64,000 nucleotides of DNA, taken from Candidatus Blautia intestinigallinarum. GTDB lineage: Bacteria > Bacillota > Clostridia > Lachnospirales > Lachnospiraceae. The notes under the pieces are model-generated. The model saw only the letters and a list, made by a program, of their open reading frames with translations, was not told the origin of the DNA and made no database searches. Below, piece after piece: positions 1 to 64,000 of this stretch (the stretch's first letter is position 1; the number at the start of each line of letters is the position of its first letter). The stretch spans positions 124,001 to 188,000 of the forward strand of contig DXIX01000017.1 in the NCBI GenBank assembly GCA_019112635.1, in the 5' to 3' direction. The translations under genes were made by a program, and so were the position numbers.

Positions 1-314
1 TTGAGGATATGGTTGACTGTCATATCAATGTATGGCAGGGTGTGCTTCCGTCCAATGATGTACCTGCACTGCTGAAACAGCTGAACGGCAGAATGGTTCT
101 GATGGGCGGTCTGGATGCCGGTGCTTTCGATTTTGAAGACTGGACTCCGGAAATGGTTGAGAAAGAAGTTCGCCGTGCGGTGAACGCATGTGATGGACTT
201 CCGGGATACATTCCATGTATCACTTACGGTCTGGCTGAGTCTATCTTCCCAGGTGTGTATGAGGAGATCGATAAGGTGATTGATCAGATCAATCAGGAGA
301 GAGCAGGCCAATAA
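1..314 (+). CDS. Uroporphyrinogen decarboxylase (URO-D) family protein, C-terminal part
   Basis: Only the last ~104 codons are present and the start lies before the window. The reading frame is open from the first full codon. The C-terminal segment (GGLDAGAFDFEDWTPEMV..., then a conserved PCITYG stretch) is typical of the URO-D/methyltransferase MtaA-CmuA superfamily. In Lachnospiraceae such proteins are often corrinoid-linked methyltransferase partners rather than true HemE enzymes, but the catalytic N-terminal half is missing, so the substrate cannot be assigned. A strong terminator follows at 356-402, so the purF-like gene downstream is a separate unit. Confidence 0.72.
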   Translation, partial: EDMVDCHINVWQGVLPSNDVPALLKQLNGRMVLMGGLDAGAFDFEDWTPEMVEKEVRRAVNACDGLPGYIPCITYGLAESIFPGVYEEIDKVIDQINQERAGQ

Positions 315-355
315 TTAGAGTAGCAGATTTCGTTTGTTGAATTCCATAAAAATAT

Positions 356-402
356 AAAAACAGAGCATCTCCAGTCTTCGGATTTGGAGATGTTCTGTTT
401 TT
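356..402 (+). terminator. Rho-independent terminator after URO-D family gene
   Basis: A stem of about 13 pairs (cagagcatctcca with tggagatgttctg, one G-U pair) is closed by a short loop and followed directly by TTTTT. Confidence 0.88.
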
Positions 403-418
403 ACAGGAAAGAAAAGGC

Positions 419-447
419 TTTACTTCTATTTTTATCTTATATATAAT
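419..447 (+). promoter_or_regulatory. Sigma-A promoter for the purF-like gene
   Basis: TTTACT (419-424) and TATAAT (442-447) are separated by 17 bases, 48 bases upstream of the start codon at 495. Confidence 0.75.
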
Positions 448-494
448 AAGACATGGATTTGTTTACACAGATTATATAGATAAGGAGATAAGAC

Positions 495-1910
495 ATGGGT
501 GGAATTTTTGGAGTAGCTTCAAAAGAAGACTGTACATTAGATTTGTTCTTTGGAATTGATTATCACTCTCATCTGGGTACACGCAGAGGTGGAATGGCAG
601 TATATGACAGGGAAAAAGGATTCAACCGTGCAATTCACAATATTGAAAATTCTCCATTTCGAACCAAGTTTGAGCGCGATGTGGAGTCTCTGAAGGGAAC
701 GCTGGGCATCGGCTGTATTTCAGACAATGAGCCGCAGCCATTGATGGTTCAGTCCCATCTGGGAAGTTTTGCGATCACAACTGTGGGAAAAATTAACAAT
801 ATGGAGCAGCTGATTGAGCATTCCTATAAAAACGGCTGTACACATTTCCTGGAGATGAGCGGCGGCAGTGTGAATTCCACAGAGATGGTGGCTTCTCTGA
901 TCAATCAGAAACAGACGCTGGTGGAAGGAATTCAGTACGCGCAGGAATTGATTGACGGGTCTATGACAATTCTGATTATGACTCCGAAGGGGCTGTATGG
1001 AGCCAGAGACCTTATGGGAAGAACTCCTCTGATTCTTGGAAAGAAAGAGAATGCGTACTGTGCTTCTTTTGAGAGTTTTGCTTTCGGAAATCTGGGTTAT
1101 GAGACGGTTCGGGAACTGGGCCCGGGAGAGGTGGTATTTATCACTCCTGAGGGAGATGAGACACTGGTTCAGCCGAGAGATAAAATGAAGATCTGTTCTT
1201 TCCTCTGGGTATACTATGGATATCCAACAGCAACCTATGAGGGCGTGAACGTGGAGGAGATGCGTTATCGGTGTGGAGATATGCTGGCCCGCAGAGATGC
1301 CGGAGATGTCCATCCGGATATTGTGGCTGGAGTTCCGGATTCCGGTATCGCACATGCGGTTGGCTACGCAAACCGTTCCGGAATTCCATTTGCGAGACCT
1401 TTTATCAAATATACCCCAACCTGGCCGAGATCTTTCATGCCCACACAGCAGAGCCAGAGAGAGCTGATTGCCAAGATGAAGCTGCTTCCGGTGCATGAGC
1501 TGATCAAAGGAAAGAGTCTTCTTCTGATCGATGATTCCATCGTGAGAGGTACACAGCTTCGCGGAACAACGGATTTCCTCTATCAGAGCGGAGCGAAGGA
1601 AGTTCACATCCGTCCGGCATGTCCGCCGCTTCTGTACGGATGTAAATACCTGAATTTCTCCAGATCCAAATCGGAGATGGATCTGATTACCAGACGGGTG
1701 ATTCTGAAACGGGAAGGCGAGCTTCACTGTGAAGATAAACTGGAAGATTACGCAAATCCGGATTCTCAGAATTATAAAGAGATGCTGGAGGAGATCCGCA
1801 AGGAACTTCACTTTACTTCCCTGCGTTATCACCGCCTGGATGATATGATAGAGTCCATTGGCATTTCTCCCTGCAAGCTCTGTACTTACTGCTGGAACGG
1901 AAAGGAATAA
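495..1910 (+). CDS. PurF-like amidophosphoribosyltransferase lacking the N-terminal Cys nucleophile
   Basis: The 471-residue protein has the layout of glutamine PRPP amidotransferase (PurF): an N-terminal Ntn-type glutaminase fold (about 1-225) and a C-terminal type I phosphoribosyltransferase with the PRPP loop LLIDDSIVRGTQ (about 343-354). In PurF the residue after the initiator Met is the catalytic Cys (MCGI...). Here the protein begins MGGIFGV, so that nucleophile is Gly. The cysteines that hold the 4Fe-4S cluster in Bacillus PurF seem to be kept (C234, C376/C383, C460, C463). The start is fixed by AAGGAGA just upstream. The protein may use ammonia, may be a regulator, or may act on another phosphoribosyl substrate. 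No other de novo purine genes adjoin it; purB and purA lie 12 kb away. Confidence 0.85.
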   Translation: MGGIFGVASKEDCTLDLFFGIDYHSHLGTRRGGMAVYDREKGFNRAIHNIENSPFRTKFERDVESLKGTLGIGCISDNEPQPLMVQSHLGSFAITTVGKINNMEQLIEHSYKNGCTHFLEMSGGSVNSTEMVASLINQKQTLVEGIQYAQELIDGSMTILIMTPKGLYGARDLMGRTPLILGKKENAYCASFESFAFGNLGYETVRELGPGEVVFITPEGDETLVQPRDKMKICSFLWVYYGYPTATYEGVNVEEMRYRCGDMLARRDAGDVHPDIVAGVPDSGIAHAVGYANRSGIPFARPFIKYTPTWPRSFMPTQQSQRELIAKMKLLPVHELIKGKSLLLIDDSIVRGTQLRGTTDFLYQSGAKEVHIRPACPPLLYGCKYLNFSRSKSEMDLITRRVILKREGELHCEDKLEDYANPDSQNYKEMLEEIRKELHFTSLRYHRLDDMIESIGISPCKLCTYCWNGKE

Positions 1911-1916
1911 AAGGCA

Positions 1917-2651
1917 GTGAGTCAGGTTCGGCTGGACAAATATCTGGCGGATGCGGGCGTGGGAACACGCAGAGAGGTCAAACGCGAGGTGCAGAAAGGA
2001 AAGGTGCAGGTCAATGGCACCGTGGCCAAAGATCCGGGGCAGAAGATAGATCCACTCCTGGATGTGGTGAAATATGGAGAAGAAGTACTTCGGGTGTCGG
2101 AATTCGAGTATTATCTGCTGCATAAACCTTCCGGCTGTGTCAGTGCCACAGAGGATTCCAGACAGAAGACGGTGATGGAGTATGTCCCCTCATCCCGCAG
2201 GGATTTATTCCCTGTGGGACGCCTGGACAAAGACACAGAAGGGCTTCTGCTGATCACCAACGACGGAAAACTGGCCCACGGGCTGCTCTCCCCGGCGCGC
2301 CATGTGGAGAAAACCTATTATGCCGAGGTTCGGGGGCGTATGACTCAGGAGGATGTACAAAAATTTCAGGAAGGCCTGGATATCGGAGAGAAGAAGCTCA
2401 CACTTCCTGCGGTTTTGAATATTCTGGACGTATGTGCCGGGGATGACCAGGAGATATCACGGGTGGAAATTACCATCCGGGAGGGAAAATTTCACCAGAT
2501 CAAGAGAATGGTACAGGCGGTGGGCAAGGAGGTTGTCTATCTTAGGAGGATTTCCATGGGACCGCTGCGTCTGGATGAAAATTTGAAGAGAGGAGAGTGC
2601 CGTCCTCTCAGAAAAGAAGAGATAGAAAAACTGCTGCAGAATCGGAGATGA
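1917..2651 (+). CDS. rRNA pseudouridine synthase, RsuA/RluB family
   Basis: This 244-residue protein isomerises uridine to pseudouridine in ribosomal RNA. An S4 RNA-binding domain (about 2-50: LDKYLADAGVGTRREVK) is followed by the RsuA/RluB catalytic domain with the signature GRLDKDTEGLLLITNDG at about 101-117, where D104 is the expected catalytic Asp. A late HQIKRM motif is also present. It starts with GTG only six bases after the purF-like stop, so the two genes are probably co-transcribed. RluB (23S) and RsuA (16S) are hard to separate by eye; Firmicute members of this type are usually RluB. Confidence 0.9.
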   Translation: MSQVRLDKYLADAGVGTRREVKREVQKGKVQVNGTVAKDPGQKIDPLLDVVKYGEEVLRVSEFEYYLLHKPSGCVSATEDSRQKTVMEYVPSSRRDLFPVGRLDKDTEGLLLITNDGKLAHGLLSPARHVEKTYYAEVRGRMTQEDVQKFQEGLDIGEKKLTLPAVLNILDVCAGDDQEISRVEITIREGKFHQIKRMVQAVGKEVVYLRRISMGPLRLDENLKRGECRPLRKEEIEKLLQNRR

Positions 2652-2667
2652 TTTCTGCAGCAGTTTT
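2626..2667 (+). terminator. Terminator overlapping the end of the pseudouridine synthase gene
   Basis: The arms gaaaaactgctgcaga and tctgcagcagttttt flank the stop codon (2649-2651) in the loop. The T run lies on the plus strand and the matching A run gives a T run on the minus strand, so it may also end the convergent YitT gene. Confidence 0.8.
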
Positions 2668-2671
2668 TGTG

Positions 2672-3544
2672 TTAATAATCGGTTTTGTGATAGAAACGGC
2701 CATTGATGTAATCTGTCTTAATGATGTTGATGAATGCGCTGGGATCGGCATTTTTCACTTTTTTGATCAGAAGCTTGGCTTCCTCTCTGGAGACCACAGA
2801 GTACAGGAGAGTCAGATCATCCTGGCTGTAGCAGCCTTTTCCGGCAAATTGTGTGGCGCTGTGGTGAGTGAAATTCTTGATCTCTGCATAGACCTCTTCC
2901 GGATGTCTGGTGACAATGAAAAGCGTGTGCTTTTTGTATCTCTGGTGAAGCATCTGTATGGTCTGAGTACAGGTAAACTGGAAAATAATGGAATAAAGAG
3001 CTGCATCCCAGCCAAACAGAAGACCGGCGATGGTCAGCACCACTGCGTTCCCCATTAAGATATAATTCCAGATATCCCGGCCCCGCCGTTCCGAAATCAG
3101 GATAGCGATGAAATCGGTTCCGCCGCCTGAGGTGTTGCCGATCAGGCACAGGCTGCATGCCAGACCGTTAATCAGTCCGCCAAAGATACTGATAAGCAGA
3201 GGATCGTAAGTGATTGGCTGGCTGGGAATCAAGTCCGTCAGTACACTGGTGAGAACGACCACACAGCAGGAGCTGACGGTGAATTTCGGACCAAGATATT
3301 TGAAACTGATGCAGGCGGGCACGGCGTTCAAAGGCAGATTGATTAAAGTAAAAGGAATGGCCACGCCAAAGAACTGGGATCCGATCTGCTGAATCAATAG
3401 GGTCACGCCGTTAAATCCACTGGGGTACAGGTTCCCGGCCCGCACGAAAGTCTTGATATTCACGGCAAAGATAACCGCTGCGATGATGGCGCAGCTCATT
3501 CGGCGAATCTCATGCCGCGGATTGATAGAAATATCCCTCATCAT
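2672..3544 (-). CDS. YitT family membrane protein (DUF161 + DUF2179)
   Basis: The 290-residue protein has about five hydrophobic segments in residues 15-200, with a glycine-rich loop GNTSGGGTDF, and a soluble C-terminal DUF2179 domain (about 205-285) carrying a TRHPEEV segment. This is the standard YitT layout. The function of the family is not established; transport or sensing has been suggested. The start is supported by GGAGGGG about seven bases upstream. It is convergent with the pseudouridine synthase and shares its terminator. Confidence 0.88.
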   Translation of the reverse strand: MMRDISINPRHEIRRMSCAIIAAVIFAVNIKTFVRAGNLYPSGFNGVTLLIQQIGSQFFGVAIPFTLINLPLNAVPACISFKYLGPKFTVSSCCVVVLTSVLTDLIPSQPITYDPLLISIFGGLINGLACSLCLIGNTSGGGTDFIAILISERRGRDIWNYILMGNAVVLTIAGLLFGWDAALYSIIFQFTCTQTIQMLHQRYKKHTLFIVTRHPEEVYAEIKNFTHHSATQFAGKGCYSQDDLTLLYSVVSREEAKLLIKKVKNADPSAFINIIKTDYINGRFYHKTDY

Positions 3545-3584
3545 ATTTTTTCCCCTCCACGAAAGAAAAATTAATCTTACTATC

Positions 3585-3613
3585 AGAATACACCAGGGTA
3601 TGGGGCTTGTCCA
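3585..3613 (-). promoter_or_regulatory. Probable promoter of the YitT gene
   Basis: Read on the minus strand: TGGACA, 17 bases, TATTCT, ending 40 bases before the start codon. Each hexamer has one or two mismatches to consensus. Confidence 0.45.
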
Positions 3614-3631
3614 TAAATTTTTGAGTGAAAT

Positions 3632-4732
3632 TTATGAATTTAAAATTTCTCGGAAAGCAGCAAGCAGACGGTCGTTCTGTTCCGGGAGCATGATGCAGAA
3701 ACGGAAGTAGGACTCATCCAGGAACGGGAAGGTGGAACAGTTGCGGATCATCATTTTCTGGCGGATACAATGTTCAAAAAGCTTCTGGGCATCCATGCCA
3801 GGCTGCAGAATTTTAGCCAGAAGAAAGTTGCTGCATCCCGGATAGACTTTCAGTGATTTCCAGGAAGAAAGTTCTAAAAAGAGACGCTCTCTTTCTTCAT
3901 GAATCAGCGCCTTCGTCTTTTGGATATACTCCTGGTCACGGAACATAAAATGTCCGGCAAGTTCTGCCAGGCTGTTCACTGACCAGGGATCTTTTTTCTG
4001 GTTGATTTTCTGGAGAAGATCCAGATTTCCTGTGATGGCATAACCCAGGCGCAGCCCCGAGCAGGCGAAGAACTTTGAAGTGCCGCGCAGGATGATCAGA
4101 TTCGTGTAATAGGTAGTGAGAGGAGCCGCAAAGATCTGCTGGGGCTCCGGGGCGAATTCCACATAAGTCTCATCTACCATGACGAAGATTCCATATTGAA
4201 GGCAGGCATCCAGAATTTTACGCATCTGCTTTTGAGTGATGGCTGTCGAGGTGGGATTGTTGGGATTGCAGAGAACCAGAAGATCCAGGTCATCGTGGAG
4301 CTGAGCGCACAGCTCTTCTGTGTCGATTTGAAAATCGCGGTCTTCACGCAGCGGGTAGTACAGACTGGTACCGCCGCACAGAGCGATATCCCGTTCATAT
4401 TCTGAGTAGGTGGGACCGAGAATCAAAGCTTTCTTCGGAGAGAGTGTTTGGATAAAATGGGAAATCAGCTCGGTAGAGCCATTCCCCACCAGAACATGAT
4501 CCGCCTGTGTGTCTGTGTACCGGGCAATTTCCTGGCGAAGCCGGGTGTATTCACGATCCGGATATCCGGTGATCACATCCAGGTGTGAGGCCAGGTGGGC
4601 TCTCAGATTCGGGGAGAGTCCCAGAGGATTGACATTGGCACTGTAGCTGGTGATCTCCTCTTTTCGGATGCCATAGACTTGCTCTATTTTTTCTAAATCA
4701 CTTCCGTGAAAATGGTCTTTGTGTGTTAACAT
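3632..4732 (-). CDS. PLP aminotransferase, CobD/HisC-like (fold type I)
   Basis: The 366-residue enzyme belongs to the class I/II aminotransferases. The opening HGSDLEKIEQVYG...SANVNPLG resembles L-threonine-O-3-phosphate decarboxylase (CobD) more than histidinol-phosphate aminotransferase. Key residues visible are the NPNNP motif (156-160), VDETYVEF (from 186) and the PLP lysine in RGTSKFF (K220), followed by the phosphate-binding GLRLGY. No cobalamin or histidine genes lie nearby, so the substrate is open. It is divergent from the DUF5717 operon, with the two promoters about 70 bases apart. Confidence 0.82.
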   Translation of the reverse strand: MLTHKDHFHGSDLEKIEQVYGIRKEEITSYSANVNPLGLSPNLRAHLASHLDVITGYPDREYTRLRQEIARYTDTQADHVLVGNGSTELISHFIQTLSPKKALILGPTYSEYERDIALCGGTSLYYPLREDRDFQIDTEELCAQLHDDLDLLVLCNPNNPTSTAITQKQMRKILDACLQYGIFVMVDETYVEFAPEPQQIFAAPLTTYYTNLIILRGTSKFFACSGLRLGYAITGNLDLLQKINQKKDPWSVNSLAELAGHFMFRDQEYIQKTKALIHEERERLFLELSSWKSLKVYPGCSNFLLAKILQPGMDAQKLFEHCIRQKMMIRNCSTFPFLDESYFRFCIMLPEQNDRLLAAFREILNS

Positions 4733-4752
4733 GGTTTTTCAGACTCCTTTTG

Positions 4753-4781
4753 TTGCACAGCTTTCGTTTGTAGTGTATAAT
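4753..4781 (+). promoter_or_regulatory. Promoter of the DUF5717-DUF5716-TPR operon
   Basis: TTGCAC (4753-4758), 17 bases, TATAAT (4776-4781), about 50 bases before the first gene. A vegetative sigma-A type site, so the operon is probably expressed in growing cells. Confidence 0.75.
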
Positions 4782-4784
4782 TCG

Positions 4785-4812
4785 ATTATAGTGTTTCGAA
4801 AAAAATAGTCAA
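4785..4812 (-). promoter_or_regulatory. Promoter of the CobD/HisC-like gene
   Basis: On the minus strand TTGACT and TATAAT are spaced by 16 bases. It lies back to back with the promoter at 4753-4781, so the two polymerase sites almost overlap. Confidence 0.75.
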
Positions 4813-4831
4813 GAACAATAGAGGTTAAACT

Positions 4832-7800
4832 TTGAAAAGAAGAGTAGAACAAATGATAAACGGAAAATTTGAATATAAGGTGCCCAAACTGCTCCTGTCG
4901 GTGGATAAAATTCAGGTAAAGACTCTGTGTGGAAAGAACTGCCAGAGGGAGATTTATCTGGGAACAGAGGAAAACCAGAAGGTTCAGGGCTATGTCAGCT
5001 CTTCTCACCGCCGTCTGATTCCGGAAGTATCTCAGTTTTCCGGGACAACGGTCAGAATTTCGTGTGGAATTGATGTGGAAGGTATGAACCCGGGAGAGAG
5101 TTTTCAGGGAAATCTGTGTTTCCTGACTAATTTCGGGGAATACCAGGTTCCGTTTTATGTTGAAATAGAAAAAGTTCCTGTGACAAGTACCAGCGGTCAG
5201 ATTGCATCCCTGGAGGCATTTGCCCAGCTGGCGAGAAAAGACTTCAGAGAAGCTTTTCGGCTGTTTACTTCAGATGGCTTTCGTTCGATTATGCAGGGAG
5301 CGCCCAGGAAGGAGAGGGCTCTTTATCTTGGAATGACTCATAATCCGGTAACTTATCAGCATTTGGAGGAGTTTCTGATCGGTGCAGGGCAGAAAGAACC
5401 GGTGCAGATCACATGGAAGGAGGATCAGGCCTCCTTTTATCAGGTGAAGGAATCCAGAAGTGAATCCTTTCAGATTCAGAGAAGCGGCTGGGGATTTCTT
5501 CGTCTGGAAGTGGAGACCAGGGGAGATTTTCTAAGTGTCTCCAAACATGTGATCCGGGAGGAAGATTTCATCGGGAGTATCTATCAGGTTGACTATGTGA
5601 TTCATGAGTCGTATCTGGGAAAAGGGAAAAATTTCGGAGAAATTCTGGTTAAGAGTCCTTACAGGACGTTCGTCTACCAGGTGATGGCTTCCAGAAATCA
5701 GGAGATTCAGGTCAATGTGGCTGTACTGGAAAAGAAAAAGAAAGTCGAGCTGGCGAAAGGTCTTCTGGATTTGAAGACAAAGAAGACGGATTACCGTCAG
5801 TGGGCAGAAAATACCAGGCAGATACTCCGGGAATTAAAGGAAGCTGGCTGTGACTATCCGGAATATCAGATGTGCGAGGCATTTCTTCACTATCAGGATG
5901 AGGAGACGGCGCAGGCACAGGCGATTTTGCGAAAATATGAGAATAAATCGTTTACGAGAAAGGACCTGGAGTTTGCGGGAATTTATCTGTACTTAAGCAA
6001 GATGACAGGTCTGATTGGCGCGAAGAAGAACATTTCTTCCAAAATCCGCAGTTTTTATAATCAGAAACCGGACAGTTTTCTGTTGCTCTGGACGCTGCTG
6101 CAGACAGATGAGGAAATCAAAAGATCTCCGTCAAAGGCGCTGTTCATGTTGGAAGAGCAGTATGACAGAGGGTGCCGGAATCCGTTTTTATATCTTGAGG
6201 CCTGGCAGATGGTGACAGAAGATATTTCTCTCCTTCGCCGGCTTAGTGGATTTTGGGTGCAGGTATTTTTGTTTGCGGGAAAACGAAGTCTTCTGACGGA
6301 GGAACTTTCCATGCGTCTGGCTTACCTGTCTGGTTATGAAAAAAGGTTTTCCAGAAGTCTTTACATGGCCCTGTGCAAGGCTTATGAGCAGTTCCCTTCA
6401 GATGATACGCTGGAGGCAGTCTGCAAACATATTATGAAAGGAAATCCCAGAAAGAGAGAGTTCTTCCCCTGGTTTTCCCTGGCGGTGGAACATGGACTTC
6501 GTCTGACTCGTCTGTATGAATACTATGCGGAGACTATGGACTGTTCTTATCAGAGAGAACTTCCGAGAACTCTGAAAATGTATTTTTCCTATAATAATAC
6601 CCTGGGAAGCCAGAAGCGGGCATATATCTATGCCAACATTGTTCAGAACAAAGAGAAAGATGTTCTGGATTATGAAAATTATGAAAAGATCATCCGTTCT
6701 TTTGGAAAAGAAAAAATTATTGAGGGAAAGATTAACGAAGATTACGCGGCAATTTATCAGGAATTTCTCTCAAATCCTGCGAGCGAGCAGGAGGCAGAGA
6801 ACCTGGCGCAGCAGATTTTTACCTGCCGTCTGTACTGTGATGATCCGAAAGTTCGAAATGTGATTGTGCGGCATAGCCAGTTTAAGACAGAAGATGTCTA
6901 TCCCTGTACAGAAGGGGTGGCTTACCCGAAAATCTATACCAAGGATGCGGTGATTCTCTTTGAAGATGACAGACAGAGAAGATATGCGAAGACGGTGGAA
7001 TATAACCTGACCAGGCTGATGGATGAAAAGGAACTGGTGAAAAAGTGCAGAGCTTATCCGGTGAAGGTGCCGGGATTTTTGCTCCATGTGGCAGAGCATG
7101 AGAACGTGGACCGGGAGAATCTGAACATTTATCAGCAGCTTTTGGATTCCCCGGCGTTTACAGAAGAATATAAGGTGCAGCTGCGCCGCAAAATGCTGGA
7201 ATACTATTCTGAACATGCCCAGGGAGAAGATCTGGATGATTACCTGGGACAGGTGGATCTTCCCAAGTTTGCAAGTGTGGACAAAAAGACACTGATGGAG
7301 ATCATGATTGCCAGGGGTATGTTTACGAGAGCCTACGAGGTACTGTGCAGTTACGGATACGAAGGAATCCAACTGGAAAGTCTGGTAAAACTATGCAGCC
7401 GGATGATTCAGCTGCGGGATATGGAAGAGGAAGATGAGTTGACTTCTCTGGCCTCCTATGTCTTTGAGCAGGGAAAATATGATGAGGTGATTCTCACATA
7501 TCTGATCTATTATTTTATGGGACCGTTGGATGAATTTTTGAAGCTTTGGACATGCGCGCGGGATTTTCAGGCGGATACGTATGAACTGGATGAGAAGATT
7601 CTCCAGCTTCTGATGTTGGTGTGGGATTACCGGACCCAAGGGGCACAAGTGCTGCAGGATTACATTTCGCAGCGGGGAAAAGAAAGGTTGATTCTTGCGT
7701 ATCTGAATTTCTGTGCCTATGGATATTTCATGAAGGGAAAGGCACTGGATCCATTTTTGGCGGAATGCTTCTACACCGCTTACCGCCGGGGATGGAATCT

Positions 7801-8365
7801 GGATATGGTCTGCATGCTGAGTCTGTTTCAGCTCTATGCGCATAAGGAGGACAGAACAGATGAGGAAGAAGCAATGCTGAGAGATTTGCTGAAACTGTGT
7901 GCGGAACACCAGTACCGTTTTCAATTCTTTGAACAGCTTCCGAAATCCATGAGAAGCCCTTATCAGCTGGATGATAAGGTGTTTGCGGAATGCAGGACAG
8001 ATAAAGATGCAAAAGTAACTCTGTACTATGCCCTGGATCAGGGACTGGACAGACCTTTGAAATATAAAAGTGAACCGATCAAAGCAGGATATGAAGGAGT
8101 TTTCGTGAAAACCTTCACTCTGTTTTACGGGGAAGTTCTTCACTACTATTTCGGGATCGAGACCGAGGAGGGATTGCGAAACACGGAGGAGAGAACGCTG
8201 ACTGTGCAGAATGTGGAATCTGACGGGCAGAGTAAATATCAGCTTCTGAACCAGATGCTGGCTGCCAGGGTGCAGGGAAGAAGAGATGAGGCAGCTGATA
8301 AGATGAGGAAATATCTGCAGCAGGAAGATTTTGTGAAGAAAATGTACCAGATAGAGAAGGAATAG
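4832..8365 (+). CDS. Very large DUF5717-type protein, putative helical-repeat scaffold
   Basis: The 1177-residue soluble protein has no signal peptide or membrane segment. Residues ~1-110 look like a beta-sandwich (alternating strands around KVPKLLLSVDKI and GEYQVPFYVEIE), a second beta-rich stretch lies at ~180-300, and ~315-1010 is almost all helical with TPR-like pairs rich in Tyr, Leu and Glu. The last 170 residues are again partly beta. I recognise the general family as DUF5717 of Lachnospiraceae; no function is known. The TTG start at 4832 has AGAGG eight bases upstream; ATG at 4853 is an alternative. The next gene begins four bases after the stop, so translation is probably coupled. 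Its size and repeat content suggest a scaffold or client-binding partner for the Hsp70-like protein that follows. Confidence 0.75.
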   Translation: MKRRVEQMINGKFEYKVPKLLLSVDKIQVKTLCGKNCQREIYLGTEENQKVQGYVSSSHRRLIPEVSQFSGTTVRISCGIDVEGMNPGESFQGNLCFLTNFGEYQVPFYVEIEKVPVTSTSGQIASLEAFAQLARKDFREAFRLFTSDGFRSIMQGAPRKERALYLGMTHNPVTYQHLEEFLIGAGQKEPVQITWKEDQASFYQVKESRSESFQIQRSGWGFLRLEVETRGDFLSVSKHVIREEDFIGSIYQVDYVIHESYLGKGKNFGEILVKSPYRTFVYQVMASRNQEIQVNVAVLEKKKKVELAKGLLDLKTKKTDYRQWAENTRQILRELKEAGCDYPEYQMCEAFLHYQDEETAQAQAILRKYENKSFTRKDLEFAGIYLYLSKMTGLIGAKKNISSKIRSFYNQKPDSFLLLWTLLQTDEEIKRSPSKALFMLEEQYDRGCRNPFLYLEAWQMVTEDISLLRRLSGFWVQVFLFAGKRSLLTEELSMRLAYLSGYEKRFSRSLYMALCKAYEQFPSDDTLEAVCKHIMKGNPRKREFFPWFSLAVEHGLRLTRLYEYYAETMDCSYQRELPRTLKMYFSYNNTLGSQKRAYIYANIVQNKEKDVLDYENYEKIIRSFGKEKIIEGKINEDYAAIYQEFLSNPASEQEAENLAQQIFTCRLYCDDPKVRNVIVRHSQFKTEDVYPCTEGVAYPKIYTKDAVILFEDDRQRRYAKTVEYNLTRLMDEKELVKKCRAYPVKVPGFLLHVAEHENVDRENLNIYQQLLDSPAFTEEYKVQLRRKMLEYYSEHAQGEDLDDYLGQVDLPKFASVDKKTLMEIMIARGMFTRAYEVLCSYGYEGIQLESLVKLCSRMIQLRDMEEEDELTSLASYVFEQGKYDEVILTYLIYYFMGPLDEFLKLWTCARDFQADTYELDEKILQLLMLVWDYRTQGAQVLQDYISQRGKERLILAYLNFCAYGYFMKGKALDPFLAECFYTAYRRGWNLDMVCMLSLFQLYAHKEDRTDEEEAMLRDLLKLCAEHQYRFQFFEQLPKSMRSPYQLDDKVFAECRTDKDAKVTLYYALDQGLDRPLKYKSEPIKAGYEGVFVKTFTLFYGEVLHYYFGIETEEGLRNTEERTLTVQNVESDGQSKYQLLNQMLAARVQGRRDEAADKMRKYLQQEDFVKKMYQIEKE

Positions 8366-8369
8366 AAGT

Positions 8370-9620
8370 ATGAATGAGATCAGAGACATCTTGATTGGTA
8401 TTGATTTAGGTGAGAAAGTTTCTCAGATTTGTTATTATGACCGACGGCGTCAGGAACCTGTGGAGGTCACCATGAAGGTGGGCTCCGCCTGCTACGAGAG
8501 TCCCAGCTGTGTGTGCTGGAGAGAAAAGAGTCAGGAATGGAGCATGGGGTTGGAGGCGGAATACTTTGCCAGGGAACAGGGCGGGATTCTGGTGGAAAAT
8601 TTTTATCATCTGTGCGAGGAGGATCTGAAGATTTCGGTTGGCGGGCAGATGAGAGAACCCTGGGAGCTGGCTGCCGCTTACATTCAGGGGATGATTCATT
8701 TTCTCGGGAGCCGGGAGCCGGTGAAAAATACAAAATGTCTGGCGGTGACTGTTCCGAACTTGAATGGAAATATGGTAAAAAATCTTCAGAAAGCCTGTGA
8801 GAGCATCGGATACTCCAAAGATCAGCTTCTGCTTGCGGATTACTCAGAGAGTTTTTATTACTATGCGTATTGTCAGAGGCTGGACTTTCGTACCCGGAAT
8901 ATCGGTTGGTATGCATTTGATGAAAATCAGGTGACTTTTCGCAGGCTGTATGCCAGTGCCGGCGGGAAACTGACTTTTGTCAGACTCAGTGATCCGGTCC
9001 ATGCGGAGCTGGGAGAGTCTGCAGAGGATAAAGACTTTGATTTCTGTCAGTTTCTGATTAACACGCTGGGCAATGATCTGTATTCCAGTATCTATATTAC
9101 TGGCCATGGATTCGACCAGGAATGGGCGAAGACGAAGTCCATCCCCATACTGTGCAGGCAGAAGAGAAAGGTTTTCGAGGGAAATAATCTGTTCGTAAAA
9201 GGAGCATGCTATGCTGCCAAAGAACAGTTGGAAGATAAAAAACTAAAAGGATTTCTTTACCTGGGAGATGCTCTGGTAAAGACCAACGTGGGAATGGAAA
9301 TGCAGGTGATGGGGACACCGGCTTATTATGCGCTGATTGAGGCAGGAAAAAACTGGTATGACTGTCAGTCTGACTGTGAGATTCTGTTAGACGGCCGGGA
9401 GGACCTTACCTTTTTGGTTGCCCGCATGGACGAAACTTCCTCTCAGAAAGTAAAGATGAAATTGCCGGGGCTGCCAAAACGTCCCAACAAGACCACCAGA
9501 CTGCATCTGCACCTGGAGTATACAGCGGCCGGGGTCTGCCAGATCCGGGTGGAGGATCTGGGCTTCGGGGAGTTCTATCCGTCCAGCAGAAAGGTCTGGA
9601 CAGAGACAGCCCATTGGTAA
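8370..9620 (+). CDS. DUF5716-type protein with a diverged Hsp70/actin-like fold
   Basis: The 416-residue protein lines up along its length with Hsp70 landmarks. LIGIDLG (8-14) matches the phosphate-1 loop; AVTVPN (125-130) with ADYSESFYYYA (156-166) matches the connect/ITVPAYF...NEPTAAA region; IYITGHGFD (241-249) with GNNLFVKGACYAA (271-283) matches the adenosine motif; and 355-412 (KLPGLPKRPN..., then CQIRVEDLGFGEF) matches the beta substrate-binding domain. The helical lid is absent. The phosphate-2 loop is degenerate (about 178-186, with D184 but no GGGT), so ATP hydrolysis may be weak or lost. The family name DUF5716 is from memory. It sits between a giant helical protein and a TPR-like protein, as expected for a dedicated chaperone set. 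Confidence 0.75.
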   Translation: MNEIRDILIGIDLGEKVSQICYYDRRRQEPVEVTMKVGSACYESPSCVCWREKSQEWSMGLEAEYFAREQGGILVENFYHLCEEDLKISVGGQMREPWELAAAYIQGMIHFLGSREPVKNTKCLAVTVPNLNGNMVKNLQKACESIGYSKDQLLLADYSESFYYYAYCQRLDFRTRNIGWYAFDENQVTFRRLYASAGGKLTFVRLSDPVHAELGESAEDKDFDFCQFLINTLGNDLYSSIYITGHGFDQEWAKTKSIPILCRQKRKVFEGNNLFVKGACYAAKEQLEDKKLKGFLYLGDALVKTNVGMEMQVMGTPAYYALIEAGKNWYDCQSDCEILLDGREDLTFLVARMDETSSQKVKMKLPGLPKRPNKTTRLHLHLEYTAAGVCQIRVEDLGFGEFYPSSRKVWTETAHW

Positions 9621-9633
9621 AGGAGGAGTCAGG

Positions 9634-10413
9634 TTGAGCGGTTATATTTTATGCCAGGTAAAGAAAGCCGGCAAACCTTATTTTATAGAAAATGTCAGCG
9701 TCAATATTTACACGATTGAAGAACTATGCTTCTATCTGTGCAATAATCTGTATCTGATTGACCACACAATACGGAATGAAGAGTTGTCCCGCTGGCTGGA
9801 GGAAGAGCTGGGGCTGCGTGCGCTGGCGGCGAAGACGCGTTCCCATCTGAAGGCGACGGACTCTCTGGGGGAATTTCTCTATCCGATCCTGAAAGAAATT
9901 AACTATCTGGATTACGAAGAACTCAGGGCTTTGAATAACCGCCTGACTCAGATGGCGGAGGAGTCCTCGGAAGTCAGAAAGAAGAAAAGAGCGGACTGTC
10001 TCGTGGCAAATGGTATGTATGTGGATGCCATTCAGAGCTACCAGGAAATTCTGAAAAACGAAGAGCGTCTGAAACCGGCATTTGCAGCCGGAATTTATCA
10101 CAACCTGGGATGTGCGTTCAGTTATCTGTTCCAGAAGGAAGAAGCAGTGGAGTGTTTCTGGAAAGCTTACGGGAAAGTTCATACGGAGAGTACGCTTCGT
10201 ATATATCTCGTCGCCTACAGCGACTGTAAAGGAATGGAGGCTTATGAGAAAAGAATGGAAGAGTTGGGCGTGGATCCTTCCACCGCCGAGCGGATTACGG
10301 AAGAGATCCGCAGGGCGAGGCGAGAGTCCGAGAAGAAATCCTTTTCTGTGCAGGATATGGATGTGATTCTGGAACGGATGACTGCGGAATACCATCGCAG
10401 TACATCTGCGTGA
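9634..10413 (+). CDS. TPR-like third protein of the DUF5717/DUF5716 operon
   Basis: The 259-residue protein is of no family I can name. Residues 1-110 are mixed, with a TIEELCFYLC helix. Two TPR-like helical pairs follow at ~119-147 (ADCLVANGMYVDAIQSYQEI) and ~152-183 (YHNLGCAFSYLFQKEEAVEC). The C-terminal ~60 residues are charged helix. The start is TTG, chosen because AAGGAGGAG lies six bases upstream. It is 13 bases after the DUF5716 stop and ends the operon. TPR proteins are common Hsp70 co-factors, which fits the neighbour, but this role is inference. Confidence 0.7.
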   Translation: MSGYILCQVKKAGKPYFIENVSVNIYTIEELCFYLCNNLYLIDHTIRNEELSRWLEEELGLRALAAKTRSHLKATDSLGEFLYPILKEINYLDYEELRALNNRLTQMAEESSEVRKKKRADCLVANGMYVDAIQSYQEILKNEERLKPAFAAGIYHNLGCAFSYLFQKEEAVECFWKAYGKVHTESTLRIYLVAYSDCKGMEAYEKRMEELGVDPSTAERITEEIRRARRESEKKSFSVQDMDVILERMTAEYHRSTSA

Positions 10414-10461
10414 GCGGGAATCCTCTGTATCCGAAATCTGCTCCTTTTGTCTTGCAGTTTA

Positions 10462-10490
10462 TTGACAGAGATGTGATAATATGATAAAAT
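10462..10490 (+). promoter_or_regulatory. Promoter of the amino-acid ABC transporter operon
   Basis: TTGACA (10462-10467), 17 bases, TAAAAT (10485-10490), about 65 bases before the start. Confidence 0.8.
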
Positions 10491-10557
10491 CCCCTTGTAC
10501 TTTAGCGTAGTAGCATGTTATCATGATTGAAGAAAAAGCAAAAAGGAGATAAAAGTG

Positions 10558-11400
10558 ATGAAAAAGAAATGGCTTAGTGTTTTGCTGGCGGCAGTGCTGG
10601 CAATGGGGACTCTTGCAGGCTGCGGTGGTGGCGCAGAGGAATCTTCCGGAGAAGATACCCAGGCATCAGAGGAGACAGATGATATTTTGGGAGACGGGGT
10701 TTTTACGGTAGGGTTTGACGCAGAGTATCCTCCGTTTGGCTACATGGACGATGAAGGAGAGTATGTGGGATTTGATCTGGATCTGGCAAAGGCTGTCTGT
10801 GATGCCAAGGGATGGGAGTTCGAGGCAAAGCCAGTGAACTGGGATGCCAAGGATTCCGAACTGAATTCCGGAACAATCGACTGTATCTGGAATGGGTTCA
10901 CAATCAACGGAAGAGAGGATGATTATACCTGGTCCGATCCTTATCTGGACAATGAGCAGGTAATTGTTGTGAAGGCGGATTCAGGAATTGAGAGTCTGGA
11001 AGATCTGGCAGGAAAGGCAGTGGTGGTTCAGGCGGCTTCCGCGGCACTGGATGCTTTGAACAATGAGGATAATAAGGATCTGACAGCAAGCTTTGGCTCC
11101 CTGACAGAGAATCCGGATTACAATACTGCTTTTATGAATCTGGAATCTGGAGCCGCGGACGCGGTTGCCATTGATATCGGTGTGGCGAATTATCAGCTGG
11201 AGCAGAGAGAACAGGGTGCCTATGTGATTCTTGATGAGCCCATCCAGAGTGAGCAGTATGGCATCGGATTTAAGAAAGGAAACGACGCGCTCAGAGATGC
11301 TGTGTGGGAAGAAGTGCTGAAACTCAACGAGAACGGCACAGTGGAAGAATTGGCTGAACAGTACGGCGTGGATACTTCCATGATCTGTATAGAGAACTAG
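10558..11400 (+). CDS. Amino-acid ABC transporter substrate-binding lipoprotein
   Basis: A solute-binding protein (SBP family 3) that captures an amino acid outside the cell. The N-terminus is a lipoprotein signal with the lipobox LAGC followed by a Gly/Ser/Glu linker. The mature part has the family hallmarks FTVGFDAEYPPFGYMDD, GFDLDLAKAVC, and later SLEDLAGKAVVVQAAS. The ATG at 10558 is taken as start; the GTG codon just before it is equally spaced from AAGGAG. The substrate is a polar amino acid by family, but cannot be named from sequence. A stem-loop separates it from the permease gene. Confidence 0.92.
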   Translation: MKKKWLSVLLAAVLAMGTLAGCGGGAEESSGEDTQASEETDDILGDGVFTVGFDAEYPPFGYMDDEGEYVGFDLDLAKAVCDAKGWEFEAKPVNWDAKDSELNSGTIDCIWNGFTINGREDDYTWSDPYLDNEQVIVVKADSGIESLEDLAGKAVVVQAASAALDALNNEDNKDLTASFGSLTENPDYNTAFMNLESGAADAVAIDIGVANYQLEQREQGAYVILDEPIQSEQYGIGFKKGNDALRDAVWEEVLKLNENGTVEELAEQYGVDTSMICIEN

Positions 11401-11414
11401 ACAGAGAAAATTTC

Positions 11415-11468
11415 AGAGGGGGCTTCAAAGCATGGCGTCCGCCGGGCGGGCATGTGGAAGCCACCTCT
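11415..11468 (+). promoter_or_regulatory. Intercistronic stem-loop between binding protein and permease
   Basis: A long interrupted hairpin: outer arms agagggggcttc and gaagccacctct (one mismatch), then catg/catg, then CCGC/GCGG around a three-base loop. Only a weak T stretch follows. Such structures protect the upstream binding-protein message and let less transcript continue into the transporter genes; that role is inferred here. Confidence 0.6.
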
Positions 11469-11512
11469 TTCTTACGGTATAAGAAAAATCTAATAAAAAA
11501 TCGGAGGAAATT

Positions 11513-12163
11513 ATGACACTGGAGACAATGATACAGCAATTGGGAAGTGGAATGGTGGTTTCCACAGAGATTTTTTTCCTGACACTTTTATTTTCACTCC
11601 CCCTGGGCCTTCTGGTCTGTTTCGGAAGAATGTCCAGGTTCAGCCTCCTTCGGTGGCTGATGTCAGCTTACATATCAGTGATGAGAGGAACGCCGCTGAT
11701 GCTGCAGCTGATGGTGGTCTATTTTGGACCTTATTTCTTTTTTGGAATCAGTATAACACGGGGATACAGTATGGTTGCTGTCCTGATTGGTTTTGCTTTG
11801 AACTATGCGGCGTATTTCGCGGAGATCTACCGCGGCGGAATTGAGTCCATGCCTGTGGGCCAGTACGAAGCTGCCCAGGTTCTGGGATACAAAAGGCCGC
11901 AGACGTTTCTTCATATTATTCTGCCCCAGGTGATCAAGAGGATACTTCCGGCAGTGACGAATGAGGTTATCACTCTGGTCAAAGACACTTCTCTGGCCTT
12001 TGTCCTGGCAGTGGCGGAGATGTTCACCATCGCAAAGCAGATTGCCAGCTCACAGACCACCATGATGCCTTTTGTGATTGCAGCCATCTTTTATTATGTA
12101 TTCAATCTTCTTGTGGCAGTGGTTATGGGAAAATTCGAGAAGATGCTGAGTTATTACCGTTAG
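11513..12163 (+). CDS. Amino-acid ABC transporter permease (HisM/GlnP type)
   Basis: A 216-residue inner-membrane permease with about five membrane segments. It has the HEAT-motif region of polar amino-acid permeases (ALNYAAYFAEIYRGGIESM..., about residues 96-115) and the EAA loop GQYEAAQVLGYKRPQTFLHIILPQ that docks onto the ATPase. The start ATG follows GGAGGAAATT. It is 10 bases upstream of the ATPase gene and surely acts with it and with the binding protein. Confidence 0.93.
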   Translation: MTLETMIQQLGSGMVVSTEIFFLTLLFSLPLGLLVCFGRMSRFSLLRWLMSAYISVMRGTPLMLQLMVVYFGPYFFFGISITRGYSMVAVLIGFALNYAAYFAEIYRGGIESMPVGQYEAAQVLGYKRPQTFLHIILPQVIKRILPAVTNEVITLVKDTSLAFVLAVAEMFTIAKQIASSQTTMMPFVIAAIFYYVFNLLVAVVMGKFEKMLSYYR

Positions 12164-12173
12164 GAGGAAGAAC

Positions 12174-12866
12174 ATGAGTCTTTTTGAGATGAAAAATATC
12201 ACCAAAAGTTTTGAGGGACAGGAAGTTTTGAAGGGGATTTCACTGACGGTGGATAAAGGGCAGGTGCTGGGAATCATAGGCCCTTCCGGCTCAGGAAAAT
12301 CTACACTTCTTCGGATTGCCACAGGTCTTGAAAAGGCTGACGGCGGGGAAATCATCAAGAATGGTTCCGTAGGTCTGGTCTTTCAGAATTTCAATCTGTT
12401 TCCCCACTATTCTGTGATGAAGAATATTGTGGATGCTCCTCTGCGGGTGCAGAAACGGAAGAAAGAAGAAGTCTACGCCCAGGCCAGAAAACTTCTTGCC
12501 CAGATGGGGCTGGCCGACAAAGAAAAGTCCTATCCGTTTCAGCTGTCCGGAGGGCAGCAGCAGCGAGTCTCCATAGCCCGGGCGTTGGCCATGAATCCAG
12601 ACATTCTGTTTTTTGACGAGCCTACTTCCGCGTTGGACCCGGAGCTGACCGGAGAGATTCTCAAGGTGATCCGGCAGCTGGCAGATGACCATATCACCAT
12701 GGTGATTGTCACCCATGAGATGAATTTCGCACGGGAGATCTCAGACCATATTTTATTTATGGACCGGGGTGTGGTTGCTGTGGAGGGAAGTCCGCAGGAG
12801 GTATTTTCTTCCGAGCATCACAGGATGCGGGAGTTCCTGGGTAAGTTTCATCAGGGAGAATCTTAA
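12174..12866 (+). CDS. Amino-acid ABC transporter ATP-binding protein
   Basis: The 230-residue ATPase energises the uptake system. Motifs: Walker A GPSGSGKST (36-44), Q-loop VFQNFNLFPH (about 69-78), signature LSGGQ (124-128), Walker B ILFFDEP (D148, E149), D-loop SALD and switch His in VTHEM. The length is slightly short for the GlnQ class (usually about 240), with a compact segment in which a short INGSVGLVF replaces the usual longer loop between Walker A and Q-loop. Confidence 0.95.
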   Translation: MSLFEMKNITKSFEGQEVLKGISLTVDKGQVLGIIGPSGSGKSTLLRIATGLEKADGGEIIKNGSVGLVFQNFNLFPHYSVMKNIVDAPLRVQKRKKEEVYAQARKLLAQMGLADKEKSYPFQLSGGQQQRVSIARALAMNPDILFFDEPTSALDPELTGEILKVIRQLADDHITMVIVTHEMNFAREISDHILFMDRGVVAVEGSPQEVFSSEHHRMREFLGKFHQGES

Positions 12867-12894
12867 ACACAGAGCAGAAGTTTTCCGGTAATGC

Positions 12895-12923
12895 TTGCTT
12901 TTCCATATTTCCTGTTATATAAT
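12895..12923 (+). promoter_or_regulatory. Promoter of purB
   Basis: TTGCTT (12895-12900), 17 bases, TATAAT (12918-12923). It lies downstream of an in-frame ATG at 12891, which shows that purB must start later, at 12963. Confidence 0.78.
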
Positions 12924-12962
12924 TTTCCTGTATTGTGTGCAAAGGAAAGCGGGGTAAATGAG

Positions 12963-14396
12963 ATGGATACAGATAGATATGTAAGTCCGTTGTCTGAGCG
13001 TTACGCGAGTAAAGAGATGCAGTATATTTTTTCTCCGGATATGAAATTCAAAACCTGGAGAAAACTGTGGATTGCTCTGGCAGAGACGGAGAAAGAACTG
13101 GGGCTGAATATCAGCCAGGAACAGATTGACGAGCTGAAAGCACATGCGGAGGATATCAACTATGATGTGGCAAAGGAGCGGGAGCGCCAGGTACGCCATG
13201 ATGTGATGTCCCATGTGTATGCGTACGGTGTTCAGTGTCCGAAAGCCAAGGGAATCATTCACCTTGGAGCAACCTCCTGTTATGTGGGAGATAACACAGA
13301 TATTATTGTGATGACAGAAGCTTTGAAGCTGGTGCGCAAGAAACTGGTGAACGTGATTGCGGAGCTGGCCAAATTTGCTGAGAAGCATAAGGCGCAGCCA
13401 ACACTGGCATTTACACATTTCCAGCCGGCGCAGCCGACTACAGTGGGAAAACGTGCCACACTGTGGACCCAGGAATTCCTGATGGATCTGGAGGATCTGG
13501 AGTATGTTCTGGGAACCATGAAGCTTCTTGGATCAAAGGGAACCACTGGCACGCAGGCAAGCTTTTTGGAACTGTTTGACGGAGATCAGGAGAAGATTGA
13601 TCAGATTGATCCTATGATTGCGAAGAAAATGGGATTCAAAGACTGCTATCCGGTGTCCGGGCAGACATATTCAAGAAAGGTGGATACCCGTGTATTGAAT
13701 ATTCTGGCAGGAATTGCAGCGAGTGCCCATAAGATGTCCAATGATATCCGTCTGCTTCAGCATTTAAAAGAGGTGGAAGAACCTTTTGAGAAGAATCAGA
13801 TTGGATCTTCTGCTATGGCATATAAGAGAAATCCGATGAGAAGCGAGAGAATCGCGTCTCTGTCCAGATATGTGATGATCGATGCGCTGAATCCGGCAAT
13901 TACTTCGGCAACTCAGTGGTTTGAGAGAACTTTGGATGATTCCGCGAATAAACGTCTGAGCATTCCGGAAGGTTTCCTGGCGATTGACGGAATTCTGGAC
14001 CTGTGCCTCAATGTGGTGGATGGTCTGGTTGTCTATCCGAAAGTGATCGAAAAGCATATGATGGCGGAATTGCCGTTTATGGCGACAGAGAATATTATGA
14101 TGGATGCAGTGAAGGCAGGCGGAGACCGCCAGGAGCTGCACGAGAGAATCCGAGAACTGTCCATGGAGGCAGGCAGACATGTGAAAGCAGAAGGAAAGGA
14201 TAACGATCTTTTGGAGTTGATTGCTCTGGATCCGGCCTTTAATCTGAGCCTGGATGAGCTGAAGGCAGCTATGGAGCCGTCCCGCTACACAGGACGCGCC
14301 AAGGAACAGGTGGAGGCTTTCCTTGAGAAAGTAGTGAATCCAATAATTGAAGAGCACAAAGATCTTTTGGGAGTTACGGCACAGATCAATGTCTGA
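12963..14396 (+). CDS. purB: Adenylosuccinate lyase
   Basis: This enzyme cleaves SAICAR to AICAR in de novo purine synthesis and adenylosuccinate to AMP. From the ATG at 12963 it is 478 residues. The fumarase/ASL signature SSAMAYKRNP lies at 282-291, the catalytic TH pair (H152) sits in AFTHFQPAQPTT, and HLGATSCYVGDNTD marks the substrate site. Size and motifs match the larger ASL class common in clostridia and animals. The start was set by the promoter position and the MDTDRYVSPL opening. purA follows 59 bases on, so the two AMP-branch enzymes are together. Confidence 0.96.
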   Translation: MDTDRYVSPLSERYASKEMQYIFSPDMKFKTWRKLWIALAETEKELGLNISQEQIDELKAHAEDINYDVAKERERQVRHDVMSHVYAYGVQCPKAKGIIHLGATSCYVGDNTDIIVMTEALKLVRKKLVNVIAELAKFAEKHKAQPTLAFTHFQPAQPTTVGKRATLWTQEFLMDLEDLEYVLGTMKLLGSKGTTGTQASFLELFDGDQEKIDQIDPMIAKKMGFKDCYPVSGQTYSRKVDTRVLNILAGIAASAHKMSNDIRLLQHLKEVEEPFEKNQIGSSAMAYKRNPMRSERIASLSRYVMIDALNPAITSATQWFERTLDDSANKRLSIPEGFLAIDGILDLCLNVVDGLVVYPKVIEKHMMAELPFMATENIMMDAVKAGGDRQELHERIRELSMEAGRHVKAEGKDNDLLELIALDPAFNLSLDELKAAMEPSRYTGRAKEQVEAFLEKVVNPIIEEHKDLLGVTAQINV

Positions 14397-14455
14397 GATA
14401 CCGTGACCGGGCGAAATGGTCGAGAAGAACCTATTATGAGGAGGAACGGAACAAT

Positions 14456-15742
14456 ATGGTAAAAGCAGTAGTTGGAGCAAACTGGGGAGATGAAGGAAAA
14501 GGAAAAATCACAGATATGCTGGCGGAGAAGGCAGATATCATCGTGAGATTTCAAGGCGGTGCGAATGCAGGCCATACAATTGTCAATGACTACGGAAAAT
14601 TCGCCCTTCATACCCTGCCGTCCGGGGTGTTCTACGATCATACAACCAGCGTGATCGGGAACGGTGTGGCGTTAAATATTCCAGTCTTCTTTAAAGAAGT
14701 GAAAAGCATTGTGGACAGAAATGTTCCGATGCCTAAGATTGTAATTTCTGATCGTGCGCAGATGGTGATGTCCTACCATGTACTGTTTGATCAGTATGAG
14801 GAGGAGCGTCTTGCAGGAAAATCTTTCGGTTCCACAAAATCGGGAATTGCGCCTTTTTATTCTGATAAATATGCGAAAATTGGTTTTCAGGTGAGTGAGC
14901 TGTTCGCAGGGGAAGAATATCTGAGAGATAAGGTACAGCGTGTCTGCGAGACAAAAAATGTACTTCTGGAGCACCTGTATCATAAGCCTCTGCTGGATCC
15001 AAACGAGATTTATGAAGAGCTTATGAGCTATAAAGAGATGGTAGAGCCGTATGTGTGCAATGTCTCTTTGTTCCTGTGGAATGCCATCCAGGAAGGAAAG
15101 GAAATTCTTCTGGAGGGCCAGCTGGGCTCTTTGAAGGATCCGGATCATGGAATCTATCCAATGGTGACTTCTTCTTCCACTTTGGCTGCCTATGGAGCAA
15201 TCGGCGCGGGAATTCCGCCCTATGAAATCAAGCAGGTCATCACAGTGTGTAAAGCATACTCAAGTGCTGTAGGAGCAGGTGCTTTTGTGTCAGAGATCTT
15301 CGGAGATGAGGCAGAGGAGCTGAGAAAACGAGGCGGAGACGGCGGCGAGTACGGTGCGACAACCGGACGTCCCAGAAGAATGGGATGGTTTGACTGTGTG
15401 GCTTCCAAGTACGGATGCCGTATGCAGGGAACCACGGACGTGGCTTTCACTGTTCTGGATGTTCTGGGATATCTGGATGAGATTCCGGTTTGTGTGGGAT
15501 ATGAGATCGACGGCGAAGTGACTACAGAATTCCCAACCACATACCAGTTGGAGAAAGCAAAACCGGTGCTGGAAGTATTGCCAGGCTGGAAGTGTGATAT
15601 CCGTGGAATTCGGAAATATGAAGATCTTCCGGAGAACTGCAGAAAATATGTGGAGTTTATCGAGGAGAAGATTGGCTTCCCGATTACCATGATTTCCAAT
15701 GGACCAGGAAGAAAAGATATCATTTACCGCAAATATAGCTGA
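14456..15742 (+). CDS. purA: Adenylosuccinate synthetase
   Basis: It makes adenylosuccinate from IMP, GTP and Asp, the first committed step to AMP. The 428-residue protein has the GTP-binding GDEGKGK (11-17; D12) and the catalytic His of GGANAGHT (H40), the switch-like QGALG-type loop (here EGQLGSLKDPDHG), and the late TGRPRRMGWFD segment. RBS GAGGAGG precedes the ATG. It pairs with purB upstream and is closed by the terminator at 15749. Confidence 0.97.
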   Translation: MVKAVVGANWGDEGKGKITDMLAEKADIIVRFQGGANAGHTIVNDYGKFALHTLPSGVFYDHTTSVIGNGVALNIPVFFKEVKSIVDRNVPMPKIVISDRAQMVMSYHVLFDQYEEERLAGKSFGSTKSGIAPFYSDKYAKIGFQVSELFAGEEYLRDKVQRVCETKNVLLEHLYHKPLLDPNEIYEELMSYKEMVEPYVCNVSLFLWNAIQEGKEILLEGQLGSLKDPDHGIYPMVTSSSTLAAYGAIGAGIPPYEIKQVITVCKAYSSAVGAGAFVSEIFGDEAEELRKRGGDGGEYGATTGRPRRMGWFDCVASKYGCRMQGTTDVAFTVLDVLGYLDEIPVCVGYEIDGEVTTEFPTTYQLEKAKPVLEVLPGWKCDIRGIRKYEDLPENCRKYVEFIEEKIGFPITMISNGPGRKDIIYRKYS

Positions 15743-15748
15743 CAGGTT

Positions 15749-15788
15749 GCCGGGCATATGAGAATTCACTCATGTGTCCGGTATTTTT
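15749..15788 (+). terminator. Terminator after purA
   Basis: ccgggcatatgag pairs with ctcatgtgtccgg with G-U pairs, followed by TATTTTT. Confidence 0.8.
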
Positions 15789-15814
15789 AATATGGGGCAT
15801 AGGGGAGATGGCAG

Positions 15815-17152
15815 ATGGAGAAGAAAAATGTAATTTTAGCTGTTGGGGTGATTCTTTTGGCGTTCCTGGGAGTCTTTCTGATGTGGAATGTCTGGAAAAG
15901 TACTCCCCAGGAAGAGAAAGAGGCCTCCCAGACCAATGAGGCGGCGGAGGAAAAGAATGCAAGGAAAGAGGAAGAAGCTTCTTTCACAGTTCGGTATCAG
16001 CTGCAGGAACAGAACCAGGAGATGGGGTTTTGGGAGAGTGATGCGGCCGCGAAGCTGGGGATACTGGAGGAGAACAGTCTGAATTACGAGATAGAAAAGG
16101 ATGGACAATATGGACTTGAGGGTATTGTGAGCAGTCAGAATTTCCGTCTGGATGGCCGGGATTACCGGCTGATTGTGCGGATGACCAGATCAGAAGACAA
16201 GGGAAGCCGGCCGGTTCTGGAAATTTATGACAATCAGTCCCCCTACGATGTGGTTGGATCGCAGTTTTTTGATGAAGAATGTTTTTCGGATATCTCTGTT
16301 TTGGAGGAACGTCTGGGCATTTTCCTGCGGGAGGGCTCCAAGGGAATGCAGATCGTGTCTTTTCACGGAGTGAGCCGTGCGGCAGAAGGCGTGGTATCTT
16401 ACCAGATTTTGAGTTTTGACGGAACAGCTCTGCAGGTGGAATGGCAGTATGAAGGAGAGCAGGGAAGTGAAGAGACAGAAAAAGAGCTGGAAGGTCAGGA
16501 ACTGAGATCGAAAGATTTTCTTCCGGAGACTCTGGTTGAGAATCAGGGGATCTGTTATCTGACGAATACACGGGAGTCCCAGGAAGGATCCATCTTGAAA
16601 TACAGAGGAAGCATGGGGGATTATACAGAACTTCGGGAAAATCTGGAATCTTATGACAGGAACCTGTATCAGGGAATGATCCGTGCAGGAGTGGGCGGAT
16701 CGAAGAGAGCCATTGGGGAGTATCAAAAGACAGTACCGGATGACCAGGTGGAAGAGGAGGTCCTTGCGGTGCGGGCAGTGTTCACTGAGCAGATGGAGAA
16801 CTGTGACAACGGGGTGTATCAACCCTTGGATTTGGGAAATGGAATGACAGCCTGGCTGTCGGGACAGCAGGTTTGTGTGGTGATGACAAACTCTTCTCTT
16901 GTGACAGACACCAATGAGAAAATCTTTGACTACCAGGATGGAAAACTGATTTTTGCATATCACAACGAGGGTGGTCTTCAGCATCGTATCTATTATAAAG
17001 ATGAGAATCCTTTCCGTTGGTCATATCCCACCAGTGCGGATATTCGGGATAATGCGTTTGAAGATTCTTCGTTTATCAGCGAGAGCCGGAAATACCAGCA
17101 GGAAGGTTATGAGTATTATGATATGGCGATGGAAATGCTGGGGCAGCCATGA
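15815..17152 (+). CDS. Membrane-anchored extracellular protein of unknown function
   Basis: The 445-residue protein is not recognised. Residues 5-24 form one N-terminal membrane segment (VILAVGVILLAFLGVFLMW) with short basic flank, so the rest should face outside. A Glu/Lys-rich linker (about 30-55) is followed by a long mixed alpha/beta region without Cys clusters or enzyme motifs that I can see. It has no lipobox. It follows the purA terminator by 27 bases and ends at a terminator shared with the convergent HAD gene, so it is probably a single-gene unit. No function is proposed. Confidence 0.75.
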   Translation: MEKKNVILAVGVILLAFLGVFLMWNVWKSTPQEEKEASQTNEAAEEKNARKEEEASFTVRYQLQEQNQEMGFWESDAAAKLGILEENSLNYEIEKDGQYGLEGIVSSQNFRLDGRDYRLIVRMTRSEDKGSRPVLEIYDNQSPYDVVGSQFFDEECFSDISVLEERLGIFLREGSKGMQIVSFHGVSRAAEGVVSYQILSFDGTALQVEWQYEGEQGSEETEKELEGQELRSKDFLPETLVENQGICYLTNTRESQEGSILKYRGSMGDYTELRENLESYDRNLYQGMIRAGVGGSKRAIGEYQKTVPDDQVEEEVLAVRAVFTEQMENCDNGVYQPLDLGNGMTAWLSGQQVCVVMTNSSLVTDTNEKIFDYQDGKLIFAYHNEGGLQHRIYYKDENPFRWSYPTSADIRDNAFEDSSFISESRKYQQEGYEYYDMAMEMLGQP

Positions 17153-17157
17153 GAAGA

Positions 17158-17194
17158 GAAAAGGTGTGGATATTTATTCCACACCTAATTTTTT
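17158..17194. terminator. Bidirectional terminator between orphan gene and HAD gene
   Basis: aggtgtgga and tccacacct form a perfect nine-pair stem, with AATTTTTTT after it on the plus strand and TTTTCT on the minus strand. Confidence 0.82.
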
Positions 17195-17995
17195 TAATTC
17201 AGCGGCTGCCTGTTTGAAGTCATGAAACAGAATTGTGTGAATGCCAAACTTGGCGGCTGCGTCCAGATTTGCCTGGCGGTCGTCCAGAAAGACAGCCCGC
17301 CTGGGATGAATCTTGTAGGTCTGAAGCAGAGTCTGATAGATTTCAGGTTCTGGTTTGATCTGTTTGACCTCGCTGGAAAATACAATGCCATCCATGTACT
17401 TTAGAAAAGTCATGTCCGGGCGGGTCTTTTCCAAAAGACGTTCCGGATAGTTGGATAGAATATAGAGATGAAATCCTTTCTCCTTCAGATAACGTACCCA
17501 GGTCTCGGCGTAATCATAGACAGAGATTGTTCTCTCGTTGGTGGAGAGAACCTGTAAAATTTCCTTTTCCAGCTGGGGATCATTCTTCACGAACTGACGC
17601 ACATATTCGTCCGGAGGAAGATCACCCCGGTCCTGTTCGTTCCAGGTCTGGCTGGCGAACACGGCCTGCCCGATTCGTTCTTTGACTTCGCGGGGATAGG
17701 GAAAGGTGTCCAGGTAAGATTTCCAGTCATAGTTGACCAGAACCATTCCCACGTCAAAAATGATGGAATCCACGCAGGCGGAAGATTCCTCCGGAGAGGT
17801 TCTTTTCTGAAAGAAACGGACAACCAGCAAATAGCCGTACAGCAAAAGGGGTACGAAAATTGTGCCCGCCAGGGAGATACGGAACCAGGTTCCGCTGTCC
17901 GGTGAGTCTGTCACGGCGAAGAAAAAAGTTGCCCCATACAGTAAAAGCAGCAGGAGAACTACGATGAGTGCCCCTGCACGTTTTAGATTTTTCAT
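17174..17995 (-). CDS. HAD-superfamily hydrolase with N-terminal membrane anchor
   Basis: The 273-residue protein has two hydrophobic segments (about 8-27 and 40-60) joined to a cytosolic HAD domain of the YihX/epoxide-hydrolase-like subfamily. Motif I is IIFDVGMVLVNYDW with nucleophile D81; the position two residues on is Gly, as in that subfamily (DxGxV) rather than DxDxT. Motif II LSNYPE, the Lys in KPEPEIY and motif IV FLDDRQANLDAA are all visible. The tether to the membrane is unusual for this subfamily. It lies 16 bases after the MntR-like regulator gene and is probably co-transcribed with it. The substrate is unknown. Confidence 0.85.
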   Translation of the reverse strand: MKNLKRAGALIVVLLLLLLYGATFFFAVTDSPDSGTWFRISLAGTIFVPLLLYGYLLVVRFFQKRTSPEESSACVDSIIFDVGMVLVNYDWKSYLDTFPYPREVKERIGQAVFASQTWNEQDRGDLPPDEYVRQFVKNDPQLEKEILQVLSTNERTISVYDYAETWVRYLKEKGFHLYILSNYPERLLEKTRPDMTFLKYMDGIVFSSEVKQIKPEPEIYQTLLQTYKIHPRRAVFLDDRQANLDAAAKFGIHTILFHDFKQAAAELKKLGVE

Positions 17996-18011
17996 AGCTG
18001 TCTACCTCATC

Positions 18012-18386
18012 TTATGCTTCTTTTATGTCCTTGGTATGACGCTTGATGGCATCAAAGCTTTCGGAACTGATCACATGTTCAATACGGCAGGCATCTTTGG
18101 ACGCGATCTCGGGGTCAACACCCAGACGTACCAGCCACTTGGAGAGAAGCGTGTGTCTTTCGTAAATCTTTTCCGCAATCTCCCGGCCGGCTTCTGTGAG
18201 AGTGATATAACCACTTGTATCCATCTTAATATATCCGTTCAGACGAAGATTTTTCATTGCCACGCTTACGCTGGGTTTTGAAAAATCCAGTTCATTGACA
18301 ATATCGATCGAGCGCACATGTTCCTGGCGCAGACTGATGATCAGAATGGTTTCCAGATAGTTTTCCGCAGATTCCTGAATCTTCAA
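18012..18386 (-). CDS. DtxR/MntR-family metal-dependent regulator
   Basis: A short 124-residue repressor: winged helix about 1-65 (SIDIVNELDFSKPSVSVAMKNL) and the metal-binding/dimerisation helix region with ERHTLLSKWL and DACRIEHVIS, which carry the expected His, Glu and Cys/Asp ligands. No SH3 domain, as in MntR. I place the start at TTG 18386 because GGAGGG lies seven bases upstream of it; an ATG at 18401 would add five residues but has no ribosome site. It shares a transcript with the HAD gene. Mn or Fe specificity cannot be settled by eye. Confidence 0.87.
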   Translation of the reverse strand: MKIQESAENYLETILIISLRQEHVRSIDIVNELDFSKPSVSVAMKNLRLNGYIKMDTSGYITLTEAGREIAEKIYERHTLLSKWLVRLGVDPEIASKDACRIEHVISSESFDAIKRHTKDIKEA

Positions 18387-18453
18387 TGGCAATCCCTCCA
18401 TTTGTTTTGATTACTTAATAGGATAGCATAAGAAATGGAAAAATTCAAATATA

Positions 18454-18482
18454 TTGTAATCTATATTTTGGGATGATATAAT
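18454..18482 (+). promoter_or_regulatory. Promoter of the cytidylate-kinase-like gene
   Basis: TTGTAA (18454-18459), 17 bases, TATAAT (18477-18482), 33 bases before the start codon. Confidence 0.7.
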
Positions 18483-18514
18483 ATTGAAAGAATCAAAGGA
18501 AAGGGGTGCTGACT

Positions 18515-19123
18515 ATGAAAACAATTACAATTGAAAGACAATATGGAAGCGGTGGACGTGAAGTTGGAACTTTACTGGCAAATTCATTGAATATTCCATT
18601 TTATGACAGTAATTTGCTCCTGGTAGCAGCAGAAAAATACGGGATTAATCCAGGTGTCATGGCAGAACATGACGAGAAGAGACAGTCCAATTTTCTGTTC
18701 GGCCTTTCGATGGTAACTGATGGGTATCTGAATCAGGAGAAGATTATGTTACCCTATAAACTGTACCAGGCACAGTCAGATACAATTGTACGTCTTGCAG
18801 AGGAAGGCCCCTGTGTATTCGTGGGAAGATGTGCGGAACACATTCTCAGACAGCATCATTATGACGATCTGCTCAATGTGTTTATTTATGCGTCCTCCAT
18901 GGATCAGAGACGCCAAAGGGCGATCAAAGTGGATCACATCTCTGAGAAAGAGGCAGATTCTTATATCGCGAAAAAAGACAAAGAAAGACGGGATTACTAT
19001 TATTTCCACACGGGAAAAGAGTGGGGCGTGATGGAGAACTATGATCTTTGTCTGAATACCACGACGATGGGATACCAGCTCTGTGCGGACGTGATCCGGG
19101 ATGCGCTGAGAAGAGACAAATAA
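18515..19123 (+). CDS. Cytidylate kinase-like family protein
   Basis: A 202-residue P-loop protein of the Cmk-like family (AAA-type nucleotide kinase) widespread in clostridia and separate from true cmk. It opens with the variant P-loop ERQYGSGGREVG, continues with PFYDSNLL, and has VFVGRCAEHIL and a basic RRQRAI lid-like stretch. A DYYYFHTGKEWG motif near the C-terminus is typical of this group. The ATG at 18515 has AAGGGG eight bases upstream. It sits alone behind its own promoter. The substrate is not known. Confidence 0.85.
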   Translation: MKTITIERQYGSGGREVGTLLANSLNIPFYDSNLLLVAAEKYGINPGVMAEHDEKRQSNFLFGLSMVTDGYLNQEKIMLPYKLYQAQSDTIVRLAEEGPCVFVGRCAEHILRQHHYDDLLNVFIYASSMDQRRQRAIKVDHISEKEADSYIAKKDKERRDYYYFHTGKEWGVMENYDLCLNTTTMGYQLCADVIRDALRRDK

Positions 19124-19177
19124 GAATTTGGCTTTGACAGGGGAAGTCTTAAAAAACTGTGAAATCCAGCCCAGAGG

Positions 19178-19205
19178 TTGACAAGAAAAAGATACTCTAT
19201 ATAAT
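19178..19205 (+). promoter_or_regulatory. Promoter of the Asp/Ser-rich lipoprotein gene
   Basis: TTGACA (19178-19183), 16 bases, TATAAT (19200-19205). Confidence 0.78.
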
Positions 19206-19246
19206 TAGGATAGAAAGAAACTTATACCCATAGGAGGGATTTGTCT

Positions 19247-20206
19247 ATGAAAAAAAGGTATTTCGTTCTTGTCGCTCTGCTTGCGGTATGCATGACAGCG
19301 GCGGCCGGATGTAATAAAAATAACAAGGAAGCTGACAGTACACAGGCAGTGACAGAGACACCGACACCGACGCCTAAGGCAGACAACGTGGTGCAGATGG
19401 AGAAGATTTCCGATGCGGACAAGGCGGCGATCCGGAATATTCTTGGCGAGAAGACCAGTACCAGCTCTGATGTGGTTCTGACCAATGACACAGGTCTTGA
19501 CATCTCGGAGATTTATATCCGTGAGGCGGCGGACAGCTCCGATGATGAGTGGGGCGATGATCTGATTCAGGGATCTTATGAGTGGAAAGACGGAGACCGG
19601 GCCCTGTATTATTATGAGAAGTCAGATGATGTCAACTATGATATTCAGGTGTTCTATACAGATGAGGACGAGGCGAACTGTTTCTTCCGTGATCTGGACT
19701 TTTCGGATACCACAGAGATCAAACTGTGCATGGAAGATGGGGTGCCTTATGTGACCTACTACAGTGAGAGCCAGAAGAAAGAGGTCAGCACACTGGAAGA
19801 TGCACGGGAGCGTATGGGTCTGACAAATGATGACAGTGATGATACGGATTCTTCAGATGATACAGACAGCACTGTGGGAGAGAACACTGCCACACCGACA
19901 CCGGAGCAGTCAGACGAGGACTACAGCAGTGGAGATGATACCTCATCGGATTCCGGAGACGATGGAGATGATGGTTCAGGTGACGGCGATGAAGATCCTG
20001 GATATTCCAGCGGCCGTGATCAGGCGGAGAGCTATATCGGAAAGAGTCTCGATACTCTGGAAGGGGCGATCGGCAATGCCAATGACGTAAGTTATGAGAC
20101 TGACCCGGAGACAGGAACAGAGATTGGCTATCATGAGTACGATGATTTCACCGTAGCTACCACAGTGGGGGAAGACGGTCAGGAGATTGTAACCTCTGTG
20201 TGGTAA
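19247..20206 (+). CDS. Putative lipoprotein with Asp/Ser-rich linker
   Basis: The 319-residue protein has a lipoprotein signal with lipobox AAGC (C22), then a Thr/Pro linker (TETPTPTP). A folded region of about 130 residues is followed by an acidic low-complexity tract (about 198-260, repeated DDS/DDT/GDDG) and a 60-residue C-terminal domain opening ESYIGKSLDTLEGAIG. The start ATG is eight bases after TAGGAGGG. The family occurs in Lachnospiraceae, but its role is unknown. It is 32 bases upstream of pyrH with no terminator seen, so pyrH may be read from this promoter. Confidence 0.78.
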   Translation: MKKRYFVLVALLAVCMTAAAGCNKNNKEADSTQAVTETPTPTPKADNVVQMEKISDADKAAIRNILGEKTSTSSDVVLTNDTGLDISEIYIREAADSSDDEWGDDLIQGSYEWKDGDRALYYYEKSDDVNYDIQVFYTDEDEANCFFRDLDFSDTTEIKLCMEDGVPYVTYYSESQKKEVSTLEDARERMGLTNDDSDDTDSSDDTDSTVGENTATPTPEQSDEDYSSGDDTSSDSGDDGDDGSGDGDEDPGYSSGRDQAESYIGKSLDTLEGAIGNANDVSYETDPETGTEIGYHEYDDFTVATTVGEDGQEIVTSVW

Positions 20207-20238
20207 AAGAAAAAAATGAGATAAGTTGAGGAAGAAAA

Positions 20239-20937
20239 ATGAAGAGAGTATTGCTGAAATTGAGCGGAGAGGCATTGGCCGGCGAGAAAAAGAGCGGTTT
20301 TGACGAGGAGACTGTTCTGAAGGTGGCACGTCAGATCAAGGCAGTGGCGGAAGAAGGAATCCAGGTCGGGATTGTGATCGGAGGAGGCAATTTCTGGCGG
20401 GGGAGAACCAGCGAGACCATTAACCGGAGCAAGGCAGATCAGATTGGCATGCTTGCCACGGTGATGAACTGTATCTATGTCTCGGATCTGTGCCGCTATG
20501 TGGGATTGAAGACAGAAGTTTACACACCGTTTGTGTGCGGAGCTTTTACGAAGCTTTATTCCAAAGATGGTGTGGAGGAAGATTTTGCGCAGAATAAGGT
20601 AATCTTTTTTGCCGGCGGTACCGGACATCCTTATTTTTCCACAGACACAGCGACTGTACTGCGCGCCGTGGAGATTGAGGCAGATGCCATTCTTCTGGCG
20701 AAGGCCATTGACGGAATCTACGACAGTGATCCGAAGCTGAATCCGAATGCGAAAAAGTATGACAAAGTGAGTATTCAGGAAGTCATTGACAAGAAGCTGG
20801 CTGCTGTGGATCTGACGGCATCTATTATGTGTCTGGAGCAGAAGATGCCGATGCTGGTATTCGGACTGGAAGAGGAAGACAGCATTATCAATACAGTACA
20901 TGGGAAATTTAACGGTACGGAAGTGACCGTGGAATAA
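20239..20937 (+). CDS. pyrH: UMP kinase
   Basis: Phosphorylates UMP to UDP for nucleotide synthesis. The 232-residue amino-acid-kinase fold protein opens KRVLLKLSGEAL, has the VIGGGNFWRG glycine loop, the GTGHPYFSTDTA motif and the LAKAIDGIYDSDPK segment. It heads the conserved pyrH-frr-uppS-cdsA-dxr-rseP order seen in most Firmicutes. Confidence 0.97.
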   Translation: MKRVLLKLSGEALAGEKKSGFDEETVLKVARQIKAVAEEGIQVGIVIGGGNFWRGRTSETINRSKADQIGMLATVMNCIYVSDLCRYVGLKTEVYTPFVCGAFTKLYSKDGVEEDFAQNKVIFFAGGTGHPYFSTDTATVLRAVEIEADAILLAKAIDGIYDSDPKLNPNAKKYDKVSIQEVIDKKLAAVDLTASIMCLEQKMPMLVFGLEEEDSIINTVHGKFNGTEVTVE

Positions 20938-20955
20938 AAGAGAGGGGAAACACTT

Positions 20956-21507
20956 ATGGATGAAAGACTGCAGAAATATGACGACAAAATGAAGAAGACA
21001 AAGAAAAGCCTGGAGGCGGATCTGGCGACAATTCGTGCCGGACGTGCGAATCCGCATATTCTTGACAAAATTCAGGTAGACTATTATGGAGTTCCCACTC
21101 CGCTTCAGCAGGTTGCCAATATTACCGTTCCCGAGGCGCGGGTGATCCAGATTCAGCCCTGGGAGGCTAAGATGGTCAAAGAGATTTCGAAGGCGATTCT
21201 CACTTCAGATTTGGGAATTAACCCGAACACAGACGGAAAATCCATTCGCCTGGTTCTGCCTGAGCTGACAGAAGAGCGAAGAAAAGAACTGGTAAAGGAT
21301 GTCAAGAAGCGCGGGGAGGCAGCGAAGGTGGCAATCCGCAACATTCGTCGTGACGCCAACGATACATTCAAAAAGCTTGGTAAGGCAGACGTCTCAGAAG
21401 ATGAAATCAAGGAATTAGAGGAAAAAATCCAGAAGATGACAGATAAGATGGTCAAAGAAATTGATGGAGTCGTAGATGTGAAATCAAAAGAGATCTTAAC
21501 TGTATAA
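20956..21507 (+). CDS. frr: Ribosome recycling factor
   Basis: A 183-residue protein that splits post-termination ribosomes with EF-G. It has the three-helix-bundle sequence with the RAGRANPHILDKIQVDYYG signature (about 26-44) and the hinge NPNTDGKSIRLVLPELTEERR. The length is close to the family's usual 185. It lies 18 bases after pyrH. Confidence 0.97.
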   Translation: MDERLQKYDDKMKKTKKSLEADLATIRAGRANPHILDKIQVDYYGVPTPLQQVANITVPEARVIQIQPWEAKMVKEISKAILTSDLGINPNTDGKSIRLVLPELTEERRKELVKDVKKRGEAAKVAIRNIRRDANDTFKKLGKADVSEDEIKELEEKIQKMTDKMVKEIDGVVDVKSKEILTV

Positions 21508-21518
21508 GAAATAGAATC

Positions 21519-21573
21519 AGGGCTGCTGCATGATTTTTCTGTGAATACAGATGATTTTGCATCAGCCCTTTTA
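21519..21573 (+). terminator. Possible partial terminator between frr and uppS
   Basis: agggctgctgca pairs with tgcatcagccct (one mismatch) around a 27-base loop holding a small ctgtgaatacag hairpin; TTTT follows. It may reduce read-through into the envelope genes. Confidence 0.55.
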
Positions 21574-21631
21574 AACGGAGCGAAAAAGGGCAAGCGGACA
21601 GGGGCAGCCTGTGCAAAGAAAGGAGAAAGAG

Positions 21632-22339
21632 ATGAAGGTTCCAAACCATATCGCCATTATTTTGGATGGGAACGGACGGTGGGCGAAAGCAAAAGGAATG
21701 CCCAGGAGTTACGGGCACGTGAAAGGATGTGCAAATCTGGAGACCATCTGTGATGTCGCCAAGTCACTGGGGGTAAAATATCTGACAGTCTATGCATTTT
21801 CCACGGAGAACTGGAAGCGTTCCAAGGAGGAAGTGGATGGACTGATGAAACTGTTTCGGAATTATCTGAAAAAATGCATCAAGATTTCTCAGCAGAATCA
21901 GATGCGTGTGAAAGTGATTGGGGATATCCGCGCATTTGATCCGGATATCCAGGAGAGTGTCAAAAAGTTAGAGGAATATTCTAAAAATTTTGATGAGCTC
22001 CATTTTCAGATTGCGTTGAATTATGGAAGCCGGGACGAGATCACCAGGGGAATTCGCAGAATTGCCCAGGATGTCAAGGACGGCAAAGTTCAGCCGGAAG
22101 AGATCACGGAACAGCTGGTGGAAAGCTATTGGGATACTGCCGGTATTCCAGATCCGGATCTGATGATTCGTACCAGCGGAGAACAGAGACTGTCAAATTT
22201 TCTTCTCTGGCAGCTTGCCTATACAGAGTTTTATTTTACACCGGTGGCATGGCCGGATTTTAACCGCGAGGAATTGGTCAAAGCTATTGAGAAATATAAT
22301 GAAAGAGACCGGAGATACGGAGGAGTAAAGGAGGAGTAG
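21632..22339 (+). CDS. uppS: Isoprenyl transferase / undecaprenyl diphosphate synthase
   Basis: A cis-prenyltransferase making the C55 carrier lipid for wall synthesis. The 235-residue protein starts KVPNHIAIILDGNGRWAKAKG, with the catalytic Asp of the ILDGNGRW signature. It has FSTENWKR and the late RTSGEQRLSNFLLWQ motif of the active-site lid. The start is ATG 21632 after AAAGGAG; the upstream GTG lacks a site. It is two bases upstream of cdsA. Confidence 0.96.
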   Translation: MKVPNHIAIILDGNGRWAKAKGMPRSYGHVKGCANLETICDVAKSLGVKYLTVYAFSTENWKRSKEEVDGLMKLFRNYLKKCIKISQQNQMRVKVIGDIRAFDPDIQESVKKLEEYSKNFDELHFQIALNYGSRDEITRGIRRIAQDVKDGKVQPEEITEQLVESYWDTAGIPDPDLMIRTSGEQRLSNFLLWQLAYTEFYFTPVAWPDFNREELVKAIEKYNERDRRYGGVKEE

Positions 22340-22341
22340 CC

Positions 22342-23130
22342 ATGTTTGTGACACGGCTTTTGAGTGGAATTGTCCTGGTGGCGCTGCTGCTTTTGACGAT
22401 CATTCCCGGAGGCTATATCTTGTTCTTTCCATTGCTGTGCATATCTGTCATTGGCATGTTTGAGCTGTATCGCGCGATGGAAATTCATAAGGGATCAGTC
22501 AGTCTTCTGGAAGGTGCGGGATACTTCTGCGCAGTTGTCTATTACGGGGCAGTCTGGCTGGATTTTGAAAAATACGGGATGGCTGCTCTTCTTGCGGGAT
22601 TGATTATCTTGATGTTTGTCTATGTTTTCACGTATCCGAAGTACAAGGCAGATCAGGTGATGGCTGCTTTTTTTGGATTGGCTTACGTTCCTGTGATGCT
22701 GTCCTTCATCTATCTGACGAGGAATCTGGAAGGCGGAATTTTCCATGTATGGCTGATTTTCCTGTGTTCTTGGGGATGTGATACCTGTGCCTACTGCGTG
22801 GGAGTTCTGATTGGCAAACACAAGATGGCTCCCGTCTTAAGTCCGAAGAAATCTGTGGAAGGCGCAGTGGGAGGAGTTGTCGGCGCGGTATTGCTCGGAT
22901 TGATTTACGCGGCGGCTACCAAGGGAGATTTGCCGGCTTACGGAATTATCTGCGGTGTGGGAGCTTTGATTTCCATGGTGGGAGATCTGGCTGCTTCAGC
23001 CATTAAGAGAAACCAGGAGATTAAAGATTATGGAACTTTGATACCGGGACATGGCGGAATTTTGGATCGCTTTGACAGCGTAATTTTCACGGCGCCGATC
23101 ATTTATTTTCTGTCAACCCTGTTGATGTGA
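22342..23130 (+). CDS. cdsA: Phosphatidate cytidylyltransferase
   Basis: An integral membrane enzyme making CDP-diacylglycerol. The 262-residue protein has about seven hydrophobic segments and the C-terminal signature (about 200-245) with GDLAASAIKR and KDYGTLIPGHGGILDRFDS. The SPKKSVEGAVGG motif is also clear. It is translationally close to uppS and dxr. Confidence 0.95.
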   Translation: MFVTRLLSGIVLVALLLLTIIPGGYILFFPLLCISVIGMFELYRAMEIHKGSVSLLEGAGYFCAVVYYGAVWLDFEKYGMAALLAGLIILMFVYVFTYPKYKADQVMAAFFGLAYVPVMLSFIYLTRNLEGGIFHVWLIFLCSWGCDTCAYCVGVLIGKHKMAPVLSPKKSVEGAVGGVVGAVLLGLIYAAATKGDLPAYGIICGVGALISMVGDLAASAIKRNQEIKDYGTLIPGHGGILDRFDSVIFTAPIIYFLSTLLM

Positions 23131-23142
23131 GGAAGTGTATTT

Positions 23143-24285
23143 ATGAGAAAGATAGCAATATTGGGATCGACAGGATCCATCGGCACCCAGACACTGGATG
23201 TGGTGCGCGCAAATGGTGACCTCCAGGTGACAGGTATCAGCGCGGGGAAAAATATACAGAAAATGGAAGAGCAGGTGCGGGAATTTCATCCCCGGCTGGC
23301 TGCGGTGTGGAGTGAGGAAGCGGCGAAGGAACTGGCGGTGAAAATTGCAGACACCTCCACCAAAGTGGTGAGCGGGATGGACGGACTGCTGGAGCTGGCG
23401 TCTATGCAGGAGTCGGAGATTCTGGTGACAGCGATCGTGGGGATGATTGGTGTGCGCCCTACCATTGAAGCGGTCCGAGCAGGAAAAGACATTGCCCTGG
23501 CAAACAAAGAAACTCTGGTGACTGCAGGGCATCTGATTATGCCCATGGCGGAGAAATACCATGTGAGAATTCTGCCGGTGGACAGTGAACACAGTGCGGT
23601 CTTTCAAGCACTGAACGGGGAGGACAGAAAAAGAATCCATAATCTGTGGATCACAGCATCCGGCGGTCCTTTCCGGGGAAGGAAGACAGAGGAGCTGAGA
23701 AATGTCACGGTGGAGGATACCCTGAAACATCCCAACTGGGTGATGGGAAGGAAAATCACGGTGGATTCGGCAACTCTGGTGAATAAGGGCCTCGAAGTGA
23801 TGGAGGCGAAATGGCTTTTTGGGGTGGAACTGGATCAGATTCAGGTGATTGTTCAGCCTCAAAGCGTCATACACTCTATGGTGGAATTTGAGGATGGAGC
23901 GGTGATCGCACAGTTGGGAACACCGGATATGCGCCTGCCCATCCAATATGCTCTGTATTATCCGAACCGGCGCTATCTGGACGGTGAGAGATTAAATTTT
24001 GCAAAGTTGGGCACGCTGACTTTTGAGGAACCGGATACGGAGACTTTCCTGGGACTTCCGATGGCGGTGCAGGCTCTCCGCATAGGCGGTTCCATGCCCA
24101 CAGTGTTCAACGCGGCAAATGAGAAAGCAGTTGCGAAATTTCTGGGAGGAGAAATTGGTTTCCTGGACATTTACGATATCATTGGTCAGTCCATGGAAAA
24201 CCATCGGGTGGTGAAGTCTCCGAGTCTGGAAGAGATTCTGGAGACGGAACAGGAGACATATCAATGGATTGAAAGCAGGTGGTAA
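23143..24285 (+). CDS. dxr: 1-deoxy-D-xylulose 5-phosphate reductoisomerase
   Basis: The second enzyme of the MEP isoprenoid pathway. The 380-residue protein has the NADPH fold ILGSTGSIGTQTLDV (5-19), ALANKETLVTAG, the metal/substrate triad region PVDSEHSAVFQAL, and TVDSATLVNKGLEVMEA. ispF lies 32 kb on, while uppS is in the same operon, so isoprenoid supply and use are partly linked here. Confidence 0.97.
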   Translation: MRKIAILGSTGSIGTQTLDVVRANGDLQVTGISAGKNIQKMEEQVREFHPRLAAVWSEEAAKELAVKIADTSTKVVSGMDGLLELASMQESEILVTAIVGMIGVRPTIEAVRAGKDIALANKETLVTAGHLIMPMAEKYHVRILPVDSEHSAVFQALNGEDRKRIHNLWITASGGPFRGRKTEELRNVTVEDTLKHPNWVMGRKITVDSATLVNKGLEVMEAKWLFGVELDQIQVIVQPQSVIHSMVEFEDGAVIAQLGTPDMRLPIQYALYYPNRRYLDGERLNFAKLGTLTFEEPDTETFLGLPMAVQALRIGGSMPTVFNAANEKAVAKFLGGEIGFLDIYDIIGQSMENHRVVKSPSLEEILETEQETYQWIESRW

Positions 24286-24286
24286 A

Positions 24287-25570
24287 TTGCGGATTGTTAT
24301 TGCAGTCATTATTTTCAGCGCGATTATATTATTCCATGAACTGGGACATTTTCTTCTTGCGAAAAAGAATCATGTGGTAGTGACGGAATTCTCACTGGGA
24401 ATGGGACCGAGACTGCTGAGCACGGTGAAAGGCGGTACCAGATATTCACTGAAGCTTCTGCCTCTGGGCGGATCGTGTATGATGCTGGGAGAAGATGAAG
24501 ACGGTGATGGACCGGGAAGCTTCAATGCGGCCTCTCCGTGGGCGAGAATCGCGATTGTGGCGGCAGGGCCTATTTTTAACTTTATTATGGCATTTTTGCT
24601 GGCCGTGATTATTGTCGGATGTGTGGGCTATGTGCCGGCAGAGGTAATGCAGGTGGAGAAAGGTTCACCGGCAGAAGAGGCTGGTCTCGAAGAAGGGGAC
24701 ATCATTAAGAAGTTTGATGGATACCAGGTGGATATCGGAAATGATATCTATACCTACACGACACTGTATGAACTGCAGCAAAAACCGATTACGATTGAAT
24801 TTGAGAGAGATGGGGAGGAACACTCACTTACCTATACACCAGATGTTCTGACCAGATATCTTCTGGGATTTAACCGGGTAGATACCGATTCCATGGAAGT
24901 GGGATCTCTGATTAAAGGAATGCCGCTGGAAGATTCCGGCATCCAGGCTGGTGACGTAATTACAGCGATTAATGGAGTGGCAATCCCGGACGGGGAAGCC
25001 TATAATCAATATATCGAAGAAAATCCTTTGGGGGATCAGCCTGTGGTACTCACTTACGAGAGAAATGGAAAGTCTTATGAGACCACGGTGACTCCGAAGC
25101 AGTATGACACTGTGCTTATGGGATTCAGCTACAATCTGGGCTGTGTGAAGACTGGCGGCCTGAATGTGATCAAATATGCGGCATTGGAAGTGAAATATTG
25201 GATCCGGACTACGGTTCACAGTGTGGAGATGCTGGTGAAGGGACATTTTGGAATTCAGGATCTGACAGGACCTGTGGGTGTGGTCGATGTCATCGGGGAC
25301 ACCTATGAGGAGGCACAGGATCAGGGAACCTTGATGGTGTGGATGAATATGTTGAATCTGGCCATTCTCCTGTCGGCGAACCTGGGTGTGATGAATCTTC
25401 TGCCGCTGCCGGCCCTGGATGGAGGCCGTCTGGTGTTTTTGATTCTGGAAGTGATCTTCCGCCGGCCGGTGAACCGGCAGGTGGAAGGGATGATTCATTT
25501 TGCTGGGCTGATGCTTTTGATGCTGCTGATGATTGTGGTAATGTATAATGATGTGATGAGAATTCTGTAA
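24287..25570 (+). CDS. rseP: Site-2 protease RseP (M50 zinc metalloprotease)
   Basis: An intramembrane protease with the HELGH zinc motif in the first membrane segment (about residues 17-21), two PDZ domains (about 115-185 and 195-270; SPAEEAGLEEGDII and EDSGIQAGDVITAING) and the second metal motif PLPALDGGR in a late membrane segment. I chose TTG 24287, directly after the dxr stop and five bases after AGGTGG, giving MRIVIAVIIF like other family members; TTG 24269 would overlap dxr. RseP clears signal peptides and cuts anti-sigma factors, but no anti-sigma gene is nearby. Confidence 0.93.
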   Translation: MRIVIAVIIFSAIILFHELGHFLLAKKNHVVVTEFSLGMGPRLLSTVKGGTRYSLKLLPLGGSCMMLGEDEDGDGPGSFNAASPWARIAIVAAGPIFNFIMAFLLAVIIVGCVGYVPAEVMQVEKGSPAEEAGLEEGDIIKKFDGYQVDIGNDIYTYTTLYELQQKPITIEFERDGEEHSLTYTPDVLTRYLLGFNRVDTDSMEVGSLIKGMPLEDSGIQAGDVITAINGVAIPDGEAYNQYIEENPLGDQPVVLTYERNGKSYETTVTPKQYDTVLMGFSYNLGCVKTGGLNVIKYAALEVKYWIRTTVHSVEMLVKGHFGIQDLTGPVGVVDVIGDTYEEAQDQGTLMVWMNMLNLAILLSANLGVMNLLPLPALDGGRLVFLILEVIFRRPVNRQVEGMIHFAGLMLLMLLMIVVMYNDVMRIL

Positions 25571-25616
25571 AAAGAATAGGATGACTGTATTCTGGCATAA
25601 AATTCCAGACTGTGCG

Positions 25617-25625
25617 CATAAAATA
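25617..25625 (+). promoter_or_regulatory. Possible mother-cell sigma-factor -10 element upstream of the sleC-like gene
   Basis: CATAAAATA fits the CATAnnnTA -10 form of SigK/SigE promoters, and a similar CATAAAATT lies 22 bases further upstream at about 25596. No convincing -35 is visible. It is proposed because SleC-type enzymes are made in the mother cell. Confidence 0.3.
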
Positions 25626-25654
25626 TTCCGATAGGATAATGTGAGGTTATCGGA

Positions 25655-26908
25655 TTGAATTTGCGCATGATGCAGGAAAATCAGGCAGATAAAGGCCGGC
25701 TTCAAATTGCTGTGCAGACAGCAGAGGGGAGCCGGCCAATTAATCAGGCAGAGATCACGATCTCTTACACAGGGGAGCCGGATCGGCCGCTGGAGAAGAT
25801 TCAGACGGATTCTTCGGGGAACAGCCCGGTTTTGGAATTGGCTGCCCCGCCGCTGGAATACAGTATGCAGCCAGGAGAATATCAGCCTTACTCAGAGTAT
25901 ACGCTGCATGTGGAAGCGGAAGGGTTTGAGCCGGTGGATATCACCGGAACGGAGATTTTGCCGGAGGTCACAGCCATTCAGCCGGTAAAAATGCAGCCTA
26001 GACAGGGATCAGATTTTGAGAGAATTGTGATTCCTGCCCACACATTGTTCGGGGAGTATCCGCCCAAGATTCCGGAGGATGAGATCAAGCCGGTGAATGA
26101 GACGGGAGAGATTGTGCTGAGCCGTGTGGTGGTGCCGGAGTTTGTCATCGTACACGATGGCCCCATTGCGGACCAGGAGGTGGAGGATTACTATGTGCGC
26201 TACAAAGATTACATCAAAAATGTGGCCTGCAGCGAGATCTATGCCACCTGGCCGGACAGCACGATCCGGGCGAACGTGCTGGCTATCATGTCCTTTACAC
26301 TGAACCGGGTCTACACGGAGTGGTACCGGAATAAAGGATATGATTTTACCATCACATCTTCCACGGCGTATGATCACAAATGGATCCCGGGCAGAAATAT
26401 TTTCTCAAACGTGGCTAACATTGTGGATGAATTGTTTTCCAATTATCTCTCCAGGCCAAATGTGCGCCAGCCCATTCTGACGCAGTACTGTGACGGCCAG
26501 AAAGTCTCCTGCCCCAACTGGATGACACAGTGGGGCTCTAAAGACCTTGGAGACCGGGGGTATTCTGCCATTGAGATTCTTCGGCATTTCTACGGGGAGG
26601 ATATGTATATCAATACGGCAGAGGCGATATCTGGAATTCCGGCATCCTGGCCGGGATATAATCTGGATGTCGGGGCAAGCGGATCCAAAGTCCGGCAGAT
26701 TCAGGAGCAGCTGAATGCAATTGCCCAGTCTTATCCGGCACTGCCCAAGATTGCTGTGGATGGCATCTACGGAGAAAAAACCAAGGATGCGGTGCGTCAG
26801 TTTCAAGGAGTCTTTGGGCTTCCACAGACTGGAGTTGTGGATTATCCTACCTGGTATAAGATTCAGGAGATCTATGTAGCTGTGACAAGAATTGCGGAAT
26901 TAAGTTGA
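25655..26908 (+). CDS. sleC: SleC-like spore cortex-lytic enzyme
   Basis: The 417-residue protein aligns by eye with clostridial SleC. An N-terminal beta-rich prodomain (1-150) ends near VVVPEFVIVHDG. The central SpoIID-like lytic domain (about 165-335) holds DYIKNVACSEIYATWP, LNRVYTEWYRNKGYDF, STAYDHKW and CPNWMTQWG. A C-terminal peptidoglycan-binding domain (about 340-405) holds KVRQIQEQLNAIA and VDGIYGEKTKDAVRQFQ. No signal peptide is seen, consistent with mother-cell synthesis. The TTG start has GAGGT nine bases upstream; in-frame ATG 25667 is possible. No Csp protease or Ger receptor gene is in the window. Confidence 0.85.
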   Translation: MNLRMMQENQADKGRLQIAVQTAEGSRPINQAEITISYTGEPDRPLEKIQTDSSGNSPVLELAAPPLEYSMQPGEYQPYSEYTLHVEAEGFEPVDITGTEILPEVTAIQPVKMQPRQGSDFERIVIPAHTLFGEYPPKIPEDEIKPVNETGEIVLSRVVVPEFVIVHDGPIADQEVEDYYVRYKDYIKNVACSEIYATWPDSTIRANVLAIMSFTLNRVYTEWYRNKGYDFTITSSTAYDHKWIPGRNIFSNVANIVDELFSNYLSRPNVRQPILTQYCDGQKVSCPNWMTQWGSKDLGDRGYSAIEILRHFYGEDMYINTAEAISGIPASWPGYNLDVGASGSKVRQIQEQLNAIAQSYPALPKIAVDGIYGEKTKDAVRQFQGVFGLPQTGVVDYPTWYKIQEIYVAVTRIAELS

Positions 26909-27033
26909 AATGATAGAAAAACAAAAAAAATTCACATTTTTTCCGATTTTATTTCACAAAAAGAACACAATTAATTAGTATATTATAATTGCACAAAGGC
27001 CAAAGACCTTTTTTAAATCTTTTTCTTTTTCAT

Positions 27034-27070
27034 AAGCCGGTATCTTCCAAAGATATCGGCTTTCCCCTTG
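27034..27070 (+). terminator. Terminator downstream of sleC-like gene
   Basis: aagccggtatct pairs with agatatcggctt (12 pairs, one G-U) around a five-base loop; the following TCCCCTT is a poor T run. Confidence 0.5.
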
Positions 27071-27165
27071 TATAAGTATTATGGCGGCGGATGCCGATCC
27101 GAATCCAGTCAAAGACTTGAAAGAGAGTTTTGCTTGGAAAAATGAATTCAAACTTTATGAAGTGC

Positions 27166-27208
27166 AAAAAAATAGCGTATCTATAAGGAACTCCTTATAA
27201 ATACGCAT
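27166..27208 (-). terminator. Terminator of tRNA-Leu
   Basis: On the minus strand gcgtatttataagga pairs with tccttatagatacgc (one mismatch), followed by ATTTTTTT. Confidence 0.8.
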
Positions 27209-27220
27209 CTAATCTTGAAC

Positions 27221-27304
27221 TGCGGAAGATGGGACTTGAACCCACACGGCACGAATGCCACAAGATCCTTAGTCTTGCTCGTCTGCCAGTTCCGACACTT
27301 CCGC
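27221..27304 (-). tRNA. tRNA-Leu(AAG)
   Basis: An 84-nucleotide class II tRNA read on the minus strand. The acceptor gcggaag/cttccgc, D arm with GGCAGAC, anticodon stem caaga/tcttg with loop ctaagga (anticodon AAG), a long variable arm (tggc-attc-gtgcc) and a T arm with GGTTCAAGTCC are all present. CCA is not encoded. It has its own promoter and terminator. Confidence 0.92.
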
Positions 27305-27331
27305 ATATCGCTATCGCTCGCGACAAAATGT

Positions 27332-27360
27332 ATTATAGCACTCTATGTGGCAGGAGTCAA
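27332..27360 (-). promoter_or_regulatory. Promoter of tRNA-Leu
   Basis: On the minus strand TTGACT, 17 bases, TATAAT, ending 27 bases before the mature 5' end. Confidence 0.85.
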
Positions 27361-27478
27361 TAAGAAATTTAAAAAAATTTTTGTGGGATTTTCGTTAAAT
27401 AAGATCGAAAAAAAGGAAATTTTCATTTTATGTGGAATATAATATATAGAGGTTATTGTCAGGCTTTGGAGGGTGTCT

Positions 27479-28486
27479 ATGAATATACGGGAAAGTTTAG
27501 AAGAACGGGAATCAAAATATCTAAGCCCTTACGCGGCACACAGCAGAGACTCGCGGGGACGGGAACGCCCAGAGGAGGAATGTGATATCCGCACAGTCTA
27601 CCAGAGAGACCGGGACCGGATTCTGCACAGCAAGGCATTCCGGCGTCTGAAGGATAAGACCCAGGTGTTTCTGGCACCGCATGGAGATCACTACCGAAAC
27701 CGGCTGACGCATACGCTGGAAGTCTCTCAGACAGCGAGAACGGTGGCGAAAGCCCTTCATTTGAATGAAGATTTGGTGGAGGCCATTGCCCTGGGGCATG
27801 ATCTGGGGCATACACCTTTTGGACATGCAGGCGAAGGGGCGTTGAACAAGCTGAATCCCACAGGGTTTGCCCACTACAAGCAGAGTGTCCGTGTGGCACA
27901 GGTGCTGGAGAAGAAAGGGCGGGGACTGAATCTGACCTGGGAAGTGATCGACGGCATTTTGAACCATCGCACCAGCGGCAGGCCGGCGACTTTAGAAGGC
28001 CAGGTTGTACGCCTTTGTGACAAGATTTCCTATATTCACCATGACATGGACGATGCCCAGCGGGCCGGACTGATCTCAGAGGATGATATTCCGATTACTA
28101 TACGGATGCTGTTAGGGTACAACATCCGTGAGAGGCTGAATACGCTGATACATAACATTGTGGAGAACAGTCAGGGAAAAGACTCAATTCAGATGTCGGA
28201 TGAGGTCTATGAGGCAATGATGGATTTGAGAAAGATTATGTTCCAGAATGTATATCTGAATCCAAAAGCCAAAAAAGAGGAATCTAAGGCAATTGAGATG
28301 TTGAGTATGCTCTATGGATATTATATGGATCATCCGCAGAAAATGTCCAAAGAGTATGTGAACCTGATTGCCACAGGGACCAGCCTGAATCAGGCAGTCT
28401 GTGACTATCTGTCGGGGATGACAGATCAGTATTCAATGCAGAAATTTCAGGAGATTTTCATTCCGAAAGCGTGGGAAGTGTATTAA
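27479..28486 (+). CDS. dgt: Deoxyguanosinetriphosphate triphosphohydrolase-like protein
   Basis: A 335-residue HD-domain dNTPase that releases triphosphate from dNTPs. The HD metal residues are visible in NRLTHTLEVSQ, AIALGHDLGHTPFGHAGE and later DKISYIHHDMDD. The ATG at 27479 is six bases from GGAGGG. It leads into dnaG with 12 bases between, a common pairing that links dNTP control with replication priming. Confidence 0.93.
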   Translation: MNIRESLEERESKYLSPYAAHSRDSRGRERPEEECDIRTVYQRDRDRILHSKAFRRLKDKTQVFLAPHGDHYRNRLTHTLEVSQTARTVAKALHLNEDLVEAIALGHDLGHTPFGHAGEGALNKLNPTGFAHYKQSVRVAQVLEKKGRGLNLTWEVIDGILNHRTSGRPATLEGQVVRLCDKISYIHHDMDDAQRAGLISEDDIPITIRMLLGYNIRERLNTLIHNIVENSQGKDSIQMSDEVYEAMMDLRKIMFQNVYLNPKAKKEESKAIEMLSMLYGYYMDHPQKMSKEYVNLIATGTSLNQAVCDYLSGMTDQYSMQKFQEIFIPKAWEVY

Positions 28487-28498
28487 GGAGGAGACCAG

Positions 28499-30280
28499 AT
28501 GCGGTATTCCGATGACATCATCGAAGAAGTGCGGATGAAAAATGATATTGTGGAAGTGATTTCCCAGTATGTAAAACTGCAGCGCAGGGGAAGTTCTTAT
28601 TTCGGACTGTGCCCGTTTCACAACGAGAAAAGTCCTTCATTCTCCGTGAGCCCGGCCAAGCAGATGTATTACTGCTTTGGATGCGGAGCAGGAGGCAATG
28701 TCTTTACATTCATCATGGAATATGAGAATTTTACTTTTGTGGAGGCTTTGCAGTATCTGGCGCAGAGGGCCGGTGTGGAGCTGCCCAAACTGGAATACTC
28801 CCAGGAGGCGAAAGAGGCGGCTGACCGAAGAGCCGCACTGTTGGAGGTCAATAAGCGGGCAGCGCAGTATTTTTACTATAAACTCCGGGGAAAGAACGGG
28901 CAGACAGCGTGGAATTATCTGACCGGGCGCGGACTCACAGAAGAGACGATGAAGAAATTCGGTCTTGGATATTCCGATAAATACAGCAATGATTTGTATC
29001 GGTATCTGAAAAGCAAAGGATACAAGGATGATCTTCTCCGGGAGAGCGGGTTATTTCAGGCGGATGAGAGACGGGGAATGTATGATAAGTTCTGGAACCG
29101 GGTTATTTTTCCGATCATGGATGTGAACAGCCGTGTGATCGGCTTCGGAGGGAGAGTGATGGGGGACGGAAAGCCCAAATATCTGAACTCACCGGAGACG
29201 AAGATTTTTGATAAGAGCCGGAACTTGTACGGACTTCACATTGCCCGTACCACACGCCAAAAATATCTGATTGTGTGTGAAGGCTACATGGATGTGATTA
29301 CCATGCACCAGGCGGGATTTACCAATGCGGTGGCCTCACTGGGGACAGCTCTTACTTCCGGCCATGCCAGCCTTCTGAAACGGTACACACAGGAAGTGCT
29401 CCTTTTGTATGACAGTGATGAGGCGGGAATCCGGGCAGCTCTTCGGGGAATCCCGATTCTCAGAGATGCAGGAGTGGCAACCAGGGTGGTGAATCTGGCA
29501 CCCTATAAGGACCCGGATGAATTTATCAAGGCCATGGGTGCTGAGGCATTCCAGGAGCGGCTGGATCAGGCCGAGAATGGATTTCTGTTTCGGGTCCGGG
29601 AGGAAGAAAAGAGCCACGATCTTGGAGATCCGCAAGGAAAGACGGAATTCTTCCGGCAGGTGGCGGTGATGCTGCTGGAATTTCCGGAAGAACTGGAGAG
29701 AAGCAATTATATTGATGCCATATCAAGGCGATACCGGATTGCGCCGGAGGAACTGCGCAAGGCTGTGGCGTCCCAGGCAATGAGGGGGACGGCTGCGGAG
29801 AAAAGAGTGGTTCCCAAACCCATCCGGAAAGAGAAAGAAAAGCGGGAAAGCGGGGTACAGAAAGCCCAGAAACTGATGCTGACCTGGCTGGTGAACGAGC
29901 CAGGTATCTATAAGGTGGTGAAGAAATATCTGTCGCCGGAAGATTTTACAGAGAAATTTTATGAGAAAACGGCGAAACTTCTGTTTGAACAGCTGGAAAA
30001 CGGGGAGGTAAGTCCGGCCAGAATTCTGAATCAGTTCACAGACAGTCAGGAACAGTCGGAGGCCGCTTCTTTGTTCCATGCGGATATTCATCTGGATGGG
30101 CCGGAGGAGAAAGACAGAGCCTTCGCCGATGCACTGATACGGATTAAGGAGAATAGCCTGAGGAGGCAGACAGAGACGCTGGAGCCTTCGGATATGGCAG
30201 GATTGCAGCGGCTGATTCAGGAAAAGAAGAAACTGGAAGAAATGAGCAGAAGAAAAGGAGAGCTGCATATTTCTTTTTAA
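28499..30280 (+). CDS. dnaG: DNA primase
   Basis: It lays the RNA primers for replication. The 593-residue protein has the N-terminal zinc ribbon (C38, H41, C59, C62 in CPFH...CFGC), the RNA polymerase core with NSRVIGFGGR, the Toprim site (VCEGYMDV and LLYDSDEAG) and a C-terminal DnaB-binding helical region from about 430. GAGGAG precedes the ATG. It forms the classic macromolecular synthesis order with rpoD. Confidence 0.97.
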   Translation: MRYSDDIIEEVRMKNDIVEVISQYVKLQRRGSSYFGLCPFHNEKSPSFSVSPAKQMYYCFGCGAGGNVFTFIMEYENFTFVEALQYLAQRAGVELPKLEYSQEAKEAADRRAALLEVNKRAAQYFYYKLRGKNGQTAWNYLTGRGLTEETMKKFGLGYSDKYSNDLYRYLKSKGYKDDLLRESGLFQADERRGMYDKFWNRVIFPIMDVNSRVIGFGGRVMGDGKPKYLNSPETKIFDKSRNLYGLHIARTTRQKYLIVCEGYMDVITMHQAGFTNAVASLGTALTSGHASLLKRYTQEVLLLYDSDEAGIRAALRGIPILRDAGVATRVVNLAPYKDPDEFIKAMGAEAFQERLDQAENGFLFRVREEEKSHDLGDPQGKTEFFRQVAVMLLEFPEELERSNYIDAISRRYRIAPEELRKAVASQAMRGTAAEKRVVPKPIRKEKEKRESGVQKAQKLMLTWLVNEPGIYKVVKKYLSPEDFTEKFYEKTAKLLFEQLENGEVSPARILNQFTDSQEQSEAASLFHADIHLDGPEEKDRAFADALIRIKENSLRRQTETLEPSDMAGLQRLIQEKKKLEEMSRRKGELHISF

Positions 30281-30322
30281 TAAGGATAAAATATAAACAA
30301 TATATGGAGGGAATGGACACCT

Positions 30323-31447
30323 ATGGAAATGAATATGGGTAAATTCAGTGAGAAACTGGTGGAACTTCTGGAGTTCGCCAAGAAAAAGAAAAATGTTCTG
30401 GAGTACCAGGAAATCAATAATTTTTTCAAAGACACACCGCTGAATGCGGAACAGATGGAAAAAGTATTTGATTTCCTTGAGGCCAGCGGAGTGGATGTCC
30501 TGCGGATCTCAGACAGTGACGCAGATGAGGCTCTTCTTCTGGATGATGATTTGGACAAGATCGCAGAGGAAGAAGAGGTGGAGCTGGACAAGATTGATCT
30601 GTCTGTGCCGGAAGGCGTGAGCATTGAAGATCCGGTTAGAATGTATCTGAAGGAGATCGGTAAGGTGAATCTTCTGACGGCGGATGAAGAGATCGAGCTG
30701 GCAAAGAGAATGGAACAGGGGGATGAGAACGCGAAAAAGCGTCTCGCCGAGGCGAACCTTCGTCTGGTAGTCAGCATCGCGAAGCGGTATGTGGGCCGTG
30801 GAATGCTGTTCCTGGATCTGATTCAGGAAGGTAATCTGGGACTTATCAAGGCTGTTGAGAAGTTTGATTACCGGAAGGGATATAAGTTCAGTACCTATGC
30901 CACATGGTGGATCCGCCAGGCAATCACAAGGGCGATTGCGGACCAGGCAAGAACCATCCGAATACCGGTTCACATGGTTGAGACGATCAACAAACTGATC
31001 CGTGTGTCCAGACAGCTGCTTCAGGAGCTGGGGCGTGAACCTACCCCGGAGGAAATCGCGAAAGAGATGGATATGTCTGTAGATCGTGTCCGTGAGATCC
31101 TGAAGATTTCACAGGAACCGGTATCTCTGGAGACACCCATCGGTGAGGAGGAAGACAGCCATCTCGGAGATTTTATTCAGGATGACAATGTTCCGGTTCC
31201 GGCAGATGCGGCGGCGTTTACACTGCTGAAGGAGCAGTTGGTGGAAGTATTGAGCACGCTGACTGACCGGGAACAGAAAGTATTGAGACTTCGTTTTGGT
31301 CTGGATGACGGGCGCGCGAGAACTCTGGAGGAAGTGGGAAAAGAGTTCAATGTCACCAGAGAACGTATCCGTCAGATAGAGGCGAAAGCCCTCCGCAAGC
31401 TGCGCCACCCAAGCCGCAGCCGCAAATTAAAAGATTATCTGGATTGA
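30323..31447 (+). CDS. rpoD: Primary RNA polymerase sigma factor RpoD/SigA
   Basis: The 374-residue housekeeping sigma factor has region 1.1 (about 5-80), region 1.2 with [11 protein letters not shown], region 2 with [13 protein letters not shown] and [14 protein letters not shown], region 3 and region 4 with the [24 protein letters not shown]. The start ATG is 11 bases after GGAGGG. Many sigma-A type promoters in this window fit this protein's recognition. Confidence 0.97.
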
Positions 31448-31451
31448 GAGA

Positions 31452-32165
31452 ATGAAGATGCAGTTATCAAAGAGACTGGAAGCAATTGCCAGAATGGTTT
31501 CACCTGGGAACCGTCTGGTGGATGTGGGATGTGATCACGGATATCTGCCAATTGCCCTGACACTTAGACAGGTCATTCCCAGTGCCATAGCTATGGATGT
31601 TCGTCCTGGTCCTCTTGCGAGGGCGAAAGAGAATATTGACGCATATGGCCTGAATCCATACATAGAAACCAGGCTTTCTGACGGTCTGGAAGCCCTGGAG
31701 CCGGGAGAGGGAGACACCTTAAGTATTGCGGGAATGGGCGGACCGTTGATGGAGAGAATTCTCACAAAAGACTGGGAGGTCAGCAAAAGTTTTCGGGAAT
31801 TGATTTTGCAGCCTCAGTCTGAAATCTGTCATTTCCGCAAGTTTCTTCTTTCCAATGGATTTGATCTGAAAGAGGAGGATATGGTGCTTGAGGACGGAAA
31901 ATATTATTTTATTTTGAGAGCGGTTCCCGCATCCCGGGGTTCTTGGAACCATTACCGTGACATAGATTATCATTACGGGAGATTTCTGCTTCAGCATAAA
32001 AATCCCGTGCTCCTTCAATTTCTGGAGAGAGAATTGAGAAAAAATGAGACAATCAGCGGACAGTTGGCCAGGAATGCCAATCAGGCGGCCCAGGTTCGTC
32101 AAAAAGAATTACGGGAGGAAAGGCAGAGAATTTTATCTGCCATGAGAGAATATGAAAATCAGTGA
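31452..32165 (+). CDS. trmK: tRNA (adenine22-N1)-methyltransferase
   Basis: The 237-residue SAM-dependent enzyme methylates A22 of tRNA. It opens LSKRLEAIARMV and has the SAM loop VDVGCDHGYLPIAL (about 25-38), then SDGLEALEPGE and the catalytic-site GMGG. The C-terminal half is coiled-coil helix. It starts four bases after rpoD and overlaps nif3 by 14 bases, as in Bacillus. Confidence 0.93.
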   Translation: MKMQLSKRLEAIARMVSPGNRLVDVGCDHGYLPIALTLRQVIPSAIAMDVRPGPLARAKENIDAYGLNPYIETRLSDGLEALEPGEGDTLSIAGMGGPLMERILTKDWEVSKSFRELILQPQSEICHFRKFLLSNGFDLKEEDMVLEDGKYYFILRAVPASRGSWNHYRDIDYHYGRFLLQHKNPVLLQFLERELRKNETISGQLARNANQAAQVRQKELREERQRILSAMREYENQ

Positions 32166-32934
32166 AGTGACAGACTGGCTGGAAAGTGAGTATCCCGCTT
32201 CTTTTGCAGAGGAATGGGATAATGTGGGACTTCTGGTGGGGGATGATCAAAGAGAAGTCAGCAAAGTGTTTCTGGCGCTGGATCTGACAGAGGATACTCT
32301 GGATCAGGCAGTATCCTTCGGGGCAGATTTGGTGATCACCCATCACCCCATGATTTTTTCCGGTTTGAAAAAAATTAACAACCATAGTTTTACAGGGCGC
32401 AGAATCCTGAAATTGCTGGAACACCATATGGCTTATTATGCCATGCATACCAACTATGACATTCTGGGCATGGCTGATCTGAGTGCGGATTATCTGGGAC
32501 TTCAGAAGAGACAGGTCCTGACAGAGACAGCACAGAGAAACGGACAGCCGGAAGGCCTGGGACGTGTGGGAGAACTGGAACGTCCAATGAGTTTGGGTGC
32601 CTTCGCCCGTTCGGTGAAAGAGAGCTTGCGGCTGATGGATGTGCGGGTTTACGGAGATGTGGACCGGCAGATTCAGAAGGTGGCGGTGTGTACAGGATCA
32701 GGCAAGAGCCTGATGTCTGACGTGCTTGCATCCGGCGCGGACGTCTACGTGACTGGGGATGTGGATCACCACACAGGGATCGACGCGGTGGCGGACGGTC
32801 TGGCTGTGATTGACGCGGGACATTATGGAACTGAATATATTTTCGTGGAGGCGATGCGGGAAAAGCTGGGCAGAAAATTTGAACAGCTCAAGATTCAAGG
32901 GGCCCGTGTCCGCTTCCCCTATCAGAACTTTTAG
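32152..32934 (+). CDS. Nif3-like dinuclear metal-centre protein
   Basis: A 260-residue member of the NIF3/YqfO/YbgI family, which forms a hexameric ring with a dinuclear metal site. Metal ligands show in ADLVITHHPMIF (His pair), HTNYD and DAGHYGTE. This short form lacks the inserted PII-like domain of Bacillus YqfO. GTP cyclohydrolase type 2 activity has been claimed for some members, but this is not settled. Translationally coupled to trmK. Confidence 0.92.
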   Translation: MKISEVTDWLESEYPASFAEEWDNVGLLVGDDQREVSKVFLALDLTEDTLDQAVSFGADLVITHHPMIFSGLKKINNHSFTGRRILKLLEHHMAYYAMHTNYDILGMADLSADYLGLQKRQVLTETAQRNGQPEGLGRVGELERPMSLGAFARSVKESLRLMDVRVYGDVDRQIQKVAVCTGSGKSLMSDVLASGADVYVTGDVDHHTGIDAVADGLAVIDAGHYGTEYIFVEAMREKLGRKFEQLKIQGARVRFPYQNF

Positions 32935-32943
32935 GAGGACTCT

Positions 32944-34611
32944 ATGGATCTGAAGACTGTGAAGGTGACCATCGACGGAGAACTTCGGGAATACCCGGAT
33001 GGAATCTGCTATATCGACATTGTGAGAGAATATCAGACGACACAAAAACAGACGATCATGCTGGTGATGGTCAATGGGAAGCTGCGGGAATTACATAAGC
33101 ATCTTCACAAGGACTGTGAATTGGAGTTTGTGACAGTTGCAGATGAGGTGGGACACAAAACGTACAAGCGCAGTGCCTGTATGATTCTGATGAAAGCACT
33201 CTATGACGTGGTGGGAAGGAAGAATCTGGATCAGGTTATGCTGCATTTTTCCATCGGAAGCGGATACTATTTTACTCTGAAAGGAAAAGTAAAGCTGGAT
33301 GAAGAATTTCTGGAGCAGGTCAAAGAGCGGATGCAGGAGATTGTGAGAGCGAGAATTCCTTTCTACAAAAAGAGTGTGCGCACAGATGATGCGATTGAAA
33401 TTTTCCGACAGCAGCGGATGCAGGATAAAGTGGATCTGTTCGAATTCCGCCGTGTATCCCGGGTGAATCTCTACAGTCTTGGTGATTATCAGGATTATTA
33501 TTACGGATTCATGGCCTATGACACCGGTTATATTCCATACTTTGATCTGTTTTTGTATGACCAGGGATTTGTCCTTCAGCTTCCGGACAGAGAAGCTCCC
33601 GATGTGGTTCCGCCTTTTGTGGCTTCACCGAAGATTTTCCGTGTACAGATGGGGACAGAGGAATGGGCGGATATGATGAATATTTCCACAGTGGGAGAGC
33701 TGAATCAGACCATTGTGAGGGAAGGAATCGAGCATGTGGTGCTTATGCAGGAGGCACTTCAGGAGAGTAAGATGGCGGATATTGCCCAGCAGATTCTTCA
33801 AAGCGGACATAAGAAGTTTATCATGATTGCAGGTCCCTCTTCCTCAGGAAAGACAACGTTCTCTCACAGGTTATCCATTCAGCTGGCTGTCCACGGTCTG
33901 CGTCCGCACACAATTGCAGTGGACAATTACTTTGTCAACCGGGAGGATACACCTCTGGATGAATTTGGCAAACGAAACTATGAATGTCTGGAAGCCATCG
34001 ATGTGGAATTGTTCAACCGGGATATGAAGGATCTTCTGGATGGAAAACGGGTGGAACTTCCAGAGTTTAACTTTAAGACCGGACACCGGGAGTACCGGGG
34101 AAATTATATGAAACTGGGAAGGGACGATGTGTTGGTGATTGAAGGGATACATGGCCTGAATGATCGGCTGAGTTATGCTCTGCCCCAGGAGAGTAAGTTT
34201 CGGATCTATATCAGTGCGCTCACGCAATTAAATGTGGATGAACATAACCGTATTCCTACGACGGATGGGAGACTAATCCGAAGAATTGTGCGGGATGCCA
34301 GAACCAGAGGAACTTCTGCCAGAGAGACGATTGCCATGTGGCCTTCTGTCCGCAGAGGTGAGGAAGAGAACATTTTTCCCTTCCAGGAGGGGGCGGATGT
34401 GATGTTTAACTCTGCCCTGATTTATGAGCTTGCCTGTCTGAAAGTGTATGCGGAACCTTTGCTGTTCGGAATTCCAAGAGATACACCAGAGTACCTGGAA
34501 GCAAAACGTCTGTTGAAATTCTTCGATTATTTTATTGGAGTGCCCAGCGAGGCAGTTCCTAAGAACTCCATTTTGAGGGAATTTATCGGGGAAAGCTGTT
34601 TTAATGTGTGA
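32944..34611 (+). CDS. Nucleoside kinase with TGS and ThrRS-like N-terminal domains
   Basis: The 555-residue fusion protein combines a TGS domain (1-60), a threonyl-tRNA-synthetase-like second domain (about 65-180; HFSIGSGYYF...) and a uridine kinase/phosphoribulokinase domain. The P-loop GPSSSGKTT is at 297-305, followed by VDNYFVNREDTPLDEFG and VIEGIHGLND. This architecture is common in clostridia and Thermotoga and is called nucleoside or uridine kinase. It ends the dnaG-rpoD operon and is followed by the rnpB promoter. Confidence 0.92.
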   Translation: MDLKTVKVTIDGELREYPDGICYIDIVREYQTTQKQTIMLVMVNGKLRELHKHLHKDCELEFVTVADEVGHKTYKRSACMILMKALYDVVGRKNLDQVMLHFSIGSGYYFTLKGKVKLDEEFLEQVKERMQEIVRARIPFYKKSVRTDDAIEIFRQQRMQDKVDLFEFRRVSRVNLYSLGDYQDYYYGFMAYDTGYIPYFDLFLYDQGFVLQLPDREAPDVVPPFVASPKIFRVQMGTEEWADMMNISTVGELNQTIVREGIEHVVLMQEALQESKMADIAQQILQSGHKKFIMIAGPSSSGKTTFSHRLSIQLAVHGLRPHTIAVDNYFVNREDTPLDEFGKRNYECLEAIDVELFNRDMKDLLDGKRVELPEFNFKTGHREYRGNYMKLGRDDVLVIEGIHGLNDRLSYALPQESKFRIYISALTQLNVDEHNRIPTTDGRLIRRIVRDARTRGTSARETIAMWPSVRRGEEENIFPFQEGADVMFNSALIYELACLKVYAEPLLFGIPRDTPEYLEAKRLLKFFDYFIGVPSEAVPKNSILREFIGESCFNV

Positions 34612-34619
34612 TTTTATGA

Positions 34620-34648
34620 TTTACAGAAGAAAACTTTTGTGTTAGAAT
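34620..34648 (+). promoter_or_regulatory. Promoter of rnpB
   Basis: TTTACA, 17 bases, TAGAAT, seven bases before the inferred 5' end of the RNA. Confidence 0.78.
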
Positions 34649-34654
34649 TACCTT

Positions 34655-35006
34655 CGGCAAGCAGGACAGGTGATCGCGGCTGGCCAGACGAAAGGGGCCA
34701 GGTGAGGAAAGTCCGGGCTTCACAGGGCAGGATGCCGGATAACGTCCGGTGGAGGTGACTCCCAGACCAGTGCAACAGAAATAAACCGCCGGGATCTCCC
34801 GGTAAGGGTGGAAAGGCAGTGTAAGAGACTACCGCCTGTCTGGTAACAGACAGGGCACATGTAAACTCCATTCGAAGCAAGACCGAACAGAAAGCTATGC
34901 GGCTGCCCGTCGCGCTTTCAGGTGGGTCGCTGGATCCTGTCGGCAACGGCAGGGCTAGATAGATGATCACCCAACGACATAACCCGGCTTATCGTTCTGC
35001 TTGTCC
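34655..35006 (+). ncRNA. rnpB: RNase P RNA
   Basis: The catalytic RNA that trims tRNA 5' ends. Conserved blocks are the 5' CR-I stretch GAGGAAAGTCCGGGC, the mid AGTGCAACAGAAATA block and the 3' ATAACCCGGCTTAT-like pseudoknot strand. The ends ggcaagcaggac and gttctgcttgtc pair to form P1. About 352 nucleotides; the exact ends are within a few bases. Confidence 0.95.
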
Positions 35007-35015
35007 CTAAGAGAG

Positions 35016-35066
35016 TAAAAAAGACAGATATATTTCCAAAAGGGAAGTCATATCTGTCTTTTTTTA
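35016..35066. terminator. Terminator of rnpB, shared with the convergent B3/4 gene
   Basis: aaaaaagacagatat pairs with atatctgtctttttt across an 18-base loop. T runs exist on both strands. Confidence 0.85.
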
Positions 35067-35075
35067 TTATTTCAA

Positions 35076-35783
35076 TTAGAGGTCGCAGGAGAATACAGGG
35101 TGTTCCTTATCTACAAATCCTACTTCCACCTGGCAGTCGAAGGTCTTTTTGAGAAGGTCAGCCAGAGCGTCCCGGGCTTCCAGCACTTTGTCCTTGTTAA
35201 TGTCTGTGAATCCATCGATGGGGAAGAAAAGATTCTTAGTCTCTTCTGTGATCTTGCCGATTTCGCTCTGACGCCAGGTCCAGCGGCGGGTACGGACTTC
35301 CTGTCCGGAAGCATAGATCATCTCTCCCACATCCGGAGTTTCTGCCTGATCGGAACCAAATGGTGTGAAATGATCTCCTTCTTTGGCTGCGCGGACACAG
35401 AGCGCTTCCGGAATGGTGTCTGTATCGTGAGCTCCTATGGGAAGATCATACTGGATGGAGACTGCATTTCCCAGATCCACAACAGCGTTGATGTGGGGAA
35501 AACCTTTGCCTTTGGCAATTCTGGTCAGTAAAGCCTCAATGGAACACATAAATTTATTGGGATTGATGCCCAGTGTGCGGAATGCTTCCCTGTAAGGGAC
35601 GATCTCCGGCTGCTCTTTGACTTTCTTGCCCTCATATTTTGCTTCACATTTCTTAATATTTTCTGCCAGCAAGGCTTCGATTTCCGGCGCTTCTTTCGTG
35701 TTGTCCACACCTTTGACGGTGACAACACCGAAGCAGGCATTCGGCAATGCCTCGAAAAGTTCAGGATAAACTTCAAATTTCAT
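35076..35783 (-). CDS. B3/4 domain (tRNA-editing-like) protein
   Basis: The 235-residue protein consists of a B3/4 domain, the fold of the editing site in the beta subunit of phenylalanyl-tRNA synthetase. Visible family features are YREAFRTLGINPNKF, INAVVDLGNAVSIQYDLPIGAHD and EVRTRRWTWRQSE. The start ATG 35783 has AGGAGGG eight bases upstream, which excludes a longer frame. Stand-alone B3/4 proteins are suspected to clear mischarged tRNA, but the substrate is unknown. Confidence 0.9.
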   Translation of the reverse strand: MKFEVYPELFEALPNACFGVVTVKGVDNTKEAPEIEALLAENIKKCEAKYEGKKVKEQPEIVPYREAFRTLGINPNKFMCSIEALLTRIAKGKGFPHINAVVDLGNAVSIQYDLPIGAHDTDTIPEALCVRAAKEGDHFTPFGSDQAETPDVGEMIYASGQEVRTRRWTWRQSEIGKITEETKNLFFPIDGFTDINKDKVLEARDALADLLKKTFDCQVEVGFVDKEHPVFSCDL

Positions 35784-35817
35784 GTAAATAACCCTCCTAT
35801 ATTGATTTAACGCCACC

Positions 35818-35846
35818 ATTATACTCTCTGCTTTGAAAAAAAACAA
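35818..35846 (-). promoter_or_regulatory. Promoter of the B3/4 gene
   Basis: On the minus strand TTGTTT, 17 bases, TATAAT, about 35 bases before the start. Confidence 0.7.
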
Positions 35847-35854
35847 GAGTTACT

Positions 35855-36856
35855 TTAAAGCGGTAAAGAACTGCGGCGGAAAGGTCCCAGGGGAACACTT
35901 GCAATCTTTCCTGTGATAACCAAGAAAGGTTTCCTGGAGAAAAACCACACCAGGAACAGGCAGAAAAGCAAAAGCCCCAGTATCTGCGGGAATGTCCGGA
36001 CCGTTGAGAGGATGGGGGTCATCTTGTTCATAGTCTGAAACAGAAGGCCATGGAAAATGTAGACAGGCAAGGTCCGTTGTCCTATGTAAGAGAAAGCGGT
36101 CTGCGTTTTTGGCAGAAGAATCATGAAGAAAAACAGAAAGCCAAACGAGACCAGGTAACAGAGGATGCGTGTCAGGATTCCCTCTGTGGCGTTTAACCCC
36201 ATACTTGCATAGGAATATCTTCCGTGGAAAATACGTATGGTGGAAGTGTAGATACACAGAAGGGCAAGGAGGGTTCCAAGAGACAGACCGCCAACAGCTA
36301 TGCAGGAAGCCCGGCGAAACCGATGCCGGATCTGAGTGACATATTCGGTTGTAAAACAGGTTCCGGCCAGGAAAAACGGATAGAAATACACGATTCTGGG
36401 AATCGTGAGAAAATTATCCAGCTCACTGAAACCAATCAGAAGACCGGCCAGAAATGATAAAGGCAGGTAGTAGGGGATTTTCCGAATCCAGGGGGTCAGA
36501 AACCGCCACACAAAGAGAGCGGCCAGGTACCACAGCGTGAATTTCGGGTATGCCAGATATAATTTTGTTTCCTTATGAATGACATAGGTATACAGCAGAT
36601 AATAGAGAATCTCGTATACAAAATAGGGAATCAAAAGTTTTTGAATCAATTTTCGCAGTGATTCCACAGATTTGGAAAAATAGCCGGAAATAAAAATGAA
36701 AGCCGGCATGTGAAAGGAAAAAATAAACCCTCTCATGGCTGAGATTATGAGACTATTTTTAAAACAGGGCTCCACAAAATGGCCGACTACTACCAGAAAA
36801 ATTAGAAAAAAACGATAATTGTCAAATAGATATTCTCTTTCTTTTTCTTTTCCCAT
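35855..36856 (-). CDS. Acyltransferase 3 family membrane protein
   Basis: The 333-residue protein has about ten membrane segments and the acyltransferase-3 opening YLFDNYRFFLIFLVVVGHF, with the catalytic-type His of VVGHF (about H27) and the SFHMPAFIFISGYF motif. Such proteins O-acylate wall polymers or exopolysaccharides. No glycan genes adjoin, so the target is unknown. AAGGAG lies seven bases before the ATG. Confidence 0.87.
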   Translation of the reverse strand: MGKEKEREYLFDNYRFFLIFLVVVGHFVEPCFKNSLIISAMRGFIFSFHMPAFIFISGYFSKSVESLRKLIQKLLIPYFVYEILYYLLYTYVIHKETKLYLAYPKFTLWYLAALFVWRFLTPWIRKIPYYLPLSFLAGLLIGFSELDNFLTIPRIVYFYPFFLAGTCFTTEYVTQIRHRFRRASCIAVGGLSLGTLLALLCIYTSTIRIFHGRYSYASMGLNATEGILTRILCYLVSFGFLFFFMILLPKTQTAFSYIGQRTLPVYIFHGLLFQTMNKMTPILSTVRTFPQILGLLLFCLFLVWFFSRKPFLVITGKIASVPLGPFRRSSLPL

Positions 36857-36922
36857 AAAAAACTCCTTGATGTGCAGGCTGAAATGTTCGAAAATCCGGG
36901 CCTTGAATTTGCAGTCATTGGT

Positions 36923-36950
36923 ATTCTATCACGTTGTCCGGAAAATACAA
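36923..36950 (-). promoter_or_regulatory. Probable promoter of the acyltransferase gene
   Basis: On the minus strand TTGTAT, 16 bases, TAGAAT, about 67 bases before the start. Confidence 0.5.
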
Positions 36951-36972
36951 GATAAAGTGAAAAAGGAAATTT

Positions 36973-37025
36973 TTATTGACATATGTTAATAACAGAGGTA
37001 TTATGTTATTAACATATGTCAATAA
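36973..37025. promoter_or_regulatory. Perfect 22 bp inverted repeat over the DUF134-NifX promoter (operator)
   Basis: The arms 36973-36994 and 37004-37025 are exact reverse complements with a 9-base spacer. Each arm holds a near-palindrome TTRACATATGTYAA (36976-36989 and 37009-37022), centred 33 bases apart, about three helical turns. The left arm contains the -35 and the spacer plus right arm hold the -10, so a bound dimer pair would block transcription. Confidence 0.8.
36976..37004 (+). promoter_or_regulatory. Promoter of the DUF134-NifX fusion gene
   Basis: TTGACA (36976-36981), 17 bases, TATTAT (36999-37004), embedded in the inverted repeat. Confidence 0.82.
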
Positions 37026-37038
37026 CAGGAGGTGCAAG

Positions 37039-37785
37039 ATGCCACGGCCGAATAAAGAAAAGAGAGTCTGCAGAATGCCGTTGTGCGCTGAATTTGTGGC
37101 TGCCCGGGGAAATGGCCATAGCCATCGGATTCAGATGTCAGTGGAAGAATACGAGACGATACGGCTGATTGACTATATGGGAATGACGCAGGCTGAATGT
37201 GCGGCTTCCATGGATGTGGGAAGGGCTACCGTACAGAGTCTCTACACAGATGCCCGCAAAAAACTTGCGCGTTTTCTGGTGGAAGCTTCTGTTCTGGAGA
37301 TTCAGGGAGGAAATTTTATTGTGGCAGGGCGTCATTCCTGTTGTGCAGACACAGAAAAAGGAAAGGTAAAGAAGGAGGATCTTAAAATGAGATTAGCAGT
37401 AACATACGAAAATGGACAGGTATTTCAGCATTTCGGACACACTGAGCAGTTTAAAATTTATGATATTGAGGACGGCAAAGTCATTGGCAGCCAGGTGATT
37501 GATACCAACGGAAGCGGCCATGGCGCTCTGGCAGGATTTCTGAAAAATATGGATGTGGAAGTCTTGATTTGCGGCGGAATCGGAGGAGGAGCCAGAAATG
37601 CTCTCGCTGAGGCAGGTATCCAGCTCTTTCCAGGTGCCTGCGGAGATGCAGATGCCCAGGTCGAGTCTTATCTGAACGGAAATCTGAATTATGATCCGGA
37701 TACCGTATGCAGTCACCACGAGCATGGTGAGGGAAATTGTCAGGATCACGGACAGCATGAGTGCGGTCACCACTGTGGACAGTAA
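37039..37785 (+). CDS. DUF134 DNA-binding domain fused to NifX/NifB-like iron-molybdenum cofactor domain
   Basis: A 248-residue two-domain protein. DUF134 (about 1-95) opens MPRPNKEKRVCRMP and has a sigma-like HTH (MTQAECAASMDVGRATVQSLY). The dinitrogenase FeMo-cofactor domain begins at M117 (MRLAVTYENGQVFQHFGH) and holds ICGGIGGGARNAL. The last 25 residues are His/Cys-rich and likely bind metal. The start ATG follows AGGAGGTG. A strong internal site AAGGAGG (37372-37378) lies eight bases before M117 (37387), so a free cofactor-domain protein may also be made. The HTH could bind the palindrome upstream; this is inference. No nif genes are nearby. Confidence 0.85.
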   Translation: MPRPNKEKRVCRMPLCAEFVAARGNGHSHRIQMSVEEYETIRLIDYMGMTQAECAASMDVGRATVQSLYTDARKKLARFLVEASVLEIQGGNFIVAGRHSCCADTEKGKVKKEDLKMRLAVTYENGQVFQHFGHTEQFKIYDIEDGKVIGSQVIDTNGSGHGALAGFLKNMDVEVLICGGIGGGARNALAEAGIQLFPGACGDADAQVESYLNGNLNYDPDTVCSHHEHGEGNCQDHGQHECGHHCGQ

Positions 37786-37819
37786 CAGGTATTAAAAAAG
37801 AATTTCTTTATAGAGATAC

Positions 37820-37867
37820 AAAAAATGGAAGTAATCCGCAAAATCACTTGGATTACTTCCATTTTTT
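37820..37867. terminator. Bidirectional terminator, DUF134-NifX and ABC-class ATPase genes
   Basis: A perfect 18-pair stem (aaaaaatggaagtaatcc with ggattacttccatttttt) and 12-base loop; T runs on both strands. Confidence 0.9.
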
Positions 37868-37886
37868 CATGTCATATCAACTCATA

Positions 37887-39608
37887 TCAACGCGGGAGCT
37901 TCCAGCCGCGGTAACGATTCAGACAACAGCGGATTTCTTCCACTCTTGGCATGGCCAGATTTCCTGGCACCACGGAGGTATCGAAAAGACCTTCCAAGCC
38001 TTTTTTGCTGAGAAGATTTTCCAAAGCCTGAATGATCGACGGGAAAGAACGCTTTCCATCCGCAAGATTTTCCAGAGTGTAGCGAAGGATATGGCCCAGG
38101 GCGTTAGTCTGTTCCATGTCAGCCAGTTGCTCCACGTAACGCAGATCCACAGTCTCACGGTTCAAGGAGAAGGAATCCCGGGACAGAACTTTCAGCTTCA
38201 TGCGGTCTTGGTTTCTGCCTCTTTGGCCCGAACGGGCGGAAGGGGCTAAGACTGGTGTCCGCAGATCTTTAGGCTGAACATATGGATTTTTTTCCGTCTT
38301 GGGCAGTGGGTATTTCGCACAAAGCTGCTTGGCCTTCTCTGTGATATCATAGGGACGGTAAGAGTCCATCTGGATGATGGTGTCTGCTTTATGGAAGAAA
38401 GCGCCGGAGCTTCCTGCCACCAGGATGGTGGAACAGCCGGCCTGCTCATAAATTTCCCGGATTCTCTCCAGAAACGGTGTGATAGGTTCTTTTTTGCGGC
38501 TGATCAGGGTCTGCATCATCTCGTCCCGGACCATAAAGTTGGTGGCAGAGGTGTCCTCATCAATCAGGAACAGCCGGCTTGCGCCGTAGAGACCTTCCAC
38601 GATGTTGGCAGCCTGGGAGGTACTTCCACTGGCATCCAGAGAAGTGAAGCAGTGGGTATCTTTTTTATTCGGAAGGTCATTGATAAACAAAGAGATATCA
38701 ATCTCCTGGATATGACGGCCATCCTCCGCGCGGATTTTCAGGGCAGAGGAATCGGTGATCACGTATTCCCGTCCATCCCCTGCAATATGATTGTAGACGC
38801 CCATTTCCAGGGCCTGCAGCAGAGTGGATTTTCCATGGTATCCGCCGCCCACGATCAGAGTGACTCCCTGCGGGATTCCCATTCCGGACAGCGTGCCTTT
38901 GTGGGGAAGATTCAAAGAGACACGAAGGGAATCCGGGGATGAAAAGGAGATTCCGTTTTTCATGGGAAAATCACTGACACCGCTCTGTCTTGGAAGGATA
39001 GAACCATCCGCGATGAAAGCAGACAAGTGAAGCCGGGACAGTTCCAGACGGATAAAATGCTGATCCTCAGCCAGTTCGAAGACCTGTCTTACTTTGTCTG
39101 GGTTCTGATTTTTGTAATACAGGGCACGGGTGACGCAGCCGGGCAGAATCTGAAAGAGAATTTTGTCCAGCTCCGGGGCATTGATGGTACGTCCGTTCGC
39201 GGGGAATCCAATCTCAAAGCGGACATGAATCCCATCCGCGTCGATGCTGCAGGCTGTACGTTCAAGAATTTCCTGGCCGCAGTGAGTGATGCGCAGAATT
39301 CCGCTTTTTCCGGAGCCCTTAGCCTGAAAACTGTGCGGAGTCAGTTCCTGTTCCATACGCCGGGTGAGATAATCTTCCAGAGCGATCCTGGTGTGATTCT
39401 CCTGATAATATTCCTGTGGAAATCCAGCTTTTCTGTGGGAGACAAAGATTCTCACATTGGAAGGAGAAGCAAAGGGGTCACCCTGTACATGCTCAATATG
39501 CAGAATGTATTGCTGAAAATCATAACTTCCCCGCAGCGATTTGTAAGCAGGGTAACTCTTTCTGTTTAAAGAAGCCAGATGGCTTCGAAGCTGTATCGAT
39601 GTATTCAT
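37887..39608 (-). CDS. ABC-class ATPase of the PF09818 (P-loop domain) family
   Basis: The 573-residue soluble protein belongs to a predicted-ATPase family. Walker A is GGGYHGKSTLLQALE with the unusual His before GKS; Walker B is LFLIDEDTSATNFMVRDEMM; a signature-like DASGSTSQAANI segment lies between them. The N-terminal ~200 residues are alpha/beta and the C-terminal ~130 are basic and helical. No membrane partner is encoded nearby. The start ATG 39608 is eight bases after AGGAGG. The biological role is unknown. Confidence 0.85.
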   Translation of the reverse strand: MNTSIQLRSHLASLNRKSYPAYKSLRGSYDFQQYILHIEHVQGDPFASPSNVRIFVSHRKAGFPQEYYQENHTRIALEDYLTRRMEQELTPHSFQAKGSGKSGILRITHCGQEILERTACSIDADGIHVRFEIGFPANGRTINAPELDKILFQILPGCVTRALYYKNQNPDKVRQVFELAEDQHFIRLELSRLHLSAFIADGSILPRQSGVSDFPMKNGISFSSPDSLRVSLNLPHKGTLSGMGIPQGVTLIVGGGYHGKSTLLQALEMGVYNHIAGDGREYVITDSSALKIRAEDGRHIQEIDISLFINDLPNKKDTHCFTSLDASGSTSQAANIVEGLYGASRLFLIDEDTSATNFMVRDEMMQTLISRKKEPITPFLERIREIYEQAGCSTILVAGSSGAFFHKADTIIQMDSYRPYDITEKAKQLCAKYPLPKTEKNPYVQPKDLRTPVLAPSARSGQRGRNQDRMKLKVLSRDSFSLNRETVDLRYVEQLADMEQTNALGHILRYTLENLADGKRSFPSIIQALENLLSKKGLEGLFDTSVVPGNLAMPRVEEIRCCLNRYRGWKLPR

Positions 39609-39780
39609 AATAAACCTCCTGTCAGTCAATAGTATACCTTGAGTTGTGAGAAAAGAAAAGCCACAAACAGAGGAAACTATTTCACCAAATAAACATATTT
39701 TGATAACGGTTTTATCACAACTTTTCTATATACTCAAAATCAAACAAGAGAGGAAAAGAAAAGGATTGGAGGAAATCAAA

Positions 39781-41358
39781 ATGAGAGATGAAAATTATGA
39801 ATTACAGATGACAGGTTCTGAAATGAAGAATGACGGAACTGGAATAAATAATCAGGAAAATAAGAATCAGGAAAATAACCATTTTCAGGCAAATGAAAAT
39901 CATACAGACAGGACAGAAAATTCATTTGACCAAAACAACGGGCCATTTGAAGAAAACAGGACAAATGAGAATCTTTACACAGGTCCGGCAAAGAAGACGG
40001 AGAATCATTCCTGGCAGAATATGAATTCAACACCTGGACAGCCAGCGGGATTCACGGAACCAACGAAGAAAAAACCAATCTTTGGTTCAGAAAAAAATAA
40101 AAGAATTGCCAAGAGAGTGGCTGCTCTGGCACTGAGTGGAATCATTGTCGGAGCGGCAGCAGGCGCAGCTTTCGTGGGTGTCAATTATGCGGCCGGCAAT
40201 ATGAATGACACGAAAGTGGTCTCCAGCACACCAACGCTTCAGACCTCGACGACTTCTTCCGGAAGCTCCTCAGGTACCATTGATGTGTCTGACGTGGCTG
40301 CAGCGGCTATGCCATCCATTGTATCCATCACAAACAAGTCGGTTCAGGAAGTACAGAATTATTTCAGCATGTTCGGCATGGGCGGCGGAACCCAGGAAGA
40401 AGAGATTGAGAGCGCAGGTTCCGGTATCATTGTGGGACAGAATGACACAGAGCTTCTGATTGTGACCAATAATCATGTGGTGGAAGATGCGGATACTCTG
40501 TCAGTCAGCTTCATTGATAACTCTGTATGTGAGGCACAGGTGAAGGGAACAGATTCTGACAACGACCTTGCGGTAGTCGCAGTGAAACTTGATGACATCT
40601 CCGATGATACCATGTCTCAGATCAAGGCAATTCAGATTGGAGATTCAGATAATCTGAAAGTAGGAGAACAGGTTGTGGCAATCGGAAACGCTCTGGGATA
40701 CGGACAGTCAGTGACCACAGGCGTGGTGAGCGCTGTGGACCGTGAGATCGAAGATTCTTCCACTCCGCTGATTCAGACAGATGCGGCGATCAATCCTGGC
40801 AACAGCGGCGGCGCTCTGATTAACATGAGTGGAGAGCTGGTGGGAATTAATTCCGCGAAACTGGCATCTACAGAGGTAGAAGGAATGGGATACGCGATTC
40901 CTGTATCGGTGGCACAGCCAATTATGGAAAATCTGATGAATCGTGAGACTCGTGAAAAAGTGTCCGAAGATCAGGCGGCATCCATCGGTATTGAAGGTGT
41001 GGATGTGGACAGCGAGACTGCTCAGACATATGGAATGCCGCAGGGAGCCTATGTGGCAAACGTAAATGAAGGAAGTGCAGCTGAGAAGGCTGGTCTGAAA
41101 TCCGGTATGATCATCACAAAATTCGATGGTACCAGTGTGGATTCCATGAGTGATCTGAAAGATCAGCTGAGTTACTATGCGGCAGGTGAGACCGTGACGA
41201 TCACGGTGGCTGTGGCTGACAACGGGGAATACAAAGAGCAGGATCTGGAGATTACCTTGGATTCCGCAGACAAATTGGATTCCACAGATTCTCAGAATCT
41301 GCAGAATGAAAGTTTTCTGAGAAACTTCCAGGGATTCCAGGATGGAAGCTTGTGGTAA
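39781..41358 (+). CDS. HtrA/DegP-type serine protease with long disordered N-terminus
   Basis: The 525-residue protein has about 105 Asn/Glu/Gln-rich cytosolic residues, a single membrane segment (about 110-136), a Ser/Thr linker, a trypsin-like protease domain and one PDZ domain (about 400-500). The catalytic triad is H232 (NNHVV), D262 (DNDLAVV) and S342 (GNSGGAL). It should degrade or refold misfolded exported proteins at the outer face. The start at 39781 has GGAGG eight bases upstream. It is close in layout to Bacillus HtrA/HtrB. No CssRS pair is visible. Confidence 0.93.
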
Positions 41359-41366
41359 TTTGAACA

Positions 41367-41397
41367 AGAGAAGCGGCGAAGGCCGCTTCTTTTTTTG
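41367..41397 (+). terminator. Terminator after htrA-like gene
   Basis: agaagcggc pairs with gccgcttct over a GAAG loop, followed by TTTTTTTG. Confidence 0.9.
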
Positions 41398-41458
41398 TAT
41401 ACTTATTTTCAAATCCGGACACACTAGCACCATAACAACAAGCAGTAGGAGGTTTGAA

Positions 41459-42799
41459 ATGTTTCGTTATCTGCCAATACGTAGAGTATACGCAAGACAA
41501 GTCCTGGACTCCCGGGGAAATCCCACGGTGGAAGTGGAAGTGACGGTGGGAGAGGGAGTCATAGGTGTGAATGGATATACAGGAAGAGCAATGGTGCCGT
41601 CCGGGGCTTCCACCGGAAAATTCGAAGCAGTGGAACTGCGGGATAAAGAAAAAGAAAAATACCTGGGATTAGGTGTGCAAAAAGCGGTCAATCATGTGAA
41701 CACGAAACTGGCTGAGGCAGTTGTGGGAGAAAATGCTCTGAATCAGGAGTACATCGACCATCTGCTTTTGGAAGTGGACGGAACGGAGAATAAGAGTAAT
41801 GTGGGAGCAAACGCCATGCTGGGAGTATCCATGGCCGTAGCCCGGGCAGCAGCTCTGGCCCTTCGTCTTCCTCTCTTCCAGTATCTGGGCGGAATTCATG
41901 TCCACAGGATGCCTGTGCCGATGATGAATATACTCAACGGAGGAGTACACGCTGACAATACGGTGGATTTTCAGGAATTCATGATTATGCCTGTGGGGGC
42001 CTGCTGTTTTTCAGAAGGGCTTCGCATGTGCGCGGAGATTTACCAGTTTCTGAAGATTCTTCTGAAAGAGAAGGGACTCTCCACCGGGGTTGGCGATGAG
42101 GGAGGATTTGCCCCGGACCTTGCATCCACAAAAGAGGTGCTGGATCTGATTGTGGAGGCTGTACAAAGGGCAGGATATGAGCCTGGCAGGGAGATCGGGA
42201 TTGCCCTGGATGCGGCTGCCAGCGAACTCTACGATGAGAAGAGAAATGTCTACTATTTTCCGGGGGAGAGCAAGATGAAAGGTGAGGAGATCCTCAGAGA
42301 CTGCAAAGAGATGGTGGAATATTATGGGGATCTGGCTGAGAGATATCCCATCGTCTCCATTGAGGATGGACTCCATGAAGATGACTGGGAGGGATGGAAG
42401 CTGCTCACCCGGGAGCTGGGAGACAAGATACAGCTGGTGGGGGACGATCTGTTCGTGACCAATATTAAGAGGCTGCATTGCGGAATTAAGCTTGGTGTTG
42501 CCAATGCGGTTCTGGTGAAAGTCAATCAGATCGGAACTCTCACAGAAGCTCTGGATACAGTGGAGATGGCCCACCGCGCCGGCTATCGGGCAGTGATCTC
42601 GCATCGGTCCGGTGAGACGGAAGATCCTTTCATTGCGGATCTGGCTGTGGCGACGGGAGCCGGCCAGATCAAGACCGGAGCTCCCTGCCGGTCAGACCGG
42701 AACGCGAAATATAATCAATTGCTGCGTATCGGCGACTATTTGGGAGATCTTGCCGATTACGGGAATCCTTTTTGGCAAGAAGGGGAAACTCTGGAATAA
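41459..42799 (+). CDS. eno: Enolase
   Basis: Converts 2-phosphoglycerate to phosphoenolpyruvate in glycolysis. The 446-residue protein opens with the usual [15 protein letters not shown] and has SGASTG, the metal ligand ED of [10 protein letters not shown] and GDDLFVTN, the catalytic Lys in [10 protein letters not shown] and the signature [17 protein letters not shown]. The start ATG is six bases after AGGAGG. Family length is usually about 430; the extra residues are at both ends. Confidence 0.97.
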
Positions 42800-42814
42800 A
42801 ATCATAAAATCCGG

Positions 42815-42843
42815 TTGAAAAGCTGATGCCTTTATGTTACAAT
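42815..42843 (+). promoter_or_regulatory. Promoter of secG
   Basis: TTGAAA (42815-42820), 17 bases, TACAAT (42838-42843). Confidence 0.7.
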
Positions 42844-42871
42844 GGGAAACGATTGGTTAGGAGGTGTCAAG

Positions 42872-43111
42872 GTGGAGATTCTCAAGGCAATTTTAACAGT
42901 GATATTTGTGATCGACTGTATCGTTCTGACAGTGATCGTTTTGATGCAAGAAGGCAAGCAGCAGGGTCTGGGAGCTATCGCAGGAGCTTCCGACACATAC
43001 TGGGGAAGAAATAGAGGCCGTTCTATGGAAGGCGGCTTATTAAAAGCGACTAGAATTTTAGGAGCACTGTTCTTTGTGCTTGCTCTCGTTTTGAACTTAA
43101 AATTTTGGTAG
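42872..43111 (+). CDS. secG: Preprotein translocase subunit SecG
   Basis: A 79-residue protein of the SecYEG export channel with two membrane helices (about 3-22 and 58-77) and the conserved loop LMQEGKQQGLGAIAGASDTYWG. The GTG start at 42872 is five bases after AGGAGGTG, so an upstream in-frame ATG is rejected. It precedes rnr, as in most Firmicutes. Confidence 0.93.
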   Translation: MEILKAILTVIFVIDCIVLTVIVLMQEGKQQGLGAIAGASDTYWGRNRGRSMEGGLLKATRILGALFFVLALVLNLKFW

Positions 43112-43116
43112 AAAGC

Positions 43117-43153
43117 AAAACACTCTTGTATTCAATAATGCAAGGGTGTTTTT
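43117..43153 (+). terminator. Hairpin terminator between secG and rnr
   Basis: aaaacactcttg pairs with caagggtgtttt (one G-U), followed by TTTC. rnr starts only 20 bases later, so this may be a partial terminator. Confidence 0.72.
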
Positions 43154-43172
43154 CGACGTATAGGAGAGATTT

Positions 43173-45383
43173 GTGAAGAAAGAAAAATTAGAAAAGAGAA
43201 AAAAAGTGGTGCTAAGTCTGTTTCGTCATCCACAGTACAAACCTATGCGGATGAAGGAAATTGCCATGGTTTTTGATCTTCCCAAAGGGAGAAGAAAAGA
43301 ACTGTATCCGGTTTTGGATGCCCTTGTGGAGGAAGGTCTGGCAGTGGTGGACCGCAGAGGCAGATACGAGGCTGCGGACCGTGTGGCGAAGAAGAAAAAA
43401 GAGAATACACAGATCTATGTGGAAGGAACGTTTATCGGTAATTCGAAAGGTTTTGGATTTGTGGAAGTGGAAGGCGCCCAGGATGACATTTACATTCCGG
43501 AGGAAGACACCGGACAGGCCATGCATCTGGACAAGGTAAAGGTACAGATTGAGAAAGCGGCAGGGGAAGGCAGGCGGGCCCAGGGAAAAATTGTAAAAAT
43601 ACTGGAGCATTCCGTGACAGAGGTTGTGGGAACCTTTGAGAAAAGCAAAAAATATGGATTTGTGGTGCCCGACAATGCCAGATATTTCAGAGATATTTTC
43701 ATTCCCCAGGAAAGAATCAATCATGCCAGACATGGGGATAAAGTTGTGGTACAGATTACCCATTACGGAAGCAAGAAAAAAAGTCCGGAGGGCAAAGTGA
43801 CGGAAGTTCTTGGTAGCATTCATGATCCGGGTATGGATATCCTGGCAGTTGTCAAAAGTTATGGAATTCCGTCAGAGTTTCCCAATAAAGTGAAAAATCA
43901 GGCACAGAAAGTTCCGGATCAGCTTCTGGAAGGCGATTTTTATGGAAGGGTGGATCTGAGAGACTGGACAGTGGTGACCATCGATGGAGAAGATGCCAAA
44001 GATCTGGACGATGGAGTCTCCCTTACCTGGGATGAGAAGGGATACCATCTGGGTGTGCACATTGCGGATGTGACGAATTATGTCCAGGAGGGCAGTGCTT
44101 TGGACCGGGAGGCCCTGAAAAGGGGAACCAGTGTGTATCTGGCAGACCGGGTTATTCCCATGCTTCCCACCAGACTGTCCAACGGAATCTGTTCTCTGAA
44201 TCAGGGGGAGGACCGCCTGGCGTTAAGCTGTCTGATGGATTTGGATTTGGACGGCCGGGTTATCCATCACAGAATCGCGGAGACCGTGATTTGTGTCAAT
44301 GAGCGGATGACCTACACAGATGTGAAAAAAATTTTGGAGGGCAGTGATGAGGAGCTGCTGGCGAGGTATCGGGGGCTGGTTCCCATGTTCCAAAAAATGG
44401 CAGAAGTCTCCGCCAAGATCCGGCAAGCAAGACAGAAGCGGGGAGCCATCGATTTTGATTTCCCGGAGTGCAGAATTTTGCTGAATAAAGTGGGAAGACC
44501 TGTGGGAATCGTGCCCCATGAGTCAAATGTGGCGACCAGATTAATTGAGGATTTCATGCTTTTGGCCAATGAGACCGTTGCGCAGACTTTCAGCCAGATG
44601 AAACTTCCTTTCGTATACCGGACCCATGAGCGGCCGGATTCGGAGAAAATGGAGGCACTTCTGACTTTGCTGCACGGCCATGGCATTCCATTTCAGAAGG
44701 CCAGGGAGCAGGTGAGCCCAAAAGAAATTCAGAAGATTCTGAAGTCTATCCAGGGGATGCCCCAGGAGGCGCAGATAAGCCGCATGATTCTGCGCAGTAT
44801 GAAACAGGCACAGTACACTACAGAGTGTACCGGACACTTTGGCCTGGCTGCACAGTATTACTGCCATTTCACTTCACCGATCAGGAGATATCCGGATCTG
44901 CAGATACACCGTATTATTAAGGATTATCTCCGGGGCCGGATGGATGAAAAGAGAAAGGAACATTACCAGACAATCCTTGAGGATGTGGCCAGACAGTCCA
45001 GTGTCACAGAGCGCCGGGCAGATGAGGCGGAGCGCGAAGTGGAGAAGATGAAGAAAGCAGAGTACATGATGTATCACATAGGAGAGGTGTTTGAGGGTGT
45101 CATCAGCGGCGTGACTGCCTGGGGTTTTTATGTGGAACTGCCAGACACCATTGAAGGGCTGGTGCACGTGAACTCTCTGAGGGATGATTACTATGTCTAC
45201 CATGCAGAGAGCCAGGAGCTGGAAGGGGAGATCACGCACAGGCGTTATACCCTGGGAGATTCTGTTCTGGTGAAAGCTGCGGATGCAGATCCGGTGACCA
45301 AAACCGTGGATTTCATCCTGGCAGGGCGGACAAGACAGCAGAGAAAAGAAGAAAATGAAGTTGAGGTAGGGTCTTATGAGTAA
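43173..45383 (+). CDS. rnr: Ribonuclease R
   Basis: A 736-residue processive 3'-5' exoribonuclease that degrades structured RNA and works with tmRNA. A winged-helix N-terminus (about 15-70), two cold-shock domains, the RNB catalytic domain with [18 protein letters not shown] (metal-binding Asp cluster), and a C-terminal S1 domain (about 640-720) are visible. It starts with GTG six bases after AGGAGAG and overlaps smpB by eight bases. Confidence 0.96.
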
Positions 45384-45843
45384 GAAAGAAAGTGTCCGGC
45401 TGGTGGCCAACAATAAGAAGGCATACCATGACTATTTTATTGATGACACTTATGAGGCAGGGATTGAACTGTTCGGAACAGAAGTGAAATCCCTGCGCAG
45501 CGGCAAGTGCAGTATCAAAGAGTCTTTTATCCGGATTGAGAGAGGAGAAGTTTTCGTATACGGTATGCATGTCAGTCCTTATGAGAAGGGGAACATTTTT
45601 AACAAAGATCCCCTGCGTGTGAGAAAACTTTTGCTCCATCGTTATGAGATTAACCGGTTGGAGAGTAAAATTGCGGAGAAAGGGTATACTCTGGTTCCTC
45701 TCAGGGTATATTTTAAGGGAAGCCTTGTGAAAGTGGAGATTGGACTGGCCCGGGGCAAGAAGCTGTATGACAAACGTCAGGACATTGCCAAAAAAGACCA
45801 GAGACGTGAGGCATTGAGGGAATTCAAAGTGAAAAATCTGTAG
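45376..45843 (+). CDS. smpB: SsrA-binding protein SmpB
   Basis: A 155-residue RNA-binding protein that delivers tmRNA to stalled ribosomes. It has [30 protein letters not shown], and the C-terminal [19 protein letters not shown] helix that mimics mRNA in the decoding site. It lies directly upstream of the tmRNA gene, completing an rnr-smpB-ssrA rescue cassette. Confidence 0.97.
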
Positions 45844-45873
45844 TTGACAAAGATGGTTTGTCTGTCATATACT
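45844..45873 (+). promoter_or_regulatory. Promoter of ssrA
   Basis: TTGACA, 18 bases, TATACT. It begins immediately after the smpB stop; the mature RNA starts about 47 bases further on, implying a trimmed 5' leader. Confidence 0.75.
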
Positions 45874-45919
45874 ATCTCTGAGCAAGGAAGATTCGTCTGT
45901 CAGCCAGAAGTCTTATTGA

Positions 45920-46268
45920 GGGCTTGTACTGGTTTCGACGGGGGTTTTGAAGTTGCGGAAGCCATTCGCAGACTCCGGAACTGCGCATCAAGCCGGAACT
46001 TAAATATAAACGCAGACGAAGATTACGCGTTAGCAGCTGCCTAATTGCAGCTCGTCAGCCTTAGAGCACTCACACTTTAAGAATCTGGCGTCGACTATGT
46101 GAGAAACCTTGCCGGTTAAGCTTTGCGCCGGCAGATGTATGATGAAGCTACTGAAGTCTTAAGCCTGTCACCGGGCGTGAGATGGAGGAAATGTCAAAAC
46201 AGTGACTGTGATGGGAGATGCCGCAAGGGATAGGCTTTCGGACGCGGGTTCGATTCCCGCCAGGTCCA
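45920..46268 (+). ncRNA. ssrA: tmRNA
   Basis: A one-piece transfer-messenger RNA of about 349 nucleotides. The 5' end GGGCTTG followed by TACTGGTTTCGACGGGG pairs with the 3' CAGGTCC acceptor strand, and the T arm GGGTTCGATTCCCGCC is present. The tag frame runs from GCA at 46012 to TAA at 46042 and encodes ADEDYALAAA, ending in the usual ClpXP signal ALAAA. CCA is not encoded. Confidence 0.96.
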
Positions 46269-46272
46269 TAGA

Positions 46273-46310
46273 GAAAACCGCAGGGTTCCCAAGGGAGACT
46301 GCGGTTTTCA
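46273..46310 (+). terminator. Terminator of ssrA
   Basis: gaaaaccgcag pairs with ctgcggttttc, 11 perfect pairs with a 15-base loop; the T run is the end of the stem itself. Confidence 0.7.
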
Positions 46311-46328
46311 AACAGAGACATAAGGAGA

Positions 46329-46401
46329 GGGGCATTAGCGCAGCTGGGAGCGCGCCACACTGGCAGTGTGGAGGTCACGGGTTCAAGTCCCGTATGCTCC
46401 A
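46329..46401 (+). tRNA. tRNA-Ala(GGC)
   Basis: 73 nucleotides: acceptor ggggcat/atgctcc, D arm GCGCAGCTGGGAGCGC, anticodon loop ctggcag (GGC at 46362-46364), T arm CGGGTTCAAGTCCCG. CCA is not encoded. Confidence 0.95.
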
Positions 46402-46406
46402 GAGAG

Positions 46407-46434
46407 GACACTGTGTAGGGCAGTGTCTTTTTTG
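46407..46434 (+). terminator. Terminator after tRNA-Ala
   Basis: gacactg pairs with cagtgtc, loop of seven bases, then TTTTTT. Confidence 0.85.
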
Positions 46435-46591
46435 TGGAAAATTTTGTTCCTGTGAAACCAAGATGTTTCGTGAAAACGTACTGCGTCGGAAAGGAAGCCT
46501 TTCGCTTTGATAGGAAATTACGGATAAACTGGGAAAAGAGAAAGTTTTGTGGTATGATGAGAGAAGTAAGTCAGAAGGAAGGACAGGGATT

Positions 46592-47635
46592 ATGAAATTT
46601 GGCAAAATTCGAATCGAAGATGGAAATATTATTTTTACAAAGAGAGTCAAGACAAACACACTTCCTTGTTCCGAGATCCTGTGGGCCTATCGAAGAAGAG
46701 AAGAAAATGGAAAAAACCAGGAGTATTCCGAGTCCGTCTGCGTGGTGACACGTTATCATAAAAAATATCAGTTTGAGATGAGCGGCGAGGAGGTCACCGC
46801 CTGTATCCGGGAATTGCAGAAGCTGAATCCTTCTATGACCACAGGACTTCCAAAAGGAAGCAGAATCCCCTTCCAGGGGCTTTCCAACACCCGTGATCTG
46901 GGAGGACTGAAATCCGAGGATGGAAGATTGATTCTTCCGAAAAAACTGATTCGCAGCGGAGACCTGTATCATCTGTCTCATGAAGATCAGAAGACTCTGC
47001 GGAAAAAATATGAGTTGAGTAAGGTGATTGACTTTCGGACCATGCAGGAGAAGGAGCGCAAACCGGATACCAAGCTTGAGGGGGTAACCTATGTATTCAA
47101 TCCGATTCTGGATGAGGCTACCTTCGGCATTACAAGAGAGAGTAGTATGGAGGAGGATTTGACTTTTGCGAAGGTGGATATGGGAGATTTTCTGGAGAAA
47201 GTATACCGGCAGCTGATCAAAGATCCCTATGCGTTGGATCAGTATGCGCAGTTTATGGATGAACTTCTCCGCCAGAGAGAGGGAGCAGTTCTGTATCACT
47301 GTTCTGCCGGGAAAGACCGGGTGGGAGTGGGAACCGCTCTGTTATTGAGTGCTCTGGGAATTCCCAGACCGGTGATCATGGAAGATTACTTAAGAACCAA
47401 TGCGTATCTGGAAGAGGAGGCAGAGTACATGATTCAGCTTCTGGAGACCAGGATGATTGTGAGTCCACAGATTTATTCGAATGTGCAGGCTGCGTTCAGT
47501 GTACGCCGTTCTTATCTTGAGGGTGTCTTCCAGGTGATCGAGGAACAGTATGGTTCTATGGAGATATTCTTGCGGAAGAAGATGTATCTGTCGCCAAAAG
47601 CTTTGGAACAACTTCGCAATAAATATCTCATATGA
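46592..47635 (+). CDS. Tyrosine/lipid phosphatase-like protein (Tyr_phosphatase_3)
   Basis: The 347-residue protein has an N-terminal ~80-residue beta-rich module (GKIRIEDGNIIFTKR, then SEILWAYRRREE) that resembles a small PH-like domain. A dual-specificity phosphatase domain follows (about 95-345) with the opening STRDLGG-type motif (NTRDLGG) and the P-loop HCSAGKDRVG (C237, R243). The family dephosphorylates phosphotyrosine or phosphoinositides; the bacterial substrate is unknown. The start ATG is after AAGGAAGGACAGGG. Confidence 0.87.
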   Translation: MKFGKIRIEDGNIIFTKRVKTNTLPCSEILWAYRRREENGKNQEYSESVCVVTRYHKKYQFEMSGEEVTACIRELQKLNPSMTTGLPKGSRIPFQGLSNTRDLGGLKSEDGRLILPKKLIRSGDLYHLSHEDQKTLRKKYELSKVIDFRTMQEKERKPDTKLEGVTYVFNPILDEATFGITRESSMEEDLTFAKVDMGDFLEKVYRQLIKDPYALDQYAQFMDELLRQREGAVLYHCSAGKDRVGVGTALLLSALGIPRPVIMEDYLRTNAYLEEEAEYMIQLLETRMIVSPQIYSNVQAAFSVRRSYLEGVFQVIEEQYGSMEIFLRKKMYLSPKALEQLRNKYLI

Positions 47636-47643
47636 ATGGCATG

Positions 47644-47685
47644 GACAGAAATATTCTGGAGTTTTGGAAGGATTTTCTGTCTTTG
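47644..47685 (+). terminator. Weak terminator candidate after the phosphatase gene
   Basis: gacagaaa pairs with tttctgtc over a 22-base loop, followed by TTTGG. The T run is short. Confidence 0.35.
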
Positions 47686-47770
47686 GTGGAAATTTAATCT
47701 TGTTTTTTTAAGATAATTGTGGTACGTTAGTCTGGTAGATTATTACAGGCAGATAAAGGAAGGGAATTTG

Positions 47771-48274
47771 ATGAGAGAGAATAAAAGGGTTTTATCTTTG
47801 TTGGTGGACAACGTCTCAGGTACGTTAAGCCGTATTGCCGGTCTGTTCAGCCGCAGAGGATATAATATAGACAGTCTTTCCGTGGGTGAGACCGCGGATC
47901 CCAGATTTTCCCGTATGACTGTGGTCTGCACGGGAGAGGAACTGATTCTGGAGCAGATTACCAAGCAGCTGGCTAAGCTGGTGGATGTGCGGGATATCAA
48001 AGTTCTGGATCCGGAAGACAGTGTGTGCAGAGAGATGATTCTGGTAAAGATTTCTACTACGGTAGAGCAGAGGGAGAGTGTTTTCGCAGTTGCAGATATT
48101 TTCCGCGCGAAAGTAGTGGATGTGAGCAAGGACTCCCTGGTCATTGAGCTGACCGGAAGCAAGAATAAGCTGGAAGCATTCCTGGAACTTCTGGAGCCCT
48201 ATGAGATTCTGGAGCTGGCACGCACAGGAATCACTGGATTGTCCCGGGGAGCTGAGAATGTAACCTTTTTATAA
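47771..48274 (+). CDS. ilvN: Acetolactate synthase small (regulatory) subunit
   Basis: A 167-residue regulatory subunit that binds valine and activates acetolactate synthase. An N-terminal ACT domain (KRVLSLLVDNVSGTLSRIAGLF, RRGYNIDSLSVG) and the C-terminal ALS_ss domain (about 85-160) are both full length. The catalytic ilvB gene is not in the window, so the complex is encoded at two places. ATG 47771 follows AGGAAGGG. ilvC is 76 bases on. Confidence 0.95.
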   Translation: MRENKRVLSLLVDNVSGTLSRIAGLFSRRGYNIDSLSVGETADPRFSRMTVVCTGEELILEQITKQLAKLVDVRDIKVLDPEDSVCREMILVKISTTVEQRESVFAVADIFRAKVVDVSKDSLVIELTGSKNKLEAFLELLEPYEILELARTGITGLSRGAENVTFL

Positions 48275-48296
48275 AAGCTAGCTAAGGGCATTACTT

Positions 48297-48325
48297 TTTA
48301 CAAAGCTTACCCTTAACGATATATC
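48297..48325 (+). promoter_or_regulatory. Possible promoter of ilvC
   Basis: TTTACA, 17 bases, TATATC. A six-pair stem TAAGGG/CCCTTA (48283-48315) overlaps it. Confidence 0.4.
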
Positions 48326-48338
48326 ACAATACATATAG

Positions 48339-49364
<1,026 letters not shown>

Positions 49365-49378
49365 ACAAGGAGATAAGA

Positions 49379-49409
49379 GGGGATGTTGGTCCGCCAACAT
49401 CCCTTTTTG
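49379..49409 (+). terminator. Terminator after ilvC
   Basis: ggGATGTTGG pairs with CCAACATCCC over a TCCG loop, then TTTTTG. Confidence 0.92.
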
Positions 49410-49430
49410 TAACAAAAGAAAGGGCGAGTA

Positions 49431-49793
49431 ATGAAAGAGAGAAATATTGCTTTGTGCATTGTGTTTTGTATCATCACCTGTGGAATCTATGGGATTTACT
49501 GGATGATCGTTCTCAACGATGAGCTTTTAGATGCTCTGGGGGAGGACGGCACCAGCGGGGGAATGGTATTCTTGTTCAGCCTTATCACCTGTGGAATTTA
49601 CGGTCTCTACTGGATTTATCAGATGGGGAAAAGAGTGGATCGTCTGAACGAAAGATATGGCCGTCACACTGACAATTCCGGACTTCTCTATCTGCTGGTC
49701 TCCATCATCGGACTTCAGATTGTGATCTATGCGATTATCCAGAACGAATTGAATAATTATCACCGTGACAGTAATTTTCAGTATTATCAATAA
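49431..49793 (+). CDS. DUF4234 family small membrane protein
   Basis: A 120-residue protein with three membrane segments. The two-fold motif ITCGIYGIYW (about 15-24) and LITCGIYGLYWIY (about 51-63) is characteristic of DUF4234, a family of unknown function common in Firmicutes. AAAGGGCGAG precedes the ATG. Confidence 0.85.
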   Translation: MKERNIALCIVFCIITCGIYGIYWMIVLNDELLDALGEDGTSGGMVFLFSLITCGIYGLYWIYQMGKRVDRLNERYGRHTDNSGLLYLLVSIIGLQIVIYAIIQNELNNYHRDSNFQYYQ

Positions 49794-49798
49794 AGGAG

Positions 49799-50093
49799 GA
49801 GCAGATTGCCGGTGTGGAGGGGGCTGCCTTGTTTTCCGGAGTGTGTAAGGTGAATGCAGTGATTACTTCACAGATACTGATTGATTTTTTTCAAGGTAAA
49901 CGAAATTATCAATGTGGAGACAGCGAGCGTGGCCCATGTGTGTTACGTGAATCAGATACCGTTTCTTTCCGTTCGATGTATCACGGATACTCCTCAGCAC
50001 AGTGGAGTTGAAAACTTTGAGGAGAATTGCGCGAAAGCTTCGAGTATCGCAAAAGATATCACGGTGGCTCTGTTAAAAGAATACAGTAAATGA
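49799..50093 (+). pseudogene. mtnN: Remnant of 5'-methylthioadenosine/S-adenosylhomocysteine nucleosidase
   Basis: Two pieces in different frames match MTA/SAH nucleosidase. The first (49799-49900) reads LFSGVCKVNAVITSQILIDFF, close to the family's SGIGKVNA...TQILID stretch near residue 50. The second (about 49896-50093) reads NVETASVAHVCYVNQIPFLSVR and CITDTPQHSG, matching the C-terminal part with the equivalents of catalytic E174 and D197. The middle ~110 residues are missing and the frame shifts at the join. AAAGGAGG still stands just upstream. The gene is therefore a deletion relic. Confidence 0.8.
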
Positions 50094-50100
50094 TATGAGA

Positions 50101-50130
50101 TAAGCCCGCCATTTGGCGGGCTCATTTAGC
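50101..50130. terminator. Hairpin terminator between mtnN remnant and LysR gene
   Basis: agcccgcc pairs with ggcgggct over an ATTT loop, with CATTT after it. Confidence 0.6.
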
Positions 50131-50182
50131 GTCACGGGAAATTGTCTGGATGAAACAATTTTGCCGGCAAAGTATAATCATG

Positions 50183-51064
50183 TCAGTCAAATAATCTCAG
50201 AAAATGGCTGACGCAAGGAAGCTGGAGAGCGGATTTTCGAAAGACAAATCCCACGGTACGGCTTGGAAAAGAGACTCCCAGGTCCACTTCTTTTAGGAGT
50301 CCGGTCTGAAGCTCGTTCTGAACAAATTCACGGATCACACAGGCGATTCCAAGCCCGATCTTGGCGAACTCGATGAGAAGATCCATCGTGGTGATTTCCA
50401 GTACATTTTCCAACACAATGTTATGTTTGCGGAAAGCACTGTCCACATACTGACGGGTGATATTTTCTTCATCCAGCATCATGAATGCCGCGTTGGAGAA
50501 TAGATCAGAACTGCCGGAACGAAGAGACAGGTTGTTCAGATAGCTCTCCGTTGCCACAAAGGTATCCTGGATCGGACACAAGGGCTGGAAGGAGAAGGAC
50601 TTCAGATTCTGGGTTTTTCCCACAAGGCCGATGTCAATCCGGTCTTCCTCCAGAAGCGAAAGGGTCTGATAGGTGGACTGACAGGAGATGGTCAGACGCA
50701 CATGGGGATACTGCTGGACATATTGCTGCAGATAAGGCAGAAGAAGATATTTGCACAAGGTTGTGCTGACGCCGATCCGCATCTGGGAAATACCTAAAGA
50801 ATGGTTCCTCAGCAGCAGATCCTCGCCGGTCTCCAGGGCATGCAAAGCACTGTCCACATACTGGAAAAGAAGCGTGCCGTCCTGCGTCAGCGACACACCC
50901 CGGGAAGAACGGGTGAAGAGCACCGTCTGCAGGTGATCCTCCAGACGGTGGATTGCCTTACTCACTCCCGGCTGACTGATGTATAATTCCTTGGAAGCCT
51001 TGGAGATGTTGCCGGTTTTGGCGACAGTATGAAAAATTTTGTAAAGAGATAGATTTTCAGCCAT
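50183..51064 (-). CDS. LysR-family transcriptional regulator
   Basis: The 293-residue protein has an N-terminal winged HTH (about 1-60: YKIFHTVAKTGNISKASKELYISQPGVSKAIHRLE without the last part varying) and a LysR substrate-binding domain (about 90-290). It is divergent from leuCD, with the shared palindrome and T-N11-A-like box between them, so it probably controls leuCD and itself. The effector is unknown; an intermediate of leucine synthesis is plausible. Confidence 0.9.
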   Translation of the reverse strand: MAENLSLYKIFHTVAKTGNISKASKELYISQPGVSKAIHRLEDHLQTVLFTRSSRGVSLTQDGTLLFQYVDSALHALETGEDLLLRNHSLGISQMRIGVSTTLCKYLLLPYLQQYVQQYPHVRLTISCQSTYQTLSLLEEDRIDIGLVGKTQNLKSFSFQPLCPIQDTFVATESYLNNLSLRSGSSDLFSNAAFMMLDEENITRQYVDSAFRKHNIVLENVLEITTMDLLIEFAKIGLGIACVIREFVQNELQTGLLKEVDLGVSFPSRTVGFVFRKSALQLPCVSHFLRLFD

Positions 51065-51132
51065 AGTCTGCTCCTTTTTCTGCTTATGGGGGCCTGAAAG
51101 AAAACTGGTTCAGGTAAAAGCTAAATATATCT

Positions 51133-51150
51133 ATAAGTTATGGTAACTAT
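51133..51150. promoter_or_regulatory. LysR-type binding box candidate
   Basis: ATAaGTTA-tgg-TAACTAT is an interrupted dyad of the LTTR kind, midway between the divergent genes and just upstream of the leuC -35. Confidence 0.45.
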
Positions 51151-51163
51151 TCGTAATATGTAT

Positions 51164-51192
51164 TTGTATTATAGCATCAGGGGTGCTATAAT
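51164..51192 (+). promoter_or_regulatory. Promoter of leuCD
   Basis: TTGTAT (51164-51169), 17 bases, TATAAT (51187-51192). Confidence 0.7.
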
Positions 51193-51197
51193 GTCTA
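51168..51197 (-). promoter_or_regulatory. Overlapping divergent promoter toward the LysR gene, with palindrome
   Basis: On the minus strand TAGACA, 18 bases, TATAAT. The two -10 elements are the outer parts of a perfect inverted repeat (ATTATAGCA, seven bases, TGCTATAAT; 51168-51192), so the face-to-face promoters overlap almost fully. Confidence 0.55.
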
Positions 51198-51264
51198 CAG
51201 TAAGAAGAAACGAAAGATAATACCTGAGTGAAAAATAAAATGGAAGTATTGGAGGAATGAGAAG

Positions 51265-52533
51265 ATGGGAATGACGATGACGCAGAAAATTCTGGCGGCT
51301 CATGCAGGACTGGACCATGTGGAGGCTGGCCAATTGATTGAAGCGGATTTGGATCTGGTGCTGGGAAATGATATTACCTCACCGGTGGCGATTCATGAGA
51401 TGGATAAGATGACAGTGAAAGAGGTCTTTGACAAAGATAAGATTGCCCTTGTCATGGATCATTTTATACCGAACAAAGATATTAAATCTGCGGAACACTG
51501 TAAATGTGTGCGAGAGTTTGCGTGCCGCCATGATATCACAAATTATTTTGATGTGGGAGAGATGGGAATTGAACATGCGCTGCTGCCGGAGAAAGGTCTG
51601 ACTGTGGCAGGGGATGTGATCATTGGAGCAGACTCTCATACCTGTACTTACGGCGCGCTGGGAGCGTTTTCTACCGGAGTGGGAAGTACCGATATGGCAG
51701 CGGGAATGGCAACAGGAAAGGCATGGTTTAAAGTTCCCTCTGCGATCAAATTCAACCTGGTTGGAAAACCTTCCAAGTGGGTCAGCGGAAAAGATGTGAT
51801 TCTCCATATCATCGGTATGATCGGAGTGGATGGCGCTCTGTATAAATCCATGGAGTTTGTGGGAGAAGGAATCGCGCATCTGTCCATGGATGACCGTTTT
51901 ACCATCGCAAACATGGCGATTGAAGCCGGCGGAAAAAATGGAATTTTCCCGGTGGATGATAAGGCGATTGCTTACATGAAAGAGCACTCCAAGAGAGAAT
52001 TCAAGATCTACGAGGCAGATGAAGATGCGGTCTATGATGAGGAATATACCATTGATCTGAGTGAACTGAAGCCGACCATTGCATTTCCGCATCTTCCGGA
52101 AAACACTAAGACCATTGATGAGATCACAGAGGATGTGAAGATTGATCAGTCCGTGATTGGTTCCTGTACAAATGGAAGAATTGAAGATCTGAGAATAGCA
52201 GCCGAGATCCTGAAGGGGCGTAAAGTGAAGAAAGGAATCCGTTGTATCGTAATTCCGGCGACACAGGCTATCTATCTTCAGGCACTCAAGGAAGGATTGC
52301 TGGAGATTTTCATTGAGGCGGGAGCAGTGGTCAGCACACCAACCTGCGGACCTTGCCTGGGAGGTTATATGGGAATCCTTGCCGAGGAAGAGAGATGTAT
52401 CTCCACAACGAACCGGAATTTCGTGGGACGAATGGGACATGTGGATTCAGAAGTATATCTGGCAAGCCCGGCTGTGGCCGCGGCCAGTGCCGTGACCGGT
52501 AAGATTTCAGCACCGGCAGAATTAGGTTTATAG
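51265..52533 (+). CDS. leuC: 3-isopropylmalate dehydratase large subunit
   Basis: The Fe-S subunit of isopropylmalate isomerase. The 422-residue short form, typical of anaerobes and archaea, has [15 protein letters not shown], the cluster cysteines in [12 protein letters not shown] and [13 protein letters not shown], and the [11 protein letters not shown] segment. GGAGG lies nine bases before the ATG. leuD follows 12 bases on; leuA and leuB are outside the window. Confidence 0.95.
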
Positions 52534-52545
52534 GAGGGAAATTCG

Positions 52546-53040
52546 ATGAAAGCAAGCGGAAGAGTTTTTAAATACGGCGACAATGTGGATACGGATGTCA
52601 TTATCCCGGCCCGTTATCTGAATTCTTCAGATCCGGCTGAGCTGGCCACACATTGTATGGAAGATATTGACAAAGATTTTGTGAAAAAAGTTCATAAGGG
52701 AGATCTGATCGTGGCAGACAAAAATTTTGGTTGTGGTTCTTCCAGAGAACATGCTCCGATTGCGATCAAGGCAGCTGGAGTGAGCTGTGTGATTGCGCAG
52801 ACTTTTGCCAGAATTTTTTATCGCAATGCCATCAATATCGGTCTTCCGATTATTGAGTGTCCGGAGGCTTCCAAGGGAATTGAGGATGGAGATGAAGTGG
52901 AAGTGGATTTTGACACAGGAATCATCTATAACCGAACCCGGGGAACACAGTTTAAGGGACAGGCTTTTCCAGAGTTTATGCAGAAGATCATCAAGGCAGA
53001 AGGCCTGATCAATTATATTAACAGCAAGGCTGAATCATAA
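52546..53040 (+). CDS. leuD: 3-isopropylmalate dehydratase small subunit
   Basis: The 164-residue swivel-domain partner of LeuC. It has [18 protein letters not shown], the loop [18 protein letters not shown] and [15 protein letters not shown]. Length is the usual one for the LeuC/HacA-type small subunit. Confidence 0.96.
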
Positions 53041-53048
53041 GAGAGAAA

Positions 53049-53108
53049 AGATCTGGGAAAGGGTGAAGTGAGAGGAAAGCTTCCTCTTGCAAAACTTTCC
53101 CAGATTTT
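53049..53108 (+). terminator. Two-storey hairpin terminator after leuD
   Basis: atctgggaaag pairs with ctttcccagat; inside it agagga/tcctct forms a second stem. TTTTAT follows. Confidence 0.7.
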
Positions 53109-53121
53109 ATGAAAAAAGTAG

Positions 53122-53149
53122 TTGAAATTCAGACAAAGTATGATATAAT
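53122..53149 (+). promoter_or_regulatory. Promoter of tRNA-Pro
   Basis: TTGAAA (53122-53127), 16 bases, TATAAT (53144-53149), 12 bases before the tRNA. Confidence 0.8.
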
Positions 53150-53161
53150 GGAATAGTTCGA

Positions 53162-53235
53162 CGGGGTATGGCGTAGCTTGGTAGCGCGCACGGCTGGGGG
53201 CCGTGAGGTCGCAGGTTCAAATCCTGTTGCCCCGA
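53162..53235 (+). tRNA. tRNA-Pro(GGG)
   Basis: 74 nucleotides: acceptor cggggta/tgccccg, anticodon stem cacgg/ccgtg with loop ctggggg (GGG at 53196-53198), T arm GCAGGTTCAAATCCTGT. CCA is not encoded. Confidence 0.94.
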
Positions 53236-53556
53236 TTTTTGCTTTTAAATAAAGTATTTTTGGAGTTTTAAAAATTACCTTGATTACTTTTTATGAAGTA
53301 TAACTAGCATAGGAGGAAATCTTGGACATATGGCCTTAAGGAGCTATATATAAATGCATTAATGGTAGTGTATTTATATATAGTTTTTTTATATTGTTAA
53401 TTTTCTTTTTCAGATATCAAAGAGAAAAAGAAGAGGCTTTGATATTACAAAAACGTAATTGATGAAATTCCAAAAAGAAATCAATATATCAGCTGGTGAG
53501 AATAAAAAAACAGGAGAATTTAATCTCCTGCTGTTTTATTAATTTGATTTTGTTTA
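53236..53556. other. AT-rich intergenic region with an orphan leader-terminator
   Basis: No full gene is seen. AGGAGG at 53311-53316 is followed five bases on by TTG and a five-codon frame (MDIWP, stop at 53332), then the strong hairpin at 53343. A second dyad atatcaaag/ctttgatat spans 53414-53445. The arrangement looks like an attenuation leader whose target gene is lost, but this is speculative. Confidence 0.4.
53343..53391 (+). terminator. Strong AT-rich terminator in the leader-like region
   Basis: ctatatataaatgca pairs with tgtatttatatatag (15 pairs, one G-U), followed by TTTTTTT. Confidence 0.75.
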
Positions 53557-54204
53557 TTACCAACATTTACTACAAGCACCATATCCCATTGCCTGGGCTT
53601 GAGATACTGTTGTCTGTCTGGCGTTGTTTGGATTCATATTACCGCAATCTGGGATGCTATGATATTTACTTCCTGTAGCTGAGAGCCAGGCAGTTGCATT
53701 ATTTGAAGTATTTTCTGCAGCAGATGTCGTGTCATTTGAATCAGAATTGCTGGCGCTGTTACCTGCTGATGCAGCCGATACGTTTTGTGTTTTTAATGTA
53801 TTAATCTGCGAGTTCAGATTTTGAATTTGTGACTGCAAATCTGCAATTTGAACATTTAAGCCATCAATTGTTTCCTGGCACTTATCGTGCTTTTTTGCCA
53901 ACTTATCATATTTATCTGAGATGGATTGCTGTTCTTCTATGGTTGTATTCAGCGTCTCTATTTCTGATTTCGTATCTTGTATATAATTCTGGTATTCTGT
54001 TTGAAGTTCTTCATAGGAAGAATCTAATCCAGCAATATGGCTGTTTAAACCTTGTATTTCATTTTGATACTGGTAATTATTCTGATAAAAATAGAGGGTG
54101 GTACATAAAAATATGAAAGAAATAATTCCTAAAATAAGAGAGGGTTTGTTTAGTTTTTTGAATTTGAGATAAATTTTATCCCATGTTTTTTTGAAGTTAT
54201 TCAT
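53557..54204 (-). CDS. Membrane-anchored coiled-coil protein with C-terminal Cys/His domain
   Basis: The 215-residue protein has a membrane helix (about 23-41), a long coiled coil (about 45-142), a Ser/Asn/Ala linker (about 143-170) and a compact end domain. That domain reads SKYHSIPDCGNM...ACSKC, with H182, C187, C211 and C214 placed to bind one metal; similar small domains occur on secreted Firmicute proteins and resemble the Ada zinc-binding fold. It is clearly more AT-rich than its neighbours and lies between tRNA-Pro and tRNA-Met/Val, so it may be an acquired gene. The function is unknown. Confidence 0.75.
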   Translation of the reverse strand: MNNFKKTWDKIYLKFKKLNKPSLILGIISFIFLCTTLYFYQNNYQYQNEIQGLNSHIAGLDSSYEELQTEYQNYIQDTKSEIETLNTTIEEQQSISDKYDKLAKKHDKCQETIDGLNVQIADLQSQIQNLNSQINTLKTQNVSAASAGNSASNSDSNDTTSAAENTSNNATAWLSATGSKYHSIPDCGNMNPNNARQTTVSQAQAMGYGACSKCW

Positions 54205-54237
54205 GGCAAAGTTTCCTTTTATTTTTTATATTAAGGT

Positions 54238-54280
54238 GAAAAAAATCCTGAATTCTTGATTCTTCAAAAATTCAGGATTT
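54238..54280 (-). terminator. Terminator of the tRNA-Val/tRNA-Met unit
   Basis: aaatcctgaatt and aattcaggattt form a perfect 12-pair stem; on the minus strand it is followed by TTTTTC. Confidence 0.85.
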
Positions 54281-54288
54281 AAAGATAG

Positions 54289-54362
54289 TAGCGAGAGGGG
54301 GAGTCGAACCCTCGACACTACGGGTATGAACCGTATGCTCTAGCCAACTGAGCTATCTCGCC
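54289..54362 (-). tRNA. tRNA-Met(CAT)
   Basis: 74 nucleotides on the minus strand: acceptor ggcgaga/tctcgct, anticodon stem tacgg/ccgta with loop ttcatac, T arm CGAGGGTTCGACTCCC. The GGCGAGA acceptor with a first G-U pair suggests an elongator; the initiator type is not indicated. Confidence 0.92.
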
Positions 54363-54370
54363 ATATGATA

Positions 54371-54443
54371 TGGGACCTATAGGGCTCGAACCTATGACCC
54401 TCTGCTTGTAAGGCAGATGCTCTCCCAGCTGAGCTAAGATCCC
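54371..54443 (-). tRNA. tRNA-Val(TAC)
   Basis: 73 nucleotides on the minus strand: acceptor gggatct/aggtccc, anticodon loop cttacaa (TAC), T arm TAGGTTCGAGCCCTA. It is eight bases upstream of tRNA-Met in the same transcript. Confidence 0.93.
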
Positions 54444-54500
54444 ATAGTCAGTTGCTGCCGCAGGTGCTTGCTTTGTTTGTTTCCCGTCGACTGCTCTGCT

Positions 54501-54530
54501 ATTATATACCGGAAAGTAAGAGTTTGTCAA
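54501..54530 (-). promoter_or_regulatory. Promoter of the tRNA-Val/tRNA-Met unit
   Basis: On the minus strand TTGACA, 18 bases, TATAAT. Confidence 0.82.
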
Positions 54531-54635
54531 CACCTTTTTTGAAAAAAATTTAAAAAATTTGAACAACTGACACAGCTTACTTTTTGAGAGCGTTTTCTCT
54601 GCTTTATGAGAGCTTTGCAAGAACCCCCCTTTTCC

Positions 54636-54663
54636 TTGATTTTTCAATGGATTTATGTATAAT
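54636..54663 (+). promoter_or_regulatory. Promoter of the G1P-dehydrogenase-like gene
   Basis: TTGATT, 16 bases, TATAAT, 72 bases before the start codon. Confidence 0.72.
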
Positions 54664-54734
54664 AGTACTGAGACATTTTGTGACGTGTACGGCATTTGTC
54701 AGGAGTAATTTGAGTATCAGGAGGAGATAAATAT

Positions 54735-56009
54735 ATGCGAGTCGATACGGACGATTTTGCCCGACCGTGTAGTTGCGGAAAAGAACACCACATAGACGTT
54801 AAAGAAATTATCATAGAACCAGGGGCAATTGAGAAACTGGAAGTGATGTTGGATGATGGTATGCTAAGAGAATATTTTCTTCCCGTCATCATCTGTGACA
54901 CCAATACCTTTGAGGCCACAGAAGAAATCATGGAGAATATCTATGATCGCTGTGAGACAGTTATTCTGGATGCGGAGGGTCTGCAGGCAGACCGCAGAAG
55001 TGTGGAAGTTGCCATTCAGAATATAGATGAAGAGATGGATTTGATTATCGCTGTGGGAACAGGGACGATCCATGATATCTGCAGATGCATTGCCCATGAA
55101 TATGGAGTTCCGTTTGTGTCGGTGCCGACGGCAGCAAGCATGGATGGTTTTGTCAGTTCCGTGGCGACCGTTCTGTGGGATGGATTTAAGAAGACAATCC
55201 CCTCAGTATCACCTTTGTGTGTGATTGCTGATATTGATATTATATCCAAAGCGCCCTGGAGGCTGAACGCTTCAGGCGCCGCCAATATTATGGGAAATTA
55301 TATCAGCCTTCTGGACTGGAGAATCTCACAGTTGGTTTCAGGCGAATATCTGTGTGAGAGGGCTTGTTCCATGGAAGAACAGGCAATTCGGATTGTGAAA
55401 TCCTGTATCCGCGGCATTCCAGACGGGGATGAGGATGACTGTGAGGATTTGATGAAGGCATTGATTTTATCAGGCCTCGCGATGCAGATTGTGGGCAGTT
55501 CCAGACCGGCCTGCGGTGCAGAGCATCATATGTCCCATCTGTGGAGAATGGAAGTGGTCAATCCGCATCTGAATGTATATCACGGGGAGAAAGTGGGAAT
55601 CGCCGCCTTGATCTGTCTGCAGAAATATAAGCAGATCGCCCAGGCAATACGGGAGGGCGATTGCCATGTGGTGGAATATGAAGGGATGGAAAATGTCCTG
55701 TTGGAGCATACCTTCCAGAATAAGAATCAGCTTCAGAAAGTGATTGAGGAGAATACACCGGATCCGTTGATTGGAGTTGTTCCGGAGCACCTTGAGAAGT
55801 GTCTGCCCCAGATTGCGGATATGATTGAAGATTTGCCGGATGTGGATGATCTTCAAAGGCTGATGGAAAAAGGAGGATGTATCACAGATGCCAGAAGGAT
55901 CGGTCTGACAGATCGGATGATCCAGGAGACGATACAGGTTTCCCCTTATATGAGAAACCGCTTGACGCTGATGCGCTTCTTGAAAATGCTGGAAATTGAC
56001 AGAGCATAA
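54735..56009 (+). CDS. sn-glycerol-1-phosphate dehydrogenase-like protein (EgsA/AraM family)
   Basis: The 424-residue protein is in the iron-containing-dehydrogenase/GlyDH superfamily. The CACGK-like opening CSCGKEHHIDVK, nucleotide loop IAVGTGTIHDICR, PTAASMDGFVSS, the His-rich GAEHHMSHLW (264-268) and HGEKVGI (H283) all match EgsA/AraM. In the region ASGAANIMGNYISLLDW, the Asp normally found in the GD pair that binds the catalytic metal is Asn (N184). The enzyme may therefore have changed metal use or activity. AraM makes glycerol-1-phosphate in Bacillus. The ispF start codon follows closely, so both may share a transcript. Confidence 0.82.
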   Translation: MRVDTDDFARPCSCGKEHHIDVKEIIIEPGAIEKLEVMLDDGMLREYFLPVIICDTNTFEATEEIMENIYDRCETVILDAEGLQADRRSVEVAIQNIDEEMDLIIAVGTGTIHDICRCIAHEYGVPFVSVPTAASMDGFVSSVATVLWDGFKKTIPSVSPLCVIADIDIISKAPWRLNASGAANIMGNYISLLDWRISQLVSGEYLCERACSMEEQAIRIVKSCIRGIPDGDEDDCEDLMKALILSGLAMQIVGSSRPACGAEHHMSHLWRMEVVNPHLNVYHGEKVGIAALICLQKYKQIAQAIREGDCHVVEYEGMENVLLEHTFQNKNQLQKVIEENTPDPLIGVVPEHLEKCLPQIADMIEDLPDVDDLQRLMEKGGCITDARRIGLTDRMIQETIQVSPYMRNRLTLMRFLKMLEIDRA

Positions 56010-56030
56010 ATGAAGAAAGGAAAAAATCAA

Positions 56031-56504
56031 ATGCGTGTGGGAATGGGATACGATGTACACAGACTGGTACCGGGCAGAGATTTGATTCTCGGGGGAGTAA
56101 AAATTTTCTGGGAAATGGGACTTCTGGGTCACTCAGATGCAGATGTGCTGGTACATGCGGTGATGGATGCTCTTTTGGGGGCAGCGGCACTGGGCGATAT
56201 CGGGCAGCATTTTCCAGACACGGACCCGGCTTATGAGGGAATATCCAGTATTTCCCTGTTGGAACGGGTAGGCGAGCTTCTCCGGAAACATGGATGGCGG
56301 GTGGAGAACCTGGATGCAATTATTGTTGCGCAGAAGCCGAAGATGGCGCCTCACATTCCAAAGATGAGAGAGAATATTGCCCGTTCTCTTGGAATCGGTG
56401 TAGATCAGGTCAGTGTGAAAGCGACAACGGAAGAAAAATTAGGATTTACCGGTACATTGGAAGGAATTTCTTCCCATGCGGTTTGTTTACTGGAGAAACT
56501 GTAA
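56031..56504 (+). CDS. ispF: 2-C-methyl-D-erythritol 2,4-cyclodiphosphate synthase
   Basis: A 157-residue MEP-pathway enzyme forming MEcPP. It opens [12 protein letters not shown] (metal ligands D and H), has [14 protein letters not shown] (third metal His) and [10 protein letters not shown], and ends with [12 protein letters not shown]. The start at 56031 fits the family and has AAAGGA nine bases upstream; the ATG at 56010 is too early. ispD is not adjacent. Confidence 0.96.
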
Positions 56505-56514
56505 GAGAGAATCA

Positions 56515-56548
56515 GGACTTCGTTTCTGTCAGGGGACGAAGTCTTTTA
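56515..56548 (+). terminator. Terminator or attenuator between ispF and cysS
   Basis: gacttcgt pairs with acgaagtc over a 12-base loop, followed by TTTTATT. cysS starts 28 bases later without an obvious new promoter. Confidence 0.6.
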
Positions 56549-56575
56549 TTACTATCAGGAAAGGAATCAAAAAAA

Positions 56576-57988
56576 GTGAAAATCTATAATACCTTGTCAA
56601 AAAGAAAAGAGGAGTTTATTCCTCTGGAAGAAGGAAAAGTAAGAATGTATGTCTGCGGGCCTACTGTGTATAATCTGATTCATATTGGAAATGCGCGGCC
56701 CATGATTGTTTTTGATACTGTGCGCCGTTATATGGAATACAAAGGTTACGAAGTCAATTATGTATCGAATTTTACAGATGTGGACGATAAAATTATAGCA
56801 AAAGCCAATGAAGAAGGTGTCACTGCGGAAGAAATTTCCAAACGCTATATTGCAGAGTGTAAAAAAGATATGGCGGCTATGAATGTGAAACCAGCCACCA
56901 CACATCCTCTGGCGACAGAAGAAATCGGAGGAATGGTGGAGATGATTCAGACTCTGATTGACAAAGGATATGCCTACCCGGTGGCAGATGGAACCGTTTA
57001 TTTCCGTGTGAAAAAATTTCCGGAATACGGAAAACTTTCACATAAGAATCTGGAAGATCTCCAGTCCGGTTTCCGGGCGCTGCAGGTGTCTGGAGAGGAT
57101 CAGAAAGAAGATCCCCTGGATTTTGTCCTCTGGAAGCCAAAAAAAGAAGGAGAGCCGGCATGGCCGTCACCCTGGTGTGAGGGACGTCCGGGATGGCATA
57201 TTGAGTGTTCGGAGATGTCTAAAAAATATCTTGGAGAAGAGATTGATATTCACGCAGGCGGAGAGGATCTTATCTTCCCGCATCATGAGAATGAGATTGC
57301 ACAGAGTGAGTGTTGCAACGGCAAGCAGTTTGCCAGATATTGGATGCACAATGCTTTTTTGAATATTGACAATAAGAAAATGTCAAAATCTCTTGGCAAC
57401 TTCTTCACAGTACGAGAGATCGGCGAGCAGTATGACTTGCAGGTTCTGAGATTCTTTATGTTGAATGCTCATTATCGCAGTCCTCTGAACTTCAGCCGTG
57501 ATCTGATGGAAGCGTCTAAGAATTCACTGGAGAGAATCTGTAATGGGGCACAACGCCTCAAATTCCTGGAGAAAAATGCTTCTGACGCGGAAATGACAGC
57601 GTCTGAGAAGGAAAGCCTTCAGGAGGCAAGGAAGCTTTACATTGGCAAATTTGAAGAGGCTATGGACGATGATTTCAATACTGCAGATGCGATTGCGGCA
57701 GTTTTTGAGCTGGTCAAATATGCCAACACACAGGTGACAGAGAGCAGTTCCAGGGAGTATGTTCAGGGCGTGTATGGAATTTTGAAGGAACTGTGCGATG
57801 TTCTTGGATTGATTATCGAGAAGGAAGAAGAATTGCTGGATGAAGATGTGGAGAATCTGATTGCGGAGCGTCAGGCAGCCAGAAAAGCAAAGAATTTCGC
57901 AAGGGCCGATAAGATTCGCGATCAGCTCAGTGATATGGGAATCATTCTTGAAGATACCAGAGAGGGTGTAAAATGGAAAAGGGCTTAG
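56576..57988 (+). CDS. cysS: Cysteinyl-tRNA synthetase
   Basis: A 470-residue class I synthetase. It has [18 protein letters not shown] (zinc Cys plus the HIGH motif HIGN), TDVDDKI, the zinc region [14 protein letters not shown] and HHENEIAQ, and [14 protein letters not shown] 56576 is chosen, ten bases after AGGAAAGGA, because the longer frame upstream lies inside ispF. Its last 16 bases overlap mrnC. Confidence 0.96.
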
Positions 57989-58398
57989 CACACCTGTCAG
58001 AGGTCTTTGATCTTCCGGATCAGGACCTCAGAACCTTTTCGCCCCTGACGCTTGCCTACATTGGTGACGGGGCGTATGAGATTGTGATTCGCACGGTTTT
58101 GGTAAAACAGGGGAACTGTCCGGTGAATCAGCTCCACAAAAAGGCAAGTCAGCTGGTGAAGGCGCAGACGCAGTCTGCCATGATGGACATTCTGGAGCCT
58201 TTGCTGACAGAAGAAGAGTATAGGATTTACAAAAGGGGAAGGAATGCACATTCCCCCACAATGGCAAAGCATGCGTCCATGGCAGATTATCGTCGCGCGA
58301 CGGGGTTTGAGGCATTGATTGGCTATCTGTACCTGAAAGAAGACTGGGAACGCATGCTGGATCTGATCCGGGCAGGTCTGGAAGGAAGAAAATCCTGA
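57973..58398 (+). CDS. mrnC: Mini-ribonuclease III
   Basis: A 141-residue RNase III catalytic domain without the dsRNA-binding domain; it matures 23S rRNA in Firmicutes. [16 protein letters not shown] holds the catalytic Asp and Glu region, and RGRNAHSP and ALIGYLYL are conserved. The cysS-mrnC-rlmB-sigH order matches Bacillus. Confidence 0.95.
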
Positions 58399-58411
58399 TT
58401 GGAGGAAGAAT

Positions 58412-59146
58412 ATGAGTGAGCAGATTGAAGGAAGAAATGCAGTGCTTGAGGCATTTCGCGCAGGGCAGTTTGTGGATAAATTATATCTGCAGGATGGCTG
58501 TCACGACGGACCGGTACAGTCCATTGTACGGGAAGCTAAGAAAAAGGGCACGCTGATACAGTATGTGCCGAAAGAAGGTCTGAATCAGATGTCCCAGACA
58601 GGGGCACACCAGGGTGTGATTGCTCAGATGGCGGCCTTTGATTATTCCACGGTGGAAGAGATTCTTCAGAGAGCAAAAGATAAGGGAGAGGACCCGTTTC
58701 TGGTTCTCCTGGACGGAATTGAGGATCCGCATAATCTGGGAGCTATTATCAGAACTGCGAATCTTGCGGGAGCCCATGGTGTCATCATTCCAAAGAGAAG
58801 AGCAGTGGGGCTGACCTCGGTCGTTGCGAAGACTTCAGCGGGCGCTTTGAATTACACACCGGTGGCAAGGGTGTCTAATCTCGTGAAAACCATGGAAGCT
58901 CTGAAAAAAGAGGGAATGTGGTTTGTGTGTGCGGATATGGGCGGACAGACGATGTATGATCTGGATTTGCGAGGGCCGATTGGTCTGGTGATTGGAAGTG
59001 AGGGAGAAGGTGCCAGCCGCCTTGTGAAAGAAAATTGTGATTTTGTTGCTTCCATTCCCATGAAGGGAGATATTGACTCTTTGAATGCTTCAGTGGCAGC
59101 GGGAGTTCTTGCTTATGAGATTGTCCGGCAGAGAATGTGCAAGTGA
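58412..59146 (+). CDS. rlmB: 23S rRNA (guanosine-2'-O-)-methyltransferase RlmB (TrmH/SpoU family)
   Basis: A 244-residue SPOUT methyltransferase. An N-terminal L30e-like substrate domain (about 1-75; EGRNAVLEAF) is followed by the knotted domain with LDGIEDPHNLGAIIRTANLAG, the GLVIGSEGEG loop and SLNASVAAGVLAYE. GAGGAAGAAT precedes the ATG. Confidence 0.95.
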   Translation: MSEQIEGRNAVLEAFRAGQFVDKLYLQDGCHDGPVQSIVREAKKKGTLIQYVPKEGLNQMSQTGAHQGVIAQMAAFDYSTVEEILQRAKDKGEDPFLVLLDGIEDPHNLGAIIRTANLAGAHGVIIPKRRAVGLTSVVAKTSAGALNYTPVARVSNLVKTMEALKKEGMWFVCADMGGQTMYDLDLRGPIGLVIGSEGEGASRLVKENCDFVASIPMKGDIDSLNASVAAGVLAYEIVRQRMCK

Positions 59147-59163
59147 GAAATGATGGAGAGATT

Positions 59164-59790
59164 ATGGAACTCTACGATAAGATGACGGATGAAGAACTGA
59201 TTGGAAAGTTGAGAGCCGGGCGAAGAGACGTGGCCGATTATCTGATGGAAAAATATAAGGGACTTGTCCGGCAGAAAGCCCGTACTATGTATTTGATTGG
59301 CGGAGAAACCGATGATCTGATTCAGGAGGGAATGATCGGTTTATTTAAGGCGGTCCAAAATTATGATTCCGGGAAAGAGGCATCCTTTCAGACATTCGCC
59401 CGCCTGTGTATCGACAGGCAGCTGTATAAGGCTGTCTCTGGTTCGAACCGGCAGAAACATCAACCTTTGAACACTTACGTGTCTTTGAGCCAGGAAGAGG
59501 GAACAGATCATCTGGAGGAATTGTGGGAGCAGAGTCCGGAGACGATTGTGATTGCGAGAGAAAATGTGGATGATTTGGAAACGCAGATCAGAAGGTGTCT
59601 GAGCCCGCTGGAAAATCAGGTTCTGGAGTTGTATCTTCTCGGAGAGGATTACAGTCAGATATCCAAAACTCTTGGAAAAACCAAGAAATCTGTGGACAAT
59701 GCTCTGCAGAGAATCAAGGGAAAAGTGCGTCTGTGTGTGGATGACATACAGAATCGTAAAGTGAGAGAGAAAGAAAATCTGGAAACATAA
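59164..59790 (+). CDS. sigH: Sporulation/stationary-phase sigma factor SigH
   Basis: A 208-residue sigma-70 family factor. Region 2 has TDDLIQEGMIGLFKAVQNYD and SFQTFARLCIDRQLY; region 4 has LSPLENQVLELYLLGEDYSQISKTLGKTKKSVDNALQRIK. Position after rlmB is the conserved place of sigH (spo0H) in Firmicutes. ATG 59164 is chosen; GTG 59137 inside the rlmB end is a possible alternative. In spore-formers SigH switches on entry into sporulation. Confidence 0.92.
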   Translation: MELYDKMTDEELIGKLRAGRRDVADYLMEKYKGLVRQKARTMYLIGGETDDLIQEGMIGLFKAVQNYDSGKEASFQTFARLCIDRQLYKAVSGSNRQKHQPLNTYVSLSQEEGTDHLEELWEQSPETIVIARENVDDLETQIRRCLSPLENQVLELYLLGEDYSQISKTLGKTKKSVDNALQRIKGKVRLCVDDIQNRKVREKENLET

Positions 59791-59874
59791 CGGCTGAAAT
59801 TAGTCATCCTTTTCTCGACAGGAGAATGGGATGGCTATTTTTGGTATATCGGAGAAAATGGAGGAAGAGAAGGT

Positions 59875-60399
59875 ATGGATATCCGGTTTGTGATTCTGTT
59901 TATTATGATGATTGTTTTAATAGGGTGGGTGATTTTCTGCGGTGTTCAATTTGTGCGCAGCGGAAGACAGATCATCGTAGATGCGAACCTAAAGACGCGT
60001 GTAAAATGTGAGAAATGCCAGATGGAATATGAAGTAAGCAAAGAGGAGCTCTCCCGTAGCGGGATGTCGAAATCCCAAAGTGTGACGAAGACAGAGCTGC
60101 ATCATGGAATCTTGGTTCGCAGGCGGAGGTATCTCTATTACGCCAAAAAATTCAGATGCCCTCACTGCGGAAAACGAAGATATGCTCAGATATTAAACCT
60201 GGAAGAATTACAGGCAATGACTAGCCCGGCGGCTCTGAGAACGGGGCTGCGCTGGCTTGTGATTATGTGCATCGGAGGATTTATCATTTTGATACTTTTT
60301 GGAATTCCAATGAATCTGGCAGAACGAAGGCATGAGAACAGAGTGGAAGAGATGAGGCAGCAGCGTGTGGAAGAGCTTTTGGAAGAGTTTAATAAGTAA
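59875..60399 (+). CDS. Membrane protein with zinc ribbon, function unknown
   Basis: The 174-residue protein has a membrane helix near each end (about 6-26 and 123-145). Between them lies a cytosolic or outside loop with two CxxC pairs (CEKC about 45-48 and CPHC about 95-98) that should form a zinc ribbon, and a charged coiled-coil tail. I do not know the family. It follows sigH by 84 bases and meets the tRNA-Thr terminator head on. Confidence 0.75.
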   Translation: MDIRFVILFIMMIVLIGWVIFCGVQFVRSGRQIIVDANLKTRVKCEKCQMEYEVSKEELSRSGMSKSQSVTKTELHHGILVRRRRYLYYAKKFRCPHCGKRRYAQILNLEELQAMTSPAALRTGLRWLVIMCIGGFIILILFGIPMNLAERRHENRVEEMRQQRVEELLEEFNK

Positions 60400-60411
60400 A
60401 TATGAAATTCT

Positions 60412-60451
60412 TCAAAAAACAAAAGAACCTTTGATCTCTCAAAGGTTCTTT
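60412..60451 (-). terminator. Terminator of tRNA-Thr
   Basis: aaagaacctttga pairs with tcaaaggttcttt; on the minus strand it runs into TTTTGTTTTTT. It may also stop the opposing zinc-ribbon gene. Confidence 0.82.
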
Positions 60452-60456
60452 CTCAG

Positions 60457-60529
60457 AGCTGCCTAGCGGATTTGAACCGCCGACCTCCGCCTTACCAAGG
60501 CGACGCTCTACCAACTGAGCCAAGGCAGC
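60457..60529 (-). tRNA. tRNA-Thr(GGT)
   Basis: 73 nucleotides on the minus strand: acceptor gctgcct/aggcagc, anticodon stem tcgcc/ggcgg with loop ttggtaa (GGT), T arm GCGGTTCAAATCCGC. Confidence 0.93.
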
Positions 60530-60550
60530 AACTGCGTCTCACAAGAAAAG

Positions 60551-60579
60551 ATTCTACCAGAACATGGGGTATCTGTCAA
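60551..60579 (-). promoter_or_regulatory. Promoter of tRNA-Thr
   Basis: On the minus strand TTGACA, 17 bases, TAGAAT. Confidence 0.82.
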
Positions 60580-60625
60580 CACTTTTTTTGAAAAAAATAA
60601 AAATTTTTTTGACAGGAAAAAGGAG

Positions 60626-60652
60626 ATGCCAGCATCTTGAGATGCCGGCATA
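60626..60652 (+). repeat. Hairpin upstream of glnS
   Basis: atgccagcatct pairs with agatgccggcat (one mismatch) with a two-to-four-base loop. It has no T run. It lies in 270 bases without a gene between tRNA-Thr and glnS; no T-box elements were recognised there. Confidence 0.45.
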
Positions 60653-60847
60653 TGAAAAAGAAAAGTTAATGAAAAAGTTTTATGTTTATGTTCTATATCA
60701 TAGCGAAGGATTGTGAGTATTCTGTGTTTAATTTTTGATATAAATGTGAACATTTTTGATATTTTGACCAGGTCTGGACGAAAAAAGCTTCCACAAAGTC
60801 TGTATTTATGATAAGATTAAGAACTAGAAAGATCGAGGAGGCAAGAT

Positions 60848-62512
60848 ATGGAGAACGAGACAGTATCCAAAAATTTTATCGAGCAGATTATAGATAAAGA
60901 TCTGGCGGAAGGGGTTTACGATACCGTACACACACGTTTTCCCCCGGAACCGAATGGTTATTTGCATATTGGACATGCAAAATCTATTCTCCTGAATTAT
61001 GGTTTGGCTCAGGAATATCATGGAAAATTCAATATGCGTTTTGACGATACGAACCCTACCAAGGAAAAAATAGAATTCGTGGAGTCAATTAAGGAAGATA
61101 TTAAGTGGCTTGGAGCAGACTGGGAAGACCGTCTGTATTTTGCGTCTGATTATTTTGATCAGATGTATGAGAACGCGGTGAAGCTGATTAAGAAGGGCAA
61201 GGCCTATGTAGATGATTTGAATGCGGAGCAGATCCGCGAGTATCGTGGAACGCTGAAAGAGCCTGGAAAAGAGAGCCCATACAGAGACAGAAGTGTGGAG
61301 GAGAATCTGAAGCTGTTCCAGGAGATGAAAGATGGGAAATACGCAGACGGAGAGAAAGTTCTCCGTGCGAAGATTGACATGGCTTCTCCGAATATGAATA
61401 TGAGAGATCCTGTGATCTATCGTGTGGCTCATATGACACATCACAATACTGGTGACAAATGGTGTATTTATCCGATGTATGATTTTGCCCATCCCATTGA
61501 GGATGCCATTGAGGGAATTACTCATTCCATCTGTACATTGGAGTTTGAAGATCATCGTCCGCTGTATGACTGGGTCGTGCGGGAACTGGAGTATCCTCAC
61601 CCGCCGAAGCAGATTGAGTTCGCGAAGCTGTACCTGACCAATGTGGTGACAGGAAAGCGTTATATTAAGAAATTAGTAGAGGAAGGCATTGTGGACGGAT
61701 GGGATGATCCCCGTCTGGTGTCCATTGCGGCACTGCGCCGCAGAGGTTTTACGCCTGAGTCTATTAAGATGTTTGTGGAACTGTGCGGTGTATCCAAAGC
61801 GAACAGTTCTGTGGACTATGCGATGCTGGAGTACTGTATCCGTGAGGACCTGAAGATGAAGCGTCCTCGTATGATGGCAGTTTTGGATCCGATTAAGCTG
61901 GTCATTGACAATTATCCGAAGGATCAGATTGAATACCTTGATGTGGTGAACAACCTGGAGAATGAGGAGCTGGGACATCGGAAAGTTCCATTTAGCAGAG
62001 AGTTGTACATCGAGCGGGAAGATTTCATGGAAGTTCCTCCGAGAAAATATTTCCGCCTGTTCCCTGGAAATGAAGTCCGCCTGATGCATGCATATTTTGT
62101 GAAGTGCGAGAGCTTTGTAAAAGATGAAAACGGCAAGGTGATTGAAGTTCACTGTACCTATGATCCTTCTACCAAGGGAGGAAATGCGCCGGATGGACGT
62201 AAAGTAAAAGGAACCATTCACTGGGTTTCCGCAGAGGAAGGCAGACCGGTTAAGGTTCGTCTCTATGAAAATATCATTGATGAGTCGAAGGGCGTCTACA
62301 ATGAGGATGGTTCTTTGAATCTGAATCCCAATTCCCTGCAGGAAGTGACCGCTTATGTGGAGCCTGAACTGATGAAGGCAAAAGCGTACGACAGCTTCCA
62401 GTTTGTGAGAAACGGATACTTCTGTGCGGATTCCAAGGATTCCAAAGAGGGAGAGCCAGTGTTTAACAGAATTGTTTCTCTGAAGAGTTCTTTCAAACTG
62501 CCCAAGGCATAA
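60848..62512 (+). CDS. glnS: Glutaminyl-tRNA synthetase
   Basis: A 554-residue class I synthetase of the GlnRS type. [17 protein letters not shown] holds the HIGH motif (about 37-40), followed by [10 protein letters not shown] and YASDYF-like [10 protein letters not shown]. The usual MSKRKL signature is replaced by [11 protein letters not shown] before [18 protein letters not shown]. Two C-terminal beta-barrels (about 340-550) that read the anticodon match E. coli GlnRS well ([21 protein letters not shown]). No YqeY-like tail is present. GAGGAGG precedes the ATG. Confidence 0.94.
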
Positions 62513-62712
62513 TCTTATATCTGTCATGTGAAGGACAGAAGTGACTTTATTTGTTGTTTTTGTGAAATATTTGTTGAAGGGTAGAAGAAATAACGATATA
62601 ATGAAGATAATGTCAGGATACGGATTTTCTGTCTGTATCCTGAAAGTTTCCTATTCACTTTTCAGGAACAAACAAGTTCGGGAAAGAAAAACAAAAAACA
62701 GGAGGATATAAG
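62513..62712. promoter_or_regulatory. Promoter and leader of the polyferredoxin gene
   Basis: TTGAAG (62574-62579), 17 bases, TATAAT (62597-62602). A leader of about 100 bases follows, with a stem caggatac/gtatcctg (62613-62643). No known riboswitch was recognised. Confidence 0.6.
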
Positions 62713-63105
62713 ATGAAGAAACTTGTTGTGGCAAACAAAGACGCATGCATGGCATGCAAAGAGTGTGAGATTGCTTGTTCAGAGGCTTTCTACAAGGAAT
62801 TTGATGATCGGAAATCCTGCATTCAGATCGGAGTGAAAAAAGATGGAGTGACTCCGAAGCCTATGGTTTGTGTACAGTGCGGAAAATGTGCAAAAGCCTG
62901 TCCGGAAGGCGCGATTACACAGAATGCAAAAGGTGTGTACATCATCAACAAGAAAAAATGTGTGGGCTGCGGCAAATGTGTGGAGGCTTGTCCGTTTGGC
63001 CTGGTTGTGAAGGCAGAAGACAAAGAGTACGCAAGCAAATGTATTGCATGTGGAATCTGTGCGAAAGCCTGTCCAATGGAAGTCCTGGAAATCAAAGAAG
63101 CATAA
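62713..63105 (+). CDS. 4Fe-4S polyferredoxin (HycB/CooF-like electron carrier)
   Basis: A 130-residue protein with four CxxCxxCxxxC motifs: CMACKECEIAC, CVQCGKCAKAC, CVGCGKCVEAC and CIACGICAKAC, enough for four 4Fe-4S clusters arranged as in the electron-transfer subunits of hydrogenases, CO dehydrogenase and formate dehydrogenase. No catalytic partner adjoins, so it may serve an enzyme encoded elsewhere. Aerobic use is unlikely. The start ATG follows AGGAGG. Confidence 0.9.
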   Translation: MKKLVVANKDACMACKECEIACSEAFYKEFDDRKSCIQIGVKKDGVTPKPMVCVQCGKCAKACPEGAITQNAKGVYIINKKKCVGCGKCVEACPFGLVVKAEDKEYASKCIACGICAKACPMEVLEIKEA

Positions 63106-63158
63106 GAATTGCAAGACGGTCAAAAAAGGGGGCTGTCGGGAAATAGATAGTCCGAAAC

Positions 63159-63198
63159 AGGGGCAGGCGTGACTTGCATGAGTTACGCCTGCCCCTGA
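63159..63198. repeat. 16-pair GC-rich hairpin
   Basis: caggggcaggcgtgac pairs with gttacgcctgcccctg (one G-U) over an eight-base loop. No T run follows, so it is not a standard terminator; it may be a mobile-element end structure. Confidence 0.55.
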
Positions 63199-63691
63199 AA
63201 TTTATCTCATGAAAAGAGAAAAAGATGGCTAACGACAACCATCTTCCTCTCCGTTCCATGTTATAATGGAACTATGCGAAAACAAGATTATTATAACGAC
63301 TTTTTTGATTTTGGGCAACAAAATATGTGTAAAACCGCATTTTGATACAATCCACCCCAGGGAAAAATGTAAAAACGCTTGAAATAAAGGCTTTTGGCAG
63401 GTCTAATGACTTGTTGGAAGCCTTTTCTTTTTGCAATTTCAAAACATCAAGCGTAACTCCGATCTGGGTTGAACCCTCCTGCGCCCATTTGAACCATGCC
63501 ATCGATGGCCAATGTGCTTCAGATGGAATCCATCAAATCCAGAAGAATCTGTTTCTGCGTATCCATAAAACACCTACCATTCTGCTTGTACTGTATCCAT
63601 TCTAAGCCCCAAAATGGTGGTATAATAGTCGCAATCAGTAGCTACTAAAAACCCAACAGGAACTTACGCAGTAATAGCTTGGTAGCCATCA

Positions 63692-63895
63692 GGGAATGAT
63701 ATTCAGGATGTCAAGAGGCTAAATTATGGTGGAGCATATATTTTTGAGCGGATGGCTCGTGAACGTGGCATCATAGTAGAGGAAATGAGGGCTATTATTT
63801 CTGCTCGTATTGAAAGCGGATGGAATGATCCCAATCCGAAAAAGCGCAGTGGAGAAAAATCCTCCGCTCGGATACGCTTTAATCCTCAATGAATT
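63692..63895 (+). pseudogene. Broken gene for a small Spo0A-C-like protein
   Basis: The frame reads NYGGAYIFERMARERGI, VEEMRAIISARIESGW and NDPNPKK, like the small proteins with a Spo0A C-terminal-like DNA-binding fold found near mobile elements in Lachnospiraceae. After NPKK the family continuation appears in the next frame (AQWRKIL) and then in another (NPQEF), and in-frame stops follow. This points to at least two frameshifts. Identification is by pattern memory and moderate. Confidence 0.45.
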
Positions 63896-64000
63896 CTATT
63901 AGGCAATCTAAAAAGTGTTTTGCCGCTTTGGAAAACACTTGATATTTTTTCCAAACTATATAACCACGCGCCTCCAATCGTGGAGAAAATGGCCGGAAAC

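Follow-up and report, generated by a model that had tools for sequence, protein, structure and literature searches.

A three-gene operon of Lachnospiraceae encodes a lidless, degenerate Hsp70 derivative beside a large proposed scaffold and a TPR protein

Here we show that Pfam DUF5716, a family with no assigned function, is a derivative of Hsp70. In the window, a stretch of 64,000 nucleotides from Candidatus Blautia intestinigallinarum (contig DXIX01000017.1), the DUF5716 gene lies between the genes of a DUF5717 protein, whose family also lacks an assigned function, and a TPR protein. The operon is best read as chaperone-derived and is probably not an ATP-driven machine by itself; on balance, we favor the view that it preserves the core of an Hsp70-derived complex without the ATPases. 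The literature searched, the scope of which excluded preprints and most subscription papers, yielded no account of either DUF5716 or DUF5717, in line with the earlier view of an undescribed system.

Results

Organization of the locus

The three reading frames run in tandem at the positions first assigned to them (Table 1), with gaps of 4 bases between DUF5717 and DUF5716 and 13 bases between DUF5716 and the TPR gene, which bears out the operon of the preliminary description. The TTG start of the TPR gene has the Shine-Dalgarno AAAGGAGG 5' of the start. The single sigma-A promoter originally proposed did not hold up: the candidate matches at only 10 of 12 positions, and the promoter scan returned 11 sites versus 8.2 (sd 2.9) in shuffled sequences. 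The divergent aminotransferase-like neighbor marks the three-gene locus as syntenic. Its cluster is present in 26/80 Lachnospiraceae sets, window included, genes resembling it by eye occur in 11/20 loci from the order, and locus L174 gives a profile match to it.

Table 1. Coordinates of the operon, its domains and adjacent features in the window
Feature	Position	Strand	Basis or remark
Divergent neighbor, PLP aminotransferase-like (label by eye)	3632..4732	-	outside the system
Promoter-like TGCACA-16-TATAAT	4754..4781	+	10/12 match, not above chance
DUF5717 protein, 1177 aa, proposed scaffold	4832..8365	+	Pfam PF18984/PF18983, AlphaFold, Foldseek
DUF5716 protein, 416 aa, lidless pseudo-Hsp70	8370..9620	+	Pfam PF18980, model, PDB match, residue census, tree
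DUF5716 residues 1-304, Hsp70 NBD-like part	8370..9281	+	model, motif spacing
DUF5716 residues 305-416, SBD-β-like eight-stranded sandwich	9282..9617	+	profile, model, PDB match
TPR protein, 259 aa, TTG start	9634..10413	+	sub-cutoff Pfam TPR, motif, profile

DUF5716 is modeled as an Hsp70 without a lid

The DUF5716 protein of the window matches Pfam DUF5716_C over residues 124-416 (2.5e-96), and the Pfam scan gave no PF00012 match at E≤1. Searched against the PDB sequences, a 62-sequence DUF5716 profile found DnaK first, as two colinear pieces: residues 8-153 correspond to the DnaK NBD, and residues 351-397, which enclose the PGLPKRPN..EDLG segment, to the SBD-β. This match is weak alone (E of 0.0095 for the whole sequence, 1.3 and 87 for the separate pieces), and the Hsp70 identity is therefore decided by the fold. 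The AlphaFold model (pLDDT 94.0, pTM 0.90) has DnaK as its best PDB match in Foldseek (E 1.1e-19); an Hsp70-family protein is named in 47/50 listed titles (best 50 of 1303), and the remaining three titles belong to two structures of ciliary C1 and to RAC/Ssz1 at rank 43. The matches span both the NBD and the SBD-β with an RMSD of 9.5-23 Å, and the domain arrangement differs. The modeled chain ends with the eighth sandwich strand, leaving no α-helical lid. In the model, DUF5716 has the fold of a lidless Hsp70, and its sandwich resembles the substrate domain.

The ordered Hsp70 landmarks first read from the sequence are thus above chance by both profile and model, and the lidless SBD-β-like C-terminus noted with them agrees with the profile piece and the model. 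A model lacking an actin/Hsp70 fold, one of the two conditions first named as refuting the proposal, was not obtained; an MreB- or actin-like filament was rejected, neither protein being among the best 50 of the 1303 fold matches.

The nucleotide site is degenerate and lobe IIB is missing

Residues were counted in an alignment of the genome's DnaK, the Hsp70 groups a (18), c (16), d (14) and b (16) of the order, and 109 Lachnospiraceae DUF5716 sequences (105 distinct), the window's own copy (L001) included. A truncated Hsp70c, L126 6-1232, was left out of group b in the tree and in the span, E171 and residue counts. T11, T12, K70, D194, G196, G197, T199 and D201 are present in all Hsp70 a, c and d. 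Among the DUF5716 sequences, K70 and T11 are found in 0/109, D201 in 1/109, T199 in 7/109 and T12 in 10/109; 92/109, among them the window copy, have none of these five. E171, which in Hsp70 has a role in Mg/catalysis and the interdomain signal, has an equivalent glutamate, its spacing of 22 residues unchanged, in 102/109 sequences and in the window copy. All 109 sequences keep the first glycine of the adenosine loop, and 81/109 have an aspartate at the D8 position.

The window protein has 63 residues from the phosphate-2 to the adenosine motif, versus 143 in DnaK, from which we conclude that lobe IIB is missing, a loss of some 80 residues. Across DUF5716, this span is 60-78 residues (median 63, n=109), whereas DnaK and the Hsp70 groups of the order have 133-181. 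Lobe IIB is the part moved by exchange factors, as stated in PMC10825016. Computation thus shows DUF5716 to be a degenerate Hsp70: most of its residues for hydrolysis and phosphate contact are gone, as is the lobe on which exchange factors act. As DUF5716 retains no lobe IIB to move, the idea that DUF5717 acts as an exchange factor is unlikely.

DUF5717, the TPR protein and g4

The first gene product matches DUF5717_N (8.6e-258) and DUF5717 (1.6e-91). Its AlphaFold model (pLDDT 87.5, pTM only 0.60) comprises two N-terminal β regions, a long α-solenoid, a C-terminal β domain and a helical tail. Foldseek returned Ig-like-domain entries (ciliary, SPD-2 and titin) and TPR/HAT-type solenoids, with TM-scores by query length of at most 0.19. 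The solenoid fits the giant helical scaffold first envisaged; that picture is incomplete, since β domains are modeled at both ends too.

The TPR assignment of the third gene rests on sub-cutoff Pfam matches (best TPR_1, 7.1e-6) and profile matches in 195/200 genomes, in agreement with the TPR partner described before; the protein has a conserved N-terminal motif, ILC..K.A..PY.IE...N.YSIEELC. DUF5716 and the TPR protein are fused into one gene in three genomes (G043, G067 and G126). The Lachnospiraceae loci examined retain all three genes and, in 89/200 genomes, g4, which encodes a coiled-coil protein with two apparent TM segments and adjoins the set in many lineages; g4 was not found in the window's genome, which is 75.5% complete.

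Co-occurrence and selection

All three genes are together in 193/200 genomes of the same family and 2/200 have none of them; counted gene by gene, DUF5716 is found in 195, DUF5717 in 196 and the TPR gene in 195 (TPR profile E≤0.001, one genome only at 4.7e-4). The strict co-occurrence anticipated earlier is thus near-strict, and free occurrence of the genes apart from each other, the second condition named as refuting the proposal, was not observed. Four of the five mixed cases are genomes 67-70% complete, and the fifth, G098, was rejected as a true exception, as its DUF5717 ends at a contig end. PF18980 has one match per genome in 193/195 positive genomes and two in G129 and G137. A plasmid-borne module was rejected, as no plasmid match for DUF5716 was present. 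The dN/dS of the three genes is 0.030-0.059 in two pairs with dS of 0.25-0.49, and that of the control gene purB is 0.011-0.034 over eight pairs (11 pairs entered; one without values, one saturated). As purB evolves more slowly, the operon is under constraint, though less so than a central enzyme.

Of 401 confirmed relatives the 80 best were used, so that the named Lachnospiraceae loci lean to near relatives. Alignment A3 comprises 61/79 loci and the window, and A6 comprises 39/54 listed loci (54 being a subset) and the window; L019 was left out of A1 and the partial L097 out of later comparisons. L020 gave no motif, and the TPR gene of L103 was not picked by the ORF caller in the locus layouts. 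A pattern scan of genome contigs with a single protein gave 63 matches, none confirmed.

A larger Hsp70 locus in sister families

In 18/21 genomes from other families of the order, hand-picked from the matches and not drawn at random, DUF5717 has a GrpE-type gene and an Hsp70 with intact motifs beside it; Hsp70s are absent there in 3/21. These loci often add a DUF5716 orthologue (Hsp70b) and two more motif-intact Hsp70s. With a GrpE-domain gene and intact Hsp70s at the locus in sister families, the link to chaperones is firmer than the window by itself could show. In the outgroup-rooted tree, which includes 28/109 Lachnospiraceae DUF5716 sequences and the window, b and DUF5716 form a clade at 0.982, with c next at 1.0; DUF5716 is nested in Hsp70b, where its sister is the copy of G499 (0.999). 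DUF5716 descends from one of the four Hsp70 paralogues of the larger locus.

By parsimony on this tree, Hsp70a, c, d and GrpE would have been lost in Lachnospiraceae rather than gained elsewhere; many Lachnospiraceae genomes carry further Hsp70s, whose relation to Hsp70a/c/d bears on this reading. No GrpE-type gene was detected by profile in nine further loci or seen in 20 locus layouts, and no J-domain match occurred among the scanned proteins (part of the ORFs).

Discussion

In the complex that we favor, DUF5717 would serve as the platform, on which DUF5716 and the TPR protein, given their fusions, may sit as one unit. By analogy with Ssz1, an Hsp70 that does not turn over in the yeast ribosome-associated complex, the SBD-β-like domain might grip either a fixed partner or an extended stretch of a client with no ATP cycle involved, and g4, where present, would tie the complex to the membrane. 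Any ATP-driven step needed would have to be supplied by the housekeeping DnaK. That an ancestral cluster of four Hsp70s and a GrpE-domain protein was cut to a non-hydrolysing paralogue, its scaffold and a TPR partner, with a core function in the family and retained in almost all genera sampled, is plausible, if a little short of probable. If so, the important output of the original machine was the assembled complex and not the ATP cycle, and the catalytic Hsp70s were loaders, dispensable or replaceable by DnaK. In the literature searched, none of these three core genes, which belong to a family dominant in the gut, has a described function, and the identity of one as a pseudo-Hsp70, with motif-intact sisters beside it in related families, is a first handle on them; the loci offer a natural before-and-after view of what an Hsp70 system does once its ATPase is removed.

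An active dedicated chaperone machine, in which DUF5716 hydrolyses ATP, the TPR protein is its co-chaperone and DUF5717 its client or exchange factor, is very improbable. The Hsp70 fold with its SBD-β, and the GrpE-domain gene and motif-intact Hsp70s of the larger locus, speak for such a machine, but nearly all relatives have lost lobe IIB, the K70 lysine, the threonines of phosphate loop 1 and the greater part of phosphate loop 2, the scanned proteins gave no J-domain match, and the nine further loci and 20 layouts showed no GrpE-type gene. Of the chaperone system first proposed, the chaperone link stands and the ATP-driven machine is not supported. The same losses leave the suggested nucleotide sensor unsupported, though the E171 equivalent is kept. 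We regard as quite doubtful a switch in which DUF5716 binds nucleotide without hydrolysis and alters the partner engagement of the scaffold: the residues kept at the E171, D8 and adenosine-loop positions are consistent with it, but both phosphate loops are degenerate, and without lobe IIB the protein would enclose a nucleotide poorly.

Rather unlikely, though a serious contender, is a ribosome-, membrane- or envelope-associated assembly factor, in which DUF5716 is a structural pseudo-Hsp70 of one fixed partner complex and holds no clients. The fixed gene set, the DUF5716-TPR fusions and the adjoining g4 point in this direction; however, g4 was found in fewer than half of the genomes and not in the incomplete genome of the window, and the gene context names no target. 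Descent from GAP1-N2/HSP70-GrpE conflict neighborhoods, domesticated or still in defence, is improbable. The parts in common with PMC7159879 are Hsp70, GrpE, extra Hsp70s, VWA, Firmicutes hosts and, going by description, a β-domain/TPR-type-solenoid protein. Against this, a motif scan (Walker A and NKxD, ORFs of at least 90 aa) of the order loci found no candidate GTPase in the core spans and three anywhere, presence in the family is near-universal rather than patchy, DUF5716 has no plasmid match and the neighbor gene is conserved.

Comparison with known systems

Like DnaK/Hsp70 (PF00012), DUF5716 has an NBD-like fold followed by an eight-stranded SBD-β, as modeled, and the two have common ancestry via Hsp70b/c; unlike DnaK, it lacks the lid, K70, T11, D201 and lobe IIB, and its phosphate-2 loop is mostly lost. 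Ssz1 is not known to hydrolyse ATP or to have a lid. It is an atypical Hsp70 of the yeast ribosome-associated complex, as PMC8476630 describes, and DUF5716 is proposed to be likewise held in a fixed complex. Unlike Ssz1, the bacterial DUF5716 has no lobe IIB, derives separately from the cluster Hsp70s according to the tree, and has as proposed partners the TPR protein and the giant scaffold, with no J-domain seen in the scanned proteins.

The GTPase-centric GAP1-N2 systems, as given in Kaur et al. 2020 (PMC7159879), comprise HSP70, GrpE, a second HSP70 and an FNIII protein fused to TPR/DnaJ, and their hosts include Firmicutes; HSP70, GrpE, the second HSP70 and Firmicutes hosts are shared with the sister-family loci. 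The DUF5717 model, with β domains and a solenoid, may be likened, by description, to the FNIII-TPR/DnaJ fusion. Those systems are centered on a GTPase and GAP1, whereas the motif scan found no GTPase candidate in the core spans here, and, unlike the systems so described, DUF5716, DUF5717 and the TPR gene are family-wide core genes.

A conserved three-gene operon in Lachnospiraceae

The operon encodes DUF5717, a large proposed scaffold, DUF5716, an Hsp70-like protein, and a TPR protein; the positions of the three open reading frames and the intergenic gaps of 4 and 13 bases were reproduced on the plus strand. NCBIfam gave nothing above its cut-off for the three proteins. A sigma-A promoter proposed ahead of the operon was not confirmed: its 10/12 match carries no evidential weight because the scan yields 11 sites, compared with 8.2 +/- 2.9 in shuffled sequences. 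The genome (2.1 Mb, estimated completeness 75.5%) has Blautia and other Lachnospiraceae as the closest named relatives of the window (best 80 of 401 confirmed), and the Lachnospiraceae label for the family of the sampled genomes (G numbers) was inferred from the named loci (L numbers).

Features of the operon and of related loci
Feature	Location	Strand	Basis
DUF5717 gene	window 4832-8365	+	Pfam, both halves of DUF5717
DUF5716 gene	window 8370-9620	+	Pfam C-terminal model, residues 124-416
TPR gene	window 9634-10413	+	sub-cutoff Pfam TPR matches
g4, directly 3' of TPR gene (one of 12 loci)	L113:12133-13314		
Membrane-like/coiled-coil protein upstream of DUF5717_N	L132:9831-11150, L136:9453-10577		
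Hsp70 with C-terminal VWA fusion	L152:6116-8188, L144:15549-17723		order-level cluster
CRISPR-Cas-like genes	L146:1532-10840, L152:10532-18640		by eye
Hsp70-VWA and TPR genes of G499, two ORFs each	L150:12708-15884		

Among 200 genomes of the same family, PF18980 (DUF5716), PF18984 (DUF5717) and the TPR profile match 195, 196 and 195, respectively, the TPR match in G029 just at E 4.7e-4. All three genes are present together in 193 genomes and none in two (G091, and G029 with its TPR match counted as a miss). Gene content is mixed in five, of which G020, G199, G128 and G146 are 67-70% complete, and in G098 DUF5717 stops at a contig edge; this distribution comes near to the strict co-occurrence that the preliminary description set as a check. 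G129 and G137 each have two PF18980 matches, the G129 copies lying on two contigs of an assembly with 6% contamination. Outside the family, PF18980 matched 0 of the 295 other genomes of the phylum sample, which listed one same-order genome. PF18984 was found in 72 of 174 genomes from other families of the order; in the order sample, 95 of the 196 genomes matched the TPR profile, 19 of these weakly (E above 1e-8). In the class sample of 291, PF18984 gave ten same-family matches, our own genome included, and one sub-cut-off match elsewhere.

Across 80 Lachnospiraceae sets (the window plus 79 named loci), members of the three gene clusters come from 78, 77 and 77 sets, and gene order is identical in the 20 layouts displayed, save L103, where ORF calling yielded no TPR gene. 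The aminotransferase-like neighbour in the window belongs to a cluster present in 26 of the 80 sets. DUF5716 and TPR form a single ORF in G043 (690 aa), G067 (713 aa) and G126 (718 aa), and these gene fusions are strong evidence that the two proteins would function as one unit. The dN/dS of the operon genes is 0.030-0.059 in two pairs with dS of 0.25-0.49 and 0.15-0.21 in one near-identical pair, with dS near or above 1 in most other pairs; the purB control is lower (0.011-0.034).

DUF5716 is a predicted Hsp70 relative with a degenerate site

A single-sequence search of PDB sequences with DUF5716 gave no match at E<=1. With a 62-sequence profile the top match was Geobacillus DnaK (E 0.0095), residues 8-153 aligning to the NBD and 351-397 to SBD-beta in colinear order; taken separately the two pieces are weak (E 1.3 and 87), and the seven matches include one unrelated kinetochore chain. 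The AlphaFold model from the same alignment (pLDDT 94.0, pTM 0.90) has DnaK as its top Foldseek match (E 1.1e-19), with TM by query length of 0.62 or less and rmsd of 9.5-23 Å across two-domain alignments. Among the matches listed, Hsp70-family proteins are named in 47 of 50 titles; one entry for RAC and two for ciliary C1, whose chains are Hsp70s as well, make up the rest. The modelled chain terminates after eight strands and is therefore without a lid. Judged by this model, DUF5716 is related to Hsp70, in keeping with its early description as a lidless Hsp70-like protein.

Site residues (DnaK numbering) were counted in an alignment of the genome's own DnaK, the order-level paralogues Hsp70a, b, c and d (b being the DUF5716 orthologue) and 109 Lachnospiraceae DUF5716. 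T11, T12, K70, D194, G196, G197, T199 and D201 are all retained in 18/18 Hsp70a, 16/16 Hsp70c and 14/14 Hsp70d; the window DUF5716 retains none. Among the 109, T11 and K70 are kept in 0 and T12 in 10, and the phosphate-2 loop, noted early on as degenerate, is indeed mostly lost (D194 in 28, G196 in 2, G197 in 23, T199 in 7, D201 in 1). In the 16 rows of b, K70, T12, T199 and D201 are each 0/16, T11 5/16 and D194 15/16. Retention of D8 (81/109), G10 (78/109), the first adenosine-loop glycine (109/109) and an E171 equivalent at unchanged spacing (102/109) speaks against a wholly dead DUF5716 site. The phosphate-2 to adenosine motif distance is 63 residues in DUF5716 (60-78, n=109), compared with 143 in DnaK and group medians of 180, 140, 146 and 153 in Hsp70a, b, c and d. 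This shortfall corresponds to lobe IIB; rotation of that lobe by exchange factors opens the cleft (PMC10825016). On its residues, DUF5716 is a pseudo-Hsp70.

DUF5717 and the g4 protein

The DUF5717 model (pLDDT 87.5, pTM 0.60) comprises two beta regions (20-112, 193-287), an alpha-solenoid that spans 296-659 and 732-1044 and contains a beta insert, and a beta domain (1049-1124) followed by a helical tail. Of the giant helical scaffold first proposed, the solenoid thus stands, and the protein is not helical alone. Its PDB matches score no higher than 0.19 in TM by query length and fall into Ig-like-domain entries (ciliary, SPD-2, titin) and TPR/HAT-type solenoids (Ctr9, Ski, NatA); as modelled, DUF5717 reads as a platform. 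In 12 named loci the TPR gene is directly followed by g4 (~395 aa), a coiled-coil gene with two hydrophobic stretches within the coiled coil (by eye) that look like membrane segments. Its profile matches 89/200 family genomes; it was not found in the window's genome (75.5% complete), nor seen in the Blautia-type layouts displayed.

A larger locus in other families of the order

We picked 21 genomes of other families from the PF18984-positive set; the counts for Hsp70b, c and d, the TPR gene and g4 hold as far as the stretches extend. Hsp70a (~559 aa) and a GrpE-type gene adjoin the DUF5717 gene(s) in 18/21, and split DUF5717 has an N part of ~395 aa and a C part of ~900 aa. The one Hsp70a scanned is a canonical Hsp70 (PF00012 3.1e-75), and the two GrpE-type members scanned carry a C-terminal GrpE domain (PF01025 4.7e-9 and 5.4e-12, both above cut-off). 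Hsp70b (~500 aa; one scanned fits PF18980 1.7e-23 and PF00012 5e-20) and Hsp70c (~545 aa; PF00012 1.4e-53) each occur in 16/21, Hsp70d (~691 aa, Hsp70 + VWA; PF00012 1.5e-96, PF00092 3.8e-9) in 14/21, the TPR gene (~390 aa) in 13/21 and g4 in 5/21. The C-terminal VWA fusion is an unusual Hsp70 architecture.

G592, G606 and G678 (L163, L143, L142) show the DUF5717 pair alone: its halves are set apart from any Hsp70 gene within the stretches covered, with other genes between them in at least two of the three loci, and flagellar-looking genes (by eye) nearby in G606. Six order-level loci encode, upstream of DUF5717_N, a protein that combines membrane-like stretches at its N terminus with a long coiled coil; the one scanned had no Pfam match above its cut-off. 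Of the first 20 order-level loci, 11 have a similar aminotransferase-like neighbour (by eye) on the DUF5717 side, and two genomes from a single family have CRISPR-Cas-like genes (by eye) just past the cluster.

In a FastTree phylogeny (94 sequences, DnaK root, DUF5716 as 29 tips), Hsp70a (1.0), Hsp70c (0.991) and Hsp70d (1.0) each form a clade. DUF5716 is monophyletic (0.975) and nested within b, b + DUF5716 is monophyletic (0.982), and c is the next branch (1.0). DUF5716 has the G499 copy of b as its sister (0.999). G499, the nearest outgroup to the reduced operon, retains Hsp70a, the GrpE-type gene and Hsp70c, with Hsp70d as two ORFs. The split Hsp70-VWA and TPR genes of G499 may be sequencing frameshifts or early decay. 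On the sequences, the simplest reading is that a, GrpE, c and d were lost on the Lachnospiraceae line. With the G098 contig-end piece set aside, nine further loci (eight same-family and G653 of another) also carry 5717-5716-TPR, fused in L171; by profile they have no a, d or GrpE-type match, and the c profile matches just three 5716 ORFs. In nine of 60 family genomes, the window's among them, PF00012 matches two stretches and no more, too few to accommodate the lost paralogues; many of the remaining genomes carry further, unclassified Hsp70s.

Proposed function and comparison with known systems

The operon product is most likely an ATP-independent assembly or holding complex: DUF5716 and TPR would form one unit seated on the DUF5717 platform, and the complex would assemble or hold without ATP. 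The sole paper with a comparable parts list found in our literature search was Kaur et al. 2020 (PMC7159879), which reports HSP70 and GrpE in ~14% of GAP1-N2 GTPase neighbourhoods, with another HSP70 in a subset and an FNIII protein that typically carries a DnaJ or TPR fusion. As described there, GAP1-N2 systems are centred on a GTPase, whereas a motif scan of the core spans of the order-level loci gave no GTPase candidate; for this reason the operon was not filed under them. The Hsp70-GrpE module may nevertheless share common descent with those neighbourhoods. The closest functional likeness of DUF5716 is Ssz1, described as an atypical Hsp70 in PMC8476630.
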